From assembly GCA_947373155.1 (NCBI GenBank), contig CANBWO010000001.1, forward strand, positions 1 to 64,000: a DNA stretch of 64,000 bases, in the 5' to 3' direction. This DNA comes from Microbacteriaceae bacterium. GTDB lineage: Bacteria > Actinomycetota > Actinomycetes > Actinomycetales > Microbacteriaceae. Below the pieces are notes generated by a model, which was given only the letters and a program-made list of their open reading frames with translations, was not told the DNA's origin and ran no database searches. Below are positions 1-64,000 of this stretch, in pieces. Numbering within the stretch: position 1 is the stretch's first letter; the number at the start of each line of letters is the position of its first letter. Both the position numbers and the translations under genes were made by a program.

Positions 1-644
1 CCCACCTTGTCGGCAAGCCAATCCTGAGTGTCGCCCTCGGGGATAAAACAGATGTCATAGGAATCAGGCTTATTAGCCACCGAAAGCCCGCGGGCCTCTG
101 CCTCTGCACGCACGCTGGCTTTGTCCGCGCTGGCACCGATCGGAAAAAGCACGTGCTTTAGTTCCTCGGTAGTAAGAACGCCCAAAACGTAACTCTGGTC
201 TTTGGCCAAAGCGGGAGAACGGTGAAGTTCCAGGTCTCCGGAATCTCCGAGTCGCACCTCTGCGTAGTGCCCGGTAGCAACGGCGTCAAAGCCGAGTGCA
301 AGAGCTTTTTCTAGCAAGGCCGCAAACTTAATGCGCTCGTTGCATCGCATGCAGGGATTTGGGGTTCGACCGGCTGAATATTCAGCGATGAAGTCATCTA
401 CCACTTCGGCTTTGAACTTCTCGGAAAAGTCCCACACATAAAAAGGAATACCCAATAGGTTGGCGGCGCGCTGGGCATCCATACTGTCTTCAATGGTGCA
501 GCAACCGCGTGAACCGGTTCGCAGCGTTCCCGAGTTGCGACTCAGGGCAAGGTGAACACCAACCACCTCGTGACCAGCCTCAACGGCTCGCGCGGCGGCA
601 ACTGCGGAGTCGACACCGCCGGACATTGCTGCAAGAACTTTCAT
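1..644 (-). CDS. mnmA: tRNA-specific 2-thiouridylase MnmA, 3' end cut by window edge
   Basis: Thiolates the wobble uridine U34 of Lys, Glu and Gln tRNAs, using ATP and sulfur relayed from a cysteine desulfurase. The 214 visible residues begin with the PP-loop motif SGGVDS (residues 8-13). They include NPCMRCN with active-site-type Cys98 and reach the second cysteine in DICFIPEG (Cys199), the spacing known for the E. coli enzyme (102 and 199). The C-terminal part, roughly 150 residues in the family, lies outside the window. The ATG at 644 is 41 bp downstream of a cysteine desulfurase gene on the same strand, the probable sulfur donor and operon partner. Confidence 0.95.
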
Positions 645-685
645 CGAGTCAATTGTCTTTGAAAAACAGCTAAAAACCTAACCAA

Positions 686-1870
686 CTAAACCGTGAACCC
701 GGCTGATTTTGCGCGCTCGTGTGCCTCTGGAAGATGCGCCAAAAAGGCATCGATGTCTTGTTGGGTGCTGGTGTGCCCAAGTGAGATTCGAACGCAGGCA
801 GAGGAATCGTGCTGCGAATACCCCATGGCCAGTAATACATGCGATGCGCTGGTGACGCCGGCGGTGCAAGCCGAACCGTTCGATACGGCCACTCCCTTTG
901 CATCCAGAAGGAACAGCAGGGAATCCCCCGCACAACCCGGGAAGATGAAGTTCACGATATTCGGGACCCGGGCAGTTCCAAGTTCAAGATCAACCGCAAC
1001 TACTTTTACCTCTGGCACTGCGGTAATAACCCCCTGAACCAAGCGGAGGTTTAGGTCTGTCCACAACTGAATTGATTGGTCCAGCTCAGCCACGGCACTC
1101 TTAACGGCCAGAGCTAATGCACTGGAACCCGCTGGGTCTAGGGTTCCGGGACGCATTCCGCGCTCGTGGCCACCACCGTGAAAAATCGGGTCAAGTTTGG
1201 TTTTGCGCGAAACCAAAAGCGCACCCTGCCCAACTGGGCCTCCGAGTTTGTGACCGGTGATGCTCATGGCCGCCAACCCACTGGTGGCAAAATCAACCTT
1301 GATGTGTCCAAGTGCCGCCACCGCATCGCTGTGAACAGGCACATTGAATCTGCTGGCAAGTTCGGCAACCGCCGGAATATCCTGCACCACACCGGTTTCG
1401 TTGTTCACCCACATCAGTGAAATAAGGGCAACTTCCTCGGCTTTCGAGGACAGCAGCTCCTCAAGTTCCTCTAGGTTAATGCGCCCATCGCTGCCGGTTT
1501 TAAGCCAGTGCACCTGAGCATTTTTCTTGGCAGCCAACCACTCAATTGGTTCGAGCACAGCGTGGTGTTCGGTGGCGGCCGAAACAATGATTGGCCGGGC
1601 AACGCCGCCAATTGGGTTACGGCTAGAAAACAAACCCTGGATTGCCAGGTTGTCGGACTCGGTTCCACCGGAAGTGAAAATAACTTCGTTTCTGTCGGCA
1701 TGAACAGCGGCAGCGATGTCCTCGCGCGCCTGCTCCACTACTTGTCGCGCCTTCTGCCCGAAACTGTGCACCGATGAAGCGTTGCCCTGGGTGAGCAAAG
1801 ATTGGGTCAGCAAATCAACAACCGAAGGCCTTAGCGGGGTTGTGGCAGCGTGATCGAGGTAAAAACTCAC
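686..1870 (-). CDS. Cysteine desulfurase (NifS/IscS family)
   Basis: PLP enzyme that releases sulfur from cysteine as a persulfide, for tRNA thiolation and possibly Fe-S assembly. At 394 residues it has the class V aminotransferase features: N-terminal DHAATTP (6-12), the His pair at 102-103, the PLP lysine in SITGHKLGG (Lys208) and the catalytic loop SNGSACTAG (Cys335). It sits directly upstream of mnmA on the same strand. That context suggests its main job is feeding MnmA, as in many Gram-positive bacteria. No SufU or IscU gene is visible next to it. Whether it is also the general Fe-S desulfurase cannot be told from this window, so no symbol is given. Confidence 0.93.
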   Translation of the reverse strand: MSFYLDHAATTPLRPSVVDLLTQSLLTQGNASSVHSFGQKARQVVEQAREDIAAAVHADRNEVIFTSGGTESDNLAIQGLFSSRNPIGGVARPIIVSAATEHHAVLEPIEWLAAKKNAQVHWLKTGSDGRINLEELEELLSSKAEEVALISLMWVNNETGVVQDIPAVAELASRFNVPVHSDAVAALGHIKVDFATSGLAAMSITGHKLGGPVGQGALLVSRKTKLDPIFHGGGHERGMRPGTLDPAGSSALALAVKSAVAELDQSIQLWTDLNLRLVQGVITAVPEVKVVAVDLELGTARVPNIVNFIFPGCAGDSLLFLLDAKGVAVSNGSACTAGVTSASHVLLAMGYSQHDSSACVRISLGHTSTQQDIDAFLAHLPEAHERAKSAGFTV

Positions 1871-1960
1871 ATGTCAAGCCTAGTTTGCCTGGGCAAAATG
1901 TTTGGTTGCCATTTGTTGCCAAACGCCTTGTCCTTAAAGAGTTCGTAACCTAAGACAAAG

Positions 1961-1966
1961 TAGGAT
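1961..1966 (+). promoter_or_regulatory. Putative -10 element for leaderless glgX mRNA
   Basis: TAGGAT ends 8 nt before the glgX ATG at 1975, which would place transcription initiation at or next to the A of the start codon. No Shine-Dalgarno-like purine run precedes the ATG and no convincing -35 was found. Leaderless mRNAs are common in Actinobacteria. This is an inference from spacing only. Confidence 0.4.
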
Positions 1967-1974
1967 TCTCTGCA

Positions 1975-4053
1975 ATGCCGAAAACTTTTAGCGATATCCA
2001 GATAAACCCACACCGATTGGGAGTGACTTTTGCCAAGGGCAAGGGCACCATCCGGGTTTACTCGGAAAACGCAACTGCTATTCAACTCTGCATTTTAGAA
2101 GACGCCAACCCTCGAGTGGTTACCAAAACAGTTGATCTGGTCAAGGGTGACTACGACATTTGGGAAGCCAGCACTCCAGCGCTCAAAGTCGGAGTGAAGT
2201 ACGCGTTAAAAGCCGATGGCCCTTCATCGCCAAGGGATTCCTTCAACCCTTCACTGCTTCTTATCGACCCATATGCCAAGGCGGTAGAGCGCCTAGCCGC
2301 TCGCGAGTATTATTGCGTGGCCATTGCCGAGGATTTCGATTGGCAGGGCGTTGAAAAGCCAAATATTCCGCTCGACGAGACCATCATCTATGAGGCCCAT
2401 TCCCGAGGCCTGACTCGAGGAAACACTGCTCTGGCAGACGACATTCGCGGAACCTACGCGGCCCTTGGGCATCCGGAAACAATTCAGCACCTTCTAAAAA
2501 TCGGCGTTACCTCGGTTGAGCTGCTACCGATCCAAATGTTCATTTCGGAGCCGAGGCTCATGAACATGGGACTTTTCAACTACTGGGGTTACAACACCAT
2601 CAACTTTTTCTCTGCGCACCCACGCTACGCCTCGCCGACTGTGCGTGAAAAGGGTCCTGAGCACATCGTCAATGAGCTGAAAACGGCTATCCGCGAACTT
2701 CATAGGGCGGGCATCGAGGTAATTCTCGACGTGGTTTACAACCACACTGCCGAGGGCGGCGGTGGCGGTCTAACCTACAGCTACAAGGGCCTGGACAACT
2801 CCAGTTACTACCGCCTGGATGAAAAGGGCTGGTATCAGGACACCACCGGCTGTGGCAATTCGTTGAACTTTGCCAACCCGCACGTAGTGGATCTAACAAT
2901 GGACAGCCTTCGGTACTGGACCGAGGTCATGCAGATCGATGGCTTTAGATTTGACTTGGCGGCAACCCTGGCGCGCGACGAACACAACACCTTTAACCCG
3001 AACCATCCGCTGCTAAACGCCATGCAGAGCGACCCAATCGTGTCGCAGGCAAAGCTGATCATGGAACCTTGGGATGTGGGTCTGGGCGGCTGGCAAACCG
3101 GTAACTTCCCAGACCGCTTCAGCGAATGGAATGACCGCTACCGCGACAGCGTGCGAAAGTTCTGGTTGAGCGACATAGGCAATGCCCGAAACAGTGGCAA
3201 GTACTGGAATGGCGTGGCGGATTTGGCTACCCGTCTGGCCGGTTCCGGAGATATTGTTCCAGGATCACAGGGACCACTAGGCACCGTCAACTTTGTTACA
3301 GCCCACGATGGATTCACACTAAAAGACCTGGTGTCTTATAACGTGAAGCACAATCAGATAAACGGCGAAAGCAACCGCGACGGCACCAGCAACAACTACT
3401 CTTTCAACTTTGGCGTCGAGGGCGATACTCCAGACCCCGGAATCCGCGCAACTCGCAGGAAAACCGCCAGAAACATGCTGGCTACTCTGCTTTTCAGCGC
3501 AGGAATTCCAATGGTGACCGCCGGCGATGAGCGCGGAAAAACCCAACTCGGCAACAACAACGCCTACTGCCAAGACTCCAACCTGAGCTGGGTGAACTGG
3601 GATCTAACCCGTTCTCAACAGGATCTCGAAACCACTTTCGGGTACCTAACTAAGCTCCGCAAGGAAAACCCAACCTTGCGCCCAAATAACTTCGGTTCAT
3701 TTGAAAAAATCGAGGTTGGACTAGACCGCATTCGCTGGTTCAACTCAACGGGTCACATGATGACCGGTGATGACTGGCATAACTCCGAAACCAGAACTGT
3801 GATGCGTTTCAGTCAAAACTTGAGTCCAAATGGCAGCACCAACGAAACCCTGCTGATTATTCACGGAGCCGAGACCGAGCAAACGGTGAAACTTCCCGAA
3901 GAACTCGAGGTTGCAAGCTACGAGTTGCTCTGGAATAGTGCCTGGGAGCTACCGCCAACCGAAATCGGCGAACTCGCCGGGGGTTCGGAATTGATTATGT
4001 CCGGCTCGTCCGTGGTCTTGCTTCGAGTTAAAGCACAATCCAAAACCTCGTAA
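1975..4053 (+). CDS. glgX: Glycogen debranching enzyme GlgX (isoamylase type)
   Basis: Hydrolyses alpha-1,6 branch points of glycogen or phosphorylase-limit dextrin in the cytoplasm. The 692-residue protein has an N-terminal CBM48-like beta domain followed by a GH13 barrel. The conserved regions are visible: DVVYNHTAEGG (from residue 252), GFRFDLAA with the nucleophile Asp327, MEPWDVG with acid/base Glu364, and FVTAHDGFT with the His-Asp pair near 444-445. The length is normal for GlgX. It is the first gene of a plus-strand glgX-glgE-glgB cluster, separated from glgE by 92 bp. The ATG has no visible ribosome site, and a -10-like TAGGAT lies just upstream, suggesting leaderless translation. 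Confidence 0.95.
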   Translation: MPKTFSDIQINPHRLGVTFAKGKGTIRVYSENATAIQLCILEDANPRVVTKTVDLVKGDYDIWEASTPALKVGVKYALKADGPSSPRDSFNPSLLLIDPYAKAVERLAAREYYCVAIAEDFDWQGVEKPNIPLDETIIYEAHSRGLTRGNTALADDIRGTYAALGHPETIQHLLKIGVTSVELLPIQMFISEPRLMNMGLFNYWGYNTINFFSAHPRYASPTVREKGPEHIVNELKTAIRELHRAGIEVILDVVYNHTAEGGGGGLTYSYKGLDNSSYYRLDEKGWYQDTTGCGNSLNFANPHVVDLTMDSLRYWTEVMQIDGFRFDLAATLARDEHNTFNPNHPLLNAMQSDPIVSQAKLIMEPWDVGLGGWQTGNFPDRFSEWNDRYRDSVRKFWLSDIGNARNSGKYWNGVADLATRLAGSGDIVPGSQGPLGTVNFVTAHDGFTLKDLVSYNVKHNQINGESNRDGTSNNYSFNFGVEGDTPDPGIRATRRKTARNMLATLLFSAGIPMVTAGDERGKTQLGNNNAYCQDSNLSWVNWDLTRSQQDLETTFGYLTKLRKENPTLRPNNFGSFEKIEVGLDRIRWFNSTGHMMTGDDWHNSETRTVMRFSQNLSPNGSTNETLLIIHGAETEQTVKLPEELEVASYELLWNSAWELPPTEIGELAGGSELIMSGSSVVLLRVKAQSKTS

Positions 4054-4132
4054 ATCAGAGGCAATTGTTTTTATTGTGCAACAAACATGTAAAGGCTTTC
4101 GGTTTATGCCCTTACTGGAGTCTCTAGTTCAC

Positions 4133-4138
4133 TAAATT
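4133..4138 (+). promoter_or_regulatory. Putative -10 element for leaderless glgE mRNA
   Basis: TAAATT ends 7 nt before the GTG start of glgE at 4146, leaving no room for an untranslated leader or ribosome site. If real, glgE has its own promoter in the glgX-glgE gap as well as any read-through. No good -35 was seen. Confidence 0.35.
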
Positions 4139-4145
4139 ACAAAGT

Positions 4146-6164
4146 GTGAGCAACTACATCGAATACCGTCACCCTGCACCAATTGGTCGCCTTCCGATTT
4201 TGGCGGTAGCGCCGAGTGTGGAAGACGGTCGGTGGCCAGCAAAGGCTTTTGCAGGCGAAATCATCAGCTTTTCTGCCAATGTATTCCGCGAGGGCCACGA
4301 TGACGTCTCGGCTGAGGTATTGCTGATTAGCCCAGCCGGAATCCAGACCGTTCACAGAATGCACCCTGGCGCACCGGGATCCGATACCTGGCACACCAAA
4401 ATTGTTTTGGCCGAAGTGGGCAATTACCGTTTCACGATTCGCGCCTTCGCCGATGACTTTCTCACCTGGCATCACAATGCCGAAATCAAGATTCACGCGG
4501 GCATCGATCAGGAACTGATGCTGCTAGAGGGCGTGAATCTGTTCACCAGAGCCGCCTCGCAAAAATCTCGAAGCAAGGCCAACTCCAAGCTTTTGGTAGC
4601 CCTTGCGCAAAAACTTGCCGACGAAAGTCTCTCCCCCGTAGCTCGTCTGGAACTGGCCGAAACCGCTGAGGTGGCAAATGCCATAACCGATGAGCCGATT
4701 CGATCGCTAGAAACCGAATCGAGCGAATTCACGATCAACTGTGAACGCAAACTAGCCGGTTGCGGAGCCTGGTACGAGTTCTTCCCTCGAAGTGAAGGCG
4801 CGGCCTTTGACGAAAAGACCCAAACCTGGACCAGCGGAAACTTTAAAACCGCTGGTAAGCGCCTAGCCGCGGTGAAAGACATGGGCTTCGACATCCTTTA
4901 CATGCCGCCGATTCACCCAATTGGCGTTGCTCATCGCAAGGGGCCGAACAACACCCTCGTGGTTGGACCCCAAGACCCAGGTTCCCCTTGGGCAATCGGC
5001 GGTGAAGCTGGCGGACACGATGCCATCCACCCGGATTTGGGCACCATGGCAGATTTTGTGGCTTTCGTAAAGAAGGCGAACCACCTCGGATTAGAAATCG
5101 CACTCGACCTAGCACTTCAGGCCAGCCCTGATCACCCTTGGGTCAAGAGCAACCCGCAGTGGTTCACCACTCGTGCCGATGGCAGCATCGCCTACGCCGA
5201 GAATCCACCAAAGAAGTACCAGGACATATACCCCATCAATTTCGACAATGACCCAGAAGGCATCTACAACGAGGTGCTGCGCGTAGTCCTGTTCTGGATT
5301 TCCAAGGGCGTAAAGATTTTCCGCGTGGACAACCCGCACACCAAACCCGTAGCGTTCTGGGAATGGTTGATTGGTGAAGTAAACAACGCCCACCCCGAGG
5401 TCATTTTCCTGGCAGAGGCCTTTACCCGCCCATCGATGATGCACGCACTTGGTAAGACCGGTTTCCAACAGAGTTACACCTACTTCACCTGGCGAAACAG
5501 CAAATGGGAGCTGGAGCAATACCTAACCGAAGTAGCGCATCAAACCGCAGACTTCTTCCGCCCAAATTTCTGGGTCAGCACTCCGGATATTCTCACTCAA
5601 TACCTGCAGTTTGGCGGCAAGCCTGCTCACAAGATTCGTGCGGCAATTGCGGCCATGGCCACCCCGAACTGGGGCATGTATGCAGGCTACGAGCTTGTGG
5701 AATCGGTGGCTCGCCCGGGAGCCGAAGAACACATCGACAGCGAAAAATACGAGTACAAGCCGCGCGATTGGAAAGCCGCCGAAAAAGGTGGCCGGAGCAT
5801 CGCTGATTACGTCTCGCGTTTGAACCACATTCGCAAGGAAAACCCGGCGCTGGAGCAACTGCGCAACCTGGAGATTCACGGCAGCGATGACTCCGCAATC
5901 CTCTGTTTCAGTAAGCACATCAATGCCGAACACAGCCCTACCCAAGAGGCAAACACCATCATCGTTGTTGCAAACACCGACCCACATGCAGTTCGCGAAT
6001 CAACGGTTCACCTAAACCTTGAAAAGCTTGGTCTAGCGGCAGGAAGCAGCTTCAAAGTCACGGACCTAATCACGGGTGCCAGCTTCTTGTGGTCAGAGCA
6101 CAACTACGTGAAACTCGACGCCTTTGTTGAGCCGGTACACATTCTTCGAGTAGAGCACAGCTAA
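4146..6164 (+). CDS. glgE: Alpha-1,4-glucan:maltose-1-phosphate maltosyltransferase GlgE
   Basis: Extends alpha-1,4-glucans by transferring maltosyl units from alpha-maltose-1-phosphate (GH13 subfamily 3), the polymerising step of the actinobacterial GlgE pathway. At 672 residues it has the family length. Diagnostic segments are EFFPRSEG, the PPIHPIG loop, FRVDNPHTK with nucleophile Asp395, FLAEAF with Glu424, and the YTYFTWR stretch. The Asp and Glu positions nearly coincide with those of the Streptomyces enzyme (394, 423). The start is GTG with no visible Shine-Dalgarno. It lies between glgX and glgB, 8 bp before the latter. No TreS, Pep2, GlgC or GlgM gene lies beside it, so the source of maltose-1-phosphate is not visible. 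Confidence 0.95.
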   Translation: MSNYIEYRHPAPIGRLPILAVAPSVEDGRWPAKAFAGEIISFSANVFREGHDDVSAEVLLISPAGIQTVHRMHPGAPGSDTWHTKIVLAEVGNYRFTIRAFADDFLTWHHNAEIKIHAGIDQELMLLEGVNLFTRAASQKSRSKANSKLLVALAQKLADESLSPVARLELAETAEVANAITDEPIRSLETESSEFTINCERKLAGCGAWYEFFPRSEGAAFDEKTQTWTSGNFKTAGKRLAAVKDMGFDILYMPPIHPIGVAHRKGPNNTLVVGPQDPGSPWAIGGEAGGHDAIHPDLGTMADFVAFVKKANHLGLEIALDLALQASPDHPWVKSNPQWFTTRADGSIAYAENPPKKYQDIYPINFDNDPEGIYNEVLRVVLFWISKGVKIFRVDNPHTKPVAFWEWLIGEVNNAHPEVIFLAEAFTRPSMMHALGKTGFQQSYTYFTWRNSKWELEQYLTEVAHQTADFFRPNFWVSTPDILTQYLQFGGKPAHKIRAAIAAMATPNWGMYAGYELVESVARPGAEEHIDSEKYEYKPRDWKAAEKGGRSIADYVSRLNHIRKENPALEQLRNLEIHGSDDSAILCFSKHINAEHSPTQEANTIIVVANTDPHAVRESTVHLNLEKLGLAAGSSFKVTDLITGASFLWSEHNYVKLDAFVEPVHILRVEHS

Positions 6165-6172
6165 GGAAAACC

Positions 6173-8377
6173 ATGGCAAACAAGGCGGCTATCAAAGCAC
6201 TCAAGGCACCAACACTGGATGCGGACTCGCTCTGGAAGGTAAGCGTGGGTGCGCATCACGATCCGCACTCGATTCTGGGTGTGCACGAGGTCGACGGCGG
6301 CTTTGCAATTCGCAGCCTCAAGCCATTTGCCAAGTCGGTTGTGGCAAATCTGGCAGACGGCCAGCAGGTAGAACTAGCCCACCTGGAAAACGGAGTTTGG
6401 CAGGCAGCCTTTGCTTCAAAGACGCTGCCGGATTACCGCATTGTTGCCAGCTACGAAGACGATGTTCAGTGGTTGGCCGACGACCCGTATCACTACCTGC
6501 CAACTCTGGGAGATCTTGACCTTCACCTAATTGCAGAAGGTCGTCACGAAGAGCTTTGGAAGGCCCTCGGGTCGCACCTTCACACCGTGTCCACCCAACT
6601 CGGAGACGCAGTTGGAACCCGTTTCGCTGTTTGGGCTCCAAATGCTCAGGCGGTTCGGGTAGTTGGCGAGTTCAATCACTGGAACGGTGTTGGTCACGCC
6701 ATGCGAGTGATGGGTTCCAGTGGCATCTGGGAAATCTTCATTCCAGGCGTTGGAGTGGGAACCAAGTACAAGTACGAGATTCTGACCAAGGATGGTCACT
6801 GGATCACCAAGATTGATCCGCTGGCTCGTCAAACCGAACTTCCGCCGGCAACCGCCTCGATTGTGACCGAGAGCAACTACAAGTGGAAAGACAAGTCTTG
6901 GCTCACCGCTCGTGCCAAACGAGACGCTCTAAAGTCACCGATGAGCATCTATGAGTTGCATGCGGGATCTTGGCGAACCGGCCTAAATTACCGCCAACTA
7001 GCCGACGAGCTTATCCCCTACGTTCAGCAGCTGGGCTTTACCCACGTTGAATTCATGCCCGTTGCCGAGCACCCTTATGCCCCGAGCTGGGGTTACCAGG
7101 TAACTGGTTACTACGCACCAACCTCAAGATTTGGCAGCCCAGATGACTTCAAGTATCTGGTCGACAAACTCCACCAGGCCGGCATCGGTGTGATTTTGGA
7201 CTGGGTGCCAGCCCATTTCCCCAAGGATGAATGGGCCCTCGGGCGCTACGACGGGCGTCCGCTTTACGAACACGAAGACCCACGCCGAGGGGAACATCCA
7301 GACTGGGGAACCTACATCTTCGACTTTGGCCGCACCGAAGTCAGGAACTTTTTGGTGGCCAACGCCACCTACTGGATCGAAGAATTCCACATCGATGGCC
7401 TGCGAGTAGACGCCGTTGCATCGATGCTTTATCTGGACTACAGCCGCGAAGCTGGAGAATGGCTTCCGAACCAATACGGTGGCCGCGAAAACATCGATGC
7501 CATTAAGTTCATGCAGGAGGCCAACGCCACCGTTTACAAGCGAAACCCAGGCGTGATGATGATTGCCGAGGAATCCACCAGCTGGGGCGGCGTGAGCGCA
7601 CCAACCGATGGCGGCGGCTTAGGCTACGGATTCAAATGGAACATGGGTTGGATGCACGACAGCCTGGAATACATTCAAAAAGACCCGATGTACCGCAAGT
7701 ACCACCATGGCGAGCTGACCTTCAGCATGCTCTACGCCTACGACGAGAAGTTCGTGCTGCCAATCAGCCACGACGAAGTTGTTCACGGCAAGGGTTCGCT
7801 ACTTGCCAAGATGCCTGGCGACCGCTGGCAGCAGTTGGCAAATGTTCGAGCATTCTTGGCTTACATGTGGGCTCACCCCGGCAAGCAACTTTTGTTTATG
7901 GGTAGCGAGTTTGGTCAGTTGAGCGAATGGTCTTCCGAGCGCGGTTTGGACTGGTGGATCCTGGAGCAACCAAGTCACCAGGCAGTCCAAGCCTTGGTGA
8001 GCGCATTGAACAGCGTCTACCTAGAGAACCCCGCCCTCTGGCAGCTAGACCACGATGCCCGCGGATTCCAGTGGATCGACGGCGGCAACGCAGACCAGAA
8101 CTGCCTCTCATTCGTTCGCTACGACGAAGCCGGTGAACCAATCGTGGTCGTTATCAATTTTGCGGGCCAACCGCACGGTGGATTCCGACTCGGCTTCCCC
8201 CGAGATGGCGAATGGCTGGAAATTTTAAACACCGATGCCGAGGTATTTGGCGGCTCAGGAGTGGGCAACTTTGGAAAGGTTTCGGTGCACGATGGCGGCA
8301 GCCACGGGCAACCGTTCAGCGCCGAGATCACAGTTCCTCCGCTGGGCGCGGTCTTCTTCAAGCCCTCGAAAGGTTAG
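6173..8377 (+). CDS. glgB: 1,4-alpha-glucan branching enzyme GlgB
   Basis: Introduces alpha-1,6 branches into the linear glucan made by GlgE. The 734-residue GH13 subfamily 9 protein has two N-terminal beta modules (a long-form branching enzyme) before the barrel. Visible motifs are LDWVPAHFP, GLRVDAVAS with nucleophile Asp413, MIAEESTS with acid/base Glu466, and SHDEVVHGKG with Asp534. An AGGAAAA ribosome site precedes the ATG. The gene follows glgE by 8 bp and is probably co-transcribed with it. Its TAG stop overlaps the stop codon of the convergent downstream gene by 4 bp, so no terminator fits between them. Confidence 0.96.
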   Translation: MANKAAIKALKAPTLDADSLWKVSVGAHHDPHSILGVHEVDGGFAIRSLKPFAKSVVANLADGQQVELAHLENGVWQAAFASKTLPDYRIVASYEDDVQWLADDPYHYLPTLGDLDLHLIAEGRHEELWKALGSHLHTVSTQLGDAVGTRFAVWAPNAQAVRVVGEFNHWNGVGHAMRVMGSSGIWEIFIPGVGVGTKYKYEILTKDGHWITKIDPLARQTELPPATASIVTESNYKWKDKSWLTARAKRDALKSPMSIYELHAGSWRTGLNYRQLADELIPYVQQLGFTHVEFMPVAEHPYAPSWGYQVTGYYAPTSRFGSPDDFKYLVDKLHQAGIGVILDWVPAHFPKDEWALGRYDGRPLYEHEDPRRGEHPDWGTYIFDFGRTEVRNFLVANATYWIEEFHIDGLRVDAVASMLYLDYSREAGEWLPNQYGGRENIDAIKFMQEANATVYKRNPGVMMIAEESTSWGGVSAPTDGGGLGYGFKWNMGWMHDSLEYIQKDPMYRKYHHGELTFSMLYAYDEKFVLPISHDEVVHGKGSLLAKMPGDRWQQLANVRAFLAYMWAHPGKQLLFMGSEFGQLSEWSSERGLDWWILEQPSHQAVQALVSALNSVYLENPALWQLDHDARGFQWIDGGNADQNCLSFVRYDEAGEPIVVVINFAGQPHGGFRLGFPRDGEWLEILNTDAEVFGGSGVGNFGKVSVHDGGSHGQPFSAEITVPPLGAVFFKPSKG

Positions 8378-9318
8378 TAGAGCAAATTGGTGAGGCGAAT
8401 TCGGGCCGCAATTGTGTCCGGATTTGCAGCTCCCGCTACCTTGAACAACTCAACAAGGTGCTGACGGATAACCTCGCGGTCTTCCTTTGTGGCTACCTCG
8501 AAGGTGTCTAGTAATGCCTTGAAAGACAACTCAAAGTGCCCAATCACAGCTAGGACGTCGGATTTCAGAAGGACGTCTGCCAAAGTTTGCACTGGTGCCT
8601 GCAGTACCTGCTCTAGGTCCTGTTTGTCGGTGCGAACCAACAACTTGGCCTGAGCAAGGCCCACAACGGCGATTTCATCGGCAGGAGCCTCGGCCAGTGC
8701 AGCCTCAAACTCTTTTACTGCCGTCACATAATCCTCGGCATCAATTGCATCGTAAGCAGCTTGGTGGCGAGGTGGCAACATCGGTTTTGGCATTTCAGCG
8801 TTGTCGTCGGCTACTGCAGTAGCGACAAGCCCGTTCTCCTGCGCCAGGACCATAACCTTGTCGATTATCTGAGTAATAACTTCGGCTTCTTGGTCTCCCG
8901 AAAACATCGGAACCGGTTGCCCCTTGAGCAAAGCCGCGACAGCAGGAATCTGGGTTATCTGAAATGCTTCCAATATTGGTTGGTTGGCATCTCCATCGAT
9001 GCGCAACAGCATGACAGCACCGTTGCGGTTAGCAACTTCAGCTTCTAGTTTTTTGGTGAGGGTGGCGCTTGACTCACTGCGACTTGTGAAGAAATCCACA
9101 AGCACGGGCATGCGCTCTGAGATTTTTAGATAGCTAACAATGGTGGCTTGATTTACCTCAACCACAAGAGCCGGAACACGCAAAACCTGAGCCTCGGTGC
9201 CCTGCTGTTCAACACCAGCCTGTGGCGACTGGGCTGCGGCAGGCTGCGCGCTTTTGGGCTTGGTGAGGCTGGAGAGATCTACCGCACCGCGGAAGGCTGC
9301 CTTGGAGTAATCGGTCAT
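8374..9318 (-). CDS. Thioredoxin-like/TPR protein (YbbN/CnoX-like) lacking the CXXC motif
   Basis: A 314-residue protein with a low-complexity N-terminus (about 1-45), a thioredoxin fold region (about 50-155, with VLVDFF and ITQIPAVAALLKG) and helical TPR-like repeats to the C-terminus. The position normally holding CXXC reads SESS (81-84), so thiol redox chemistry by this motif is excluded; there are no cysteines nearby. This matches the actinobacterial co-chaperone YbbN-type family, thought to hold clients for chaperones. The ATG overlaps the stop of the upstream membrane-protein gene by one base (TGATG), so the two are likely translationally coupled. The exact function is unproven. Confidence 0.75.
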   Translation of the reverse strand: MTDYSKAAFRGAVDLSSLTKPKSAQPAAAQSPQAGVEQQGTEAQVLRVPALVVEVNQATIVSYLKISERMPVLVDFFTSRSESSATLTKKLEAEVANRNGAVMLLRIDGDANQPILEAFQITQIPAVAALLKGQPVPMFSGDQEAEVITQIIDKVMVLAQENGLVATAVADDNAEMPKPMLPPRHQAAYDAIDAEDYVTAVKEFEAALAEAPADEIAVVGLAQAKLLVRTDKQDLEQVLQAPVQTLADVLLKSDVLAVIGHFELSFKALLDTFEVATKEDREVIRQHLVELFKVAGAANPDTIAARIRLTNLLY

Positions 9319-11018
9319 CAGAGTCCTCGAACGCTAATCAATACCTGGGTTGCCCCAAGTGTGAGAATTTTGTCTGGAGAAGCTACGGCAGGAACGTAGA
9401 ACAAAAGCATGGTTCCGTAAACCGAACGAATTCCACTGGCACTTCCGGCGGCGCCAAGTAGCAGCTTTTCATTTCCCTGAACCGCCACGGCCTGAGTTGC
9501 TTTGTTTGGCTTGATGACATAGGTGTCACTCATGTAAACGGAAACCAACGCACCCGAATTGGCGGTTGAAAGGCTCATCACGTTTGGGTCGCCCAGGGCG
9601 TGGGTAACTGTGATTTTTCCGTTGTGCAAATTGGCCTTTTGTACTGCCTGACTTTGGGCTACCTGCTGATAAAACTCATCGTTAGCCACGTTAAACATTG
9701 GCGCGCTCAGACTCGATGGTCCTTGGTCAATCAGGTTTCCGAAAGCGGTCGGTAGGGCGTTTGGCGCGATCTTAAGAAAGAGCGAGTCGGGTGCGATCGG
9801 AATGGCTCCAACGCTGGTGGCTGCTACCGCGGGAGTGGCAACTCCCGGCAACATATCGATGTCGTACCAAAGCTGATACTGAGACCTAGGTGTGGCTTGC
9901 TGGAACACCAGCATCTGTGGAAGCGCTTTGCTGTCCGCTCCGGTGGCTAGGGCCATAACAACGCGCGGCCATTGATTTGAAGCAGCTGGGAGCCCGAACT
10001 TGAGGTTATCGGTCAGCAGTGGAGGAAGGTTGGGAATGTTTTTGGACGCAGCCTGAAGGTGATAGTGCGCCTGTCGAGCAGCCAGAGCCGGGCCAGCAAT
10101 GCGATCTACCAGCAACTTTGGATTGTGGCTGGCATCTGCTTTTCCGACGGAAACGGCAATTCGATTCACAATGTTTACCAGTTGTTTTTGGGTAACCACC
10201 GGAGGATCGAGTTTCACTTGAGAGGTGGTTGGCGTAGCAGTTACCGAAGGCGAGGCTTGTCCTCCGATCAAACCGCAACCACTCAAAGTCATTGAAAGAC
10301 CCAAGATGGCGCCAGCAACGGCAAGGTTCCTGGCGGACCTGCGACCTTTGGTAGGAGCCACGATGTTGCCACTCTTTCGGCGCAATTTTGGTCCTTGCGG
10401 TGCCTTTGGGGTTTTGCGCCTTGGTCCACGATCGCGACGCATGGTGTACCAGGCCCACCAGTTAATCAGGATCGCCAAAACTAGGAAAACGCCACCCACA
10501 ATCAGAAGCAAACGGCTTCCGGTGGTATCAACCGCTAACTGCCAAGTCAGTTTGATTTGCTGCGGGGCCGCAGAAATACCATCGGTGGAAAGCAGCATCG
10601 CGGCATCATCGGCTGTGTTGACTCGCAGTTGTACGTGATTGGAAGCGGACACCTCTTCGCGCCAGAGATCAGAGCCAGCCGGATTCGCAAACACGCCCAA
10701 ACCAGTTTCGTGCGAAACAGTTGCATCGCCGTGCTTGATGGTCACCAGGCTATGGCTGGTGTCGCCCACCCAAGCAACCACGTCGTTCTGTCTACCGACT
10801 GCAACGTTTACGTTGGCTGGCCCAGCAACTTCTACCTCGGGATTACCCGGGTACTGCGTGATCACACTGTGCGCAACGGTGACCAGCGGTTGTTTGGTAT
10901 TTAGAGTGATGAACTGCGTGTGATGCGTTGGTGGCAGCCAAATAGTTCTGAGGGCAACACCGGCCAGAATCATGATCACAGATACGACGAATAGAACTGC
11001 AGCAGTCAAAAAACGCAT
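9318..11018 (-). CDS. Two-part membrane protein with internal lipobox, function unknown
   Basis: I do not recognise this 566-residue protein. Residues 4-24 form a transmembrane segment, 25-165 an extracytoplasmic beta-like domain, and 169-190 a second membrane span followed by a strongly basic linker (RRDRGPRRK onward). Then comes a second export-signal-like stretch with the lipobox LSGC (Cys248), and a 300-residue soluble domain rich in Ala, Val, Thr and Pro. An in-frame GTG at codon 220 (10361) would begin a textbook 28-residue lipoprotein signal peptide. The gene may therefore encode a fused protein, or a membrane protein plus a separately initiated lipoprotein. It is coupled to the TPR gene and divergent from a coiled-coil gene. 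Confidence 0.7.
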   Translation of the reverse strand: MRFLTAAVLFVVSVIMILAGVALRTIWLPPTHHTQFITLNTKQPLVTVAHSVITQYPGNPEVEVAGPANVNVAVGRQNDVVAWVGDTSHSLVTIKHGDATVSHETGLGVFANPAGSDLWREEVSASNHVQLRVNTADDAAMLLSTDGISAAPQQIKLTWQLAVDTTGSRLLLIVGGVFLVLAILINWWAWYTMRRDRGPRRKTPKAPQGPKLRRKSGNIVAPTKGRRSARNLAVAGAILGLSMTLSGCGLIGGQASPSVTATPTTSQVKLDPPVVTQKQLVNIVNRIAVSVGKADASHNPKLLVDRIAGPALAARQAHYHLQAASKNIPNLPPLLTDNLKFGLPAASNQWPRVVMALATGADSKALPQMLVFQQATPRSQYQLWYDIDMLPGVATPAVAATSVGAIPIAPDSLFLKIAPNALPTAFGNLIDQGPSSLSAPMFNVANDEFYQQVAQSQAVQKANLHNGKITVTHALGDPNVMSLSTANSGALVSVYMSDTYVIKPNKATQAVAVQGNEKLLLGAAGSASGIRSVYGTMLLFYVPAVASPDKILTLGATQVLISVRGL

Positions 11019-11096
11019 CAGAAATCCATTCGGGGTAAACTTGTTGAGGTCTAAGGACCTGCAGATATTCTACCCAACCCCCTCAGGAGCGCCTCT

Positions 11097-12194
11097 TTGT
11101 TGAACCCCGATGGTGATTTTGCGGTAGTTATGCGCGGCTATGACAAGGGCGCGGTAGACGATGCCTTTCGCGATGCCCGCAAGGAAATCCTTGCTCTTTC
11201 TAACCAAAACTCGCAGCTAGCAGCAGAACTTCGCGAGACAAACGCCAAACTTCAGGAAACCCTAGCGGCGCTAAAAGAAGCTGGCGAGCCATCCTATGCA
11301 GGCGTGGGCGGTAAAGCCGCGCTAATCCTGAGTACTGCCGAAGAAATGGCAGCGCGTTTGCTTTCAGAAGCGAACGGTGAGAGCGAGCGCCTACTGCACG
11401 CTACAGAACTTCAAATACAAGAAATGCACGGCGAAGCCAAAGGCTATTACGATGCCATGGTTGCCGAGGCACAGCGTCGATCGGAGCGCGTTATCGGTCA
11501 GGCCCGGGTGGAGGCCGACAACATGCTTTCCGAGGCTCGAGACAATGCGGCAAGAGTTACCACAGACGCGATTCGCGAAGCCGGTGCCACCCGCGGTGCC
11601 ACCGCAACCGAGGTCGCTAAACTTCGAGCAGCCGCCAAGCGCGAGGTTGAAACTCTAAAAACTCGTGTAGAGCGTGACCTTGCCGAACGCAAACTTCTGG
11701 CCCAGCGCGACATTGGTCGCGATTTAGATCTGTTGAGTGCAGAGGCGTTGGTTTCTGAGCAGGCCCGAATCGACTTGGAACTTGAACTAACCGCTAGGCG
11801 CGCAGAAGCCGAAGCCGAGTACCTTCGCAAGCACCAAGAGGCAGTGGCAACCACGCAGCGATATTTGGACGACGCAAATAGCCAGTTGGCACTCGCCCTA
11901 ACCAGAGCAAACGCGGCCCGGCTAGAGGCCGAAACCCTTGAGGCAGCCGCTCGTTCGGTCACCAAGACCATCACCGATAACGCAAAAGCACGGGCCGAAG
12001 CCACCTTGGCGGCGGCGGAAGCCGAAGCTCGCAACACCGTAAGCGACGCCGCGCTAAAGGCCGCTACTCGGGTACGTGCTGCTGAAGAACAACTTCGCAA
12101 AATTGAAACCGAGCGTGACTCGGTGTCGGTTTACCTAAAGAACCTCAAGGCTCTAGTAGATTCGGCATATAAGTCCGATAAGCAACTGCCTTAG
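11097..12194 (+). CDS. DivIVA-like long coiled-coil protein
   Basis: A 365-residue protein that is almost entirely alpha-helical and Ala/Glu/Arg-rich, with long heptad-like stretches from about residue 28 to the end. Near the N-terminus GYDKGAVDDAF (14-24) resembles the membrane-binding GYD..EVD..L motif of DivIVA/Wag31. This suggests a cytoskeletal or polar scaffold role comparable to the Scy/FilP-type coiled coils of other Actinobacteria (inference). Start: TTG at 11097 (or the next codon, TTG at 11100) behind AGGAG at 11085-11089. It is followed after 27 bp by a permease gene, probably in one transcript. Confidence 0.7.
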   Translation: MLNPDGDFAVVMRGYDKGAVDDAFRDARKEILALSNQNSQLAAELRETNAKLQETLAALKEAGEPSYAGVGGKAALILSTAEEMAARLLSEANGESERLLHATELQIQEMHGEAKGYYDAMVAEAQRRSERVIGQARVEADNMLSEARDNAARVTTDAIREAGATRGATATEVAKLRAAAKREVETLKTRVERDLAERKLLAQRDIGRDLDLLSAEALVSEQARIDLELELTARRAEAEAEYLRKHQEAVATTQRYLDDANSQLALALTRANAARLEAETLEAAARSVTKTITDNAKARAEATLAAAEAEARNTVSDAALKAATRVRAAEEQLRKIETERDSVSVYLKNLKALVDSAYKSDKQLP

Positions 12195-12221
12195 GACCAC
12201 AGCTAACTCTTAGGGGCCACC

Positions 12222-13277
12222 GTGTCAGCCACTCCGTTCAAGGTGAGTAACGCATTTCAGCTTGGTCTCATGGGTGGCCTGGGAGTTCTCACCGCCATTT
12301 TGATTGGCAACATGGTGGTAACCATAGCCAGCGTCCTTACATACGTCTTCGCGGCAATTTTCATCGCCCTAGGTCTAGACCCAATCGTGGCTTGGCTTGA
12401 ACGCAAAAACATCAAACGCCCGCTTGCTATCGCCATCGTGGTGTTTGTGATCCTGGGCGGGGTCATCACTATTTTGGTCTCGTTCGCCCCATCGCTGATT
12501 ACCCAGGGTGCCAAGTTTGTTCAAAGTACGCCAAATATCATCGATGGCTTTACCAAAATCCCATTGGTTCAGAGCCTAGATAACCGCTTTGGCGGCGCCA
12601 TTTCCCAATCACTGGCAGATGCCGGCACCGTGGTTTCCAACTCCAAGAACTGGCCTTCGCTGCTAGGCGGAGTGGTGCAGGTTGGTATCTCGATCGTGAA
12701 CGGTTTCTCGGGCGCAATCATCATCACCATTTTGAGCCTCTATTTCATGGCATCGATGAAAAGCTTCAAGCGCTTCGTGTATTCGATCGTTCCTAAGTCG
12801 CGTCGCGAAAAATTTGTGGACCTCAGCGAGCAAATTGCTGACGCGGTTGGGCGTTATGTGATCGGGCAGGTCAGCGTGGCCGCCATCAATGCCACCCTGG
12901 GTTTCATATTCATGCTGATTGTTGGCGTGCCGTTCTCCGGAGTTCTGGCAGCCATTGTATTTGTGCTGGCCCTGATTCCTCTGGTGGGTAGCCTGAGCGC
13001 CGCTGCCGTGGTAACGCTGGTTGCACTAAGTCAAAGCCCCCAGTTAGCTCTGATTGTTTTGGTTTATTACCTGATTTATATGCAGATCGAGGCATACGTG
13101 GTTAGCCCGAGAATCATGAAGCAGGCAGTATCTGTGCCTGGAGCCGTGGTAGTTGTGGCAGCGCTAGCCGGTGGTGCGCTACTCGGCGTGCTGGGTGCGC
13201 TGGTAGCTATTCCAGTTGCGGCATCGGTGATTTTGGTTTTGCGACAGGTATGGATTCCCCGCCAAAACGAACACTAG
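12222..13277 (+). CDS. AI-2E family transporter / PerM-like permease
   Basis: A 351-residue polytopic inner-membrane protein. Hydrophobic spans are seen near 15-55, 65-90, 160-180, 210-255, 265-290 and 305-340, with the conserved proline/glycine-rich C-terminal region (LIPLVGSL, QIEAYVVSPRIM, LGVLGALVAIPVAA) typical of the UPF0118 family. Members include the AI-2 exporter TqsA and Na+/H+ antiporters; substrate cannot be inferred here. The start is GTG. The TAG stop shares a CTAG with the stop of the convergent hydrolase gene. Confidence 0.85.
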   Translation: MSATPFKVSNAFQLGLMGGLGVLTAILIGNMVVTIASVLTYVFAAIFIALGLDPIVAWLERKNIKRPLAIAIVVFVILGGVITILVSFAPSLITQGAKFVQSTPNIIDGFTKIPLVQSLDNRFGGAISQSLADAGTVVSNSKNWPSLLGGVVQVGISIVNGFSGAIIITILSLYFMASMKSFKRFVYSIVPKSRREKFVDLSEQIADAVGRYVIGQVSVAAINATLGFIFMLIVGVPFSGVLAAIVFVLALIPLVGSLSAAAVVTLVALSQSPQLALIVLVYYLIYMQIEAYVVSPRIMKQAVSVPGAVVVVAALAGGALLGVLGALVAIPVAASVILVLRQVWIPRQNEH

Positions 13278-13999
13278 AGTGCAACATCCACTTCCGAAGG
13301 AAGCGGGTAGGCACTAGGAGCCACCACCTGCACTATTTCGTCTAGAACGCGCTTCACGTAAGGCTCCCCCACCCAAAGGTGCTTGGCCCCGGCTACATCA
13401 ATCTGTTCAAACTTGCGCATCACGGCAAAGGCAGGAGCCGCCTCCGCAGGGGTTAGGTAATCGTCGAACTCAGGGATCAAACCGATCGCGCGTTTATCCA
13501 CGTGATTCCATTGCGCCAGCTCCGCTTGGCTGGTTCGATGTAGTGGTGGCGATAACAAAATCACGCCGTTCACATCCTGATTCCAGCCGTATTTGAGCGC
13601 CAACTCGGTACCAAAAGACCAACCAAGTAGCCAGCGATTTGGCAGGTTATGAGCCACCGCAAAGTCAACGGCAGCCTCTAGGTCCAACTTTTCGAGCTGC
13701 CCGCCGTCGAACTCTCCCGTGCTCTTGCCGTGAGGAGATTCGGTGCCTCGGGTATTGAATCTAAGCACCGCAACGTTTGCCAGGTAGGGCAGGCGATTGG
13801 CAGCCTTACGAAGCACGTGAGAATCCATGAAACCACCGTGCGTAGGCAGCGGGTGCAAGCAAATCAGGGTTGCTTCTGGCGCTCCCCCCGTTGGCATTGC
13901 AAGTTCTGCCACCAAGGTGTGGCCATCTGCGGTAGTCAGCGTAAATTCGGTGCGCACCGATGGCAACGCAGTATTCGAAGTGATCTTTTCAAGGCTCAA
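13274..13999 (-). CDS. Alpha/beta hydrolase
   Basis: A 241-residue cytoplasmic hydrolase with the nucleophile elbow GWSFGTE (Ser128), a plausible acid in PEFDDY (Asp179/180) and a catalytic His in AKHLWVG (His207). It also has the HPLPTHGG oxyanion region, as in the COG2945-type serine hydrolases. Substrate unknown. An upstream in-frame start at 14077 exists, but it would overlap the preceding gene by 82 bp. The TTG at 13999, overlapping that gene's TGA as TTGA and preceded by GGGAG at 7 nt, gives a normal N-terminus and is chosen. It is the last gene of an overlapping three-gene set. Confidence 0.82.
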   Translation of the reverse strand: MSLEKITSNTALPSVRTEFTLTTADGHTLVAELAMPTGGAPEATLICLHPLPTHGGFMDSHVLRKAANRLPYLANVAVLRFNTRGTESPHGKSTGEFDGGQLEKLDLEAAVDFAVAHNLPNRWLLGWSFGTELALKYGWNQDVNGVILLSPPLHRTSQAELAQWNHVDKRAIGLIPEFDDYLTPAEAAPAFAVMRKFEQIDVAGAKHLWVGEPYVKRVLDEIVQVVAPSAYPLPSEVDVAL

Positions 14000-14295
14000 A
14001 GTAGTGCTCCCATAAATGCGCCCCAGCAGCGAATGTGAAAATGACGTCGGGTCTCGACTCCGCGGACTGAATCCCAAGCCGTAAGGTGTGCAACACCAGG
14101 CCTGATGACCTGACTACAGTGAGGGCAAACCCAGGTTTTGCCTTCTTCTGCATTTAGCCCATTCGTAGGTTGAACGGTGTACTCAACTCCGCGCTTCAAC
14201 TCGGTTCTTCGGGAGCCAATCCGAATCAGATCAAGATTTAGCTCTGGCTCCGGCTCTTGCTTCTTTTGTTTCTTAGGCCGATTGCTCCTGGGCAT
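13996..14295 (-). CDS. Small conserved actinobacterial Cys/His protein
   Basis: A 99-residue protein with a basic and acidic N-terminal tail, then CPHC (Cys57, Cys60), a GVAHLTAW segment, and RRHFHIRCW (His85, His87, Cys90). The Cys/His spacing is compatible with a single zinc site. I recognise the layout from small uncharacterised actinobacterial proteins, often labelled only as hypothetical or ATP/GTP-binding; no function is established. Its ATG overlaps the stop of the upstream transglycosylase-like gene by one base, and its stop overlaps the start of the hydrolase gene. The three are therefore probably translationally coupled. Confidence 0.75.
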   Translation of the reverse strand: MPRSNRPKKQKKQEPEPELNLDLIRIGSRRTELKRGVEYTVQPTNGLNAEEGKTWVCPHCSQVIRPGVAHLTAWDSVRGVETRRHFHIRCWGAFMGALL

Positions 14296-14957
14296 CAGTA
14301 CCAGCCCACATTATTGGAATGCACGAGTGCAGTACAGGGGTTTTTGTATCGTCCAAGGATGTATTTGACACCCCAGCGAATCTGCGTTTCGGGATTGGTA
14401 GCCCAGTCTGGTCCTTCGCTGGCCATCTTGGTACCGGGAAGCGCCTGCGGGATTCCGTAGGCACCTGATTGACTGTTGTTTGCAAGCACGTTCCACTGCG
14501 ATTCGCGGGTCCAGAGTTTGACCAAGCAAGAGTATTGATCCTGACCCCAGTTCAACTGGCCAGCCAAGCTGTACGCAAATGCCTTGGCGGAGCCTGGGTC
14601 CGGGGTTCCCGCATCGGCCACGTAAATTTTCTGAAACGAACTGCCAGCGATGATGTTGAAGCCGCCGCGAGCAAAACTCACGGTCGCATCAGTGATCTGG
14701 TCCATTTGCTGCTGAGGACCCAGCACGTTTCCGCTGTAGTCCATTGCACTAGCGGCCGTAAGGGTTCCGCCGTAAGGATCCACCACGGTTACCGCCATTA
14801 GTCCCGCGGTGAAAAAGAAACTGAAAACGGGGTTGAAAGCTCCGCGCCTAAATCTTGGAAGTCTGGGTAAGAATATGTTTCTGGCTCGAAGCCAGTCGAG
14901 AAAGCGCTGATTCACCCGTTTACCGAGGGTAGGTCGATAGGCCTCATGTCTACCCAC
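14295..14957 (-). CDS. Membrane-anchored lytic transglycosylase-like protein
   Basis: A 220-residue protein with a basic cytoplasmic tail, one transmembrane segment at about 41-59 and an exported C-terminal domain. That domain has TRESQW (catalytic-type Glu152), SGAYGIPQALPGTKM and WGVKYILGRY, the signature of the SLT/lysozyme-like domain of actinobacterial cell-wall muralidases. It likely cleaves peptidoglycan glycan strands outside the membrane. Start: GTG at 14957 with GAGGTGAG a few bases upstream. It begins an overlapping gene set with the small Cys/His protein and the hydrolase. Confidence 0.82.
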   Translation of the reverse strand: MGRHEAYRPTLGKRVNQRFLDWLRARNIFLPRLPRFRRGAFNPVFSFFFTAGLMAVTVVDPYGGTLTAASAMDYSGNVLGPQQQMDQITDATVSFARGGFNIIAGSSFQKIYVADAGTPDPGSAKAFAYSLAGQLNWGQDQYSCLVKLWTRESQWNVLANNSQSGAYGIPQALPGTKMASEGPDWATNPETQIRWGVKYILGRYKNPCTALVHSNNVGWY

Positions 14958-15050
14958 AACTCACCTCGATTTCGTTTTGCGCTTTACGTCAAACATCTAT
15001 CCAATAACAAGATGGGCGCTTTCCACCAATTTTAAGTCAAATAGCAGAAA

Positions 15051-15728
15051 CTAACCCCGTGGCAGCAACTGTTTCGGGCAGTTAGCTAAAACCGCAGCGA
15101 TGGCAGTTTTCTCGGCGGACGTGACCCAAATCCCATACTTGCGCTTCACGGCAACCTGACGAGCCACGTATGGGCAACGGAAGGCTTTGTTAGGCGGCAA
15201 CCAAGACGCAGCATCGGAATCGCCTTTGGACTCGTTGGTGGGGCCGTCTACCGCCAAGAGATTTAGCGGATCGTTGTAGAAAGAATAACGAGTGGCAGCT
15301 GGAAGTTGCTGTGCCCCTTTTTGCCAAGCATCACTAAGTGCCACCACGTGATCGATTTGAACCGCGGTACTGGTTCCCACTCCTCGAACAAAACTAATCA
15401 CCTTGCCCGTATAGGGATCCCTCAGGAGTCCGGTCGCAACCAGGCAACCGTCTTTATAGGTGACGCTCTTTAGGTCGCGAGTGAGAATAATGTTTCGGGT
15501 GTCGCAACCGTTGAACCGACCCCAGCCATCGCTGAATTTGCTCCTAAGATAACCGGTCTTTGGGGCTCGCCCTTTGACGGCCAATTGGCCAAGTGCTTTG
15601 GTGGCAAGAACGTTCGAGGAAGCCGCGGCCGGCTCCGAAACCTCTGCCGTGGCAGATAACAGCGCTAGGAGCGCAAGACTACTCAGCAGATAGCTGAAGG
15701 TACTCCACCGTTTTGTCGATGAGCGCAT
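15051..15728 (-). CDS. Secreted HNH endonuclease family protein (DUF1524/GmrSD C-terminal type)
   Basis: A 225-residue exported protein: signal peptide in the first ~35 residues (hydrophobic LLSSLALLALLSA), then a nuclease domain. The domain carries IDHVVALSDAW, NDPLNLLAVDGPTNESKGDSD and the W(L)PPN segment, the HNH core of the DUF1524 family. Actinobacteria carry several secreted members, presumed nutritional or toxic nucleases; its target is unknown. An ATG at 15728 (AGG 5 nt upstream) is chosen; an earlier ATG at 15752 is possible. With either, the start lies inside the 3' end of the DivIVA-repeat gene (overlap about 50 bp), so expression is probably linked. Confidence 0.75.
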   Translation of the reverse strand: MRSSTKRWSTFSYLLSSLALLALLSATAEVSEPAAASSNVLATKALGQLAVKGRAPKTGYLRSKFSDGWGRFNGCDTRNIILTRDLKSVTYKDGCLVATGLLRDPYTGKVISFVRGVGTSTAVQIDHVVALSDAWQKGAQQLPAATRYSFYNDPLNLLAVDGPTNESKGDSDAASWLPPNKAFRCPYVARQVAVKRKYGIWVTSAEKTAIAAVLANCPKQLLPRG

Positions 15729-16227
15729 CAACCTGATTCTCAACATAGCCACCCCATTTTGGCTTGAACGTTACGTTTCGCAGTTCGCCGATACTGAGAT
15801 CGCTTTTACCCGAAAGGCGAAGCCCAATTTCGGCCAAAAAGAGATCGACCTGTTTCACCGAATAACCCTTGGCAAAGATTCCGACTCGGGCCAGTTTCTT
15901 GCGATTTGGTCGGCGGACGCGGTTTTTGATCAACTTGCGAATCTTGTCCACTTCGTCGAAAGCATCCACCGATGTAAAACTTGTGGCCAGGCGCTGTTTC
16001 TCTCGAAGCGCAAAGGCATCGTCCAAACGATCAAGAGCCGCGTCTACCTCTGCGATTATGTACCCGCCGGCCACCAAATCAAACTGAGCGGTGCGGAGCT
16101 TTTTGGCATCGATGATATTGCTTGAAGGTTCTGCAAACTGAACCCTCGCCTGATTGATAACGGCGTCTACCTGCCCCTGGTCGTAGCCCAGTTCCTTGGA
16201 ATTAGCGGTTGGAAAATTCTTGCTCAT
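15679..16227 (-). CDS. DivIVA-domain repeat protein
   Basis: A 182-residue cytoplasmic protein with four copies of a GY....VD motif: GYDQGQVD (14-21), GYIIAEVD (55-62), GYSVKQVD (121-128) and GYVENQVD (160-167). In DivIVA this motif marks the membrane-curvature-binding N-terminal domain. Here the domain is repeated with only short helices between, and without the long coiled coil of Wag31. It fits the DivIVA-repeat family of Actinobacteria, whose function is unknown. It lies 18 bp upstream of cdsA (phospholipid synthesis) and overlaps the HNH nuclease gene. Confidence 0.82.
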   Translation of the reverse strand: MSKNFPTANSKELGYDQGQVDAVINQARVQFAEPSSNIIDAKKLRTAQFDLVAGGYIIAEVDAALDRLDDAFALREKQRLATSFTSVDAFDEVDKIRKLIKNRVRRPNRKKLARVGIFAKGYSVKQVDLFLAEIGLRLSGKSDLSIGELRNVTFKPKWGGYVENQVDALIDKTVEYLQLSAE

Positions 16228-16245
16228 CAGGTTCCTAAAGCATCA

Positions 16246-17097
16246 CTAAATCGGAAGGGAAATCAGCAGATAGGCCAACAAAGTAGCAGGCAGAATCGAG
16301 TCCATTCGATCCATTACACCGCCGTGACCAGGCAACCAAGAACTCATGTCTTTCACTCCGAGGTCGCGCTTGATCAACGACTCTGCGAGGTCTCCAAATA
16401 CTGCGGCCAAAATCATGGCTCCGGCAAACAGAATGGCGAACCAGAGCGGCTTGCCCAGGGCCAAACAACCAATCACTGCGGTGGCGGTTCCGCCAAAGAT
16501 AGAACCAATCAGGCCTTCGAGGCTTTTCTTAGGGCTCACTCCAGGCGCAATCTTGTGCTTTCCTAGCTTGCGGCCAACCAAGTAGCCGAAAGTGTCCACC
16601 ATTGCCACGGTGGTCACGTAGGTGACCACCCACAGGCCACCGTTGTGCTGCCTCAACAGCAGAACCGCAAAGCTAGTCATCAATGGTAGGTAAATCACCA
16701 AAAATGCGGCTGCGGCAAAATCCTGCAGGGTCTGGGTCCACGGGCGGTTTCGAGCGTGAGGGTCAAAAAGCACCTGGCCGATACGCCACAGAATCAGGCT
16801 TGCCACAGTTGCTAGTGCACATTGCCACTGGGCCTGAGCGCCAAAGAAGAAAGTGATTGGCATGATCAGGACTGAACCCACCACGGCAGGAATCCGCGGT
16901 ACGTGCCATCCCTGTGTTCTTAGAGCGGTAGATAGTTCCCACGCCCCTGAGCCGGCTGCCAAAGAGGCCAACACCATAAAAATGGGGTCGTAGATCAGGA
17001 TGCTTGCTAAGAAGGCGCCGCCAAGCAACAAACCAACCAACACAGACGCTTTTAGTGAGCGTCCGGTTGGTTCAGGTTTTGCTGCCTGCTGAGTCAT
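16246..17097 (-). CDS. cdsA: Phosphatidate cytidylyltransferase CdsA
   Basis: Makes CDP-diacylglycerol from phosphatidic acid and CTP in the inner membrane, the branch point to all bacterial phospholipids. The 283-residue polytopic protein ends with the family signature: KRDLGVKDMSSWLPGHGG followed by MDRMDS. About seven or eight hydrophobic spans precede it. It starts at ATG 17097, 3 bp after the frr stop codon. The order pyrH-frr-cdsA is the widely conserved one. Confidence 0.96.
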   Translation of the reverse strand: MTQQAAKPEPTGRSLKASVLVGLLLGGAFLASILIYDPIFMVLASLAAGSGAWELSTALRTQGWHVPRIPAVVGSVLIMPITFFFGAQAQWQCALATVASLILWRIGQVLFDPHARNRPWTQTLQDFAAAAFLVIYLPLMTSFAVLLLRQHNGGLWVVTYVTTVAMVDTFGYLVGRKLGKHKIAPGVSPKKSLEGLIGSIFGGTATAVIGCLALGKPLWFAILFAGAMILAAVFGDLAESLIKRDLGVKDMSSWLPGHGGVMDRMDSILPATLLAYLLISLPI

Positions 17098-17100
17098 AAG

Positions 17101-17661
17101 TTATACCTGAAGCAGTTCTGCTTCTTTGGTCTTCAAGGCGTCATCGATGGCGTCTACGTGGTTCTTGGTGATGCCATCGAGCTCTTTCTCGGCGCGGGTG
17201 AGGTCGTCCTCGCCAGCCAAGCCGTCCTTCTTCAGAGCATCAAGCTCGTCCTTGGACTTGCGACGAATGTTGCGCACGGCAACGCGGTGGTCCTCGGCCT
17301 TGGTGCGAACCAACTTGACGTACTCTTTACGACGTTCTTCGGTTAGGTCCGGCAAAGTTACTCGAACAAGGCTGCCATCGTTGGTGGGGTTGGCACCCAG
17401 GTTTGGAACATCGCGGATTGCCTTTTCAATGGCGCCAAGAGCGCTCTTATCATATGGGGTTACAACAATAGTGCGAGCCTCTGGGTTCTGAAGAGCGGCC
17501 AACTGAGCCAAGGGAGTTGGGGTGCCGTAGTAGTCAACCATGATCTTCTGAAACATCTGTGGGTTGGCTCGTCCGGTACGCACGGTGGCGAAGTCGTCCT
17601 TGGTGGCTTCGACGGCCTTGCCCATTTTTTCGGTTGCGGTGGTAATAATCTCGCTGATCAC
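17101..17661 (-). CDS. frr: Ribosome recycling factor
   Basis: Splits post-termination ribosomes together with EF-G. The 186-residue protein has the full-length three-helix-bundle sequence, including VRTGRANP near residue 27, the domain II segment [14 protein letters not shown], and the C-terminal [15 protein letters not shown]. An AGGAGAAACCGTG run lies before the ATG. It is 77 bp downstream of pyrH and 3 bp upstream of cdsA. Confidence 0.98.
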
Positions 17662-17738
17662 GGTTTCTCCTGTATTTGAAAGTCTTGAATCTAATGCTGG
17701 GTTGCTAAAGCTTTTTAGTTGTTAGGCCGAGGCTTGGG

Positions 17739-18443
17739 TTAGGCGGTGACCAGGGTGCCGATCTTGGCTCCCTTTATGGCCTCGGTAATGTTGTTACCTT
17801 CCATGCCAAAGACGCGCATCGGCATCTTGTTATCCATGCAAAGACTGAATGCGGTGGCATCTACTACCTTGAGTCCGTTCACCAGGGCGTCCTGGTAGGT
17901 GATGGTGTCGAGTTTGACAGCGTTGGCATCCTTCTTTGGATCCGCGGTGTAAACCCCATCTACGCCATTTTTGGCAACCAAAACCTCATCGGCGTGGATT
18001 TCTAGCGCACGCTGGGCAGCCACAGTGTCGGTTGAGAAATAAGGCAAACCTGCACCCGCACCAAAGACCACAACTCGGCCCTTTTCCATGTGACGGATGG
18101 CACGCAGCGGAAGGTATGGCTCGGCAACCTGGCTCATGCTGATTGCTGACTGCACGCGAACATCCACCCCTGCCTGCTCTAGAAAGTCCTGAAGCGCCAG
18201 GGCGTTCATGACGGTGCCCAACATGCCCATGTAGTCGGCTCGGCTTCGCTCCATGCCACGCTGGCTGAGTTCCGCACCTCTAAAGAAGTTACCTCCACCA
18301 ACCACAATCGACACCTCGGCGTATTTGGTGCCCTCGGCGATGGCAGCTGCCACCTGTGCAACGATGTCCGGGTTGACCCCGAGGGTTCCGCCGCCGAATG
18401 CCTCACCCGAAAGCTTTAGCAATACTCTGCGCTTTTCACCCAT
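17739..18443 (-). CDS. pyrH: UMP kinase PyrH
   Basis: Phosphorylates UMP to UDP with ATP, in pyrimidine nucleotide synthesis. At 234 residues it is a complete amino-acid-kinase-fold protein with [11 protein letters not shown] at the N-terminus, [10 protein letters not shown], and the [10 protein letters not shown] and [12 protein letters not shown] nucleotide-binding segments. It is the first gene after the tsf terminator region, so the pyrH-frr-cdsA unit probably has its own promoter in the ~110 bp upstream, although I could not identify one confidently. Confidence 0.97.
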
Positions 18444-18498
18444 GCGTTGACTCCTTTAGTGCGGCGATTTCCCAAGAACTATCCTAGGCGTGCAAGCA

Positions 18499-18530
18499 GA
18501 AAGCCCCGGCCCAAACGGGCCGGGGCTTTC
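18499..18530 (-). terminator. Strong hairpin terminator after rpsB-tsf
   Basis: A perfect 14-bp stem (18499-18512 with 18517-18530, core AAGCCCCGGCCC) closes a 4-nt loop AAAC. It lies 26 bp past the tsf stop and upstream of pyrH. T-rich sequence follows on both strands, but the minus-strand reading ends the rpsB-tsf transcript and is the relevant one. Confidence 0.9.
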
Positions 18531-18556
18531 TAGGTTTTTAGGCCTTTAGCTTAGAA

Positions 18557-19384
18557 CTAGGCTCCAACACGGAAACGGACGAATGCCGAAACGGTTAGGC
18601 CAGCGTTGTCTAGAACCTTCTTAACAGAAAGCTTGTTGTCCTTTGCGAAGTCCTGCTCTAGTAGAACGTTCTCCTTGAAGAATCCGTTTACACGGCCTTC
18701 AACGATCTTCTCTAGGGCTGCTTCTGGCTTGCCTTCGTTGCGAGCGGTTTCTGCAACGATGCGACGCTCAGTCTCAACGGTCTCGGCTGGAACGTCTTCG
18801 CGCTTTAGAACCGAAGGGCTGAAAGCTGCGATGTGAACTGCAACATCGTGAGCGGTCTCTGCGTCTGCACCCGAGTAAGCAACAAGAACGCCCACCTGAG
18901 GAGGTAGGTCCTTGCTGGTGCGGTGTAGGTAAGCGTCAACTGCTGCATCCTTGACAACTGCAACACGGCGAAGTTCAACCTTCTCGCCAATGATGGCTGC
19001 CTCATCGTTGATAACTGCACCTACGGTCGAACCGTTTAGGGCAGCTGCAAGAGCGGCCTCAAGGGTCTCTGCGCCTGCTGCAACGATTGCGTCTGCGATG
19101 CTGTCTGCTAGAGCAACAAACTTGTCTGCCTTGGCAACAAAGTCGGTCTCGCAAGCAAGCTCAACTAGGTAGCCGGTGCCACCCTGAACGCGAGCAACTA
19201 CTAGACCATTGCTGGTCGAGCGGCCTTCACGCTTGGTAACGCCCTTTAGGCCCTTTAGGCGAAGAACTTCGATCGCCTTTTCAACGTTGCCATCGGCCTC
19301 GTCAAGTGCGTTCTTGCAGTCCATCATGCCTGCGCCCGACTTGTCGCGGAGCGCCTTTACATCTGCGGCGGTGTAGTTTGCCAT
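18557..19384 (-). CDS. tsf: Elongation factor Ts
   Basis: Nucleotide exchange factor for EF-Tu. The 275-residue protein begins with a UBA-like domain containing [13 protein letters not shown] and has the EF-Tu-contact motif CETDFVAK. The length matches actinobacterial EF-Ts. It starts 2 bp after the rpsB stop codon, the conserved rpsB-tsf operon, and is followed by a perfect hairpin terminator. Confidence 0.98.
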
Positions 19385-19386
19385 TC

Positions 19387-20271
19387 TTACTTAGCTTCCT
19401 TCTCTGCAACTACCTCGGCAACTGCTTCTGCAGCTGGGGCAGCGGCTTCTTCTGCTGCTGGGGTCTCTGCAACTGCCTCGGCTACTGGAGCCTCAACTGC
19501 TGCTGGGGTTGCTGCCTGCGACTGCTCAAGAAGCTCGCGCTCCCACTCAGCTAGTGGCTCAGCTGCTGCTTCTGGCTTTGCGTGACGAGCGATTAGGCCC
19601 TCTGCAACTGCATCAGCGATAACGCGGGTTAGAAGACCGACCGAGCGGATTGCGTCGTCGTTTCCTGGGATACCAATGGTGACCTCATCTGGGTCACAGT
19701 TGGTGTCTAGGATTCCGATAACTGGAATGCCCAGCTTCTTGGCCTCAGTGATTGCTAGGTGCTCCTTGTTGGTGTCAACTACCCAGATGACCGAAGGGGT
19801 CTTCGAGATGTTGCGGATACCGCCAAGGGTCTTTTCTAGCTTGTCCTTCTCGCGGCGAAGAATAAGTAGTTCCTTCTTGGTAAGGCCCGACTTGCTGGCG
19901 TCAGCAAAGTCCATGACCTCAAGTTCCTTCAGACGTGCAAGACGCTTCTGAACGGTGTTGAAGTTAGTTAGAAGTCCACCCAACCAGCGCTGGTTGATGT
20001 ATGGCTGGCCTACGCGAAGTGCCTGCTCGGCGATTGCCTCTTGAGCCTGCTTCTTGGTGCCAACGAAAAGTACGCTTCCGCCCTGTGCAACGGTGTCCTT
20101 GACGAACTCGTATGCCTGGTCGATGTAGGTCAGCGACTTCTGTAGGTCGATGATGTAGATGCCCGAACGGTCGGTCAGAATGAAACGACGCATCTTTGGG
20201 TTCCAACGACGGGTCTGGTGACCAAAGTGAACGCCACTGTCTAGCAGCTGGCGGATAGTTACGACTGCCAT
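19387..20271 (-). CDS. rpsB: 30S ribosomal protein S2 with Ala/Glu-rich tail
   Basis: Small-subunit protein S2, needed for S1 binding and late 30S assembly. A longer reading frame starts at 20370, but the conserved N-terminus [19 protein letters not shown] begins at ATG 20271 behind an AAGGAG site, so that start is used (294 residues). The S2 fold ends near residue 235. The last ~55 residues are a low-complexity Ala/Glu/Val/Pro tail, seen in many actinobacterial S2 proteins. Upstream, two hairpins lie in the leader. tsf follows after 2 bp. Confidence 0.97.
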
Positions 20272-20287
20272 GAGCCGAACTCCTTCT

Positions 20288-20336
20288 TGGCGCAAACGTG
20301 CGCCACTCAGTTGACTGTAACGGGCGGAATTGCCCG
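20288..20336 (-). promoter_or_regulatory. Hairpins in the rpsB 5' leader
   Basis: Two inverted repeats lie just upstream of the rpsB ribosome site: a perfect 7-bp stem TGGCGCA/TGCGCCA with a 4-nt loop (20288-20305) and a 5-bp CGGGC/GCCCG stem (20321-20336). The first ends 2-3 nt before the AAGGAG run. The S2 leader is autoregulatory in some other bacteria; a similar role here is inference only. Confidence 0.4.
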
Positions 20337-20522
20337 GTACACCTGGCGTTGCGGGGGTTTTACCAAACATTCATTTGGACTGAGCAAACCCACGTGATTC
20401 AACGCGCGAAGTCGGCATGACTTTAGAAGGCCGTTTTTAAGGGGTTTTCTGCGGTCATACCGCTGTTGAAAGCCTACCAGTTTTCCACCATTTTGGTTAG
20501 TGCTTGCGGAAAACCCGCATCG

Positions 20523-21056
20523 ATGTCCGACCCTTGCCCTATGACATCAATTCTGAGATCGCCACGCTTTTTACCGTTCCTGGTTCTTGTGTTCTCGATG
20601 GTTTGGATTAGCCAGCACCCGGCCTCCGCGAACGCCAAGACCTCTTGGATCCTGCCGATTCAAGCACCCGCTTTGCTGGTGCGTAACTATCTGGCTCCCA
20701 ACTCTGATTACTCCTCGGGTCATCGCGGAGTCGACTACTCGGTGACTTCGGGGCAGCAACTGGTAGCGCCCAGCGATGGCGTAATAGCTTTCAAGGGTTC
20801 GGTGGCGCAAAAGCCCGTGCTCGCGGTTCAGCACAATGGAGGCTACAAGACGGCTTTCGAGCCGGCTTGTTCACTACTGCCGGTGGGTTCCAAGGTTGTA
20901 GTTGGCCAACCAATCGGCTGGGTTTGTCCCGCTCTAACTTACAAATCGCACTGCAGTCCCTGGCTCTGCCTGCACTTTTCGCTGCGCCACAACGGACCTT
21001 ACCTTTCACCACTCGCCATGATTGGAGGTTTAGCTCCCAGCGTGGTGTCAAAGTGA
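20523..21056 (+). CDS. Secreted M23 peptidase-like protein with divergent zinc motif
   Basis: A 177-residue exported protein: hydrophobic signal segment near 16-36 ending ASANA, then an M23/LytM-type domain. The HRGVD motif (His67, Asp71) is intact. The classical HxH is CLHF (Cys149, His151), so the usual first histidine is replaced by cysteine, and three further cysteines (116, 135, 144) could form disulfides. Such divergent forms occur in Actinobacteria and may bind or remodel peptidoglycan rather than act as standard endopeptidases. The start is uncertain: 20523, 20541 or an earlier TTG at 20466; none has a clear ribosome site. It is divergent from rpsB and convergent with xerC. Confidence 0.75.
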   Translation: MSDPCPMTSILRSPRFLPFLVLVFSMVWISQHPASANAKTSWILPIQAPALLVRNYLAPNSDYSSGHRGVDYSVTSGQQLVAPSDGVIAFKGSVAQKPVLAVQHNGGYKTAFEPACSLLPVGSKVVVGQPIGWVCPALTYKSHCSPWLCLHFSLRHNGPYLSPLAMIGGLAPSVVSK

Positions 21057-21083
21057 TTTGCAGCTAACAGTCTCGAGGTTTGA

Positions 21084-21114
21084 GCGTCTCGGCGTTTCGG
21101 CGTTTCGGCGTTTC
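21084..21114. repeat. Short tandem repeat, unit GCGTTTCG x3.9
   Basis: The 8-bp unit GCGTTTCG occurs in nearly four consecutive copies, the first with one substitution (GCGTCTCG). It fills the 62-bp space between the convergent M23-like gene and xerC. The size suggests a slippage-prone spacer; no function is apparent. Confidence 0.85.
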
Positions 21115-21118
21115 AACC

Positions 21119-22027
21119 CTAGGCCCTGGGGTGCGCTCCCTGGTAGCCCTGTTTCAGTCGCTCCACGCTCACATGCGTGTAAATCTGAGTGGTTCCCAGG
21201 CTGGCATGGCCCAGCAGTTCTTGCACCGCACGCAAATCGGCCCCGCCATCTAACAGGTGAGTTGCGGCCGTGTGGCGCAGTGAGTGTGGACCCGCGGAGC
21301 CCATCGGGGTGTTTGCCAGCAGGTTGGCCACTACAGAGTAGATAACCCGAACGTTTACTGGCTTTCCTTTGGAAGAGAGCAACAGCGAGTCATCACTTTG
21401 GTCGGTTTGAAACTTGGGGCGCCCGTATTTGATCCAAGCTTCGATGGCCGCGGCTGCCGGCTGACCATATGGCACCATGCGCTGCTTATTGCCCTTACCA
21501 GTGACCCGGAGTAGCTTCCTAGCAAAGTCGATATCGGCAAGGCCTAGGCTAGCCAGTTCACTCACTCGCATTCCGGTGGCGTACAGCAACTCAACTATTA
21601 CTTGGTCTTGGATCTTGGTTGGCTCTAATGTTTTCGCACCGGTTGCCAGGGTTTCGAATACTTCGGCGAGCGCCTCCCTGCTGATCACCTTGGGAAGTGT
21701 TCTGGAGGACTTGGGCGTGCGCAATCTGAGACCGAGGTCGGTTTCGTGAAGCCCTTGCCGTTCTAGCCAACTGGTGAACGAGCGCACCGATGCCGATTTG
21801 CGCGCGACGGTTGATTTGGCGGCCCCAGCTTCGGCTACCGAGTAGAGCCAATCTCGGATGTCGTCTAAGGTCAGTTCCGCAGAGTCTTTATTGGCTTTAG
21901 CGGTTGCGGATTGCATGAAATCGATTAGGTCGGATCTATAGGCTCGCTGAGTTTGAGCGGAATAGCCTTTGGCGCCAGTCAGATACGCGATGAATCTGTC
22001 AATCAGATGCGCATCTAGGTTGGCCAT
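21119..22027 (-). CDS. xerC: Tyrosine recombinase XerC
   Basis: Chromosome dimer resolution at dif together with XerD. The 302-residue protein has an N-terminal core-binding SAM-like domain (about 1-95) and a catalytic domain with the complete set Arg154 (TGMRVSEL), Lys178 (TGKGNKQR), His248-x-x-Arg251 (HSLRHTAA), His274 (LGHASL) and nucleophile Tyr283. The context next to dprA is the common actinobacterial location of xerC and argues against a mobile-element integrase. It starts 9 bp after the dprA stop codon. Confidence 0.95.
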   Translation of the reverse strand: MANLDAHLIDRFIAYLTGAKGYSAQTQRAYRSDLIDFMQSATAKANKDSAELTLDDIRDWLYSVAEAGAAKSTVARKSASVRSFTSWLERQGLHETDLGLRLRTPKSSRTLPKVISREALAEVFETLATGAKTLEPTKIQDQVIVELLYATGMRVSELASLGLADIDFARKLLRVTGKGNKQRMVPYGQPAAAAIEAWIKYGRPKFQTDQSDDSLLLSSKGKPVNVRVIYSVVANLLANTPMGSAGPHSLRHTAATHLLDGGADLRAVQELLGHASLGTTQIYTHVSVERLKQGYQGAHPRA

Positions 22028-22036
22028 GTAAAAAGC

Positions 22037-23335
22037 CTAGGTTATGCGCCTGAATGCAGCGCCAACCCGCACGATTCGATCCGAAAGTTCCAGTGAACCC
22101 AAAGCAATCTGTACCTCGCTGTTGGTGAGTCCGGAAAGTCTTTGGATTTCCCATACCTCCAGTGGCTCGTTACCAAAGGTATCCAAGGCCCTGATCTCGA
22201 GAGTTCCCATACCGGCAAGCGTGTGTTCGTCTTGGTTGGTTAGCCCAAGGAAAGCGGGAAGTTCGGTTGGCCTACTCAGCAGGGTTACCAACCCGGGTGA
22301 CTCGTTTAGGAACTGATGGCAACCCACCGAATGTGCGCTATCCCATGGCCCCGGCACTACCGCCACCGGTTTTTCGAGTTCCAGAGCGTACCTGGCGGTA
22401 TTTAGAGAACCGGAGGTTTTGCCAGCCTGCACTACAACCGTTCCGAGCCCCAGGGCTGCTATCAGCCGATTGCGCATGAGGAAGCGCCATTTCGCTGGGG
22501 TGACACCCGGCGGCACTTCCGAAAAAACCAACCCGGTTTGGGCAACTTGCTCTAGCAACACCTCATTGCTTCGGGGATAGAGTCGGTCTACTCCCCCAGC
22601 CATCACAGCGATGGTTTGCCCACCCTGCCGAAGTGTTGCCTGATGGGCGGCGGCATCGATGCCAAAGGCGCCACCAGAGACCACCACCACCTGATTCTCG
22701 ACCGCGCTGGCCACAAGTTGTGCGGTTGCTTCGATTCCATAGTGATTGGTGCTTCTGGAACCCACGATTGACACCGTGCGATAAGAGTTTAGGAGCTCGT
22801 GGTTTCCTCTTAGCCAGAGAGCGTGCGGCGCACCCGCACCCAGTTGCTCGAGCGGGGTTGGATACTGATCTGAACCTCTGGCAACTATTGAACCGTTAAG
22901 CTCCTTGAGGGCTGCTAACCCCTGTAGGACTTTGTTCTGGTTCAGGCGCGGAAGCCACCGTTCGTTGGATTCCCGCCAAAGTTTCTCTAGATCAGATAGA
23001 AAACTGTGTTCAATAGATTGAACCGCATCAGGCCCCAGGATTCCTCGCAAATAGGAGGCATCGGCACGGTCGATCAAAAGCCTGAGCAAGGCCGTGAGCC
23101 CAAGCTGCTCCGCCAGCAACCCACCAAGCCTGTCCCCTGGTTCGCACAAGGTGCTGAAAGTAGCGGCCAAAAAGGTGTTCAACAGGTGCTCGTGAGTATT
23201 TGGGTCAGATTGATCTTCCCGTGGCTCCGAGTTTGCAGAACCCACTTGGGGTTGCGCCAAAACAGGTAAAACGAACTCCAATAACTGTGCTTTCGAGATG
23301 ATCGAATCGATTCTTGTTGACTCCGCGATGTTCAT
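22037..23335 (-). CDS. dprA: DNA processing protein DprA/Smf
   Basis: Binds incoming single-stranded DNA and loads RecA in natural transformation; also widely present in non-competent bacteria. The 432-residue protein has a long N-terminal extension and then the Rossmann-like DprA domain: VGSRSTNHYG, VVSGGAFGIDAAAHQ, AVMAGGVDRLYP, and FLMRNRLIAALG. A winged-helix-like C-terminus follows (LSGLTNSEVQIALGSLEL). The ATG overlaps the comM stop as ATGA (4 bp), indicating coupling with comM, another transformation-linked gene. Confidence 0.95.
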   Translation of the reverse strand: MNIAESTRIDSIISKAQLLEFVLPVLAQPQVGSANSEPREDQSDPNTHEHLLNTFLAATFSTLCEPGDRLGGLLAEQLGLTALLRLLIDRADASYLRGILGPDAVQSIEHSFLSDLEKLWRESNERWLPRLNQNKVLQGLAALKELNGSIVARGSDQYPTPLEQLGAGAPHALWLRGNHELLNSYRTVSIVGSRSTNHYGIEATAQLVASAVENQVVVVSGGAFGIDAAAHQATLRQGGQTIAVMAGGVDRLYPRSNEVLLEQVAQTGLVFSEVPPGVTPAKWRFLMRNRLIAALGLGTVVVQAGKTSGSLNTARYALELEKPVAVVPGPWDSAHSVGCHQFLNESPGLVTLLSRPTELPAFLGLTNQDEHTLAGMGTLEIRALDTFGNEPLEVWEIQRLSGLTNSEVQIALGSLELSDRIVRVGAAFRRIT

Positions 23336-24888
23336 TGCAACGCACCTCTCTCATCGGAGCCTCTCAGCAATAAAGCCTGTGCTATGTGCTCAGCCGAAAG
23401 TGTGGTTGCACCCTCTAGGTCGGCAATTGTCCAAGCCAAGCGCAAACAACGATCAAAACCGCGCATGCTGGTTTTGCCCGAGTGCAAATGCCTATCTAAC
23501 AGCCGCATAGCCTGTTTGCCCGGGCTTAGGCGGCCCCTTAGCAAGGTTCCGGGAACCTGCGCATTCAGCTGGTACGGCAAACCCCTTAGCCGATCTTTTG
23601 CCATTGCTCGTGCTGCCTCGATACGATCCCGAGCCGCATCCGAAGTTGGCGCCTGCCCTGCCATCCCCAGTTTGGCCGAGAGCGAAACGGCAGCGATGTT
23701 TAGACGAATGTCTATTCGGTCGTAAAGCGGACCAGATATCTTGGATTCGTATCGGCGCCTGACAATCACACTGCAACTGCAATCTCGCTTTACCGACCCA
23801 AAGAAACCGCATGGACACGGGTTGCTTGCCAGAACCAGTTGAAAGCGTGCTGGGAACACAGCTGACCCGGCAGATCTGTGAATCACCACTCTGCCCGATT
23901 CCAGAGGTTCCCGAAGTGATTCCAACGCCGATGCCTGAAACTCAAGTGCTTCGTCTAGAAACAACACCCCGCGATGTGCCTGAGATACCGCCCCGGGTCT
24001 GGGGAAACCTTTTCCTCCGCCCACAATCGCTGCCACCGATGAGGTGTGGTGCGGTGCTTGGAATCTGGGGGTTTGATTCAGTTCGGTTACCTGCGACAGT
24101 TGTCCACCCAGACTTTCAATGGCGGCCACCTCTAGCGCCTGCTCCATGGTCAACCTCGGCAAGATGGTGGGCAATCGCTCGGCAAGCATAGTTTTGCCAG
24201 CGCCTGGGCTACCAGACATCGAGATATGGTGACCACCGGCCGCACCCACAACCAAAGCGTTGACAGCTACCGGCTGCCCAACTACCTGCGCTAAATCCAG
24301 ATCATGGCCCAAGTTAGATTCGCCTGCCGAAGAGTCTCTCCGCTCCAGCAACCCGAGTTGATCCGGCCACTGGGCACCTGAACGAAGCACCTGTACTATT
24401 TCTAAAAGCGAGCTAGAACCATAGGTTTCCACCCCTTGCACCAGAGCGGCTTCACCAAGGTTGGCTAAGGGAACCACCACCTTTTGAAATCCGGCATTCT
24501 TGGCAGCGAGGACCATAGGAACCACCCCGCGAATCGGACTCAGTTTGCCGTCTAAACCAAGTTCACCAATGAACAAGACGCCTTGAATCGATTGGTTTGG
24601 CACCACTTCCATCGCTGCCAAAATTGCGATAGCGATAGCCAGATCGAAGCTGGAACCGGACTTGGGTACGGAAGCCGGTGAAAGATTTACGGTGATTTTC
24701 CTTGCTGGAAAAGAAAACCCGCTGTTAGTGCAGGCAGACCTCACTCGAGAGGTTGATTCGGACAAAGATGCGTCTGGAAGACCAACCAAAACAAATGCCG
24801 GCAAGTTGGCACTGATATCGGCTTCCACCTGAACGGGAGTGCCGGATAGTCCTAGGAGGCTAATCGCGTGAGCCTTGGCAAGCGACAT
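23332..24888 (-). CDS. comM: YifB/ComM family Mg-chelatase-like AAA+ ATPase
   Basis: In Vibrio, ComM is a hexameric helicase that promotes branch migration during transformation. This 518-residue protein has the N-terminal ChlI-like domain with VGLPDASLSES, Walker A GSPGAGKT (226-233), Walker B-type LFLDEAL and a C-terminal Mg-chelatase domain. ATG 24888 overlaps the yraN stop as TGATG; a TTG one codon earlier is also possible. It sits between yraN and dprA with overlaps on both sides, a conserved trio whose shared role in DNA uptake or recombination is plausible. Confidence 0.94.
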   Translation of the reverse strand: MSLAKAHAISLLGLSGTPVQVEADISANLPAFVLVGLPDASLSESTSRVRSACTNSGFSFPARKITVNLSPASVPKSGSSFDLAIAIAILAAMEVVPNQSIQGVLFIGELGLDGKLSPIRGVVPMVLAAKNAGFQKVVVPLANLGEAALVQGVETYGSSSLLEIVQVLRSGAQWPDQLGLLERRDSSAGESNLGHDLDLAQVVGQPVAVNALVVGAAGGHHISMSGSPGAGKTMLAERLPTILPRLTMEQALEVAAIESLGGQLSQVTELNQTPRFQAPHHTSSVAAIVGGGKGFPRPGAVSQAHRGVLFLDEALEFQASALESLREPLESGRVVIHRSAGSAVFPARFQLVLASNPCPCGFFGSVKRDCSCSVIVRRRYESKISGPLYDRIDIRLNIAAVSLSAKLGMAGQAPTSDAARDRIEAARAMAKDRLRGLPYQLNAQVPGTLLRGRLSPGKQAMRLLDRHLHSGKTSMRGFDRCLRLAWTIADLEGATTLSAEHIAQALLLRGSDERGALQ

Positions 24889-25244
24889 CAATGCACCTGC
24901 TTGAGGTGTTCAACGCTAACTCTTCCACCGGAAACAAGGACACCGATGGCATCGAATCGCACCTGAGTGTTTGGCACTTTATGTGTGCTGCACCATTCCG
25001 CGGCGACTCGGCGGATTCGAGCCAATTTTCCCGTGGTTATGGCCTGAAAAGGATGCCCAGCGCTGGTGGACGTTCTGGTCTTGACCTCTACGAAAACCAA
25101 AGTGCCCTGGTCTGTGGCGACTATGTCTATTTCGCCCGCTTTGCTTCGAGCATTACGCTGCAAAATCTGGTACCCGAGTCGATTTAGGTATTCGCAGGCC
25201 CGATCTTCGCCGTAGCGTCCAAGCCAAATGTTGTTGTCATTCAC
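24888..25244 (-). CDS. yraN: UPF0102 protein YraN, nuclease-fold
   Basis: A 118-residue member of the YraN family with the PD-(D/E)XK-like core: GRYGEDRACEYL, GEIDIVATDQGTLVFVEVKTR with the Asp and Glu-x-Lys of the fold, and the Arg-rich helix after it. The biochemical role is not established; the constant linkage to comM and dprA suggests DNA processing. The stop overlaps the comM start by one base. Confidence 0.93.
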   Translation of the reverse strand: MNDNNIWLGRYGEDRACEYLNRLGYQILQRNARSKAGEIDIVATDQGTLVFVEVKTRTSTSAGHPFQAITTGKLARIRRVAAEWCSTHKVPNTQVRFDAIGVLVSGGRVSVEHLKQVH

Positions 25245-25330
25245 TCAGCAAGGTTGCGATTAAGCCAGCTGGTTAGGGCTCAAACCGGAGGAACCTGTGC
25301 ACAACTTGGGGCACCTAGTGCTGTTGAGTA

Positions 25331-25654
25331 CTACTCGCCTACCGCAAGATCCTTGGGTAGCTGGAACTGCTGACCCTCTAGCTCCTCGATGTTTACATCC
25401 TTGAAGGTGCGCACTTTGACGGTCTTTATGAAGCGATCCTGTCGGTTGATATCCCAAACCCAGACGTCGCGAAGTTCCAGTTCAAAGTAGAAATCGGTGG
25501 GGGTGTCTGTGCGTTTGAAGTCAACCTCATTCGCCAAATAAAGGCGACGTTCGGTTTCAACCAAAAATTTGAAGGTTCCGACCACATCGCGGAATTCCCG
25601 CAGCAAAGCTACTTCGGCTTGGCGGTCTAGTTCGTCGAATTCGTTCTCGTCCAT
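25331..25654 (-). CDS. DUF2469 protein, actinobacterial
   Basis: A 107-residue acidic protein that starts MDENEFDELDRQAE and continues FRDVVGTFKFLVETERRLYLAN, the typical actinobacterial DUF2469 sequence found between rnhB and yraN. No catalytic motif is evident and the function is unknown. It lies 21 bp downstream of rnhB in the same direction. Confidence 0.92.
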   Translation of the reverse strand: MDENEFDELDRQAEVALLREFRDVVGTFKFLVETERRLYLANEVDFKRTDTPTDFYFELELRDVWVWDINRQDRFIKTVKVRTFKDVNIEELEGQQFQLPKDLAVGE

Positions 25655-25675
25655 CGCTTTAAGTCTATGGCTTGG

Positions 25676-26374
25676 TTAGAAGAGCGAGTCCTCGGCCAAA
25701 ATCTTGGTAAGCCAAGTCTTGCGGTGCTCAGCGGCTGGGCCAATGGTTCGCAACGCCTCAAGGTGGGCCGCTGAGGAATACCCCTTGTTCCCAGCGATTC
25801 CGTAGGCCTCAAGACTGGTATCGGCAGCCACCATTAGTTCCATGTGTCGGTCTCGTGCGACCTTGGCCAACACCGATGCGGCCGCCACGCTCACGCAGTC
25901 GCGGTCGGCTTTGGTTTGAACCATCGATGGCACAACCCCAACTGCCCCACCAAGCCAGTTGTGTGAGCCATCGAGGATTGCCTTGGCGCTTTGCGGCGCA
26001 GCGCCGATTTGAGCACGGAGCTCGGCCGGCAAGTCTCTAACAGCGCGTTCCGCAGCCAAAGCTAGGCAGCGAATGATTCCTAGCGAGTCGATTTCCGCAG
26101 CGCTCGCTGTGCCCACTGCCCATCCGCTCACCCAGTCGGCTACGGGTTGGAAAATACGCTCGCGAGTTTTCTGAGGAATCAGTTTGGAATCACAAAGCTC
26201 TGCCGGCCAATCGGATTTGCCCGCGTGGGTTTGCGATTGGATCACAGCAACACCAACGGCCACGGGGCCAAAAAGAGAACCGCGGCCAACCTCATCGATG
26301 CCGATTACAAACTGAACACCGGAGTCGAACAGCGATTGTTCGAGACTAAGGGTTGGGTACGTTTTTGAAGACAT
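25676..26374 (-). CDS. rnhB: Ribonuclease HII
   Basis: Removes ribonucleotides from RNA:DNA hybrids and genomic DNA. The 232-residue protein has the type 2 RNase H signature GIDEVGRGS (Asp27, Glu28), an internal DSK motif (CDSKLIPQKTR), and the later DCVSVAAASVLAKVARD helix carrying another metal ligand Asp. ATG 26374 lies inside the lepB 3' end, a 29-bp overlap, so it is translated from the same message. Confidence 0.96.
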   Translation of the reverse strand: MSSKTYPTLSLEQSLFDSGVQFVIGIDEVGRGSLFGPVAVGVAVIQSQTHAGKSDWPAELCDSKLIPQKTRERIFQPVADWVSGWAVGTASAAEIDSLGIIRCLALAAERAVRDLPAELRAQIGAAPQSAKAILDGSHNWLGGAVGVVPSMVQTKADRDCVSVAAASVLAKVARDRHMELMVAADTSLEAYGIAGNKGYSSAAHLEALRTIGPAAEHRKTWLTKILAEDSLF

Positions 26375-27110
26375 CGGAGTGATTGTCTAGCCAGGTTAGG
26401 TGCCCAAGCGGCCAGGAAATGATCACAGCTCTACCAACAATGAACTTCTTATCCACAAAACCCTTGCTCGGAAGGTCTTTGTGGAATCTGGAGTCCTCGG
26501 AGTTGTCGCGGTTATCGCCCATGACCCAAATCGAGTTAGCGGGAACCGTGACGTCAAACTCCACGGTGCTAGGACGCGCACCTTTGATTACATAGTCCTC
26601 TGTGATTGGAACGCCATTTACGGTTACGTGATGGGTTGCATCGCAGCACTTCACGTGATCGCCAGGGAGCCCGATAACGCGCTTGACCAAGTGAACATCG
26701 CTGTCTGGGGCAATGATTCCGAATGAGCTGAGGAACCAGTCTTGAACCTGGGTCAAAAATGGCACAGCCGGCTTGGTGACAGGGCCCAACCAGCCGCCCG
26801 GATCGCGGAATACCACTACGTCGCCGCGTTCAATAGGGATCACATTTGGAACCAGTTCGTTCACCACAATGCGGTCGTTGATCTGAAGCGTGTTCAGCAT
26901 CGACCCCGATGGAATGTAAAAGGAACGAACCAAGAATGACTTGATCAGCAGCGACAGAATAAGCGCAGTTAGCAAAATGCCGATTAGGTCAATCACGAAA
27001 ACCACAACCGGATTGCGACGCCATTTGGCACCACCCTGCGTTAAACGACGATTCCGGGCCCTCTGCCTGCGAAATACATTTGCAGGATCAGGGAGCCCGG
27101 AATTAGTCAT
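26346..27110 (-). CDS. lepB: Signal peptidase I
   Basis: Cleaves signal peptides of exported proteins at the outer face of the membrane. The 254-residue protein has one transmembrane segment (about 34-57) with the N-terminus in the cytoplasm, then PSGSMLNT with catalytic Ser70 and VKRVIGLPGD with catalytic Lys143, and MGDNRDNSEDSR near the C-terminus. All key motifs are intact. It follows rplS by 41 bp, and rnhB overlaps its end. Confidence 0.96.
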   Translation of the reverse strand: MTNSGLPDPANVFRRQRARNRRLTQGGAKWRRNPVVVFVIDLIGILLTALILSLLIKSFLVRSFYIPSGSMLNTLQINDRIVVNELVPNVIPIERGDVVVFRDPGGWLGPVTKPAVPFLTQVQDWFLSSFGIIAPDSDVHLVKRVIGLPGDHVKCCDATHHVTVNGVPITEDYVIKGARPSTVEFDVTVPANSIWVMGDNRDNSEDSRFHKDLPSKGFVDKKFIVGRAVIISWPLGHLTWLDNHSDVFKNVPNP

Positions 27111-27151
27111 TTGTCTAGTTTACGCTCAGAAACTGAACGCAACCCAAAGAT

Positions 27152-27508
27152 TTAAGCCTGAACGGCGTCGCGCTTTTCCTTGATCTTGGCCTTCTTGCCG
27201 CGAAGATCGCGAAGGAAGTAAAGCTTGGCACGGCGAACGTCTCCGCGGGTTACTAGAACAATCTTGTCTAGAACTGGGGAGTGAACTGGGAAGGTACGCT
27301 CAACGCCTACCTGGAAAGAGATCTTGCGAACGGTGAAGCTCTCGCGAACTCCGTGACCCGACTTGCGGATTACGATGCCCTTGAAAACCTGAACACGGCT
27401 GCGGTTACCTTCGATGATGTTTACGTGAACCTCAACGGTGTCACCGGCACGGAAGGCTGGGATGTCTGAGCGCAGGCTTGCTGCGTCTACGGCGTCCAAA
27501 ATATGCAT
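27152..27508 (-). CDS. rplS: 50S ribosomal protein L19
   Basis: Large-subunit protein at the 30S-50S interface. The open frame extends to 27637, but the conserved sequence starts at ATG 27508 ([15 protein letters not shown]) and gives the usual 118 residues, including the core [11 protein letters not shown] and the basic C-terminal [18 protein letters not shown]. The 171 bp upstream holds a candidate promoter and a leader of about 110 nt. Confidence 0.97.
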
Positions 27509-27625
27509 TTTGTTATCACTATCTGTATCAGCGCGCAGGTCATCAACAAGAAAGGGGTTGTAAGTAACTTTGGACAGCCAGGTTCCCCTGCGGCAGAACA
27601 CATCTAGCGGCGCGTCCAAACCTCT

Positions 27626-27654
27626 ATCCTGCCACATTTAGGCAGTGATGGCAA
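27626..27654 (-). promoter_or_regulatory. Candidate rplS promoter
   Basis: On the minus strand TTGCCA (27654-27649) is followed after 17 nt by CAGGAT (27631-27626), then AGAGG. The spacing is right for a housekeeping sigma factor. It would start transcription near 27619, leaving a leader of about 110 nt before rplS. Identified by eye only. Confidence 0.4.
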
Positions 27655-27679
27655 AGAATTGCCTATCAATACAGCCGGC

Positions 27680-28369
27680 TTACTCGCCCAATAGGTCTGG
27701 ACGAACCCGCTTGGTGCGCTCAAGCTGCTGTTCGTGGCGCCATTTTGCGATTGCTGCATGGTTGCCGCTGAGCAAAACCGGCGGCACGTCTAGGCCGCGC
27801 CAACTTGCTGGCTTGGTGTAGCTGGGGTATTCCAGCAGCCCCTCCCCCGAGTGGCTTTCCTCGGTAAGGCTTTCGGCGTTACCGATTACCCCCGGAATAA
27901 GACGAACTATGGCCTCGGTCATGGCGATAGCCGCCACTTCTCCGCCGTTTAAAACATAATCACCGATGCTGATGAGGCGCACTTTACCCTTGGTGGCCGC
28001 GTAGTCCACAACCCGCTGGTCGATTCCTTCGTACCTGCCGCAGGCAAACACGATGCGCTCTTCTTGCGCAAGTTCATAGGCCAACGACTGGTTGAAAACC
28101 TCACCCGCAGGTGAGGTAAAGATAATGGTGGCGTCGGTGTGTTCGCCCATGATCGCATCCAAAGCCAAACCCCAAGGTTCCGGCTTCATTAGCATCCCGG
28201 CGCCACCCCCGTATGGGGTGTCGTCTACTGTGCGGTGCTTGTCAAAGGTGTAATCGCGCAAATCGTGCGCTTCAAACTGAATCAGCCCGCTTTGACGAGC
28301 CTTACCCAGGAGTGAGAGATCTAGAGCCTGAAAGTAATCAGGAAAAATCGAAACCGCATCGATGCGCAA
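27680..28369 (-). CDS. trmD: tRNA (guanine37-N1)-methyltransferase TrmD
   Basis: Methylates G37 of tRNAs reading CNN codons, which prevents +1 frameshifting. The 229-residue SPOUT protein has the trefoil-knot motifs [27 protein letters not shown] and [14 protein letters not shown]. The start is TTG at 28369, 9 bp after the rimM stop, without a clear ribosome site. It gives the expected [11 protein letters not shown]-terminus. Order rpsP-khpA-rimM-trmD-rplS is the conserved one. Confidence 0.96.
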
Positions 28370-28378
28370 TTCAAACCG

Positions 28379-29008
28379 CTATTCGGCGTCTTCGGTGGAA
28401 GATTCGCCTGCGACGGTGTCTGCCGATTCGGTTTCTTCAGCAGGACTTGCTGGCTCGGGTGTTGCCAACTCAGGCAAGACTTCCTCGAATAGTCCAGTTG
28501 GTGGAGTAACCACTAGGGTTCCTGCTTTTAGGTCTACCGAGGGAACGATGGCTTTCACGAAAGGAACCATCACGTCTTTATCGCCGGTTTTGATTACCAG
28601 TAGGTCTTGAGCCGGGAAGTGCTCCACCGCAGTGACCACACCAACTTCTGCCCCATCGCGCAAGACCTTGAGTCCGACCAACTGGTGGTCGTACCAGGCG
28701 TCTGGTTCGGTTGGGAGTTCGTCGGCATCCGCATCCATGAGCAAAATGGCCTTGATGAGCGATTCCGCGGCGGTGCGGTCTGAGATGTCTTGAAGAAACA
28801 ACACTGGCGACTGGTTGTACCATCGCAGTTCAGCAACCGTAACGGTCTTGCCAAACCAAATCGAGTCTTCTGGCACCTGCAACTCAAAAGTTGCCCCCGG
28901 AACAAATCGTTCGTTCGGGGTGTCGGTGTAGAGCTCTAGTTTTATTGCACCTTTTAGACCGTGTGCCTTGAGCAGGCGGCCTATGCGTAGCTTGGTCGAC
29001 CTAGAAAT
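28379..29008 (-). CDS. rimM: 16S rRNA processing protein RimM, probable ATT start
   Basis: Assembly factor that binds S19 in the 30S head. The recognisable RimM sequence (IGRLLKAHGLKGAIKLEL, then FVPGATFELQVP) extends well upstream of the first in-frame ATG/GTG/TTG, a GTG at 28882 that would delete the first 42 residues of the domain. An in-frame TGA lies five codons before the conserved segment region. Between them the only codon giving the usual N-terminus is ATT at 29008, yielding MSRSTKLRIGRLL and a 209-residue protein overlapping the khpA stop by 8 bp. ATA or CTG further in are alternatives. The C-terminal ~35 residues are a Pro/Ala/Glu/Ser tail. Confidence 0.85.
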   Translation of the reverse strand: MSRSTKLRIGRLLKAHGLKGAIKLELYTDTPNERFVPGATFELQVPEDSIWFGKTVTVAELRWYNQSPVLFLQDISDRTAAESLIKAILLMDADADELPTEPDAWYDHQLVGLKVLRDGAEVGVVTAVEHFPAQDLLVIKTGDKDVMVPFVKAIVPSVDLKAGTLVVTPPTGLFEEVLPELATPEPASPAEETESADTVAGESSTEDAE

Positions 29009-29237
29009 CGGTCTTCACCACGTCTACTCGAATGTTCTTGCCGTCGGCCAAGGCCTTTACTACGGCGCGAAGCGAGTTAGCAGTGCGGCCGTTGCGCCCG
29101 ATCACACGACCCAGATCTTCTGGGTGTACGACAACCTCAAGTAGATCCCCACGAGAGGTGTTTCGCTTAGTCACGATAGCGTCTTCCGGGTGGTCGACGA
29201 TTCCCTTGACTAGGTGTTCGAGCGCAGCGGCTAGCAC
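29001..29237 (-). CDS. khpA: KH-domain RNA-binding protein KhpA (YlqC-like)
   Basis: A 78-residue single KH-domain protein with the conserved VIGRNGRTANSLR loop, the RNA-binding GxxG-type motif. In Gram-positive bacteria KhpA forms complexes with KhpB/Jag and affects cell elongation and division. The start is GTG at 29237, 5 bp after the rpsP stop. Its last codons overlap the proposed ATT start of rimM. Confidence 0.93.
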   Translation of the reverse strand: MLAAALEHLVKGIVDHPEDAIVTKRNTSRGDLLEVVVHPEDLGRVIGRNGRTANSLRAVVKALADGKNIRVDVVKTDF

Positions 29238-29242
29238 GATTA

Positions 29243-29752
29243 CTAAGCCTCTTCTGCTGGAGCCTCAGCCTCGGCTACTGGAGCCTCAACTGCTGCTTCT
29301 TCGGCTGCTGGAGCCTCTACTACTGCGTCTTCTGCAGGAGCCTCAACCTCTGCAACAACTTCTGCTGCAGGTGCTTCAACTACGGGTGCCTCAACCTTGA
29401 TCTCGGCCTTTGGCTTTAGGACAGCCTTCTTGTTTGCTTCAGCAACAAAAGCAACCTTTGGTTCCTTGACCTGAACCAGGTTAGGAGCCTTGGCATCGCC
29501 CTTGCTCTTCTGGAAGTCACCGGTGAGCTTTAGAAGTGCCTCAACCTGCTCGGTTGGCTGTGCGCCAACGCTTAGCCAGTACTGGGCGCGCTCGTGGTTA
29601 ACTTCGATGATGGATGGGTGCTGACCTGGTACGTAACGACCGATCTCTTCGATTGCACGGCCATCGCGCTTGGTGCGCGAGTCGGCAACGACGATGCGGT
29701 AGTGAGGCGCGCGGATCTTGCCTAGGCGCTTCAGGCGAATTTTTACAGCCAC
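29243..29752 (-). CDS. rpsP: 30S ribosomal protein S16 with long Ala/Glu-rich extension
   Basis: Small-subunit assembly protein S16. The frame extends to 29809, but GTG at 29752 (AAGGAAAAATT upstream) yields the canonical [20 protein letters not shown]. The protein is 169 residues, about twice the usual 80-90. After the S16 fold (to about 90) come a Lys-rich stretch and a ~50-residue Ala/Glu/Pro/Val tail with repeated EAPAAE-like units. Tails of this sort are common in Actinobacteria. It heads the rpsP-khpA-rimM-trmD group; 175 bp separates it from ffh. Confidence 0.96.
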
Positions 29753-29927
29753 AATTTTTCCTTTGGTTTTTATTGGGGCGAACGTTTCACCGTGAGCGTG
29801 GGGGCACACTCGGTGAAGGAGCTCTGGGGTTATCTAGAACGCGTCATGATTAGAGGGTCAGACGCAAAGATACTCCGATATTCTGCCAGAAAAACCCGCG
29901 AACCGCTAGTTCAAAAGGCGATGTCGA

Positions 29928-31436
29928 CTAAAGTCCGAATGCAGATCCCGCAGGCGCTGAGCCGTCGGATGGCTTTTCTCCACTCAAACGAGCAGCTTCT
30001 TCGGCTGCGCGTTTGGCCGGGTTGCCACTCTTGGAACCCTTCTTCTTGTCCTTGGCCTTGGATTTTCCGCCGCCAAATCCGCCCATTCCCATTCCCTGCA
30101 TACCGGCAGGCATTCCAGGCATACCCTGTGGAATGCCACCCTTAGACATGGTTTTCATCATCTTGGCGGCCTGCTCAAAGCGATTCACCAGAGAGTTCAC
30201 GTCGGTCACGGTCATTCCAGAACCACGAGCGATACGCAAACGACGGGATCCGTTCAAGATCTTGGTGTCGCGGCGCTCTCCCGGGGTCATCGAGCGAATG
30301 ATCGCCTCGGTGCGGTCGATTTCTTTTTCATCGAAGTTATCCAGTTGCTCGCGCATGGCCCCAGCGCCCGGCATCAAAGCCAACATGGCCTTCATGGAGC
30401 CCATCTTGCGCATCTGCTGCATCTGGTCTAAGAAGTCATCCAAAGTGAAGCTGTTTTTGGCCAATTTCTCGGCCATCTTGGCTGCGTCTTCGGCGTCAAA
30501 AGCTCGCTGCGCCTGCTCAATAAGACTAAGAACGTCTCCCATGTCCAAAATACGACTGGCCATGCGGTCCGGATAGAAAGGCTCGAAGGCGTCTAGGCCT
30601 TCACCGGTGGAGCTAAAGAGAATTGGCTTTCCGGTAACCGATGCCACCGAAAGGGCCGCACCACCGCGGGAGTCACCGTCTAACTTGGTGAGGACCACAC
30701 CGCTGATTCCAACGCCATCTTCGAAAGCCTTGGCAACGTTTACCGCGTCCTGACCAACCATCGCATCGATGACGAAAAGAACTTCATCCGGGTTCACGGC
30801 ATCGCGGATATCGCGTGCCTGCTGCATCATGTCTTCATCGATGCCAAGACGACCAGCGGTGTCAACCAAGACCACGCTGTACTGCTTCTGAGTAGCAAAC
30901 TTTATGGCCTCTTTAGCCACCTTGACCGGGTTACCTAAACCGTTTCCCGGCTCCGGAGCAAACACCGGTACACCGGTGCGCTCACCAAGAACCTGAAGTT
31001 GGTTCACAGCATTTGGGCGCTGAAGGTCGGCTGCCACCAGAAGCGGAGTCTGATTCTGATCCTTGAGCCACTTGGCCAACTTGCCGGCCAGAGTGGTCTT
31101 ACCCGAACCCTGAAGACCGGCCAGCATGATTACGGTTGGCGGGTTCTTGGCGAACTGAATTCTGCGGGCGTCGCCACCCAGGATTGCAATCAGTTCCTCG
31201 TTTACGATCTGAACTATTTGCTGTGCCGGGTTCAAAGCCTTATTGACTTCGTCTCCCAGGGCGCGCTCACGAACCGCGGATACAAAAGTCTTTACCACCT
31301 CGAGGGCCACGTCGGCTTCTAACAGCGCACGACGGATTTCTCGAAGCGTGGTGTCGATATCGGCAGGCGTTAGCTTGCCCTTGGTGCGCAGGTTCTTAAA
31401 CGTTTGCGCCAAGCGGTCAGACAGATTACCGAACAC
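29928..31436 (-). CDS. ffh: Signal recognition particle protein Ffh
   Basis: GTPase that binds signal sequences and 4.5S RNA and delivers ribosomes to FtsY. The 502-residue protein has the N domain, the G domain with AGLQGSGKTT (from 106), DTAGRLGIDEDMM and TKLDGDSRGG, and the methionine-rich M domain ending in a Gly/Met-rich and Lys-rich tail. GTG 31436 behind AAGGAG starts the canonical VFGNLSDRL; the longer frame to 31475 is rejected because it would overlap ftsY. It lies 28 bp after ftsY. Confidence 0.97.
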   Translation of the reverse strand: MFGNLSDRLAQTFKNLRTKGKLTPADIDTTLREIRRALLEADVALEVVKTFVSAVRERALGDEVNKALNPAQQIVQIVNEELIAILGGDARRIQFAKNPPTVIMLAGLQGSGKTTLAGKLAKWLKDQNQTPLLVAADLQRPNAVNQLQVLGERTGVPVFAPEPGNGLGNPVKVAKEAIKFATQKQYSVVLVDTAGRLGIDEDMMQQARDIRDAVNPDEVLFVIDAMVGQDAVNVAKAFEDGVGISGVVLTKLDGDSRGGAALSVASVTGKPILFSSTGEGLDAFEPFYPDRMASRILDMGDVLSLIEQAQRAFDAEDAAKMAEKLAKNSFTLDDFLDQMQQMRKMGSMKAMLALMPGAGAMREQLDNFDEKEIDRTEAIIRSMTPGERRDTKILNGSRRLRIARGSGMTVTDVNSLVNRFEQAAKMMKTMSKGGIPQGMPGMPAGMQGMGMGGFGGGKSKAKDKKKGSKSGNPAKRAAEEAARLSGEKPSDGSAPAGSAFGL

Positions 31437-31464
31437 GGAACTCCTTGGTGGGTGGGGTTTAAGC

Positions 31465-32466
31465 CTAAATGCCAACTAGACCGCGAGCGAACTCGTCGGC
31501 TTCAAAGAATGCGAAGTCGTTGATGCCTTCGCCAAAACCAATCAATTTCACAGGGATGCCCAGCTCGCGTTGAATGCTGTAAACGATGCCGCCTTTGGCG
31601 GTTCCATCGACCTTGGTGAGGACCACTCCAGTCACGTTGGCAACCTCGGCAAACGCCTTAGCCTGGGCCAGCCCATTTTGACCGGTGGTGGCATCCAGCA
31701 CCAGCAAAACCTCGGTGACCGGCACGGTTTTCTCTACCACTCGGCGGATCTTGCCCAGTTCGTCCATGAGGCCCTGTTTGTTTTGCAAACGACCCGCGGT
31801 GTCGATGATCACGATGTCGGCTTCGGAGGCAACTGCAGTTTCCACAGCCTCAAAGGCCACCGATGCAGGGTCTTGCCCCTCCACCTTTGGCCCTACCAAC
31901 TTGGCACCGGAGCGAGCGGCCCAGGTGGCAACCTGCTCCACGGCGGCGGCTCTAAAGGTATCGGCTGCTCCTATCACCACGTCCCAGTCCCCCTCGGCCA
32001 GCCATGCTGTGAGTTTTCCGATTGTGGTGGTCTTGCCAACTCCGTTTACTCCAACCACCAGGAACACGTAAGGCAGTTGGTCGCCGGTTAGATTCAGTTC
32101 TCGGTTCGGGACCTCGAGACTCTGGGTAAGCACGCTCACCAAAATAGCTTTGAGCTCAGATTCAGTCTTGGCGCCGGCCGCGGTGGCTTGCTTGCGAACC
32201 GAAGCCACGATGTCTGCAGAGGCATCCACGCCGAAATCGGCCAGGAGCAAGATGTCTTCCAGGTCATCGATGTGGTCAGCGTCAAAAAGTTGACCGGTAA
32301 AAAGACTGCGAATGCGCCTGGCAAAACTTCTTGAGCCACCAGATTTGGCAACTTCCGCTACCGCGTGGGTTTGCTCCACAGTGGCATGGGTAACCGGGGT
32401 GTCGGCGGCCGAGACCGGCGGCATGGATTCATCGCTGCGCTTCTTTTTAAACCACTCAAAAGCCAT
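31465..32466 (-). CDS. ftsY: Signal recognition particle receptor FtsY
   Basis: Membrane-associated SRP receptor GTPase. The 333-residue protein has a short acidic/variable A region (1-50), then N and G domains with GVNGVGKTTT (139-148), DTAGRLQNKQGLMDEL and TKVDGTAKGG. It ends in the C-terminal IGFGEGINDFAFF motif. It follows smc by 8 bp; the smc-ftsY-ffh order is conserved. Confidence 0.97.
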   Translation of the reverse strand: MAFEWFKKKRSDESMPPVSAADTPVTHATVEQTHAVAEVAKSGGSRSFARRIRSLFTGQLFDADHIDDLEDILLLADFGVDASADIVASVRKQATAAGAKTESELKAILVSVLTQSLEVPNRELNLTGDQLPYVFLVVGVNGVGKTTTIGKLTAWLAEGDWDVVIGAADTFRAAAVEQVATWAARSGAKLVGPKVEGQDPASVAFEAVETAVASEADIVIIDTAGRLQNKQGLMDELGKIRRVVEKTVPVTEVLLVLDATTGQNGLAQAKAFAEVANVTGVVLTKVDGTAKGGIVYSIQRELGIPVKLIGFGEGINDFAFFEADEFARGLVGI

Positions 32467-32474
32467 AGTTGCCC

Positions 32475-35400
32475 CTACTTGCCATCGATGCGTTGGCCAA
32501 CCACAGCACTAATGCCGTCCTGGCGCATCGAGACACCGTAGAGCGCATCGGCGATCTCCATGGTGCGCTTTTGGTGGGTGATGATGATCAGCTGCGAATT
32601 GGTTCGCAGGTCCTGGAAAATCTGTAGGAGTCGGCCAAGGTTGGCATCGTCCAGCGCCGCCTCAACCTCATCCATGACATAGAACGGCGATGGGCGCGCC
32701 TTAAAGATGGCAATCAACAGAGCCACGGCTGCCAGCGAACGCTCACCACCGGAGAGCAGGCTCAGGCGCTCGATGCGCTTGCCGGCGGGCTTTACGTTTA
32801 CCTCGATGCCCGTGGTGAGCAGATTCTCAGGGTCGGTTAGGAAAATGTTTCCGGTTCCACCTGGGAACAAAATTGGGAAGACCTTTTCGAATGCGGCGCG
32901 GGTGTCATCGAAGGCCTCGGCAAAGATGACCTGCATCTTTTGGTCGAGTTCCTCAATGATCTGAATCAGGTCCTTGCGGGTCTGAGTTAGGTCTGCCAGC
33001 TGCTCGGTTAGGAACTTGTGGCGCTGCTCCAGGGCCGCAAACTCCTCCAGGGCCAATGGGTTAACCCGACCCAGACGCTCCAACAGACGTTCGGCGTTTG
33101 CCAAGCGCGCTCGCTGTTCTTCTAGGTTGAAAGGCTTCTTGAGTTCGGCGTCTTGGTCGTCTGGAATCATTTGGTCTGGCCCGTATTCGGCCACCAAAAC
33201 TGCAACTTCCATTCCCAGTTCGTCGTAGGCCTTGCTGCTGAGGTTGGCCAGGTTCAGGCGCTTTTCGTGAATCGCCAACTCGATGTCGTGAACGCTCTGA
33301 GTGAGGGTGGCCAGCTTCATCTGAATCTCGGCAGTCTCACCCCTAAGGTTCACCAATTCGGTGTTTTGGTTGGCGCGGGCGCTCTCTAGCTCGAGCAGGT
33401 TAGCCTTGGCCACGCTTGCACTCTGAGCCAGTTTTTCCAGTACCAGCGGAACAACCTCTAGCACTCGGTTAGCCGCAGCCAGTTTGGCTTGCTGAGCAGC
33501 GATGGCAGCCTTGGCGCGCTCCATGGCGGCGGTTGCCTCGGTCACCTGGCGACCTAACAGGATTACGCGTTCTTTTTCAACGCGAAGGCGTTCGGCTGCC
33601 GCGCCCAGCTCGATTCTGATGTCGAGTTCGCGCTGGCGCTCCTGCTCCAGGTTGCTCACGAGTGTGGCGCGGTCGGACAAATCCACGGCTGGACGATCCT
33701 GCGAAGCGAAAGTGTCGTGCGCGGCAACGGCCTGAGCCAACGCTTGCTCGGCTGCAGTAATACCTGCGGCTGCAGTTGCGGCCACCTGCGCTAGTCGGTC
33801 TAGTTCGGCCTTCGATGCCTCGGCTTGCACGCGCAACCTGCCAAGTTTCTCGGCGTTGGTCGCCAGCGTGGCATCGTGCTGCTTTAGCTCCGCCAGCGCT
33901 TTACCAGCGGTTGCTTGGGCGGCCTCGCTGGTGGCTCGGGCCTCTGCCAATTCGGCTTTGAGCTGCTCAATCCGCTGGTTCACCTTGGCAAGCTGAGACT
34001 CGGCGCCGTCTCGTTCGGCAACCAACTCAACCTTGCTAGTTTTGCGACCGGATCCACCGCGCAGCACGCTCTGAGTCAGCACATCGCCGTCGCGAGTAAT
34101 CAGGGTGAATGCTGCAACCTCTTGGTGAGCTTTATAAAGTTCTTTTGCGGCATCTAGGTCGTCGACCACCACCACGTTTTGCAACAGGGCTAGCACTCCG
34201 GTCGGGGCCTTGACAACATCGATGGCCGAACGCGCGCCAGCCACCTCAGACAGCGCACTCAACGTGCCGCGAGCTTCTACATCGGCAATAACCAGTTCTA
34301 CTCGTCCACCATCGATGTTTTTTAGGTGCTTGATGGCGTCTAGACCGGCTTCACGTGAGTCGGCAACCAAGGCGTCTGCCAATGGGCCGAGCGCCGCAGC
34401 AATAGCCACCTCAAAGCCCTGTTCGATCTTCATGTGACTGGCGATTAGGCCGCGGATACCGCGGAGGCCGGCTGCTGCCAGTTGGTTCGCACCGTCTTTT
34501 TGATCCAGAGTCAGGTTCAGGGCACTGCGCTTGGCGGATAGTGAGTCGCGCTCACGTTCCTGCTGATGAAGTTCTTCGCGCAGCGAGTCGATCTTGCTTT
34601 GAGAGCCCGAAACGGCCTGCTGAGCCGCCTCGTAGCGAGTCTCGAACTCGGTGGCATCGGCTTGGTGGCTGCCCTGCAGGCTGGCCTCCAGTGCCTCATA
34701 CTCGGCAACGCTAGCTTGGTTTCGCTCCCCGGCTTGAGCCAACGCCTGTTCGTGACGCAACACTTCGTTGCGCAACGAGCCCAAACGCGACTCGGCCACC
34801 GCTGCTTCGTTGTTCAAACGCCCAAGTTCTAAGTCGAACTTTGTGATCAGAGCAGACTGCTCGGCAACCTCGTTGTCGAATGCCTCAAGTGCATCGCGGC
34901 ATTCGTTTCGCGAGGTTTCCGCCTGCTTTAGGCGCTCACGCAACTCTGCAACATTGCCTTCCAACTCGGCCACCGCCGAAGCTGCTTCTGCGGCCTGAGC
35001 CTCGAACAAGGCTGGGTCTTGCAGGTTGCCGCCAATTTGGTTCTGACCGCTAAGAAGTGTGACGCGCTGGCTAGCCATGTTCAAAAGCGAACGAAGGCGC
35101 TCGGCCTGGGAGTCGAAACGGTAGGCCAGGTTTCGAGCCTGGTCCACCTGAGTGGAAACCTGGGCGGCCTCCAACTGCTGCAGACGAACCTGGTTCTCGG
35201 CCAAGACGCTCTGCAGAATGTTGCGCTCGCCCTTGCGATTGTTTTCGGTCTGTGAGGTTTCTTCTACCGCGGCCTGCAGTTCCACAATCTCGGCGGCGAA
35301 AATGCGGCTCTTGGCATCGCGAAGCACCGATGCAATGCCCTGCGCTTGGCGCGCGGTCTCAGCCTGCTGACTGAGTGGCTTGAGTTGCCGGCGAACTTCT

Positions 35401-35987
35401 CCGGCTAAGTCGTTTAGGCGGGTCAGGTTAACCTGCATGGCCTCGAGCTTGCGCTGAGTTTTCTCTTTACGGCGGCGGTGCTTGAGGATTCCAGCCGCTT
35501 CCTCAATGAATCCGCGACGCTCCTCCGGCGTTGCCTTCAGGACGCTGTCCAGCTGTCCCTGACCCACGATCACGTGCATTTCACGGCCCAGTCCTGAGTC
35601 GCTCAAAAGCTCTTGAACATCTAGCAAGCGACAACCCTCACCATTGATGGCGTATTCGCTGCCACCGTTGCGGAAAAGGGTTCGGCTAATGGTTACTTCG
35701 GTGTAGTCAATCGGCAAAGCGCCATCGCTGTTGTCAATTGTCAGCTGAACCTCGGCACGGCCGAGCGGACCTTTGGTGCTGGTACCGGCAAAGATGACGT
35801 CTTCCATCTTGCCGCCGCGGAGGGTTTTGGCACCCTGCTCACCCATTACCCAGGCCAGGGCATCTACCACGTTGGACTTGCCGGAACCGTTCGGACCGAC
35901 CACGCAGGTTACGCCCGGTTCGAAGGCAAAAGTGGTTGGTTGGGCAAAGCTCTTAAATCCCTTGAGGGTCAGACTCTTTAGATACAA
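32475..35987 (-). CDS. smc: Chromosome segregation protein SMC
   Basis: Condensin ATPase that extrudes DNA loops and aligns chromosome arms. At 1170 residues it has the expected length: Walker A GPNGSGKSN near residue 32, long coiled coil, hinge domain near 500-650 with GLRGIRGLIA and LRGGSGRK, return coiled coil, then the signature LLSGGERSLAAVALL and Walker B FYVMDEVEAALDD. The start is TTG at 35987 behind GGAGG. Neighbours mutM and rnc upstream and ftsY downstream match the usual cluster. Confidence 0.98.
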   Translation of the reverse strand: MYLKSLTLKGFKSFAQPTTFAFEPGVTCVVGPNGSGKSNVVDALAWVMGEQGAKTLRGGKMEDVIFAGTSTKGPLGRAEVQLTIDNSDGALPIDYTEVTISRTLFRNGGSEYAINGEGCRLLDVQELLSDSGLGREMHVIVGQGQLDSVLKATPEERRGFIEEAAGILKHRRRKEKTQRKLEAMQVNLTRLNDLAGEVRRQLKPLSQQAETARQAQGIASVLRDAKSRIFAAEIVELQAAVEETSQTENNRKGERNILQSVLAENQVRLQQLEAAQVSTQVDQARNLAYRFDSQAERLRSLLNMASQRVTLLSGQNQIGGNLQDPALFEAQAAEAASAVAELEGNVAELRERLKQAETSRNECRDALEAFDNEVAEQSALITKFDLELGRLNNEAAVAESRLGSLRNEVLRHEQALAQAGERNQASVAEYEALEASLQGSHQADATEFETRYEAAQQAVSGSQSKIDSLREELHQQERERDSLSAKRSALNLTLDQKDGANQLAAAGLRGIRGLIASHMKIEQGFEVAIAAALGPLADALVADSREAGLDAIKHLKNIDGGRVELVIADVEARGTLSALSEVAGARSAIDVVKAPTGVLALLQNVVVVDDLDAAKELYKAHQEVAAFTLITRDGDVLTQSVLRGGSGRKTSKVELVAERDGAESQLAKVNQRIEQLKAELAEARATSEAAQATAGKALAELKQHDATLATNAEKLGRLRVQAEASKAELDRLAQVAATAAAGITAAEQALAQAVAAHDTFASQDRPAVDLSDRATLVSNLEQERQRELDIRIELGAAAERLRVEKERVILLGRQVTEATAAMERAKAAIAAQQAKLAAANRVLEVVPLVLEKLAQSASVAKANLLELESARANQNTELVNLRGETAEIQMKLATLTQSVHDIELAIHEKRLNLANLSSKAYDELGMEVAVLVAEYGPDQMIPDDQDAELKKPFNLEEQRARLANAERLLERLGRVNPLALEEFAALEQRHKFLTEQLADLTQTRKDLIQIIEELDQKMQVIFAEAFDDTRAAFEKVFPILFPGGTGNIFLTDPENLLTTGIEVNVKPAGKRIERLSLLSGGERSLAAVALLIAIFKARPSPFYVMDEVEAALDDANLGRLLQIFQDLRTNSQLIIITHQKRTMEIADALYGVSMRQDGISAVVGQRIDGK

Positions 35988-36047
35988 AGTCCCGCCTCCA
36001 TTGGATTAAATGCCTACAAATTTGGCGTGAATTCGCCTGTCAATACC

Positions 36048-36983
36048 CTACCGCAGGCGCTGACAACGCGGGCAAAAGTGCGAGCCGCGATTGGCCCAAC
36101 TGTCGCGCTGTATCGGCGTGCCGCAACGGTTACATTCGGTTCCGGTTCGGCCGTAAGCGTTCAACGAAATCTCAAAGTATCCGCTTTCGCCGTTCACGTT
36201 TTTGTACTGCTCATCAAAGCTGGTGCCACCCACTTTTACCGCGGCGGTCAAAATATCACCGATGGCGGTCAGCAGTTCTTTGGCCTTGGCCGCGCTGAGC
36301 GTTTTTGCCTGCTGGTCGTAATGCAACTTAGACTGCCAAAGCGATTCGTCGGCGTAGATATTTCCCACTCCGCTGATCAGGTTTTGATCCAAAATGGCAC
36401 GCTTGATACCGGTGTTTTTAGTGCGGAGTTTGGCCAAGAACTTTGCCGAATCAAAACTCGGATCCAGCGGATCCCTAGCAATGTGAGCCGCCGAATGCGG
36501 AATCAGGTTTTCCCAACTCTCACCAACCGCAACGCCAGCGCTGAATCCACCGGGGGCGCCATCGGTGGTTGGAATCAAAACATCGATGGCCAACGAACCA
36601 AAAATGCGCTGATCCACAAAACGGAACTCGGTTTTGGTGCCATCGGCTTCGGTGGCATGCACAATCACGCGGGTGAGTTTGTCCTCGGAGTGGCCGGGGT
36701 TGCGCAGCAGCATTTGCCCGCTCATGCCCAGATGCCCAACCAGTGCGATCGGCTTGCCCTCCGGGTCTCCATCTCGGGCTTCCAGAGGCAGCCACAAAAA
36801 CTTGCCACGACGAACCACGCCCAGAATGCGTCGGCCGGTGAGGGTAGCCTCAAAATCGGCCGGACCACCAGCATGGCGTTTTAGGCTGCGCACATCGAGG
36901 ATTTCTATGGAATCCACTACAGCACCGGTAAGCGAGGGGGCGAGCCCGGAGCGAACCGTCTCAACCTCTGGTAACTCAGGCAT
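36048..36983 (-). CDS. mutM: Formamidopyrimidine-DNA glycosylase MutM (Fpg)
   Basis: Excises 8-oxoguanine and formamidopyrimidines and cuts the abasic site. The 311-residue protein starts MPELPEVETVRSG with the N-terminal Pro2 nucleophile and Glu3, has the H2TH region (ISGVGNIYADESLW) and ends in an intact four-cysteine zinc finger (CNRCG then CPRCQ). The ATG overlaps the end of rnc by 8 bp. Confidence 0.97.
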   Translation of the reverse strand: MPELPEVETVRSGLAPSLTGAVVDSIEILDVRSLKRHAGGPADFEATLTGRRILGVVRRGKFLWLPLEARDGDPEGKPIALVGHLGMSGQMLLRNPGHSEDKLTRVIVHATEADGTKTEFRFVDQRIFGSLAIDVLIPTTDGAPGGFSAGVAVGESWENLIPHSAAHIARDPLDPSFDSAKFLAKLRTKNTGIKRAILDQNLISGVGNIYADESLWQSKLHYDQQAKTLSAAKAKELLTAIGDILTAAVKVGGTSFDEQYKNVNGESGYFEISLNAYGRTGTECNRCGTPIQRDSWANRGSHFCPRCQRLR

Positions 36984-37650
36984 TCATTGCCGCCAAAGCC
37001 AGAGTTGCGGCCTCGGTTTCAGCCGCCTTCTTGGTCTTACCCGGCGCCTTAGCAACTTCCTTTTCATCGATGAAAAGAGTGGCAAAAAACACGCGGTCGT
37101 GATCCGGTCCCTCATGAGCGATTTGATAGCTAACCACGCCAAGACCCTTGGCCAGGGCAACTTCAAGAAGTCGAGTTTTTGGATCGCTCTGCTGGCGCAA
37201 AGCATCTGGGTCGGCTAGCAAAGGGAAGATGAACCGCTCCACCATGGAACGAGCCGCCTCGAAGCCCACAGAAACCAAAACCGCTCCGAGAACAGCCTCA
37301 AAGGCGTCGGCAAGCAGGCTCGGTTTTTTACGACCACCGGTTTGTTCTTCACCGCGGCCGAGAAGAAGGAATTCGCCAAGGCCAAGTTTGACGGCTACTA
37401 CCGAAAGCGCTTTTTCGCTGACTACCGAGTTCTTGAGCTTGGTTAGCTCGCCCTCGGATAGATCTGTGAGGGAGACATAAAGATGCTCGGTAACGACAAA
37501 ACCCAACACCGAGTCGCCTAAAAACTCTAGACGTTCGTTGTTGGGTATGCCCCCGTGCTCGTATGCATACGAGCGGTGGGTAAGTGCTTGTTGCAGAAGT
37601 TCCGATTCAACCTGAACGCCCAGCGTGTTGCAGAGTGCGTTGAGATCCAT
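36976..37650 (-). CDS. rnc: Ribonuclease III
   Basis: Cleaves double-stranded RNA, for example in rRNA precursors. The 224-residue protein has the signature NERLEFLGDSVLG (38-50), a second acidic cluster LLADAFEAVLGAVL, and a C-terminal double-stranded RNA-binding domain ending ETEAATLALAAM. It follows rpmF by 14 bp and overlaps mutM. Confidence 0.97.
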   Translation of the reverse strand: MDLNALCNTLGVQVESELLQQALTHRSYAYEHGGIPNNERLEFLGDSVLGFVVTEHLYVSLTDLSEGELTKLKNSVVSEKALSVVAVKLGLGEFLLLGRGEEQTGGRKKPSLLADAFEAVLGAVLVSVGFEAARSMVERFIFPLLADPDALRQQSDPKTRLLEVALAKGLGVVSYQIAHEGPDHDRVFFATLFIDEKEVAKAPGKTKKAAETEAATLALAAMNA

Positions 37651-37664
37651 GCGGAGTTGCCTAT

Positions 37665-37868
37665 TTAGGCGTCTGCGACCTTACGGCCCTTGTATTCCAT
37701 GAACAAGGCGTTTCCGGCCGAGTCCTCTACCAGCTTGGCGCGGTGAGGAAGGCTGTAAACGGTCTTACCGTTCTCGATGGTCTTGACCAGGGTTAGAGGA
37801 GCGGCCTTCCATGCCGAGCGGCGGTGGCGGGTGTTGCTACGCGAGAGGCGTCTCTTAGGTACTGGCAT
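37665..37868 (-). CDS. rpmF: 50S ribosomal protein L32, cysteine-free form
   Basis: A 67-residue L32 with the typical start VPKRRLSRSNTRHRRS. It has no cysteine at all, so it is the zinc-independent form; no CXXC ribbon is present where the LPHRAKLVED stretch runs. The cysteine-free L32 beside DUF177 is common in Actinobacteria. It starts 2 bp after the DUF177 gene and is 14 bp upstream of rnc. Confidence 0.96.
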   Translation of the reverse strand: MPVPKRRLSRSNTRHRRSAWKAAPLTLVKTIENGKTVYSLPHRAKLVEDSAGNALFMEYKGRKVADA

Positions 37869-37870
37869 TT

Positions 37871-38383
37871 TTACTCTTCCTTAAACTTTTGCAACTCAGT
37901 CCAGCGTGAATCAATCAGCTGTTCGTGAGAGTGATTTGGGTCTTCTGCCAACCTGAATCCACACTCCGGGCACAGGCCAAGGCAATCTTGGCTACACACA
38001 GGTTGGAAGGGGAGGCTTAGAACTACCGCGTCTCGGACGACAGGTTCGATGTCGATTGAATCGTCAGTAACCGTGAAGTCGTCTTCTTCCATAACAGAAT
38101 AAGCGAAAAGTTCTTGAAAATCTACTTCAACGGGCAAATTCAGTGGTTCGAGGCAACGACTGCACTCACCCGTGGCCCTGCCAAACACCTCTGCGGTAGC
38201 CAAAATGCCCTCGTGAACCGACTCAAGACGGATGTCGACCTCGATAACCGAACCTTTACCGATGCTCACTGCGCCTTCACCGAGTGGTTCATCTACGGTT
38301 AAGTCAAGTTCCAGTTCACGCATCTGGCCTGGACGGCGCATGATCTCGTGTACTGGAATCAAAAACTGCGATGCGGTGCTCAT
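37871..38383 (-). CDS. DUF177/YceD family protein
   Basis: A 170-residue acidic protein of the YceD family, which is almost always next to rpmF and in plants is linked to 23S rRNA accumulation. Two cysteine pairs are visible, CSRC and a C-terminal CSQDCLGLCPEC cluster, suggesting a metal site. The start codon follows the coaD stop directly (TAAATG). Molecular role not established. Confidence 0.92.
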   Translation of the reverse strand: MSTASQFLIPVHEIMRRPGQMRELELDLTVDEPLGEGAVSIGKGSVIEVDIRLESVHEGILATAEVFGRATGECSRCLEPLNLPVEVDFQELFAYSVMEEDDFTVTDDSIDIEPVVRDAVVLSLPFQPVCSQDCLGLCPECGFRLAEDPNHSHEQLIDSRWTELQKFKEE

Positions 38384-38896
38384 TTATTCGCTCATCTTTC
38401 GGTTGGCTCTTTCGCTCGCCAAAGCGCGAGCCACTGGCTCGGAAACATATTTGTCGACTTTTCCGTTGAGGTCGGAGACCTGCTTGACCAGGCTGGAGCT
38501 AATGTGTCCGAGAACCGGGTCGGCCGGAATGAAAATGGTCTCAACACCCGCCAAGTCGCGGTTCACCTGCGCCATCGGAAGTTCATAGTCTAGGTCAACG
38601 TTGGTGCGAACGCCTTTGACCAACGCTTTTGCCCCTACCATGCGGCAGTAATCCACCAGCAAGCCACCGTCCAGGGTATCCACCACGATTTTGGTGTGCT
38701 TTGGTAGGTCTAGGTCAGCCAGGCTGGCGCGAATAAGTTCAACCCGTTGCTCGCTGCTAAAGCGTGGTGATTTGGCCGGGTTGTGCACCACTACAAAATG
38801 CAGTTCGCTGAACAGCGATGCAGCCCTAAGAGCAATATCTAGGTGGCCGCGGGTAACCGGGTCGAATGAACCAGGGTAAACGGCAATGGTGGACAT
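38384..38896 (-). CDS. coaD: Phosphopantetheine adenylyltransferase CoaD
   Basis: Makes dephospho-CoA from 4'-phosphopantetheine and ATP. The 170-residue nucleotidyltransferase has YPGSFDPVTRGHLDI with His18, a phosphopantetheine-binding KGVRTNVDLDYELPMAQVNRDL segment (split motifs KGVR and YELPMA), and FIPADP with SSSLVK. It lies 21 bp downstream of recG and abuts the DUF177 gene. Confidence 0.97.
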   Translation of the reverse strand: MSTIAVYPGSFDPVTRGHLDIALRAASLFSELHFVVVHNPAKSPRFSSEQRVELIRASLADLDLPKHTKIVVDTLDGGLLVDYCRMVGAKALVKGVRTNVDLDYELPMAQVNRDLAGVETIFIPADPVLGHISSSLVKQVSDLNGKVDKYVSEPVARALASERANRKMSE

Positions 38897-38917
38897 GGTT
38901 CTAGGTTAGCCGACTAG

Positions 38918-41122
38918 CTAACCCTTAGCCAGATTCGCCTGGGCGGCCTCATCGATGCGGGCTAATGATTCCGCTAGGAACGGATGCCGCTCCAAGGTTG
39001 GGTCCGAAGTAAAGATACCCTCCACGGCCGCGCGCATTCGCTGAATCAGATCTGAATCCTTCACCACCCTAAGAAGGCGCAGCGACGACCTGCCGCCGCT
39101 TTGACTCGCTCCTAAGACATCGCCTTCCCGACGCAATTCAAGGTCGATCTGGCTGAGTTCAAAGCCATCAGTTGTGGCGGCAACGGCCATTACTCGCTCA
39201 AGCGCCGGGGTGCCTTCTTCGGCGGTGGTCAGCAATAGGCAGAGTCCGGCATGGGCGCCACGGCCAACGCGCCCGCGCAACTGGTGCAACTGGGCAACAC
39301 CAAAGCGGTCGGCATCCAGCACCACCATCACGGTGGCATTTGGCACGTTCACGCCAACCTCAATCACGGTGGTGCTAACCAGGACATCAACCTGGCCTGC
39401 CGCAAAAGCGGCCATGGTGGCGTTCTTTTCTTCGCTCGGCATGCGGCCGTGTAGTGCCTCGATGCGCAATCCGGCGAGCGCCGGCAGTTTGCGAAGCGCC
39501 TCGGTCATACCTAAAGCAGAAGCGATTGGGGTCTTGGGCTTGGGGGCATGCGTTGGGCCGTCTCCCACATCGCCGGCCAAGCCAAGGTCTGATTCCAGCT
39601 CCAGGCTTCCGCCGGCAGCCAGCAAATCCTCTGCCGGGTCGTCTTCATCGATGCGCGGACAAACCACAAATGCTTGCCTGCCCGCGGCCACTTCTTCTGC
39701 GATGCGAGTCCAGGTGCGTGCAACCAGATTCGGCTTGCTGAATTGCACCACGTGGCTAGCGATGCCTTGTCGGCCACCGGGTAGCTCAGTGAGGGTGCTC
39801 ACATCTAGGTCGCCGAATACCGTCACGGCTAGGGTGCGCGGGATAGGAGTGGCAGTCATGGTGAGCATATGCGGCGAGGTTTTGCCTTTTAAACGCAGTG
39901 CCTCGCGCTGTTCCACGCCAAAGCGGTGTTGTTCGTCTACCACCACTAGGCCTAAGTCAAAGAATTCGACCTTGTTTGCTATCAACGCGTGGGTACCCAC
40001 CACTATCTGGGCTTTGCCACTTACCAACTGCAACATGGCTCGTTTGCGCTCTGCGGTTGCCATTTGACCAGTGAGCAAGGTTAGCCCAACCTGGCGGGCT
40101 AGGTCTTCGCCGAGCGAGGCCAACATGCTGTTGTAGTGCTGACTTGCCAGAACCTCTGTTGGCGCTAGTAGCGCGGCTTGTCCCCCGCTATCGGCAACCG
40201 TGAGCATGGCCCTGAGCGCCACCAGGGTCTTACCGCTACCCACCTCACCCTGCAGCAAACGATTCATTGGGTGGGCCTTGGCTAGGTCATCGGTTATTTC
40301 TTGACCAACCGAAACCTGCCCGGCTGTGAGCGTGAAAGGAAGCGAGGCATCAAAGGTGGCTAGGGCTCCCCCAGCCGCAGCAACGCGAACCGTGGATTGC
40401 AGATGAGCGTTTTCTGCCCTGCGCTTTAGCAATGTAGCTTGCAGCACAAATGCCTCGTGGGCGCGCAGAGTCTTTTGCGCGTGCCAGTGGTCGTCGTGGG
40501 TTTGGGGTTGGTGGATCTTGCGAATCGCGTCGTCCAGGCTCAACAGCCCCTCTGCGGTTACCACATCGGTGGTTAGCTCGTCGTCCAGTGGTGTCAGAGT
40601 GTCTAAAACTACGCCCAAGGCGCGCTGCAAAGCCCAAGTAGTGACGCTGCTGGCAGCTGGGTAAATGGGAATCGGAACCTCGGCCCAGGCTTTGGCCTTG
40701 GATTCGTCCATTTCCTCGTTGAAAAGCTCGTATTCGGGGTGCGAAAGCTGAAGCCGCCCGCCGTATTCGCTGATTTTTCCCGCGAAGAGTCCGCGAGCAC
40801 CAGGGCGCAAATCCTTGAGTCGCCAGGCTTGGTTGAAGAAAGTTAGAGTCACCTGGCCTTCGCCATCAGTGATTCGAATCTCAAGAATCGAACCGTTCTT
40901 ACCCTTCATGCGCCGCTCTTTGGCGTCCACCACATCGGCAACAATGGTGACCGCTTCACCGATGGGGATCTGCATGATTGGGGTGAGTTCGCCACGGGTG
41001 TAATACCTACGCGGATAGTGAATTAGCAGGTCTGCCACGGTTCGCAAACCCAGGTGTTTTGCGAATGCCTTGGCCGTGCGATCGCCAAGAACGCGATCTA
41101 ACGGGGTCAAAGGCAACAACAT
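38918..41122 (-). CDS. recG: ATP-dependent DNA helicase RecG
   Basis: Double-stranded DNA translocase that regresses stalled forks and branch-migrates Holliday junctions. The 734-residue protein has the N-terminal wedge domain (LLIHYPRRYYTRGEL then the OB-fold), Walker A GEVGSGKT, the DEQH box, TATPIPRT, and helicase motif VLVSTTVIEVGVNVPNA followed by HQLRGRVGRG. An inserted Asp/Glu/Pro-containing segment lies between motifs III and IV. It is divergent from rsmD with only 41 bp between the start codons. Confidence 0.97.
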   Translation of the reverse strand: MLLPLTPLDRVLGDRTAKAFAKHLGLRTVADLLIHYPRRYYTRGELTPIMQIPIGEAVTIVADVVDAKERRMKGKNGSILEIRITDGEGQVTLTFFNQAWRLKDLRPGARGLFAGKISEYGGRLQLSHPEYELFNEEMDESKAKAWAEVPIPIYPAASSVTTWALQRALGVVLDTLTPLDDELTTDVVTAEGLLSLDDAIRKIHQPQTHDDHWHAQKTLRAHEAFVLQATLLKRRAENAHLQSTVRVAAAGGALATFDASLPFTLTAGQVSVGQEITDDLAKAHPMNRLLQGEVGSGKTLVALRAMLTVADSGGQAALLAPTEVLASQHYNSMLASLGEDLARQVGLTLLTGQMATAERKRAMLQLVSGKAQIVVGTHALIANKVEFFDLGLVVVDEQHRFGVEQREALRLKGKTSPHMLTMTATPIPRTLAVTVFGDLDVSTLTELPGGRQGIASHVVQFSKPNLVARTWTRIAEEVAAGRQAFVVCPRIDEDDPAEDLLAAGGSLELESDLGLAGDVGDGPTHAPKPKTPIASALGMTEALRKLPALAGLRIEALHGRMPSEEKNATMAAFAAGQVDVLVSTTVIEVGVNVPNATVMVVLDADRFGVAQLHQLRGRVGRGAHAGLCLLLTTAEEGTPALERVMAVAATTDGFELSQIDLELRREGDVLGASQSGGRSSLRLLRVVKDSDLIQRMRAAVEGIFTSDPTLERHPFLAESLARIDEAAQANLAKG

Positions 41123-41135
41123 GGTTCAATCTTGC

Positions 41136-41157
41136 CTCATACCTCACAAGGTATCCT
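41136..41157. promoter_or_regulatory. Back-to-back recG/rsmD core promoter with inverted repeat
   Basis: The 41-bp gap between recG (ATG 41122, minus) and rsmD (GTG 41164, plus) contains ATACCT-CACA-AGGTAT (41139-41154). Each arm contributes to a -10-like hexamer: TATCCT (41152-41157) reading toward rsmD and TATGAG (41141-41136) toward recG. The plus one would give a leaderless rsmD mRNA. Inferred from spacing. Confidence 0.35.
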
Positions 41158-41163
41158 TGAGCA

Positions 41164-41757
41164 GTGACCAGAATCATTGCCGGTATTGCCGGATCCCTAA
41201 AACTTGCCTCGCCAGCCAAGGCCACCAGACCAACCAGCGACCGAATCCGCGAGAGCATCTTTGGCCGATTGGAGTCTCAGGACATCATTGCTAAGGCTCG
41301 AGTGCTGGACATCTATGCCGGCACCGGAGCCCTTGCGCTGGAGGCACTTAGCCGTGGCGCTTTTGCGGCCATTATGGTGGACAGCAACAAGCAGGCTGCC
41401 GCGGTTTGCGAAAACAACGCGTGGAGCGTAGCCAAGGCAATCGACAAGGCTGGCGGCGAAGGTGAATGGGAGGTCTCACGCCTCAGTGCCAAGCAGTTCC
41501 TTGCCAGCATGACCGAGACCTACAGCGCAGCAGCCGGAACCGGGTTCGACCTGGTGTTTATCGACCCTCCTTACGAGGTGACCAACGCCGAAGTTGAAGG
41601 TGACCTAGAAGCATTGTTGCCATACCTAAACGTGCAGGCAACCGTTATTGTGGAGCGTTCAAGCCGCACCGATGCCTTTGCCGTGCCGGCCGAGTACGAG
41701 CTTGACCAGCGCAAAGACTATGGAGACACCTCGGTGTTTTGGCTACTGCTCAAGTAA
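41164..41757 (+). CDS. rsmD: 16S rRNA (guanine966-N2)-methyltransferase RsmD
   Basis: Methylates G966 of 16S rRNA using SAM. The 197-residue Rossmann methyltransferase has VLDIYAGTGALALEALSRG as SAM motif I and LVFIDPPYE as the catalytic motif IV. The start is GTG at 41164, close behind a -10-like element, with no ribosome site. In many Actinobacteria rsmD lies between recG and coaD; here it is on the opposite strand to both. Confidence 0.95.
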   Translation: MTRIIAGIAGSLKLASPAKATRPTSDRIRESIFGRLESQDIIAKARVLDIYAGTGALALEALSRGAFAAIMVDSNKQAAAVCENNAWSVAKAIDKAGGEGEWEVSRLSAKQFLASMTETYSAAAGTGFDLVFIDPPYEVTNAEVEGDLEALLPYLNVQATVIVERSSRTDAFAVPAEYELDQRKDYGDTSVFWLLLK

Positions 41758-41793
41758 CCTGCCAGGCGCTCCCACAGATGCCTGACAAAAACT

Positions 41794-41833
41794 AAAAAAC
41801 CCGCCGACTCGATTCCGAGTTGGCGGGTTTTTT
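41794..41833. terminator. Bidirectional terminator between rsmD and gltA
   Basis: An 18-bp stem (41794-41811 with 41816-41833), with one G-U-type mismatch, closes a 4-nt loop ATTC. It starts with six A and ends with six T, so it works in both directions for the convergent rsmD and gltA genes. Confidence 0.92.
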
Positions 41834-41842
41834 GTTGAAACT

Positions 41843-43117
41843 TTAGAGGTGGCGCTCCGGTTGGCCAATGTAAACCTGCTGTGGGCGGCCAATCTTGGTG
41901 GCTGGGTCCACGATCATTTCGCGCCAGTGAGCGATCCATCCAGGTAGACGACCCATTGCAAACAGTGCGGTGTACATGTGTGGCGGGAAGCCCATGGCCT
42001 TGTAGATAACGCCGGTGTAGAAGTCTACGTTTGGGTAAAGTTTGCGAGCCACAAAGTACTCGTCGGCTAGCGCGGCGGCCTCAAGCTCCTTGGCAATGGC
42101 CAATAGCGGGTCGTTTACACCCAGCTCGGCCAAAACTTCGTCTGCGATCTGCTTGACGATGCGGGCACGTGGGTCGAAGCTCTTGTAAACGCGGTGGCCA
42201 AAGCCCATCAGGCGGATGCCGTCTTCTTTGTTCTTCACACGTTCGATGTAACGCTGAACGCTCTCGCCGCTGGCGTGAATGTAGTTGAGCATCTCTAGAA
42301 CCGCTTCGTTGGCTCCACCGTGAAGAGGGCCGCTGAGTGCGTTAATACCGGCCGAAACCGAGGCGAATAGGTTGGCGTTTGAGGAGCCAACCAGACGCAC
42401 GGTAGAGGTTGAGCAGTTCTGCTCGTGGTCTGCGTGCAACACCAACAGTGTGTCTAGCGCGCGAGTGATGATTGGGTTCTGGATGTACTTCTCGGCCATA
42501 TTGCCAAAGTTCAAACGCAGGAAGTTCTCTACCAAACCGAGGCTGTTGTCTGGGTACATGAGCGCCTGGCCAACCGAGTTCTTGTAGGTATAGGCGGTTA
42601 GCACCGGCAGCTTTGCCAACAGTCGGTAGGTGCTTAGTTCTACCTGCTCTGGGTCGTGTGGGTTCAGGGAGTCCTGGTAAAAAGTGCTCAGTAGCGATAC
42701 TCCGGCGGTAAGAACCGACATCGGGTGTGCGCTTTGGGGGAACGAGTGGAAAAACTGCTTGAGGTCTTCGTGTAGCAGGGTGTGGCGGCGAATTCGGTTG
42801 TCGAAAGTAGCAAGCTGATCAGGAGTTGGAAGCTCTCCGTAGACCAAAAGGTAAGACACCTCAAGGAAGCTCTTTTTGCCCGCTAGTTCCTCAATTGGGT
42901 AACCGCGATAACGCAAAATACCGGCTTCGCCATCGATGTAAGTAATGGCGCTCTTGGTGCTAGCGGTGTTCACAAAGCCCTGGTCGTAGGCGGTTAGGCC
43001 GGTACCTGCAATTAGCTTTGAAACATCGATGGCATCTGGGCCGTCTACGCTGTGCAGAACCGGTAGCTCGATGGTGGTTTCACCATAAGTGAGCGCAACT
43101 TTTTCGCTGGCAGTCAA
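41843..43117 (-). CDS. gltA: Citrate synthase
   Basis: Condenses acetyl-CoA and oxaloacetate, entry to the TCA cycle. The 424-residue protein is the long hexameric-type (GltA) form. Active-site elements are seen: GPLHGGANEAVL (His), MGFGHRVYKSFDPRA (His and CoA/oxaloacetate ligands) and NVDFYTG (Asp). The start is TTG at 43117 with a strong AAGGAG site. It is followed by a hairpin terminator. Confidence 0.97.
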   Translation of the reverse strand: MTASEKVALTYGETTIELPVLHSVDGPDAIDVSKLIAGTGLTAYDQGFVNTASTKSAITYIDGEAGILRYRGYPIEELAGKKSFLEVSYLLVYGELPTPDQLATFDNRIRRHTLLHEDLKQFFHSFPQSAHPMSVLTAGVSLLSTFYQDSLNPHDPEQVELSTYRLLAKLPVLTAYTYKNSVGQALMYPDNSLGLVENFLRLNFGNMAEKYIQNPIITRALDTLLVLHADHEQNCSTSTVRLVGSSNANLFASVSAGINALSGPLHGGANEAVLEMLNYIHASGESVQRYIERVKNKEDGIRLMGFGHRVYKSFDPRARIVKQIADEVLAELGVNDPLLAIAKELEAAALADEYFVARKLYPNVDFYTGVIYKAMGFPPHMYTALFAMGRLPGWIAHWREMIVDPATKIGRPQQVYIGQPERHL

Positions 43118-43141
43118 CGGTACTCCTTGTGGGGCTTGGTC

Positions 43142-44257
43142 TTATCTAAGACTAACGGCATCGCGCAGGCGCTTAGCCGCCTCGGCGATATTTGCATCGG
43201 TGGCAGTGATGGAAAAACGTACGTGGTTGGGGTGGAAATAACCGTAGAAACTGCCCGGAACTACAACGATGCCCAGCTCGGCCATGCGCTGTACCGTGGA
43301 CCAGCAGTCCTCGCCCAGGGTGGCCCAAAGATAGAGCCCGGCTTCGCTGTTATTGACTTCGAATCCGTAGTCTCGAACCGCCTCTAGCAAAACTGTTCTG
43401 CGAGCGCGATAAAGCTCTTTCTCGGCCAGCACGTGGGCTTCGTCTCCCAAAGCCGCAATAACGGCGTTTTGCACCGGAAGAGGAGTGATCATGCCCGAGT
43501 GCATACGAAGGTTCACAATGGCTTTCACAAGCTCTGCAGGACCCGCCGCAAAAGCCGCACGGTAACCTGCGAGGTTGCTTTGCTTGCTCAACGAATAAAC
43601 ACAAAGTAGTCCGCTGATATCGCCATCGGTCACGCGGGGATCCAAGATGCTAGGGATTACCTCGGTGGCCCATTTGCCGTCCCAGCCAAGCTCTGCGTAA
43701 CACTCATCGCTGGCCAATAAAGCACCGATGGCGCGAGCGCGGGCTGCCGCTTTGCGCAAAAACTCAACGTCGAGCACCTTGCCGTCGGGGTTACCCGGCG
43801 AGTTGATCCAGATAAGTTTTGCGTTGGCCGGCCAAAGATCCGGGTCGTCTTCCGAGACGATTTCGGCCCCGGCTAGCGCTGCGCCCACGGCGTAGGCGGT
43901 GTAGGCGGTTTTGGGCTGGACCACTGCATCGCCTGCGCCCAAGCCCAGAAACAACGGCAGAAAACTGATTAGTTCTTTTGAGCCAATGGTTGGCATGATG
44001 TTGGCCTCGGTGAGACCGGTTACCCCGCGTCTGCGCTCAAACCACTCGACTACGGCATTTCTAAAAGCCAGAGACCCGGCGGTAGAAGGGTAACCAGGTG
44101 CGTTGGATCCAGCGATTAGCGCCTTTTGCACCACTTCTGGGGTTGGGTCGATAGGAGACCCGATGCTGAGATCGACAGCGCCACCGGGGTGCTTGGCCGC
44201 CAGGGCCGAATACGGCTTTAGCTGCTGCCAAGGGTATTCGGGCAGGCGGTCGAACAA
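43142..44257 (-). CDS. dapC: Succinyldiaminopimelate transaminase DapC (class I/II aminotransferase)
   Basis: PLP aminotransferase of lysine and meso-diaminopimelate synthesis. The 371-residue protein has the fold-type I motifs SPGNPDG, SDECYAELGW and YSLSKQSNLAGYRA with the PLP lysine. The assignment to DapC rests on close linkage to fdxA, the usual actinobacterial arrangement; sequence alone shows only the aminotransferase family. The start is TTG at 44257, with a GGAG that lies across the fdxA stop. Confidence 0.85.
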   Translation of the reverse strand: MFDRLPEYPWQQLKPYSALAAKHPGGAVDLSIGSPIDPTPEVVQKALIAGSNAPGYPSTAGSLAFRNAVVEWFERRRGVTGLTEANIMPTIGSKELISFLPLFLGLGAGDAVVQPKTAYTAYAVGAALAGAEIVSEDDPDLWPANAKLIWINSPGNPDGKVLDVEFLRKAAARARAIGALLASDECYAELGWDGKWATEVIPSILDPRVTDGDISGLLCVYSLSKQSNLAGYRAAFAAGPAELVKAIVNLRMHSGMITPLPVQNAVIAALGDEAHVLAEKELYRARRTVLLEAVRDYGFEVNNSEAGLYLWATLGEDCWSTVQRMAELGIVVVPGSFYGYFHPNHVRFSITATDANIAEAAKRLRDAVSLR

Positions 44258-44260
44258 GAG

Positions 44261-44581
44261 TTACTCCGCCTGGTTTGGAAGGGCCAGAATAACCGCGTGG
44301 TCGCTGTTAATGTGACCGACCTTGGCGGCACCGCCAGGCGAACCGATGGTCTCAAAGAACTCAACGTTGGCCTTGTAGTACTCGCTCCACTGCTTAGGCA
44401 GGTCGTCTTCGTAGTAAATGGCTTCTACAGGGCAGACCGGCTCGCAAGCGCCACAGTCCACACACTCATCCGGGTGGATGTAAAGCATGCGGTCGCCTTC
44501 GTAAATGCAGTCGACCGGGCATTCTTCAATGCAGGCCTTGTCCATTACATCGACACATGGCAGTGCGATTACATAAGTCAC
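44261..44581 (-). CDS. fdxA: 7Fe ferredoxin FdxA
   Basis: Soluble electron carrier of 106 residues with one 3Fe-4S and one 4Fe-4S site. Cysteines at 9, 17, 21 and 25, then 40, 43, 46 and 50 (CVDCGACEPVCP) give the seven-iron pattern with a C-terminal extension typical of actinobacterial FdxA. The start is GTG at 44581 with AAGGGAA upstream. Partner enzymes are not visible here. Confidence 0.95.
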   Translation of the reverse strand: MTYVIALPCVDVMDKACIEECPVDCIYEGDRMLYIHPDECVDCGACEPVCPVEAIYYEDDLPKQWSEYYKANVEFFETIGSPGGAAKVGHINSDHAVILALPNQAE

Positions 44582-44611
44582 TGTGGGTTCCCTTCGAAAA
44601 CTAGGTCTATT

Positions 44612-45742
44612 TTAACGGTGACCAGACGCGTTCTGACTCCAAACCGCCTTTTGCAGGCGAGGGAATATGACAATCAAGAAAATTAGCGCGATCGAACCGT
44701 AAACCCAGTAGGTGCTGAGTGTGGAATTGGTGACAAACTGAGACCCACCGCCACTACTTTGGGCAAGTTGCAGAACAGTGATGATGAAAGCCAAGGCCAT
44801 TAGGTAGAGCGCACCGCGGCTTCGACGCAAAATGCGCAGAGCCAAACTCAGCGAACCCACCATCAGTAGGGCAATAATCAGCCCGATTGGCAATCCTGCC
44901 TCGGTCTTGGTGAGGTGAAGCAGCGTTCCGGCGATCCCTAGCAGCCAACCCAGCGGAAGAGCCCAGAGGGAGCGCATCCATGGTTTCACGCTACTCCAGT
45001 AAGAGGTATTAGCCCGGCGCAGACGTTCTGGTTCGTCGTATCGGGTTTCTTTGCCGGTGACCAATGAATAGGTTTCGTCGCGAACCAAAACCTGGCTGGC
45101 ATGGGCTGCCAAAGCAGCTTTCTTGACCTGAGCGGTAGCTTGGTTTCCAACCTCGATGTCGAATCGCTCACCCGGCTCAGCGATGGTCCAAAACTGTGGT
45201 GGGCGGTGTTCCTTGGCGTACTTGCGAATTGCCAAGGCCGATGCCTCGTAAGCCTTTTTGTGATCTGGGTGTCCAAATCCACCGCGGCTGTTGTAAGTGA
45301 CCACGGCATCCGGGCGCAACTGCTTCATGACCGCCAGAATGTCGTCGGCGATTACTGCGGTGGCGGCGGCTGCCAAGCTCATCTCGTCTAGCACGCGCTT
45401 GCGGGTGGCCCGGCCGAAAGTGTTGAGTCGGATGCCGCTGTCCAGGTAGGCGCGAGTTCCGGCAAAGGCGTGTTGCAACTTGTTCTCGCCGACCGTGTAC
45501 TCGGAAATAGCATTCATGAGTTCGGCAGTGCGGAATGCACCCATTTGCTGGCCGCGGCCCTCCAGCGGCTTTAGATCGGCAAGTTTGACCTTGCCGCGTT
45601 CGCCGCGGGTAAGAGTTAGCAAAAAGACTTCTGCTCCGCTAGCGATGCGGTCGGCAATTACGTGGCCGGTAAAAAGGCTCTCGTCGTCTGGGTGCGCGTG
45701 CACCAGCAACACTCTGCGCGGGTTGAAACTCTGCTTTGCCAT
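44612..45742 (-). CDS. PIG-L family deacetylase with C-terminal membrane domain (MshB-like)
   Basis: A 376-residue protein. The N-terminal ~235 residues are a zinc-dependent LmbE/PIG-L N-acetylglucosaminyl deacetylase domain, with HAHPDDE (15-21) and GHPDH metal-binding motifs. The C-terminal ~120 residues form about four transmembrane helices. The location next to fdxA recalls MshB of mycothiol synthesis, but MshB is soluble and about 300 residues, so the anchored form may instead act on another GlcNAc conjugate. Starts with ATG 45742. Confidence 0.8.
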   Translation of the reverse strand: MAKQSFNPRRVLLVHAHPDDESLFTGHVIADRIASGAEVFLLTLTRGERGKVKLADLKPLEGRGQQMGAFRTAELMNAISEYTVGENKLQHAFAGTRAYLDSGIRLNTFGRATRKRVLDEMSLAAAATAVIADDILAVMKQLRPDAVVTYNSRGGFGHPDHKKAYEASALAIRKYAKEHRPPQFWTIAEPGERFDIEVGNQATAQVKKAALAAHASQVLVRDETYSLVTGKETRYDEPERLRRANTSYWSSVKPWMRSLWALPLGWLLGIAGTLLHLTKTEAGLPIGLIIALLMVGSLSLALRILRRSRGALYLMALAFIITVLQLAQSSGGGSQFVTNSTLSTYWVYGSIALIFLIVIFPRLQKAVWSQNASGHR

Positions 45743-45784
45743 GCCACCAGTTTAGTTGGCGCAAGAAGCCTTGGCGATTGACTC

Positions 45785-46333
45785 TTACAGGCGATCCAGC
45801 ACCTGTTGGGTGGTCAAAACCGTGGCGAATTCGCCGTCTAAATTGATCGCCGTGGCTCGGTACAGTTCATCGGCACTGGCCAGACCAAACTCAGTTTCCT
45901 TGGGGAAAGTAGCCGTGGCATCAATGGCAAAGATGGTCTCAAAGCCTAGGTTCCCTGCCATGCGGGCTGTGGTTTCGCAGCAGTAGTTGGTTTGGATTCC
46001 TGTGATTACCACCGAGCTGATTTGGTTGGCACGCAGCCAGGCTTCCAAGTCTGGAGTGCCGTAGAAAGCGCTGTTCACGCTCTTGGTCACCAAAAGGTTA
46101 TGTTTGCCATCGATGCCCGCTTTGAAAGCGTTGCCGGGCTGTCCGGGGGCCAGCGGAGAGCCATCCATGACCGAGTCGTGACGAACTAGAACCACGGGCC
46201 AATCATTGCTGCGCCAAGTATCAAGTAATACTTGAAGGTTTGCCTCGAGTTTAGGATTATTCCTACCCCAGGCAGGGTTGTCGAATGCCTGCTGGACATC
46301 GATCACAATAAGGGCGGCTGGCTTTGCGTTCAT
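45785..46333 (-). CDS. Isochorismatase-family cysteine hydrolase
   Basis: A 182-residue hydrolase with the intact family triad: Asp12 (VIDVQQAF), Lys84 (LVTKSVNSAF) and Cys118 in TGIQTNYCCETTARMA, next to the cis-peptide turn. Relatives hydrolyse nicotinamide, isochorismate or other amides; the substrate cannot be read from the sequence. It stands alone between a PIG-L gene and the nrdJ terminator. Confidence 0.85.
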   Translation of the reverse strand: MNAKPAALIVIDVQQAFDNPAWGRNNPKLEANLQVLLDTWRSNDWPVVLVRHDSVMDGSPLAPGQPGNAFKAGIDGKHNLLVTKSVNSAFYGTPDLEAWLRANQISSVVITGIQTNYCCETTARMAGNLGFETIFAIDATATFPKETEFGLASADELYRATAINLDGEFATVLTTQQVLDRL

Positions 46334-46356
46334 GGGTCTAACCTACCCGTTAAGGC

Positions 46357-46390
46357 AAAACGCCGGCCCTCGAAAGAGAGCCGGCGTTTT
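46357..46390 (-). terminator. Hairpin terminator after nrdJ
   Basis: AAAACGCCGGC (46357-46367) pairs perfectly with GCCGGCGTTTT (46380-46390), with an additional inner CTC/GAG pairing around a GAAA tetraloop. It lies 12 bp past the nrdJ stop. The four A/T pairs give a T tract in either direction. Confidence 0.88.
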
Positions 46391-46401
46391 AGCGTTTGGG
46401 T

Positions 46402-49290
46402 TTAGCTGCAACCCGAGGTCGATCCACAGCCTTCGCAGACGTGGCATGAACCCGATGGGCGCATCTTGATGCCACAGTTGAAGCAAAGTGGAGCATCGCT
46501 CTCCTTGCCCTGTAGCAGCTCGAATAGCTCGGCGCTCGAGTGAACCTCTTTACGAGTGATTTCCACTGACCGAGGGGCCACTGGAGCGGCCTCTGCAACC
46601 GGTGCGGCTGGAGCTTCTGCAACAACAGCAACCGGTGCGGTAGCTGGAGTCGCGGTGGTTACAGCGGCAATCGAAGGCGCCTCAGCAACTGCTGGGTAGC
46701 CACCGTTGTCGAGTGCAGAGCTGCGCTCATCGGTGGTTAGGATTCCCAGCGCCGAACGGGTTTCGAATGGCAGGTTGTCTAGGGCTACACGACGGAAGAT
46801 GTAGTCCATGATGCTCTTGGCCATGCGAACGTCGCGGTCGTCGGTCATGCCTGCTGGCTCGAACGATAGGTTGGTGAACTTCTGAACGAAGGTCTCTAGT
46901 GGAACTCCGTACTGAAGGCCAATCGAAACTGCGATCGAGAAGGCGTCCATCACGCCGGCCAGGGTGGAACCCTGCTTGCCCAGCTTGATGAATAGCTCGC
47001 CCAAGCCACCGTCTGGGTAGTTGCCAGCGGTTAGGTAACCCTCGGCTCCTCCAACGGTGAACGAGGTGGTGGTGCTTGGACGCGACTTTGGTAGACGCTT
47101 GCGAACCGGGCGGCTCAGTGGGGTGGCATCGATGGTGCTCGAAGCTGCCTCAGGCGCCTTCTTGTCCTCAACCTTTGCCTTGGCGTCGCTCAGTGGCTGG
47201 CCAACCTTGCAGTTGTCGCGGTAGATAGCAAGAGCCTTTAGACCCATCTTCCAACCCTGGAAGTAGACATCTGCGATCTCTTCCTTGGTTGCGGTCTCAG
47301 GCATGTTAACGGTCTTGCTAATAGCGCCCGATAGGAATGGCTGAACTGCGGCCATCATTCGAACGTGACCCATTGGCTCGATCGCGCGGATACCCACTGC
47401 GGTGTCGAAGATTGCGTAGTGCTCGGTCTTTAGGCCAGGAGCATCTACCACGTGGCCGTGCTGGCTAATGTGGTCGATGATTGCCTCTACGGTCTCCTGC
47501 GAGTAGCCAAGACGGTGTAGAGCAAACGGAATGGTCTGGTTCACGATCTGCATCGAACCACCGGTGGAAAGCTTCTTGTACTTCACCAACGAGAAGTCAG
47601 GCTCAATACCAGTGGTGTCACAGTCCATCATGAAGCCGATGGTTCCGGTTGGAGCCAAAAGCGAGATCTGCGAGTTTCTCCAGCCGTTCTGAGCACCGAT
47701 AGCGGTGTTCAGTGCCCACTGCTCGGTTGCAGCCGCGATAACGGTTGCATCGATGCTGTTTACCGGAACCAACTGAGCGTTAGCGGCCTCGTGCTTTGCC
47801 ATGACGCGGTCGTGACCGGTCTTGTTCTTGGCGTAGCCGTCGTAGTTACCCACAACAGCCGATAGCTCTGCCGAACGACGGTAGGTTGCGGCGCTCATCA
47901 GCGAGGTGATGGCTGCTGCAAGCGCAAAGCCTTCCTTGCTGTCGTAAGGAACACCGATAGCCATAAGCAAAGCGCCAAGGTTTGCGTAGCCGATTCCCAA
48001 CTGACGGTAAGCACGGGTGGTCTCGCCTATAGCGGTGGTTGGGAAGTCTGCGAAGCAGATCGAGATGTCCATAGCGGTGATGATTAGCTCTGCCGCCTTG
48101 GTGAAGGTTGCGGTGTCAAAGCTGCCATCTGGCTGCAAGAACTTTAGAAGGTTCAAGCTGGCAAGGTTGCAAGAAGAGTTGTCTAGGTGCATGTACTCCG
48201 AGCAAGGGTTGCTGGCGCTGATGCGACCCGACTCAGGAGTGGTGTGCCAGTCGTTGATGATGTCGTCGTATTGGATGCCAGGGTCGGCACACTCCCATGC
48301 GGCAAGAGCGATCTTGTCGAATAGTTCGCGGGCGTCGACTTCTTCGATAACTTCACCGGTGGTGCGAGCGCGTAGCCCGAACTTGGTGCCGTTTTCTACA
48401 GCGGTCATGAACTCTGCGTTTACGCGAACCGAGTTGTTAGCGTTCTGGTACTGAACCGAGTTGATGTCCTTGCCGCCAAGCTCCATGTCGTAGCCGTTGT
48501 CACGGAGTACGCGAATCTTCTCTTCTTCGCGTGCCTTGGTGTCGATGAACTCTTCGATGTCTGGGTGGTCAACATCTAGAACAACCATCTTGGCTGCACG
48601 ACGAGTTGCTCCACCAGACTTGATGGTTCCTGCCGATGCGTCAGCACCGCGCATGAATGAAACTGGGCCAGAAGCCGAGCCACCGGAAGACTTTAGAAGC
48701 TCCTTGCTGGAACGGATGCGCGAAAGGTTTAGACCTGCACCCGAACCACCCTTGAAGATCATTCCTTCTTCGCGGTACCAGTTCAAGATGCTGTCCATCG
48801 AGTCGTCTACCGAAAGGATGAAGCAAGCCGAAACCTGCTGTGGGCTCTTGGTTCCAACGTTGAACCATACTGGCGAGTTGAACGAGAAGACCTGGTTCAA
48901 CAGCATGTAGGTGAGTTCGTGCTCAAAGATGGTGGCGTCTTCCTCGGTTGCGAAGTAACCGTGGTCGCGACCAGCCTGAGTGTAGGTAAGAACCACGCGG
49001 TTGATTAGCTGACGAAGGCTGTACTCGCGCTCCGGGGTGCCAACGGCGCCACGGAAGTACTTGGTGGTGACGATGGTGCTGGCGTTGATGCTCCAGAACT
49101 CAGGGAACTCTGCGCCGCGCTGCTCAAAGATGACCTCGCCGTTTTTCCAGTTGGTCTGGACCACGTCGCGGTATTCCCAGGTGACCTGGTCGTATGGGTG
49201 AACACCCTCGGTGGTGTAAATACGGTCAATGGTCATGCCCTTGCCGGTTCCAGCGTTATTCGCGCCGGTGAAAGCTGTGGTATCAGTCAC
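46402..49290 (-). CDS. nrdJ: Vitamin B12-dependent (class II) ribonucleotide reductase
   Basis: Makes deoxyribonucleotides with an adenosylcobalamin radical, independent of oxygen. The 962-residue protein has the class II core: KGGSGAGLNLS, SNPCSEYMHLDNSSCNLASLNL split as SNPCSEY and SSCNLASLN with active-site cysteines, PTGTIGFMMDCDTTGIEPD region, and a C-terminal Ala/Pro/Val-rich linker. It ends in a cysteine cluster (CFNCG, CHVCEGCG) for redox shuttling. The start is GTG at 49290 with AAGGAGA. It follows nrdR by 89 bp, and NrdR boxes lie upstream of nrdR, so the pair is probably one regulated unit. Confidence 0.96.
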   Translation of the reverse strand: MTDTTAFTGANNAGTGKGMTIDRIYTTEGVHPYDQVTWEYRDVVQTNWKNGEVIFEQRGAEFPEFWSINASTIVTTKYFRGAVGTPEREYSLRQLINRVVLTYTQAGRDHGYFATEEDATIFEHELTYMLLNQVFSFNSPVWFNVGTKSPQQVSACFILSVDDSMDSILNWYREEGMIFKGGSGAGLNLSRIRSSKELLKSSGGSASGPVSFMRGADASAGTIKSGGATRRAAKMVVLDVDHPDIEEFIDTKAREEEKIRVLRDNGYDMELGGKDINSVQYQNANNSVRVNAEFMTAVENGTKFGLRARTTGEVIEEVDARELFDKIALAAWECADPGIQYDDIINDWHTTPESGRISASNPCSEYMHLDNSSCNLASLNLLKFLQPDGSFDTATFTKAAELIITAMDISICFADFPTTAIGETTRAYRQLGIGYANLGALLMAIGVPYDSKEGFALAAAITSLMSAATYRRSAELSAVVGNYDGYAKNKTGHDRVMAKHEAANAQLVPVNSIDATVIAAATEQWALNTAIGAQNGWRNSQISLLAPTGTIGFMMDCDTTGIEPDFSLVKYKKLSTGGSMQIVNQTIPFALHRLGYSQETVEAIIDHISQHGHVVDAPGLKTEHYAIFDTAVGIRAIEPMGHVRMMAAVQPFLSGAISKTVNMPETATKEEIADVYFQGWKMGLKALAIYRDNCKVGQPLSDAKAKVEDKKAPEAASSTIDATPLSRPVRKRLPKSRPSTTTSFTVGGAEGYLTAGNYPDGGLGELFIKLGKQGSTLAGVMDAFSIAVSIGLQYGVPLETFVQKFTNLSFEPAGMTDDRDVRMAKSIMDYIFRRVALDNLPFETRSALGILTTDERSSALDNGGYPAVAEAPSIAAVTTATPATAPVAVVAEAPAAPVAEAAPVAPRSVEITRKEVHSSAELFELLQGKESDAPLCFNCGIKMRPSGSCHVCEGCGSTSGCS

Positions 49291-49379
49291 TGCTCTCTCC
49301 TTTTCCCTAGTTTTTCTTGTTATCTAATTTTTTTGTTGCAAATTTTGGTGGTGCAGGTCTTTGAAGTTTTTGTGTCGAG

Positions 49380-49856
49380 CTACGTTGCTATGTGCTCTGG
49401 TACATCGCTGGAGTGTTCCAACCTCAGCAGTTTGATGGCCGCCTCGAAATCATCGAGGCTTTCCCAGCCCTGGTAGACGCTAGCGAAGCGCATGAAGGCC
49501 ACTTCGTCCAGCTTTCGCAGTGGCTCTAAAATGGCCAAGCCCACATCGTGAGCCTCGATTTGCGCCACCCCGGTGGAGCGAATCGATTCTTCGACCGCCT
49601 GGGCCAAAAGGGTTAGATCGCTGTCGGTGACCGGGCGACCCTGGCACGCCTTTCGAACACCATTGACGATCTTGTCGCGGCTGAAGGATTCGGTTACACC
49701 GTTTCGCTTCAAAACCATGAGGCTCGAGGTTTCGGTGGTGCTAAATCGGGAACCGCATTCAGGACATTGACGACGACGACGAATCGACGAGCCATCTTCT
49801 GCGGTGCGAGAATCCATGACTCGGGAGTCTGGGTAGCGGCAAAATGGACAGTGCAT
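49380..49856 (-). CDS. nrdR: Transcriptional repressor NrdR
   Basis: Zinc and ATP/dATP-binding repressor of ribonucleotide reductase genes. The 158-residue protein has the N-terminal zinc ribbon ([15 protein letters not shown], then CPECGSRF) and an ATP-cone domain ([17 protein letters not shown]). All four cysteines are present. The start is ATG 49856; a paired NrdR-box site lies 34-80 bp upstream, consistent with autoregulation and control of nrdJ. Confidence 0.96.
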
Positions 49857-49889
49857 CCTGGACTCCCCTCTTGGTTTCTAACAATTTAC

Positions 49890-49936
49890 CCACTAGATAT
49901 AGTTTGTTTTCTATTGGGTGCCCCTATATCTTGTGG
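49890..49936 (-). promoter_or_regulatory. Paired NrdR boxes upstream of nrdR-nrdJ
   Basis: Two 16-bp sites resembling the NrdR box consensus (ACAC-WATATATW-GTGT): box 1 at 49890-49905 with core CTAGATATAG and box 2 at 49921-49936 with core CTATATCTTG. The cores are 31 bp apart, three helical turns, the usual spacing of paired NrdR sites. Core matches are 9/10 and 8/10. The site lies just upstream of the nrdR start and presumably overlaps the promoter. Confidence 0.75.
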
Positions 49937-50176
49937 TGAAAGCAATCTCAATGCAACTTACTTAAAGTTCGGCGTGTCGCGCGAAATTGCCGAGAAATCA
50001 AGGAATTTACCTACAAAAAACCCGAAATATTTGAATTATTTATCGAAAAGAAACCTTTTAGTCACCAGGTAAACAACTAATTGTGGGGGTTTGACGCTTC
50101 GCCGAGCACAAGATGTGGTGTCAATTTTGGGCGAACTGGCACCAAAAAGGCATATTTGAGGGCCGGAGAGGCTTGT

Positions 50177-50214
50177 TTGGGTGCTGGAAAGTCGCTGTTG
50201 GGTGCTGGAAAGTC
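50177..50214. repeat. 17-bp direct repeat, period 21
   Basis: TTGGGTGCTGGAAAGTC occurs at 50177-50193 and again at 50198-50214, separated by 4 nt. The second copy ends 2 bp before the hisD stop codon. Both copies are identical. Confidence 0.85.
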
Positions 50215-50216
50215 TT

Positions 50217-51560
50217 TTAGGCCTTGAAACGAGCCGCGATTGCCTCGCCGTGAGCCGGCAGACCCTCGGCCTGAGCGAACTCCTGCACTAGATCCGCAAT
50301 TGGAGCAAGCCCTGCACGCGAATAGTCGATGACCTGTTGAGCCCGAACAAAGCTGTGCACGCCCAGGCCGGAGCCAAATTTGGCCTGGTGACCGGTTGGT
50401 AGCACGTGGCTAGAACCAGCCATGTAATCTCCCAAGCTGACCGGCGAATACTCTCCCAAGAAGATTGCGCCGGCGTTAGTTATCTGTTCCAGAGCGGCCT
50501 GGTTGTCGCGGCTGTGAATCTCGAGGTGCTCGGTGGCGTACTCGTTGCTAAAGGCAATCGCCTCATCCCAGGTGTCGGTAACCACAACAGCACTCTGCTG
50601 GCCCGATAATGCGGTCGCCACCCGGTCGCGGTGGTGGGTGGAGGCAATCACCTCGGGAAGGGCATCGATGACCCGCTTGGCAAGACCCAAGCTATTGGTA
50701 ACTAGTACGCTCGCTGCGGCCTCGTCGTGCTCGGCCTGGCTAACCAGGTCGAAGGCAATCAGTCTTGGGTCTGCGGTGGCGTCTGCCAACACCAGAATCT
50801 CAGTTGTGCCGGCTTCCGAATCGATTCCGATGATTCCTCGGAGCGCTCGCTTGGCAGCGGTCACGTAAATGTTGCCAGGGCCTGTAACCAGTGCCACCGG
50901 AGCCATGTCTATCTGAGGCAGGCCGTGGGCGAAGGCCGCGATGGCAGCCGGCCCGCCCATGGAGTAAACCTCGGTAACGCCAAGAAGCCCTGCCGTAGCC
51001 AAAACCGTTGGGTGCGGGCGGCCACCAAAGTCCTTTTGCGCAGGGGAAGCGATCGCTAACCTTGGCACCTTTGCAACCTGTGCCGGCACCACGTTCATAA
51101 TCACGCTTGAGGGATAAACCGCCTTGCCACCTGGCACATAAAGCCCCACCGAATCGACCGGCTGCCAGCGTTGGTGAACCGTGGCACCATCAGCCAACTT
51201 CACGGAGGTGGGTTTTGGCAGGTTTGCCTGTGAAACTTTGCGGACTCGATCAATCGATTCCAGAATCGCCTGCTTGAGCTTGGGCTCGAGGTCGGCTACA
51301 GCCTTATCAATCTCGGCTTGACCCACACGTACCGGGTTCGGGTCCACTCCATCGCGGGCAATAGTTACTTCCACCACGGCGGGCAAACCCCGGTTGGCAA
51401 CATCATCGATGAGAGGCAAAACACTCTGTAGCGCCACGGCCACATCCACACTCGCACGGGGAACCAGTCGGTTGGTCTGGCCCGCGGTAAAGGTGTCGGT
51501 CCCCGATGAAAGCAGTGTTTCCCTGCGAAGGTCGACAAGACGGATTGGTGCAGAGGTCAC
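50217..51560 (-). CDS. hisD: Histidinol dehydrogenase HisD
   Basis: Catalyses the last two oxidation steps of histidine synthesis. The 447-residue zinc enzyme has YVPGGKAVYPSSVIMNVVPA, GPGNIYVTAAKR, DSEAGTTEILVLADA, LVSQAEHDEAA and ATEHLEI, covering the NAD, zinc and catalytic residues. The start is GTG at 51560. No other his gene is adjacent; hisD is monocistronic here and divergent from a flavin reductase gene across 111 bp. Confidence 0.95.
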   Translation of the reverse strand: MTSAPIRLVDLRRETLLSSGTDTFTAGQTNRLVPRASVDVAVALQSVLPLIDDVANRGLPAVVEVTIARDGVDPNPVRVGQAEIDKAVADLEPKLKQAILESIDRVRKVSQANLPKPTSVKLADGATVHQRWQPVDSVGLYVPGGKAVYPSSVIMNVVPAQVAKVPRLAIASPAQKDFGGRPHPTVLATAGLLGVTEVYSMGGPAAIAAFAHGLPQIDMAPVALVTGPGNIYVTAAKRALRGIIGIDSEAGTTEILVLADATADPRLIAFDLVSQAEHDEAAASVLVTNSLGLAKRVIDALPEVIASTHHRDRVATALSGQQSAVVVTDTWDEAIAFSNEYATEHLEIHSRDNQAALEQITNAGAIFLGEYSPVSLGDYMAGSSHVLPTGHQAKFGSGLGVHSFVRAQQVIDYSRAGLAPIADLVQEFAQAEGLPAHGEAIAARFKA

Positions 51561-51671
51561 TGAGAGCGCCTTTCTAAGTTCTAGGCAATTCTAAAGGCGA
51601 CCCTGGCGAGGCAAAGTTACTTATCGGGGATTAGTGACGCCTAGCGAGCGGTTAACCTTGAGAACAGGAGA

Positions 51672-52196
51672 ATGATGCTCGAATACAACTGCGAAAAGAA
51701 CCCCACTCAGGCACTGATTGGCGCTTTCCGCCGCCATGCTTCCGGCGTGGCGGTAATCACCACCAATGATGCAGCGGGCCATCCGGTTGGCTTCACAGCC
51801 ACATCGATGACCTCGCTGGGGGCCACTCCCCCGCTAATCATGTTCAGCGTGGCTCGCGGATCCAGTAGCTGGGCAAGCATTGAATCGGCCGAGTTCATCG
51901 CTGTTCACACTTTGGGCGAGCGCAACCTTGATTTGGCTCAGCGCATGGCAGCCGATCACACCCAACGCTTTACCCCCGATGATTGGGAGCGCGGGCCGCA
52001 GAATCTGCCGGTGTTCCCGCGAGCAACCGCAGTGATGATTGCCAAAATCCGCGATGTTCTAAACGTGGAGGCCAACGCGGTTGTGATCGCCGAGGTCATC
52101 GATGGTGCCCTCGGGCAAGAAGATGCCGGTCTGCTTTACCACCAACGGGGTTACGCCATTCCGGGGGCCAAGCTGACCGAGCCAAAGACTAACTAG
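51672..52196 (+). CDS. Flavin reductase-domain protein
   Basis: A 174-residue FMN-binding split-barrel protein of the HpaC/flavin-reductase type: FRRHASGVAVITT, GFTATSMTSLGATPPLIMFSV (as GFTATSMTSL and PPLIMFSV) and FIAVHTLGER. Such proteins reduce FMN/FAD with NAD(P)H for a partner monooxygenase, or act on small substrates. No oxygenase gene is adjacent. The start ATG has an AGGAG site. It is convergent with dnaE, 17 bp apart. Confidence 0.85.
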   Translation: MMLEYNCEKNPTQALIGAFRRHASGVAVITTNDAAGHPVGFTATSMTSLGATPPLIMFSVARGSSSWASIESAEFIAVHTLGERNLDLAQRMAADHTQRFTPDDWERGPQNLPVFPRATAVMIAKIRDVLNVEANAVVIAEVIDGALGQEDAGLLYHQRGYAIPGAKLTEPKTN

Positions 52197-52213
52197 CCAT
52201 TTCGAAACCTGCA

Positions 52214-55200
52214 CTAACCGAAGATGTGGCCCGATCCAGGGTCTTCGATTGGCGGCTCATCGGTAGGGGGCTCACCCTCAGCCGCGCCAGACGCGATTGG
52301 GCCGATTGCTGCTCTGCCCAGAAGAGCCTTTAGCTCGCCGTAAAGCTCTCCGCTAACTCGAACCTTTGTGGGAAGCGCAAATAGTTTGTCTTCGGTTCCG
52401 GTGAGCGTGACGTAGACCTCGGTAGGGCCTTTGTACTCTTTTAGGATTCGATCTAGCTCTAACAAGATTTCTCTGGTGGCCTCGGTTTCTGGGATACGAA
52501 TATCCAGCGGCGCGGCCGCAGCTTCAGCACCTGCCTCCAAAACTTCAACGCCGTAGGCACTCAGATTGAATGAGTCGTCGCGTTGCGAAAGCCTGCCGCG
52601 AATGGCAACTACCTGATCTGCCACCAAACCCTTGCCAAATTCGGCGTAAGTCTTTCCCATGAACATCACTTGGATTTCACCAGTGAAGTCCTCTACCGTG
52701 ACCATGCCGTAAGGATTGCCGCTGGCGCGTGCCACCTTGTGAGCCACGGCGGTAATGAGGCCGGCAATCGAGATGGTTTCGCCGTCGCGCAGCACTCTAG
52801 CGCCGGGCTGCGGTTCTTCTTCTTCGGCCGGAGGTTTGATGTCGCCAATCGTCATATCCGCGTGACGAGCCAACTGCTGTTCGCGACCTGCTAGCGGGTG
52901 ATCCGAAACATACAGCCCAAGCATTTCGCGTTCAAGGGCCAACTTTTCGCGCTTTGGCCATTCGGCCACATCCGGGATGCTGATTCCGGCGTCTACGTCG
53001 TCGAACATTGAGCCAAAGAGATCTACCTGGCCCATGGCTTCGTTGCGTTTTACGCCGATCTCGGTGTCAACGGCTTCCTCGAAGATCTCGTGCAATGAAC
53101 GCCTGGTGTGACCCAGAGAGTCAAAGGCACCTGCCTTGATCAGCGATTCCACAGTTCTCTTATTGCAAACCACGGCGGGAACCTTTTTGAGGAAGTCGCC
53201 AAAGGAGGTAAATGCTCCCTGCTGGGTTCTGGCTTGAACAATTCCCTCAACCACGTTTAGTCCAACGTTGCGCACCGCCCCGAGTCCGAATCGGATATCA
53301 GAACCAACAGCGGTAAACGCGGCGAAAGATGCGTTCACGTCTGGAGCCAGCACCTGGATGCCCATGCGGCGGCACTCGTTCAGGTAAGAGCCGAGCTTGT
53401 CCTTGCTATCGCCTACCGAGGTCAGCAGTGCGGCCATGTACTCCGCAGGGAAGTTAGCCTTCAGGAATGCGGTCCAGTAACTTAGCACTCCATAGCCGGC
53501 GCTGTGGGCCTTATTGAATGCGTAGTCGGCAAACGGCAACAAAGTGTTCCACAGGGTTTCGATAGCGGCAGCGCTATAGCCGTTGGCCTCCATACCAGCC
53601 GAGAACCCCTCGTACTGTTTGTCCAGTTCGGACTTCTTCTTTTTACCCATGGCACGGCGAAGCAAGTCGGCTTGGCCAAGGGTGAATCCCGCAACTTTTT
53701 GCGCGGCAGCCATTACCTGCTCCTGATACACAATCAGTCCATAGGTAGGGTCCAGAACCTCGGCGAGCGCCTTTTCAAGTTCCGGATGAATGGCCTCTTG
53801 AACCTGGAGTCCGTTTTTGCGCTGCGCATAGTTGGTGTGCGAGTTCATGCCCATAGGACCGGGACGATAAAGCGCGATAACAGCCGAAATGTGCTCGAAT
53901 TCGGTGGGCTTCAACATGCGCAGCAAGGCGCGCATGGCTTCGCCATCGAGCTGGAACACGCCAAGGGTGTCGCCCCTGGAGAGCAGTTCGTAGGTTGCCG
54001 GATCGGAATCCAGATCTAGGTCTTCCAAAACCACGGTTTGCCCGCGGTTCTTCTTGATTTCAGCCAGGGCATCGTCTAGCACCGTTAGGTTGCGAAGGCC
54101 CAGGAAGTCCATCTTTAGAAGACCGAGATCGTCGCAAGGTGGTTGGTCGAACTGGGTGATGATTGCGCCGTCGTCTTCGCGCTTCATGATTGGAATCACA
54201 TCTAGCAGTGGCTCTGCCGACATGATGACACCGGCGGCGTGAACGCCCCACTGACGCTTTAGGCCTTCGAGCCCTCTGGCTAGTTCGAAGGTCTTGGCTG
54301 AGTCTTCATCGGCGGCAATTAGGTCTCGGAATTCTTGGCCTTCTTTGTACCGACTCTTGGATTCTTCTTCTTTGTTGGCTGGCTTGGTAACAAGCTCGCC
54401 CAGCGACACGTCTCGTCCTAGTACCATCGGTGGCATGGCCTTGGTCAGCTTCTCGCCAACCGAGTAAGGCATACCCAAAACTCGGCCGGCGTCTTTGAGC
54501 GACTGCTTGGCCTTGATGGTGCCGTAGGTCACAATCTGGGCCACGCGGTCTTCGCCATATTTCTGAGTCACGTAGCGGATAACCTCGCCGCGACGACGAT
54601 CGTCGAAGTCGACATCGATATCGGGCATGCTCACGCGCTCGGGGTTTAGGAAACGCTCAAAGATGAGTCCGTGATGAATTGGATCCAGCTCGGTGATGCC
54701 CATGGCGTAGGCCACCATGGAACCGGCGGCCGAACCACGACCCGGCCCAACGCGAATGCCCTGAGCACGTGCCCAAGCGATGAAGTCGGCAACTACCAGG
54801 AAGTAGCCGGGGAACCCCATCTTTTGAATCACATCTACTTCGTAAGCAGCTTGCTTGGCTTGACGCTCTGGAACGTTGCCATTGAAACGCCTTAGCATTC
54901 CCGCCTGAACCTCGGCCTCTAACCAGGTGTCTTCGGTGTGGCCCTCTGGAACCGGGAAACGAGGCATTAGGTCGCGTTTGGCAAAACTTACCTCGCAACG
55001 CTCAGCAACTAGCAAAGTGTTGTCGCAGGCCTCAGGGTTATCTTTGAAAACCCGGCGCATCTCGGCGGCGCTCTTGAGATAGAACTCGGTGCCATCGAAC
55101 TTGAATCGATTTGGGTCTAGCAGCGTGCTGGCACTTTGCACACAAAGCAATGCCTCATGAGCAACCGAATCGTGCGAGTGCGTGTAGTGCAAGTCGTTGG

Positions 55201-55855
55201 TGGCCAGAAGCGGCAGATTCAACTCTTTGGCCAAGCGCAGGACATCGCCCATTACCTTGCGCTCAACTTGAATACCGTGATCCATGATCTCTACAAAGAA
55301 GTTCTCGGTGCCAAAGATGTCGCGGAATTCGGCCGCCGCCGCTACCGCTTCTTTGTATTGACCCAAGCGCAGGCGGGTCTGTACCTCTCCACCCACACAA
55401 CCGGTGGTGGCAATAATGCCTTTGGAGTACTTGTTCAGAAGTTCGCGGTCCATTCGTGGCTTGTAAAAGAAGCCCTCGATAGAGGCCAGCGATGAAAGTC
55501 GAAAGAGGTTGTGCATGCCCTCATTGTTCTGAGCGAACATGGTCATGTGCGTGTAGGCGCCACCGCCCGAAACATCGTCTTCTCCGCCATCGCCCCAGCG
55601 AACCCTGGTGCGGTCGCTGCGATGATTGCCCGGGCTAATGTAGGCCTCGATACCGATGATTGGCTTTATGCCCGCGTCGGTGGCTGCCTTGTGAAACTCG
55701 TAGGACCCAAAGTTATTGCCGTGGTCCGTGATTGCAATGGCCGGCATTTCTAGCCGGGCTGCTTCTGCCACTAAAGGCTTGATTTTTGCCGCTCCGTCGA
55801 GCATCGAATACTCGGTATGAACGTGCAGGTGAACGAACGAATCTTGCTCCGCCAT
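52214..55855 (-). CDS. dnaE: DNA polymerase III subunit alpha DnaE
   Basis: Replicative polymerase. At 1213 residues it has the expected dnaE1 length. The PHP domain starts HLHVHTEYSMLDGA, the catalytic palm has PDIDVDFDDRRRGEV at about 410-425 with the catalytic acidic residues, and AMGKKK and FNKAHSAGYG follow in the fingers. An OB fold and C-terminal domain end the protein. It stands between rluD and the convergent flavin reductase. Usual neighbours (rluD upstream, hisD downstream) match other Microbacteriaceae. Confidence 0.97.
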   Translation of the reverse strand: MAEQDSFVHLHVHTEYSMLDGAAKIKPLVAEAARLEMPAIAITDHGNNFGSYEFHKAATDAGIKPIIGIEAYISPGNHRSDRTRVRWGDGGEDDVSGGGAYTHMTMFAQNNEGMHNLFRLSSLASIEGFFYKPRMDRELLNKYSKGIIATTGCVGGEVQTRLRLGQYKEAVAAAAEFRDIFGTENFFVEIMDHGIQVERKVMGDVLRLAKELNLPLLATNDLHYTHSHDSVAHEALLCVQSASTLLDPNRFKFDGTEFYLKSAAEMRRVFKDNPEACDNTLLVAERCEVSFAKRDLMPRFPVPEGHTEDTWLEAEVQAGMLRRFNGNVPERQAKQAAYEVDVIQKMGFPGYFLVVADFIAWARAQGIRVGPGRGSAAGSMVAYAMGITELDPIHHGLIFERFLNPERVSMPDIDVDFDDRRRGEVIRYVTQKYGEDRVAQIVTYGTIKAKQSLKDAGRVLGMPYSVGEKLTKAMPPMVLGRDVSLGELVTKPANKEEESKSRYKEGQEFRDLIAADEDSAKTFELARGLEGLKRQWGVHAAGVIMSAEPLLDVIPIMKREDDGAIITQFDQPPCDDLGLLKMDFLGLRNLTVLDDALAEIKKNRGQTVVLEDLDLDSDPATYELLSRGDTLGVFQLDGEAMRALLRMLKPTEFEHISAVIALYRPGPMGMNSHTNYAQRKNGLQVQEAIHPELEKALAEVLDPTYGLIVYQEQVMAAAQKVAGFTLGQADLLRRAMGKKKKSELDKQYEGFSAGMEANGYSAAAIETLWNTLLPFADYAFNKAHSAGYGVLSYWTAFLKANFPAEYMAALLTSVGDSKDKLGSYLNECRRMGIQVLAPDVNASFAAFTAVGSDIRFGLGAVRNVGLNVVEGIVQARTQQGAFTSFGDFLKKVPAVVCNKRTVESLIKAGAFDSLGHTRRSLHEIFEEAVDTEIGVKRNEAMGQVDLFGSMFDDVDAGISIPDVAEWPKREKLALEREMLGLYVSDHPLAGREQQLARHADMTIGDIKPPAEEEEPQPGARVLRDGETISIAGLITAVAHKVARASGNPYGMVTVEDFTGEIQVMFMGKTYAEFGKGLVADQVVAIRGRLSQRDDSFNLSAYGVEVLEAGAEAAAAPLDIRIPETEATREILLELDRILKEYKGPTEVYVTLTGTEDKLFALPTKVRVSGELYGELKALLGRAAIGPIASGAAEGEPPTDEPPIEDPGSGHIFG

Positions 55856-55920
55856 CGTTCACCTACTCCTGTGTAAAAAATCGTTTAGAAAGATAGCCTA
55901 ACGGCTATCGAAGACACTAT

Positions 55921-56847
55921 TTAATAGCCTCGGAGAACGCTCAGCGCGTGTTCGAGATCCGCAGGATAGCTGCTCTCAAACTCAACCTGTCGCCCCTGCG
56001 TCGGGTGCATAAAGCTCAACCGCACCGCATGCAGCCACTGTCTGTCCAGGCCTACTTTGGCGGCCAAAATCGGATCCGCGCCATACATGGTGTCGCCTAC
56101 CAAGGAGTGCTTGAAGGCGCTGAAGTGAACCCTAATCTGGTGGGTGCGACCGGTCTCCAAAACAATCTCAACCAGCGATGCTGCCCTGAACGCCTCTACG
56201 GTTTCATAGTGAGTGACCGATGGCTTGCCGCCCTGCATCACCGCGAACTTGAACTCATGCCTAGGGTGCCTGCCGATAGGGGCATCGAAGGTGCCTGCCA
56301 AGGGGTCTGCTAGCCCCTGAATCACCGCATGGTAAACCTTGTGAACTTCGCGGTCTCGGAAAGCTTGTTTCAAAACGCTGTAGGCATACTCGCTCTTGGC
56401 TAAAACCATTAGCCCGCTGGTACCAACATCGAGGCGCTGCACAATGCCCTGGCGCTCCTGGGCACCGCTGGTGCTAATGCTGATTCCCTGGGCTAGTAGT
56501 GCGCCACCTACGGTAGGTCCATCCCAGCCCACCGATGGATGCGAAGCCACGCCGGCCGGTTTGTCTACCACCACGATGTCGTCGTCCTGATAAATAACGC
56601 TAAAACCGGCAACCTGAACCGGCACAATCTCTAGTTGATTTTTAGTTTCCGGCAGAGTGATTTCTAGGAAAGCGTCTTCTATAAGACGATCCGACTTTTG
56701 AATGGTGCCGCCATTTTGCTGAACGTGGCCAGCGCTTAGCAGGTCGGCGGCCACGCTGCGCGAAATTCCCAAGAGCTTGGCAATGCCAGCATCTGCTCGC
56801 TCACCCGCGAGCCCGCCGGGAACTGGAAGCTGCTTGAACTGACTCAC
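55921..56847 (-). CDS. rluD: Pseudouridine synthase RluD family
   Basis: RluA-family pseudouridine synthase, likely for 23S rRNA helix 69. The 308-residue protein has an N-terminal S4 RNA-binding domain (about 10-75) and the catalytic [13 protein letters not shown] with Asp140, plus GRTHQIRVH near the C-terminus. The start is GTG at 56847, overlapping the lspA stop (TAGTG). The specific rRNA position is inferred from the family and context. Confidence 0.92.
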
Positions 56848-57335
56848 TACTGTCCACCAATCTTTTTGCCGCGACTGGTGAGAATCACCACGATCCCAGC
56901 GACAATACAGATGGCCGAATCAGCCAGGTTGAAAATCGGAAAATTGAATGGCACCTGAATGTAGTCCACAACTTGCCCTGAGCCAAAACCGGGGGAGCGA
57001 ATCAGTCTGTCAATTAGATTGCCCACTACCCCACCAAGTAAAACTCCGGCCAGCAAGCACCAACCTCTGGTGCGCATTCTGCTACCAAACCAGAGCAAGA
57101 CCAGCGCGGCCGCCGCACTGATAATGGCGAAAACCCAGGTGGCTCCAAAACCGATACTGAATGCAGCGGAGTCGTTGTAGGTGAGGTACCAGTGCAAAAG
57201 TGGATCTATCACGGGAACAGAAACGTGAGGCGGCTGGGTGGCAATCATCCAGTCTTTGATGGCCTGATCCGCGGTCAGCACTATTACTGCTGCCGCAATG
57301 AACGTCAGATAGTTCTTATTGAGAAACCGCTTCAC
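56847..57335 (-). CDS. lspA: Lipoprotein signal peptidase LspA
   Basis: Cleaves signal peptides of lipoproteins after lipidation of the cysteine. The 162-residue membrane protein has four spans and the motifs [20 protein letters not shown] (catalytic Asp124) and NLADS (catalytic Asp139). The open frame extends to 57446, into divIVA; GTG 57335, directly before [11 protein letters not shown], gives the normal N-terminus and is chosen. It couples to rluD by a one-base overlap. Confidence 0.94.
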
Positions 57336-57351
57336 AGGGAGGCAACTAGGG

Positions 57352-58017
57352 CTAGAAGCCCGGGGTTGGCACCGCTCCAGTGAACGAACCACCAAGAACT
57401 CGGTTGCCGCCACTGGCAGGGTTAGGGCGCTCAAAGCTCGGGGCATCCAGGTCGGCTAGCTGCGACTCAATGAATGCCTTTAGCTTTAGGCGGTACTCGC
57501 GCTCGTAACTGCGTAGCTCGTGGATGCTGTGCTCCACCAACGCCTTTTCACGCTCAAAGCGGCTGAACTCTGCCCGCTGAGCGGCTTCGGCTTCGCGAAC
57601 CAAGCGGGCTGCGGTGGCGTGACCTTCGGCGATGAGTGCATCGCGCTTGGCCATACCCTCGGCCACGTGCTCATCGTGTAGCTTGCGGGCAAGCTGAAGC
57701 AGGTTGTTAGTGTTGCTGGAATCGAGAGTGCTCGGGTCCGAAACGGCCTCTGGGAACGAGCTTGGAACCACGGTAACTTCTGGGGTGGAAGGAGTCTGAA
57801 TCTGCGCGACCAGACCGGCACCGCTGCGCTGCAGCTCGGTGATTCGCCCCTCGGAGGCAAGTAGGCGCTGACGCAAGTCTTCGTTTTCGTGAGTCAGGCG
57901 TCGAAGTTCGACCACGATCTCATCCAGGAAGTCATCGACCTCGTCCTGGTCGTAACCTTCGCGGAATTTAGTCGGCTGGAACCTTTTATTTACAACGTCT
58001 TCTGGCGTCAATGGCAT
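57352..58017 (-). CDS. divIVA: Polar growth and division protein DivIVA (Wag31)
   Basis: Membrane-curvature-sensing scaffold that directs polar cell-wall synthesis in Actinobacteria. The 221-residue protein has the N-terminal domain MPLTPEDVVNKRFQPTKF with EGYDQDEVDDFLDEIV (20-35), then two coiled-coil regions with a Ser/Thr/Pro-rich linker between, and a Gly/Thr tail. It lies between yggT and lspA in the distal dcw cluster. Confidence 0.96.
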   Translation of the reverse strand: MPLTPEDVVNKRFQPTKFREGYDQDEVDDFLDEIVVELRRLTHENEDLRQRLLASEGRITELQRSGAGLVAQIQTPSTPEVTVVPSSFPEAVSDPSTLDSSNTNNLLQLARKLHDEHVAEGMAKRDALIAEGHATAARLVREAEAAQRAEFSRFEREKALVEHSIHELRSYEREYRLKLKAFIESQLADLDAPSFERPNPASGGNRVLGGSFTGAVPTPGF

Positions 58018-58082
58018 GCCTAAAACCTCATTTTCATGGGAAAGTTATCGGTGCAAGGTTACCCCAAGCGCCCAGCAAATGC

Positions 58083-58370
58083 CTAACCGAGCGAGGACAC
58101 CAAGCCGCTTAGGATACTCACCAAAATCATCGCGATGGTGATACTGAAGTCAAGCCCAAGGCCGCCGATGCGAATGGGTGGAAGAACTTTGCGAAGCAAC
58201 TTGAGAGTGGAATCTGTAATTGTCATCACGATTTCAGCCAGCACCAGCAGGAGTCCGCGCGGCCTAAATTGCCGATTCAAAGACAAAATCAGGTCGAGCC
58301 CGAATCTTGCCAGCAAGGCGTAAAAATACAGCGATAGCAGAAAGCCAAGCACAGCAAAAATAATGTGCAT
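58083..58370 (-). CDS. YggT family membrane protein
   Basis: A 95-residue protein with two hydrophobic spans (about 1-22 and 68-90) and the conserved FYALLARFGLDLIL and LRKVLPPIRIGGLGLDFS segments of the YggT family. It is always next to sepF and divIVA in Gram-positive bacteria, where it is thought to affect membrane or division functions. It is 12 bp after sepF. Confidence 0.93.
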   Translation of the reverse strand: MHIIFAVLGFLLSLYFYALLARFGLDLILSLNRQFRPRGLLLVLAEIVMTITDSTLKLLRKVLPPIRIGGLGLDFSITIAMILVSILSGLVSSLG

Positions 58371-58382
58371 GGTGAAGCTGGA

Positions 58383-58820
58383 TTACGGACGAATGATTAG
58401 GTCGTCGCTGGCAGAATCGCCCAGCTCTTCGTCTTCGTCGCTGACCGAGACGTGGGTAGGGCCCAGCACGAAAACCTTTGCGGTAACGCGCTTGATGTTG
58501 CCATCCAAGCCTTCTTTAAGACCAGCGATGAAGTGAACCATGTGACTTGCGTCCACGTCGTTCAGGTCTGACATGTTGATGATTACAGGAATGCCCTCAC
58601 GGAAAACTGCAGCAATGGAGGCAGCCTCTTTGTAAGACTTTGGCTGGAAGGTGACGATTTCACTGATGTCGCCAGCTGCACGGCGAACGGATCGAGCTGG
58701 AAGTCGGGTCACATTGGCGCGACTTGCTGCCGGTGCGGCTGCCTGAGTTGGGTATGCCTGGTTGCTGTCTTGGCCGAAACCAAACCAGCCCATGGCGCGC
58801 GATGCGATGTTGTCCGACAT
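58383..58820 (-). CDS. sepF: Cell division protein SepF
   Basis: Membrane anchor of FtsZ in bacteria without FtsA. The 145-residue protein has an N-terminal amphipathic start (MSDNIASRAMGWFGFG), a variable linker and the SepF domain with IVTFQPKSYKEAASIA, VIINMSDL and FIAGLKEG. A longer frame begins at 58859, but ATG 58820 behind TAGGAG gives the canonical start. In this window no ftsA gene is visible, which fits. Confidence 0.96.
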   Translation of the reverse strand: MSDNIASRAMGWFGFGQDSNQAYPTQAAAPAASRANVTRLPARSVRRAAGDISEIVTFQPKSYKEAASIAAVFREGIPVIINMSDLNDVDASHMVHFIAGLKEGLDGNIKRVTAKVFVLGPTHVSVSDEDEELGDSASDDLIIRP

Positions 58821-58868
58821 AAAGACTCCTAAAACTTGTGGTTCAAAAACAGAACTCAATTCAGGTTA

Positions 58869-59579
58869 TTAGTTGTATTGCCGTGGACCCGTGATTGCCG
58901 TTCCGATGCGTAGGTGTGTCGCACCGTACTGTATCGCTATCCCGAAATCTCCGGACATCCCGGCCGAAATCAGGTTCGCCTGCGGTTTTAGTGTTTTTAG
59001 CGTCTCGGACGCCATTCGGATGCGCTCAAAATCGGCCTCCGCCTCGTTATCGAGCGATGCCACACCCATAACGCCCACCAGATTAACTCCGGGCGCTTCT
59101 AATACTTCGGTGGCGAATTGGCTCAGTGCCGCTGGCTGGATTCCGCCGCGTTCCGGGTCGTCGGTGAGGTTGAGCTCGATAAAAACATCGATGTCTTTGA
59201 AATCTTCAACCGCACGCTTTTTGGCGGTCTCCTTCACCAGTGCGCCAAGGAGGGACTGGCGGTCTAGTGAGTGGATTGCCGATGCGTACGAAAGCACACT
59301 CTTGACCTTGTTGGATTGCAACTGACCAACAAAATGCCAGCGATGTTCAGGTACGACGTGTTCCAAAACCTGGGCGGCTTTGGGACCGGCTTCTTGGTCT
59401 TTGTTTTCGCCAAAGTCTCTGGCACCTAAATCCAGCAGGTCTAAAACCAACTTGGCCGAGTGAAACTTGGTCACCACAATTGTCGTGACGTCGGCTTCCT
59501 TGCGATTAGCCGCTGCAATCGCCTGCGCTACTTGGCTTTTTACAGCGTGGTAGCGTTCGGCAAGTTGCTGATCAACCAA
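58869..59579 (-). CDS. PLP homeostasis protein YggS/PLPBP
   Basis: A 236-residue single-domain alanine-racemase-like protein that binds and buffers PLP. The PLP lysine is in VVTKFHSAK (Lys38), with WHFVGQLQSNK and MSGDFGIAIQYGATHLRIG typical of the family. It is in the conserved ftsZ-yggS-sepF-yggT order, 9 bp after ftsZ. Confidence 0.95.
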   Translation of the reverse strand: MVDQQLAERYHAVKSQVAQAIAAANRKEADVTTIVVTKFHSAKLVLDLLDLGARDFGENKDQEAGPKAAQVLEHVVPEHRWHFVGQLQSNKVKSVLSYASAIHSLDRQSLLGALVKETAKKRAVEDFKDIDVFIELNLTDDPERGGIQPAALSQFATEVLEAPGVNLVGVMGVASLDNEAEADFERIRMASETLKTLKPQANLISAGMSGDFGIAIQYGATHLRIGTAITGPRQYN

Positions 59580-59588
59580 TTTTCAGGC

Positions 59589-60773
59589 TTAGCGCAGGAA
59601 GTTTGGCAAGTCGAGGTCGTCGCCCCAGAGCGAACCCGGCTTCTTAGCTGGCTCTTCGTCGACCACTGGAATGGCAGAGGTGATTGGATCTGCTTCGTCC
59701 TCAGAGGTAACCAAGAAGGAACCCAAACCGGATGCAACCGGGGTCTCTGCAACTGCCGGAGCCGGGGTTGCAGGAGCGGTAGGGGCGGCAAATACTCCGC
59801 GTTCGGCCTTGCGGTAGCTTGGGCTTCCGCTGTCGAAACCGGCCGCGATAACGGTGATGCGAACTTCGTCGCCCAGAGTGTCATCGATGGTGGAACCGAA
59901 GATGATGTTTGCTTCCTTGCTTACAACCTCGGAGACCAGACGAGCGGCCTCATCGATTTCGTGTAGGCCTAGGTCAGAAGCACCTGCAATCTGCAGCAGA
60001 ACGCCGTGGGCGCCTTCGATGCTGGCTTCGAGAAGCGGGTTTGACACCGCAATTTCGGCCGCACGAATCGCACGGTGTTCACCCTTGGCAGTACCGATAC
60101 CCATGAGGGCGCTTCCCGCACCCTGCATAACGGATTTGACGTCGTTGAAGTCCACGTTGATCAGACCAGGAGTGGTGATTAGGTCGGTGATGCCCTGGAC
60201 GCCGGCACGAAGCACGTCGTCGGCGATCTTGAAGGCCTCGATGGCAGAGACGGTCTTGTTGTTCATCTCTAGGAGTCGCTGGTTAGGAACAACAATCAGG
60301 GTGTCTACTTCGGCGCGAAGGCTTTCGATGCCGTTCTCGGCCTGCTCGGCACGACGCTTGCCTTCAAAGTTGAATGGGCGGGTAACGACACCCACGGTTA
60401 GTGCGCCAAGCTTCTTGGCGATGCGAGCAACTACCGGAGCAGCTCCGGTTCCGGTTCCGCCACCCTCGCCGGCAGAAACAAAGACCATGTCGGCACCCTT
60501 GATGGCAGCCTCGATTTCGTCCTCGTGTTCTTCGGCAGCACGACGACCGATTTCCGGGTCGGCTCCGGCGCCGAGACCGCGAGTTAGGTCGCGTCCGATG
60601 TCGAGTTTGACGTGCGCCTCGCTCATGAGCAACTGCTGGGCATCGGTGTTGATGGCAATGAACTCAACGCCGCGCAAGTCGGCATCGATCATGCGGTTCA
60701 GCGCGTTTACGCCGCCGCCGCCTACTCCCACAACCTTGATTACGGCTAGGTAGTTGCTAGTCAAGCCACTCAT
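59589..60773 (-). CDS. ftsZ: Cell division protein FtsZ
   Basis: Tubulin-like GTPase that forms the division ring. The 394-residue protein has [13 protein letters not shown], the tubulin signature [11 protein letters not shown] and [12 protein letters not shown] variable linker precedes the C-terminal peptide [11 protein letters not shown] that binds SepF. A GGAGG ribosome site precedes ATG 60773. The 149 bp upstream to ftsQ contains two inverted repeats and probably a promoter of its own. Confidence 0.98.
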
Positions 60774-60844
60774 TTATTTCCTCCAACTAGTGCAGTGATA
60801 CAGGTAACTAATCTCCAAAAGCCTCAAGTTAAGCCTGAAACTTA

Positions 60845-60913
60845 GGGTTTAACCCGTTTTTGTACCTGCGCCAGAAAGGTAAATGGCTTACACCTGCAAA
60901 TAGCGCAAGCGCT
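60845..60913. repeat. Two inverted repeats upstream of ftsZ
   Basis: In the ftsQ-ftsZ gap, GGGTT-T-AACCC lies at 60845-60855 and AGCGC-AA-GCGCT at 60902-60913, the second just past the ftsQ stop. Either could be a weak attenuator or regulator site for ftsZ expression; neither is a textbook terminator. No binding protein can be named. Confidence 0.5.
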
Positions 60914-60922
60914 TAGGCGTGT

Positions 60923-61879
60923 CTAAAAATTTCCGTACCGAACCGTAGGGGTCTTCGGCGAGGACACGTCGAAAACGAGTGAGTTCTTCGACTTGGTGTT
61001 GGCCATCAACGCGGCCAGCACCTTGCTCTTGAGAATGGAATTCGAAGAATCTCCCCAGAGAATCTGCCGATTTGCTATCCCCCGAAGGCGAATTCGAACA
61101 TCGTCTTTGGACGTTGCCTGGATGCTGTAAATCTTTGGAAAAACATCTACCGGCATGGCAAGAAGAACATCGATGGCAGCCCGATAGTTAGCGTTATCGT
61201 GCGGGTCTCCGTTTACCAACACTCGCGGGTATCGCCCTAGTGCCTTGGTCGGCTCGATTTGCACACCGGCGGGGTCGTAAAGGTAGTCGGTTCCGCCCAG
61301 GTTCACGATGCCGATCGGCTGGCGTTCCATGAGCACAATCTGCAAGGTGTGCGGTGGAAGGCTCACCGTGGTGAAACTCTCGATCAGCGGGAACGAAGCC
61401 AAACGTTGCTGAATCTGGGTATCGCTGACCATGGTCAACGGAGTGCCGATCAGAGACTTGACTGCATTTTTAACCGTTTCGGCCTTTACTCGGTGGGCAC
61501 CCACCACATCGATGCTCTGGATCGCCAGCATTGGAGTAAACATGGTGGCAAGCACCAAACCAACCAACGCTAAAAGCGATACGGCACCGGAAGACACCAA
61601 AATCACGCGGGTTCGGTTTCCGCCAGTAAACCTGCGAACTTCTCGGCGTTGGGCACGAGTTGCTTCTCGCCTTTGTTTGGCATCGAATGCCGCGAGGCGA
61701 CCCAGCCTTGCGCTCTCCTGTTTGAGTTTGGTTGGGCTCGCCGAACTTCTTACTGCGGCTTTTACCGGAACCTTGGCCGAACTTTTTGCCGAGCCCTTTG
61801 CCGCTGGCCTAGCCGATGGTTTGCCCTGAGCCGCCGGTTTGGCAGCTTTTTGGCCACCGGGAATATGAGGTCTTTTCAC
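60923..61879 (-). CDS. ftsQ: Cell division protein FtsQ (DivIB)
   Basis: Bitopic divisome protein that links FtsB/FtsL to septal synthesis. The 318-residue protein has a long basic Ala/Lys/Pro-rich cytoplasmic tail (1-90), one transmembrane helix (91-113) and a periplasmic POTRA domain from about 119 (IQSIDVVGAHRVKAETV). A FtsQ domain completes it (LPPHTLQIVLMERQPIG). It begins with GTG 61879, 4 bp after the murC stop. Confidence 0.95.
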   Translation of the reverse strand: MKRPHIPGGQKAAKPAAQGKPSARPAAKGSAKSSAKVPVKAAVRSSASPTKLKQESARLGRLAAFDAKQRREATRAQRREVRRFTGGNRTRVILVSSGAVSLLALVGLVLATMFTPMLAIQSIDVVGAHRVKAETVKNAVKSLIGTPLTMVSDTQIQQRLASFPLIESFTTVSLPPHTLQIVLMERQPIGIVNLGGTDYLYDPAGVQIEPTKALGRYPRVLVNGDPHDNANYRAAIDVLLAMPVDVFPKIYSIQATSKDDVRIRLRGIANRQILWGDSSNSILKSKVLAALMANTKSKNSLVFDVSSPKTPTVRYGNF

Positions 61880-61883
61880 AGAC

Positions 61884-63272
61884 TCAAGCCTTTAGTGCGG
61901 CAAGCAGCTCGGGAACCATGCGGTAGACATCTCCGCAACCCATAGTGATGATGAAGTCTCCTGGCTGGGCCAACGCAGCGGCAACGGCAGGGGCATCTGC
62001 CCAAAGCGGTACGTAATGAACCTTTGACTTGTCATCGAAGGAATCGGAAACCAAAGCTCCGGTGACTCCCGGTTCTGGATCCTCACGAGCGGCATAGATG
62101 TCTAACACCACTACCTGATCGCTTGCGGCCAGCGCCTGGGCGAACTCGCGCTTCATGAGTCGGGTCCTGCTGAAAAGGTGTGGCTGGAAAACCGTAATCA
62201 ACTTGCCAGAGCCAACCACTGCACGGGCCGCCTTCAAGGCTGCCGCTACCTCGGTGGGGTGATGGGCAAAGTCGTCGTAAACCTTGACCTCGCGCACCTC
62301 ACCGTGAAGCTCGAACCGGCGCTCGGTGCCACCAAAGTTCTCGATACCTGCGAGGGCGGCCTGGGCATCAAACCCAAGGCCAACTAGCACGGCCAGGGCT
62401 CCGGCAGCATTGATGGCATTGTGCTCGCCCGGAACCTGAAGGCTGGCGCTAAGAGTATTACCGGCAACTAAGACGTCGAAGTTCACCTTGGCACCCGAGG
62501 CGTCGATACGGGTTAGTTGAACCTCTGAGCCATCGGCCTTACCGAAACCAATAATGCGCTTATTCGTTAGCAGCTTGGTCACTCGAACCGCACCAGGGTC
62601 ATCGGTGCTGATCGCAACAAAATCTTTGGCCCCTTGAGCGAACTTGGCGAATTCAGCTTCAAATGCCTCAAGTGATCCATAGTGGTCCAGGTGATCCGGA
62701 TCTACGTTGGTGATAAGCGCAACGGCAGTGTCATAGTGCAAGAAAGAGCCGTCGGATTCGTCTGCCTCAATCACAAAAAGGTTGGAACTTCCGGCAGCCG
62801 AGCTGGCTCCCAGTGCGGCAATCACTCCACCGTTCACAAAACTTGGGTCCTCGCCCAAAGCCAAAAGCGCGGTGATGACCATTCCAGTGCTGGTGGTCTT
62901 GCCGTGAGCGCCAGCAACCGCAATGAGTTTCTTCTTGGTGGTCAGGTATGCCAAGGCCTGGGAGCGATGAATCACAGGGATTTCGCGTTCTTTAGCCAAC
63001 AGGTATTCGGGGTTGGTGGGCCAAAGTGCACTGGTAACCACAACTGTGTCTGGGTTACCAAGGTGGGCCGCGTCGTGGCCGATGTGAATGATGGCGCCGA
63101 GGTCCCTTAGCGCAGCCACGTTTGAGGTGTCACGCAAGTCGGAGCCGGTTACCTTGTGACCCATTCCAAGCAATATTCTTGCGATTCCGCTCATTCCGGA
63201 ACCACCGATGCCAATGAAGTGCACGGTTCCCAGATCGTCTGGTACCGGCTGTGAAAAATCAGGTTTGATCAT
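61884..63272 (-). CDS. murC: UDP-N-acetylmuramate--L-alanine ligase MurC
   Basis: Adds L-alanine to UDP-MurNAc, the first step of the peptidoglycan stem peptide. The 462-residue Mur ligase has [20 protein letters not shown]-binding [12 protein letters not shown] near 115, [12 protein letters not shown] and [15 protein letters not shown]. It lies between murG and ftsQ. No murB is inserted between murC and ftsQ. Confidence 0.97.
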
Positions 63273-63313
63273 TGGATTCCTTGATGCGCGAGGTTGCTAA
63301 GAAAAGACTAGAA

Positions 63314-64000
63314 CTAGATGTTGTTCTTGCTTGGACCCAACACGCTGTGCACGAGGTTCAGTAGGCGTTGTGCGCCGTCTTTCACGCCAACAGTTTTGGC
63401 GGCGGTTGCCATTTGGTTTCGCTTGCGCGAATTGGAGACCAGCGGAATCAAGTTGTCCTGCACATATTCCAAGGTGAAATCGGCATCAAGGCACATGAGG
63501 CCGCCCGAAGCAGCCAATAGGTCTGCCACGTTGAAGCGCTGCTCCCCGTTTCCCACCGGATAGGGAACGTAGACTGCCGGCAAACCAACTGCGGCAAACT
63601 CGCTAACCGTAGCTGACCCTGCCCGGCAAACCGCAAAGTCCGCGGCAGTGATGGCTAGGTCCATGCGGTCGCAGTATTTAACCCGAACGTAGTCTTGGGT
63701 TTCAACCGGGTCTAGTTCGCTCCGTTCACCTGTGATGTGAAGTACCTGAATCCCTGCGTTTTTCAGCACGACTCGGGCGGCATCGATGGTTTCATTGAGC
63801 CTTTTTGCCCCTAGGGAACCGCCGGTAACCAAAAGCGTTGTGGTGCTCTCGTCTAGTCCAAAGTGAGCTCTGGCGGCCACCCTATCTGCCATCGAGATAC
63901 CTTCGGCAAGTTTGGCAACCTCGGGGCGCAGTGGCATTCCAACAAATGTGGCGCGAGGCAGCTTAGTGTTTTTGAACGCCACACCAACCCCCGATGCGGT
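63314..64000 (-). CDS. murG: UDP-GlcNAc transferase MurG, 5' end cut by window edge
   Basis: Adds GlcNAc to lipid I, forming lipid II. The window shows the last 228 residues, entering in frame at 64000: the FVGMPLRPEV link, TGGSLGAKRLNE nucleotide-binding loop, CRAGSATVSEFAAVGLPAVYVPYP for the sugar-nucleotide site and the C-terminal helix. The N-terminal ~130 residues lie beyond the right edge. It is 41 bp upstream of murC. Confidence 0.95.
   Translation of the reverse strand, partial: TASGVGVAFKNTKLPRATFVGMPLRPEVAKLAEGISMADRVAARAHFGLDESTTTLLVTGGSLGAKRLNETIDAARVVLKNAGIQVLHITGERSELDPVETQDYVRVKYCDRMDLAITAADFAVCRAGSATVSEFAAVGLPAVYVPYPVGNGEQRFNVADLLAASGGLMCLDADFTLEYVQDNLIPLVSNSRKRNQMATAAKTVGVKDGAQRLLNLVHSVLGPSKNNI

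Follow-up and report, generated by a model that had tools for sequence, protein, structure and literature searches.

A probable AUU start codon of rimM overlapping the end of khpA in the Microbacteriaceae

Introduction

Where does translation of rimM begin when its reading frame offers no ATG, GTG or TTG ahead of the conserved N-terminus of the protein? In Escherichia coli, the operon order is rpsP-rimM-trmD-rplS and rimM has a canonical start. In the window, i.e., the whole stretch of 64,000 nucleotides from a Microbacteriaceae bacterium analysed here, the genes on the - strand follow the order rpsP-khpA-rimM-trmD, with rplS, named from sequence, lying below. The features relevant to the question are the following.

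29243..29752, - strand: rpsP (ribosomal protein S16); Pfam PF00886 (query from 29764); start probably GTG 29752, by N-terminal homology
29001..29237, - strand: khpA (KH-domain protein KhpA); Pfam PF13083, NF002761; GTG start
29015..29019, - strand: GGTGA within khpA, 6 nt above the ATT; possibly Shine-Dalgarno-like
29015..29017, - strand: in-frame TGA closing the rimM frame upstream, three codons above the ATT
29006..29008, - strand: putative AUU start codon of rimM; no ATG/GTG/TTG between the TGA and the N-terminus; kept in relatives; synonymous constraint
28379..29008, - strand: rimM (ribosome maturation factor RimM); 209 codons plus stop if the ATT is the start
27680..28369, - strand: trmD, next gene downstream of rimM; Pfam PF01746; TTG start

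The rimM Frame and Its Junction With khpA

Read on the - strand, the rimM frame runs TGA AGA CCG ATT TCT AGG TCG ACC AAG CTA CGC ATA GGC, with ATG, GTG and TTG absent between the in-frame TGA and the conserved LRIGRLLKAHG N-terminus of RimM, the first residue of which lies six codons past the ATT. The ATT (29008–29006) sits across the 3′ end of khpA (ATTTCTAG), whose last codons are GAT TTC TAG, and takes its bases from the penultimate khpA codon (usually one for Asp, here GAT) and from the initial base of the last codon. A sequence-only reading of this DNA had placed an in-frame TGA slightly upstream and had the ATT at 29008 overlap the khpA stop by 8 bp; both were borne out, the TGA being found at 29017–29015 and the khpA TAG at 29003–29001. 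The same reading gave the first canonical codon as GTG 28882, which was wrong, as the codon at 28882, located 42 codons downstream of the ATT, is TTG.

The product was assigned to the RimM family by its matches to TIGR02273 (127.4 bits vs. a cut-off of 66.2) and to PF01782 (residues 8–94, profile 1–83/84) plus PRC, both domains exceeding the curated cut-off; PF24986 was matched as well. For three of the five matched solved RimM chains, the alignment begins at query residues 6–9. In a crude codon-usage scan of the 67 ORFs kept in the window, rimM had the strongest coding signal, 9.9 bits over 38 codons, ahead of the first canonical start; the runner-up ORF reached 4.5 bits over 10 codons. In our reading, none of the normal start codons is available to rimM, and the gene very probably starts instead from a rare AUU that overlaps the end of khpA.

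Occurrence of the ATT Among Related Genomes

A first genome search detected rimM in 56 of 59 genomes, including that of the window. The same-genus set comprises 40 genomes with a rimM match, 35 from this first search (own genome included) and five added later; G004 gave no match. The sequence-only reading had proposed an alignment of the khpA-rimM junction in close relatives as a check, and its outcome supports the ATT: 24 of the 40 genomes, own included, possess the ATT and no canonical codon anywhere in the open frame, and a further 13 possess it with canonical codons located only further up within khpA. As for the others, L015 has TTG codons just above the ATT, and L013 and L021 carry GTG in its place.

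The broader set contains 186 non-redundant rimM loci: the same-genus set, the best 80 of 246 named loci and further stretches from the family and from other families (13 other-family rimM loci were fetched), the latter stretches being hand-picked from the matches listed, with a few per genus at most. We found that ATG, GTG and TTG are missing from the open frame above LRVGR in 39 of the 186 loci, 38 of which have the ATT at the khpA junction. We regarded as nearby any canonical start from 15 nt above the khpA stop onward, and applied this definition to the 184 loci with khpA located. No nearby canonical codon is present in 83 of them, and in 80 of these 83 the ATT stands exactly at khpA stop-5, that is, at or near the upstream stop as in overlapping gene pairs; L002 and L168 have ATT in another register and L253 has none. 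Among loci with a nearby canonical codon, ATT occupies stop-5 in 8 of 101. L253 belongs to another family of the order; its rimM is devoid of ATG, GTG and TTG in the open frame, and CTG is a possible start there.

When the neighboring genes were judged by a similar rule, a canonical start was missing in none of the cases for khpA (0/179), trmD (0/82), rpsP (0/85) and rplS (0/51), with 5, 1, 3, and 0 more genes, respectively, beyond assessment. Under that rule, a canonical start is missing for rimM in 28 of 185 loci.

The junction can also be followed as a sequence pattern, GTRGTRGAYRVN-GATT-HCTRR, which was searched for in 398 evenly drawn genomes of the family representing 85 genera. It occurs in 80 genomes and 18 genera, in each case directly above a RimM N-terminus (every match was opened), and the reversed pattern used as a control gave no match in the 398 genomes. 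Classified by their start codons, canonical codons are absent from the open frame of 36 of the 80 matches, 43 have one only higher up within khpA (two of these were classed by eye, as the motif in the script missed QVRVGR) and one (L292) has a GTG nearby; the 36 matches and the 39 of 186 loci without a canonical codon are overlapping sets. The synonymous GAC version of the pattern is confined to 2 of the 398 genomes (L220 and L172), both of which have a nearby canonical start. The window junction itself falls outside the pattern because its KhpA has Lys replacing an Asp. When 396 genomes of the order were scanned with a looser pattern (GTNGTN...GATT), nine matches were obtained. Six come from outside the family and have no RimM N-terminus behind them; the remaining three (G198, G135, and G060), from the family itself, represent GTCGTC junctions with canonical codons past the khpA stop.

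Codon Choice at the End of khpA and Alternative Starts

Is the ATT kept for the sake of rimM or of KhpA? The khpA Asp codon that makes the ATT is GAT in all 76 loci without a nearby canonical start, compared with 10 of 46 loci with a nearby canonical start and the codon in the same relative frame, and with 178 of 480 Asp codons in the interior of khpA from the former group of loci; at the two nearest khpA Asp codons, GAT is used in 21 of 74 and 12 of 75 cases. Four loci (L018, L019, L038, and L042) have Asn instead of Asp, coded AAT, so that the ATT is retained. The last khpA codon, providing the third base of the ATT, starts with T in 81 of 82 loci without and in 15 of 47 loci with a nearby canonical start, and its Phe, Ser, and Tyr alternatives all retain this T. 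It ends in C in 80 of 80 cases; therefore, codon 2 of rimM is Ser, Thr, or Pro. In 47 loci of less than 56% GC, the terminal khpA Phe is TTC in 45 of 45 cases, whereas the other Phe codons of those loci (rest of khpA and early rimM) are divided into 65 TTC and 63 TTT. Fisher values for these codon contrasts are extreme, computed ignoring the relatedness of the loci. With GAT in 76/76 vs. 10/46 and 178/480 cases, KhpA alone is inadequate to explain the ATT. By comparison, the ATT and the flanking synonymous positions can be shown to be constrained when no canonical start is nearby, and the near-cognate ATT appears conserved beyond what the overlap or chance sequence explains. The proposal of the sequence-only reading that the ATT is the rimM start gains support from this retention in relatives beyond the needs of khpA.

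The alternative that survives best, which we nevertheless hold to be unlikely, states that the ATT is kept solely as KhpA ends in Asp-Phe and that rimM starts elsewhere, either at a canonical codon within khpA or at another near-cognate codon. KhpA does not account for the codon choice (GAT vs. GAC, TTC vs. TTT), and its terminal Phe, Ser, and Tyr codons share the first T. The loci favorable to a start elsewhere are those 44 of the 83 without a nearby canonical start in which a canonical codon lies higher up within khpA in the open frame, as in Clavibacter, where an ATG is found 15 nt above the ATT; because of such codons, AUU may not be the sole start in these 44 loci and in 43 of the 80 pattern matches. 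Yet the 39 of 186 loci and 36 of 80 pattern matches lacking any canonical codon leave no such start to be used, and by eye no other near-cognate codon (ATA, ATC, ACG, AAG, or CTG) is common to all of these loci.

Fusion of RimM to KhpA by programmed +1 frameshifting where khpA ends, which would make a start codon unnecessary, is in our opinion very improbable. It agrees with the +1 position of the rimM frame relative to khpA in loci with ATT at stop-5 and with the overlapping ends, but gives no reason for GAT over GAC (76/76) or for the loss of the ATT where GTG appears (L013 and L021). Moreover, a slippery site is not conserved: khpA has TTC, TCC, or TAC as its final codon, and its stops vary (TAG 39, TAA 25, and TGA 18; L002 ends GAT TAG). 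Elsewhere, separate rimM starts occur in all three relative frames.

It is harder still to accept that RimM lacks its N-terminal part and starts at TTG 28882, leaving the upstream frame as a relic. This TTG is the first canonical codon of rimM in this genome, but the 42 codons upstream of it keep the RimM N-terminal domain, a coding signal and high identity with relatives, and relatives without canonical starts keep these codons too. Translated from the ATT, the protein covers TIGR02273 profile positions 2–165, while from TTG 28882 it covers 45–165 and the first 44 positions are lost; the intact N-terminal domain that the sequence-only reading had noticed over 42 codons above the first ATG/GTG/TTG was thus confirmed by both the frame and the profile. 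Finally, although the window comes from a 54-contig draft assembly, a one-base sequencing or assembly error is practically ruled out for the window, because the same ATT state is shared by 24 of 40 same-genus genomes, three of them single-contig (L020, L141, and L143), and it is present in other genera as well.

Phylogenetic Distribution and Natural Switches

In a tree of 183 rows, the ATT-making Asp codon underwent no changes among 76 loci vs. nine changes for the next Asp codon; with a longer alignment of 86 rows, the corresponding numbers are zero changes among 44 loci vs. six. Independent pairs on well-supported branches amount to three (183 rows) and six (86 rows), a number too small for tree-based contrasts to serve as evidence, and the tests on them were not significant; none of these few pairs of related loci points in the wrong direction, and about half are without difference. 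In the 86-row tree, loci with ATT but no canonical start nearby fall into two groups that stand apart from each other. The first corresponds to the window's own clade (ATT state in 38 of 43 rows), while the second, with a support of 94, includes Clavibacter, Herbiconiux, Terrimesophilobacter, and Cryobacterium (11 of 16 rows). The ATT state may go back to an ancestor of part of the family, or it may have had more than one origin.

Apparent switches between ATT and GTG were observed in L013, L021, L068, L097, L267–L269, and L292, where the ATT is lost, GTGGTG is changed, or both codons are present. The clearest pair is formed by L017, which reads GCG ATT, and its near relative L013, which reads GTG ACT and differs by two synonymous khpA changes; L021 reads GTG ACT as well. 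L068 and L097 represent intermediates with a GTG past the khpA stop, the ATT still present and the upstream GTGGTG changed, and L267–L269, which have GTCGTC junctions, retain the ATT beside a nearby canonical codon. Besides these three GTCGTC junctions, nine loci keep the ATT next to a nearby canonical codon, namely the 8 of 101 and L292.

Shine-Dalgarno Pairing and mRNA Structure

The GGTGA upstream of the ATT can pair with GGATCACCTCC, the expected 16S 3′ end sequence, which occurs once in this genome. We determined that the last two khpA Val codons end in a purine in 77/77 and 77/81 cases without a nearby canonical start vs. 9/45 and 1/40 cases with one. We regard this as a pattern and not as proof of a Shine-Dalgarno (SD) sequence, since the pairing energy above the ATT (mean −6.1 kcal/mol) does not exceed that of synonymous shuffles (−5.7 kcal/mol; mean fraction as strong, 0.46); SD strength was rejected as proof of the start for the same reason. 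In the subclade with GTAGTAGAT..., there is almost no SD pairing (−1.9), which, like the shuffles, speaks against a major contribution of SD pairing. GTAGTAGAY, with a TAG in the rimM frame, stands above the ATT in L009, L010, L014, L016, L017, L018, L019, L038, L042, and L051, and this GTAGTAG subclade displays little SD pairing where it was computed.

Local structure hiding the AUU was also considered and rejected. Predicted pairing around the ATT (0.54, n = 80) is lower than at canonical starts (0.65, n = 100), so that a masking hairpin is not indicated; at the same place of khpA in loci with canonical starts the value is 0.67 (n = 47).

Proposed Mode of rimM Initiation

We consider it highly likely that the AUU at 29008 is a real, though weak, start codon, which would be reached mostly by ribosomes that have just finished khpA and would keep RimM low and sensitive to IF3; the start itself is drawn from the comparison of genomes, whereas output, coupling and IF3 response are what such a start would be expected to entail. 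The AUU would be read as fMet by the initiator tRNA, giving the N-terminus Met-Ser-Arg-Ser-Thr-Lys-Leu-Arg-Ile-Gly. Because AUU is a weak start, RimM would be produced at a small fraction of S16 and KhpA from the same mRNA, and the simplest function would be precisely a low level of RimM relative to S16 on one mRNA. Ribosomes terminating at the overlapping khpA UAG (AUUUCUAG) would constitute the main route to the AUU, and in most species the GGUGG/GGUGA in the last khpA codons may assist its use. IF3, in turn, should discriminate against such a start. Judged from the genomes compared, the conserved overlap is consistent with a tie of rimM to khpA translation, a tie to initiation fidelity through IF3 is likewise consistent with the data, and the arrangement suggests a low and possibly regulated level of RimM.

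Comparison With Known Non-canonical Starts

To our knowledge, conserved non-canonical starts are few in number. With its probable AUU, rimM is to be placed among the conserved near-cognate starts of infC, pcnB, sigR, cvfC1, ccpN, and lepA. We found no report of a non-canonical rimM start in titles and abstracts of the open-licence literature, among the matches listed. Since gene finders usually exclude non-canonical starts, the RimM N-terminus is possibly misannotated in many genomes of the family.

Like rimM, infC (AUU/AUC/AUA) is a translation-machinery gene with a lineage-conserved near-cognate start, a weak one against which IF3 should discriminate. However, infC has an upstream GGAG and autoregulates its own product, whereas rimM has a weak SD-like sequence within khpA, overlaps the khpA stop and encodes an assembly factor, for which control by IF3 would be expected. 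The E. coli pcnB gene has an AUU start which, according to the citing text, limits synthesis (Binns and Masters, 2002, as cited), as proposed here for rimM, but it is not a ribosome gene. The actinobacterial gene sigR of Streptomyces resembles rimM in having a non-canonical start conserved in the genus; that report describes a GTC start in 32 of 34 genomes (GTT in two), shown experimentally, repressed by IF3 and misannotated by gene finders (PMC5472188). By the same source, sigR differs from rimM in the GTC codon, the long AGGAGGTG SD, the experimentally shown start and its product, a stress sigma factor. In Staphylococcus aureus, cvfC1 (AUU) and ccpN (AUA) have conserved non-canonical starts as well; the source gives about 10% of AUG for their reporters and, unlike in rimM, extended SD motifs, and the genes are other ones (PMC13009471). 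For lepA of two species, a near-cognate start was inferred, as stated in PMC1780047.

A dedicated device restraining initiation seems to be shared with E. coli rimM, where initiation is reported to be held down by mRNA structure (Wikstrom, 1992, cited in PMC5318159); in the window rimM, this device would be the weak start codon, with less predicted pairing than canonical starts. What distinguishes the present case is that the weak start lies in a 30S assembly factor and that a series of species switches between AUU and GUG by synonymous khpA changes. Its interest resides in how widely the ATT start occurs, in the switches seen in nature and in a potential connection with 30S assembly.

infC and a Possible Link to 30S Assembly

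The near-cognate start of infC is the classic start of IF3 autoregulation. Among 30 infC loci of the same genus (L111–L140, with L138 from the window's own genome), the start of the N-terminal ISDPRIN appears to be ATC in 27, the usual form, and ATT in the other three, and by eye a GGAG is located a few bases above in each of them. In 12 of the 30 loci, a stop is found shortly before this codon, the interval being free of canonical codons; in 6 of 30, an in-frame ATG lies above the GGAG, and the start may differ there.

According to PMC5472188, IF3 represses non-canonical starts in Streptomyces and E. coli, so that a drop in free IF3 is expected to increase use of the rimM AUU. When E. coli is deprived of rimM, its immature 30S subunits retain IF3 and the IF3 level rises (PMC13246957), and RbfA together with IF3 gates immature 30S subunits (PMC9032327). 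One could speculate that the rimM AUU serves to gauge 30S assembly through a one-codon feedback loop, which many genera of the family would have kept, although we think this rather unlikely. When RimM is short, immature 30S subunits would accumulate and hold IF3; less free IF3, or initiation on imperfect 30S subunits, would then permit more use of the AUU, and RimM, along with IF3 from its apparently AUC/AUU-started gene, would increase until assembly recovers. Through the AUU of rimM, a feedback of initiation fidelity on ribosome assembly becomes amenable to testing.

Two minor observations concern individual frames. The rimM frame of L108 contains an in-frame stop soon after the N-terminus, which is likely a sequencing error, as the locus derives from a MAG contig whose coverage is given as 0.23. 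Elsewhere in the window, a 583-codon ORF (9321–11069, - strand) exhibits a weak coding signal (3.9 bits over 11 codons) in the stretch preceding its first canonical start and is possibly another case of a misjudged start.
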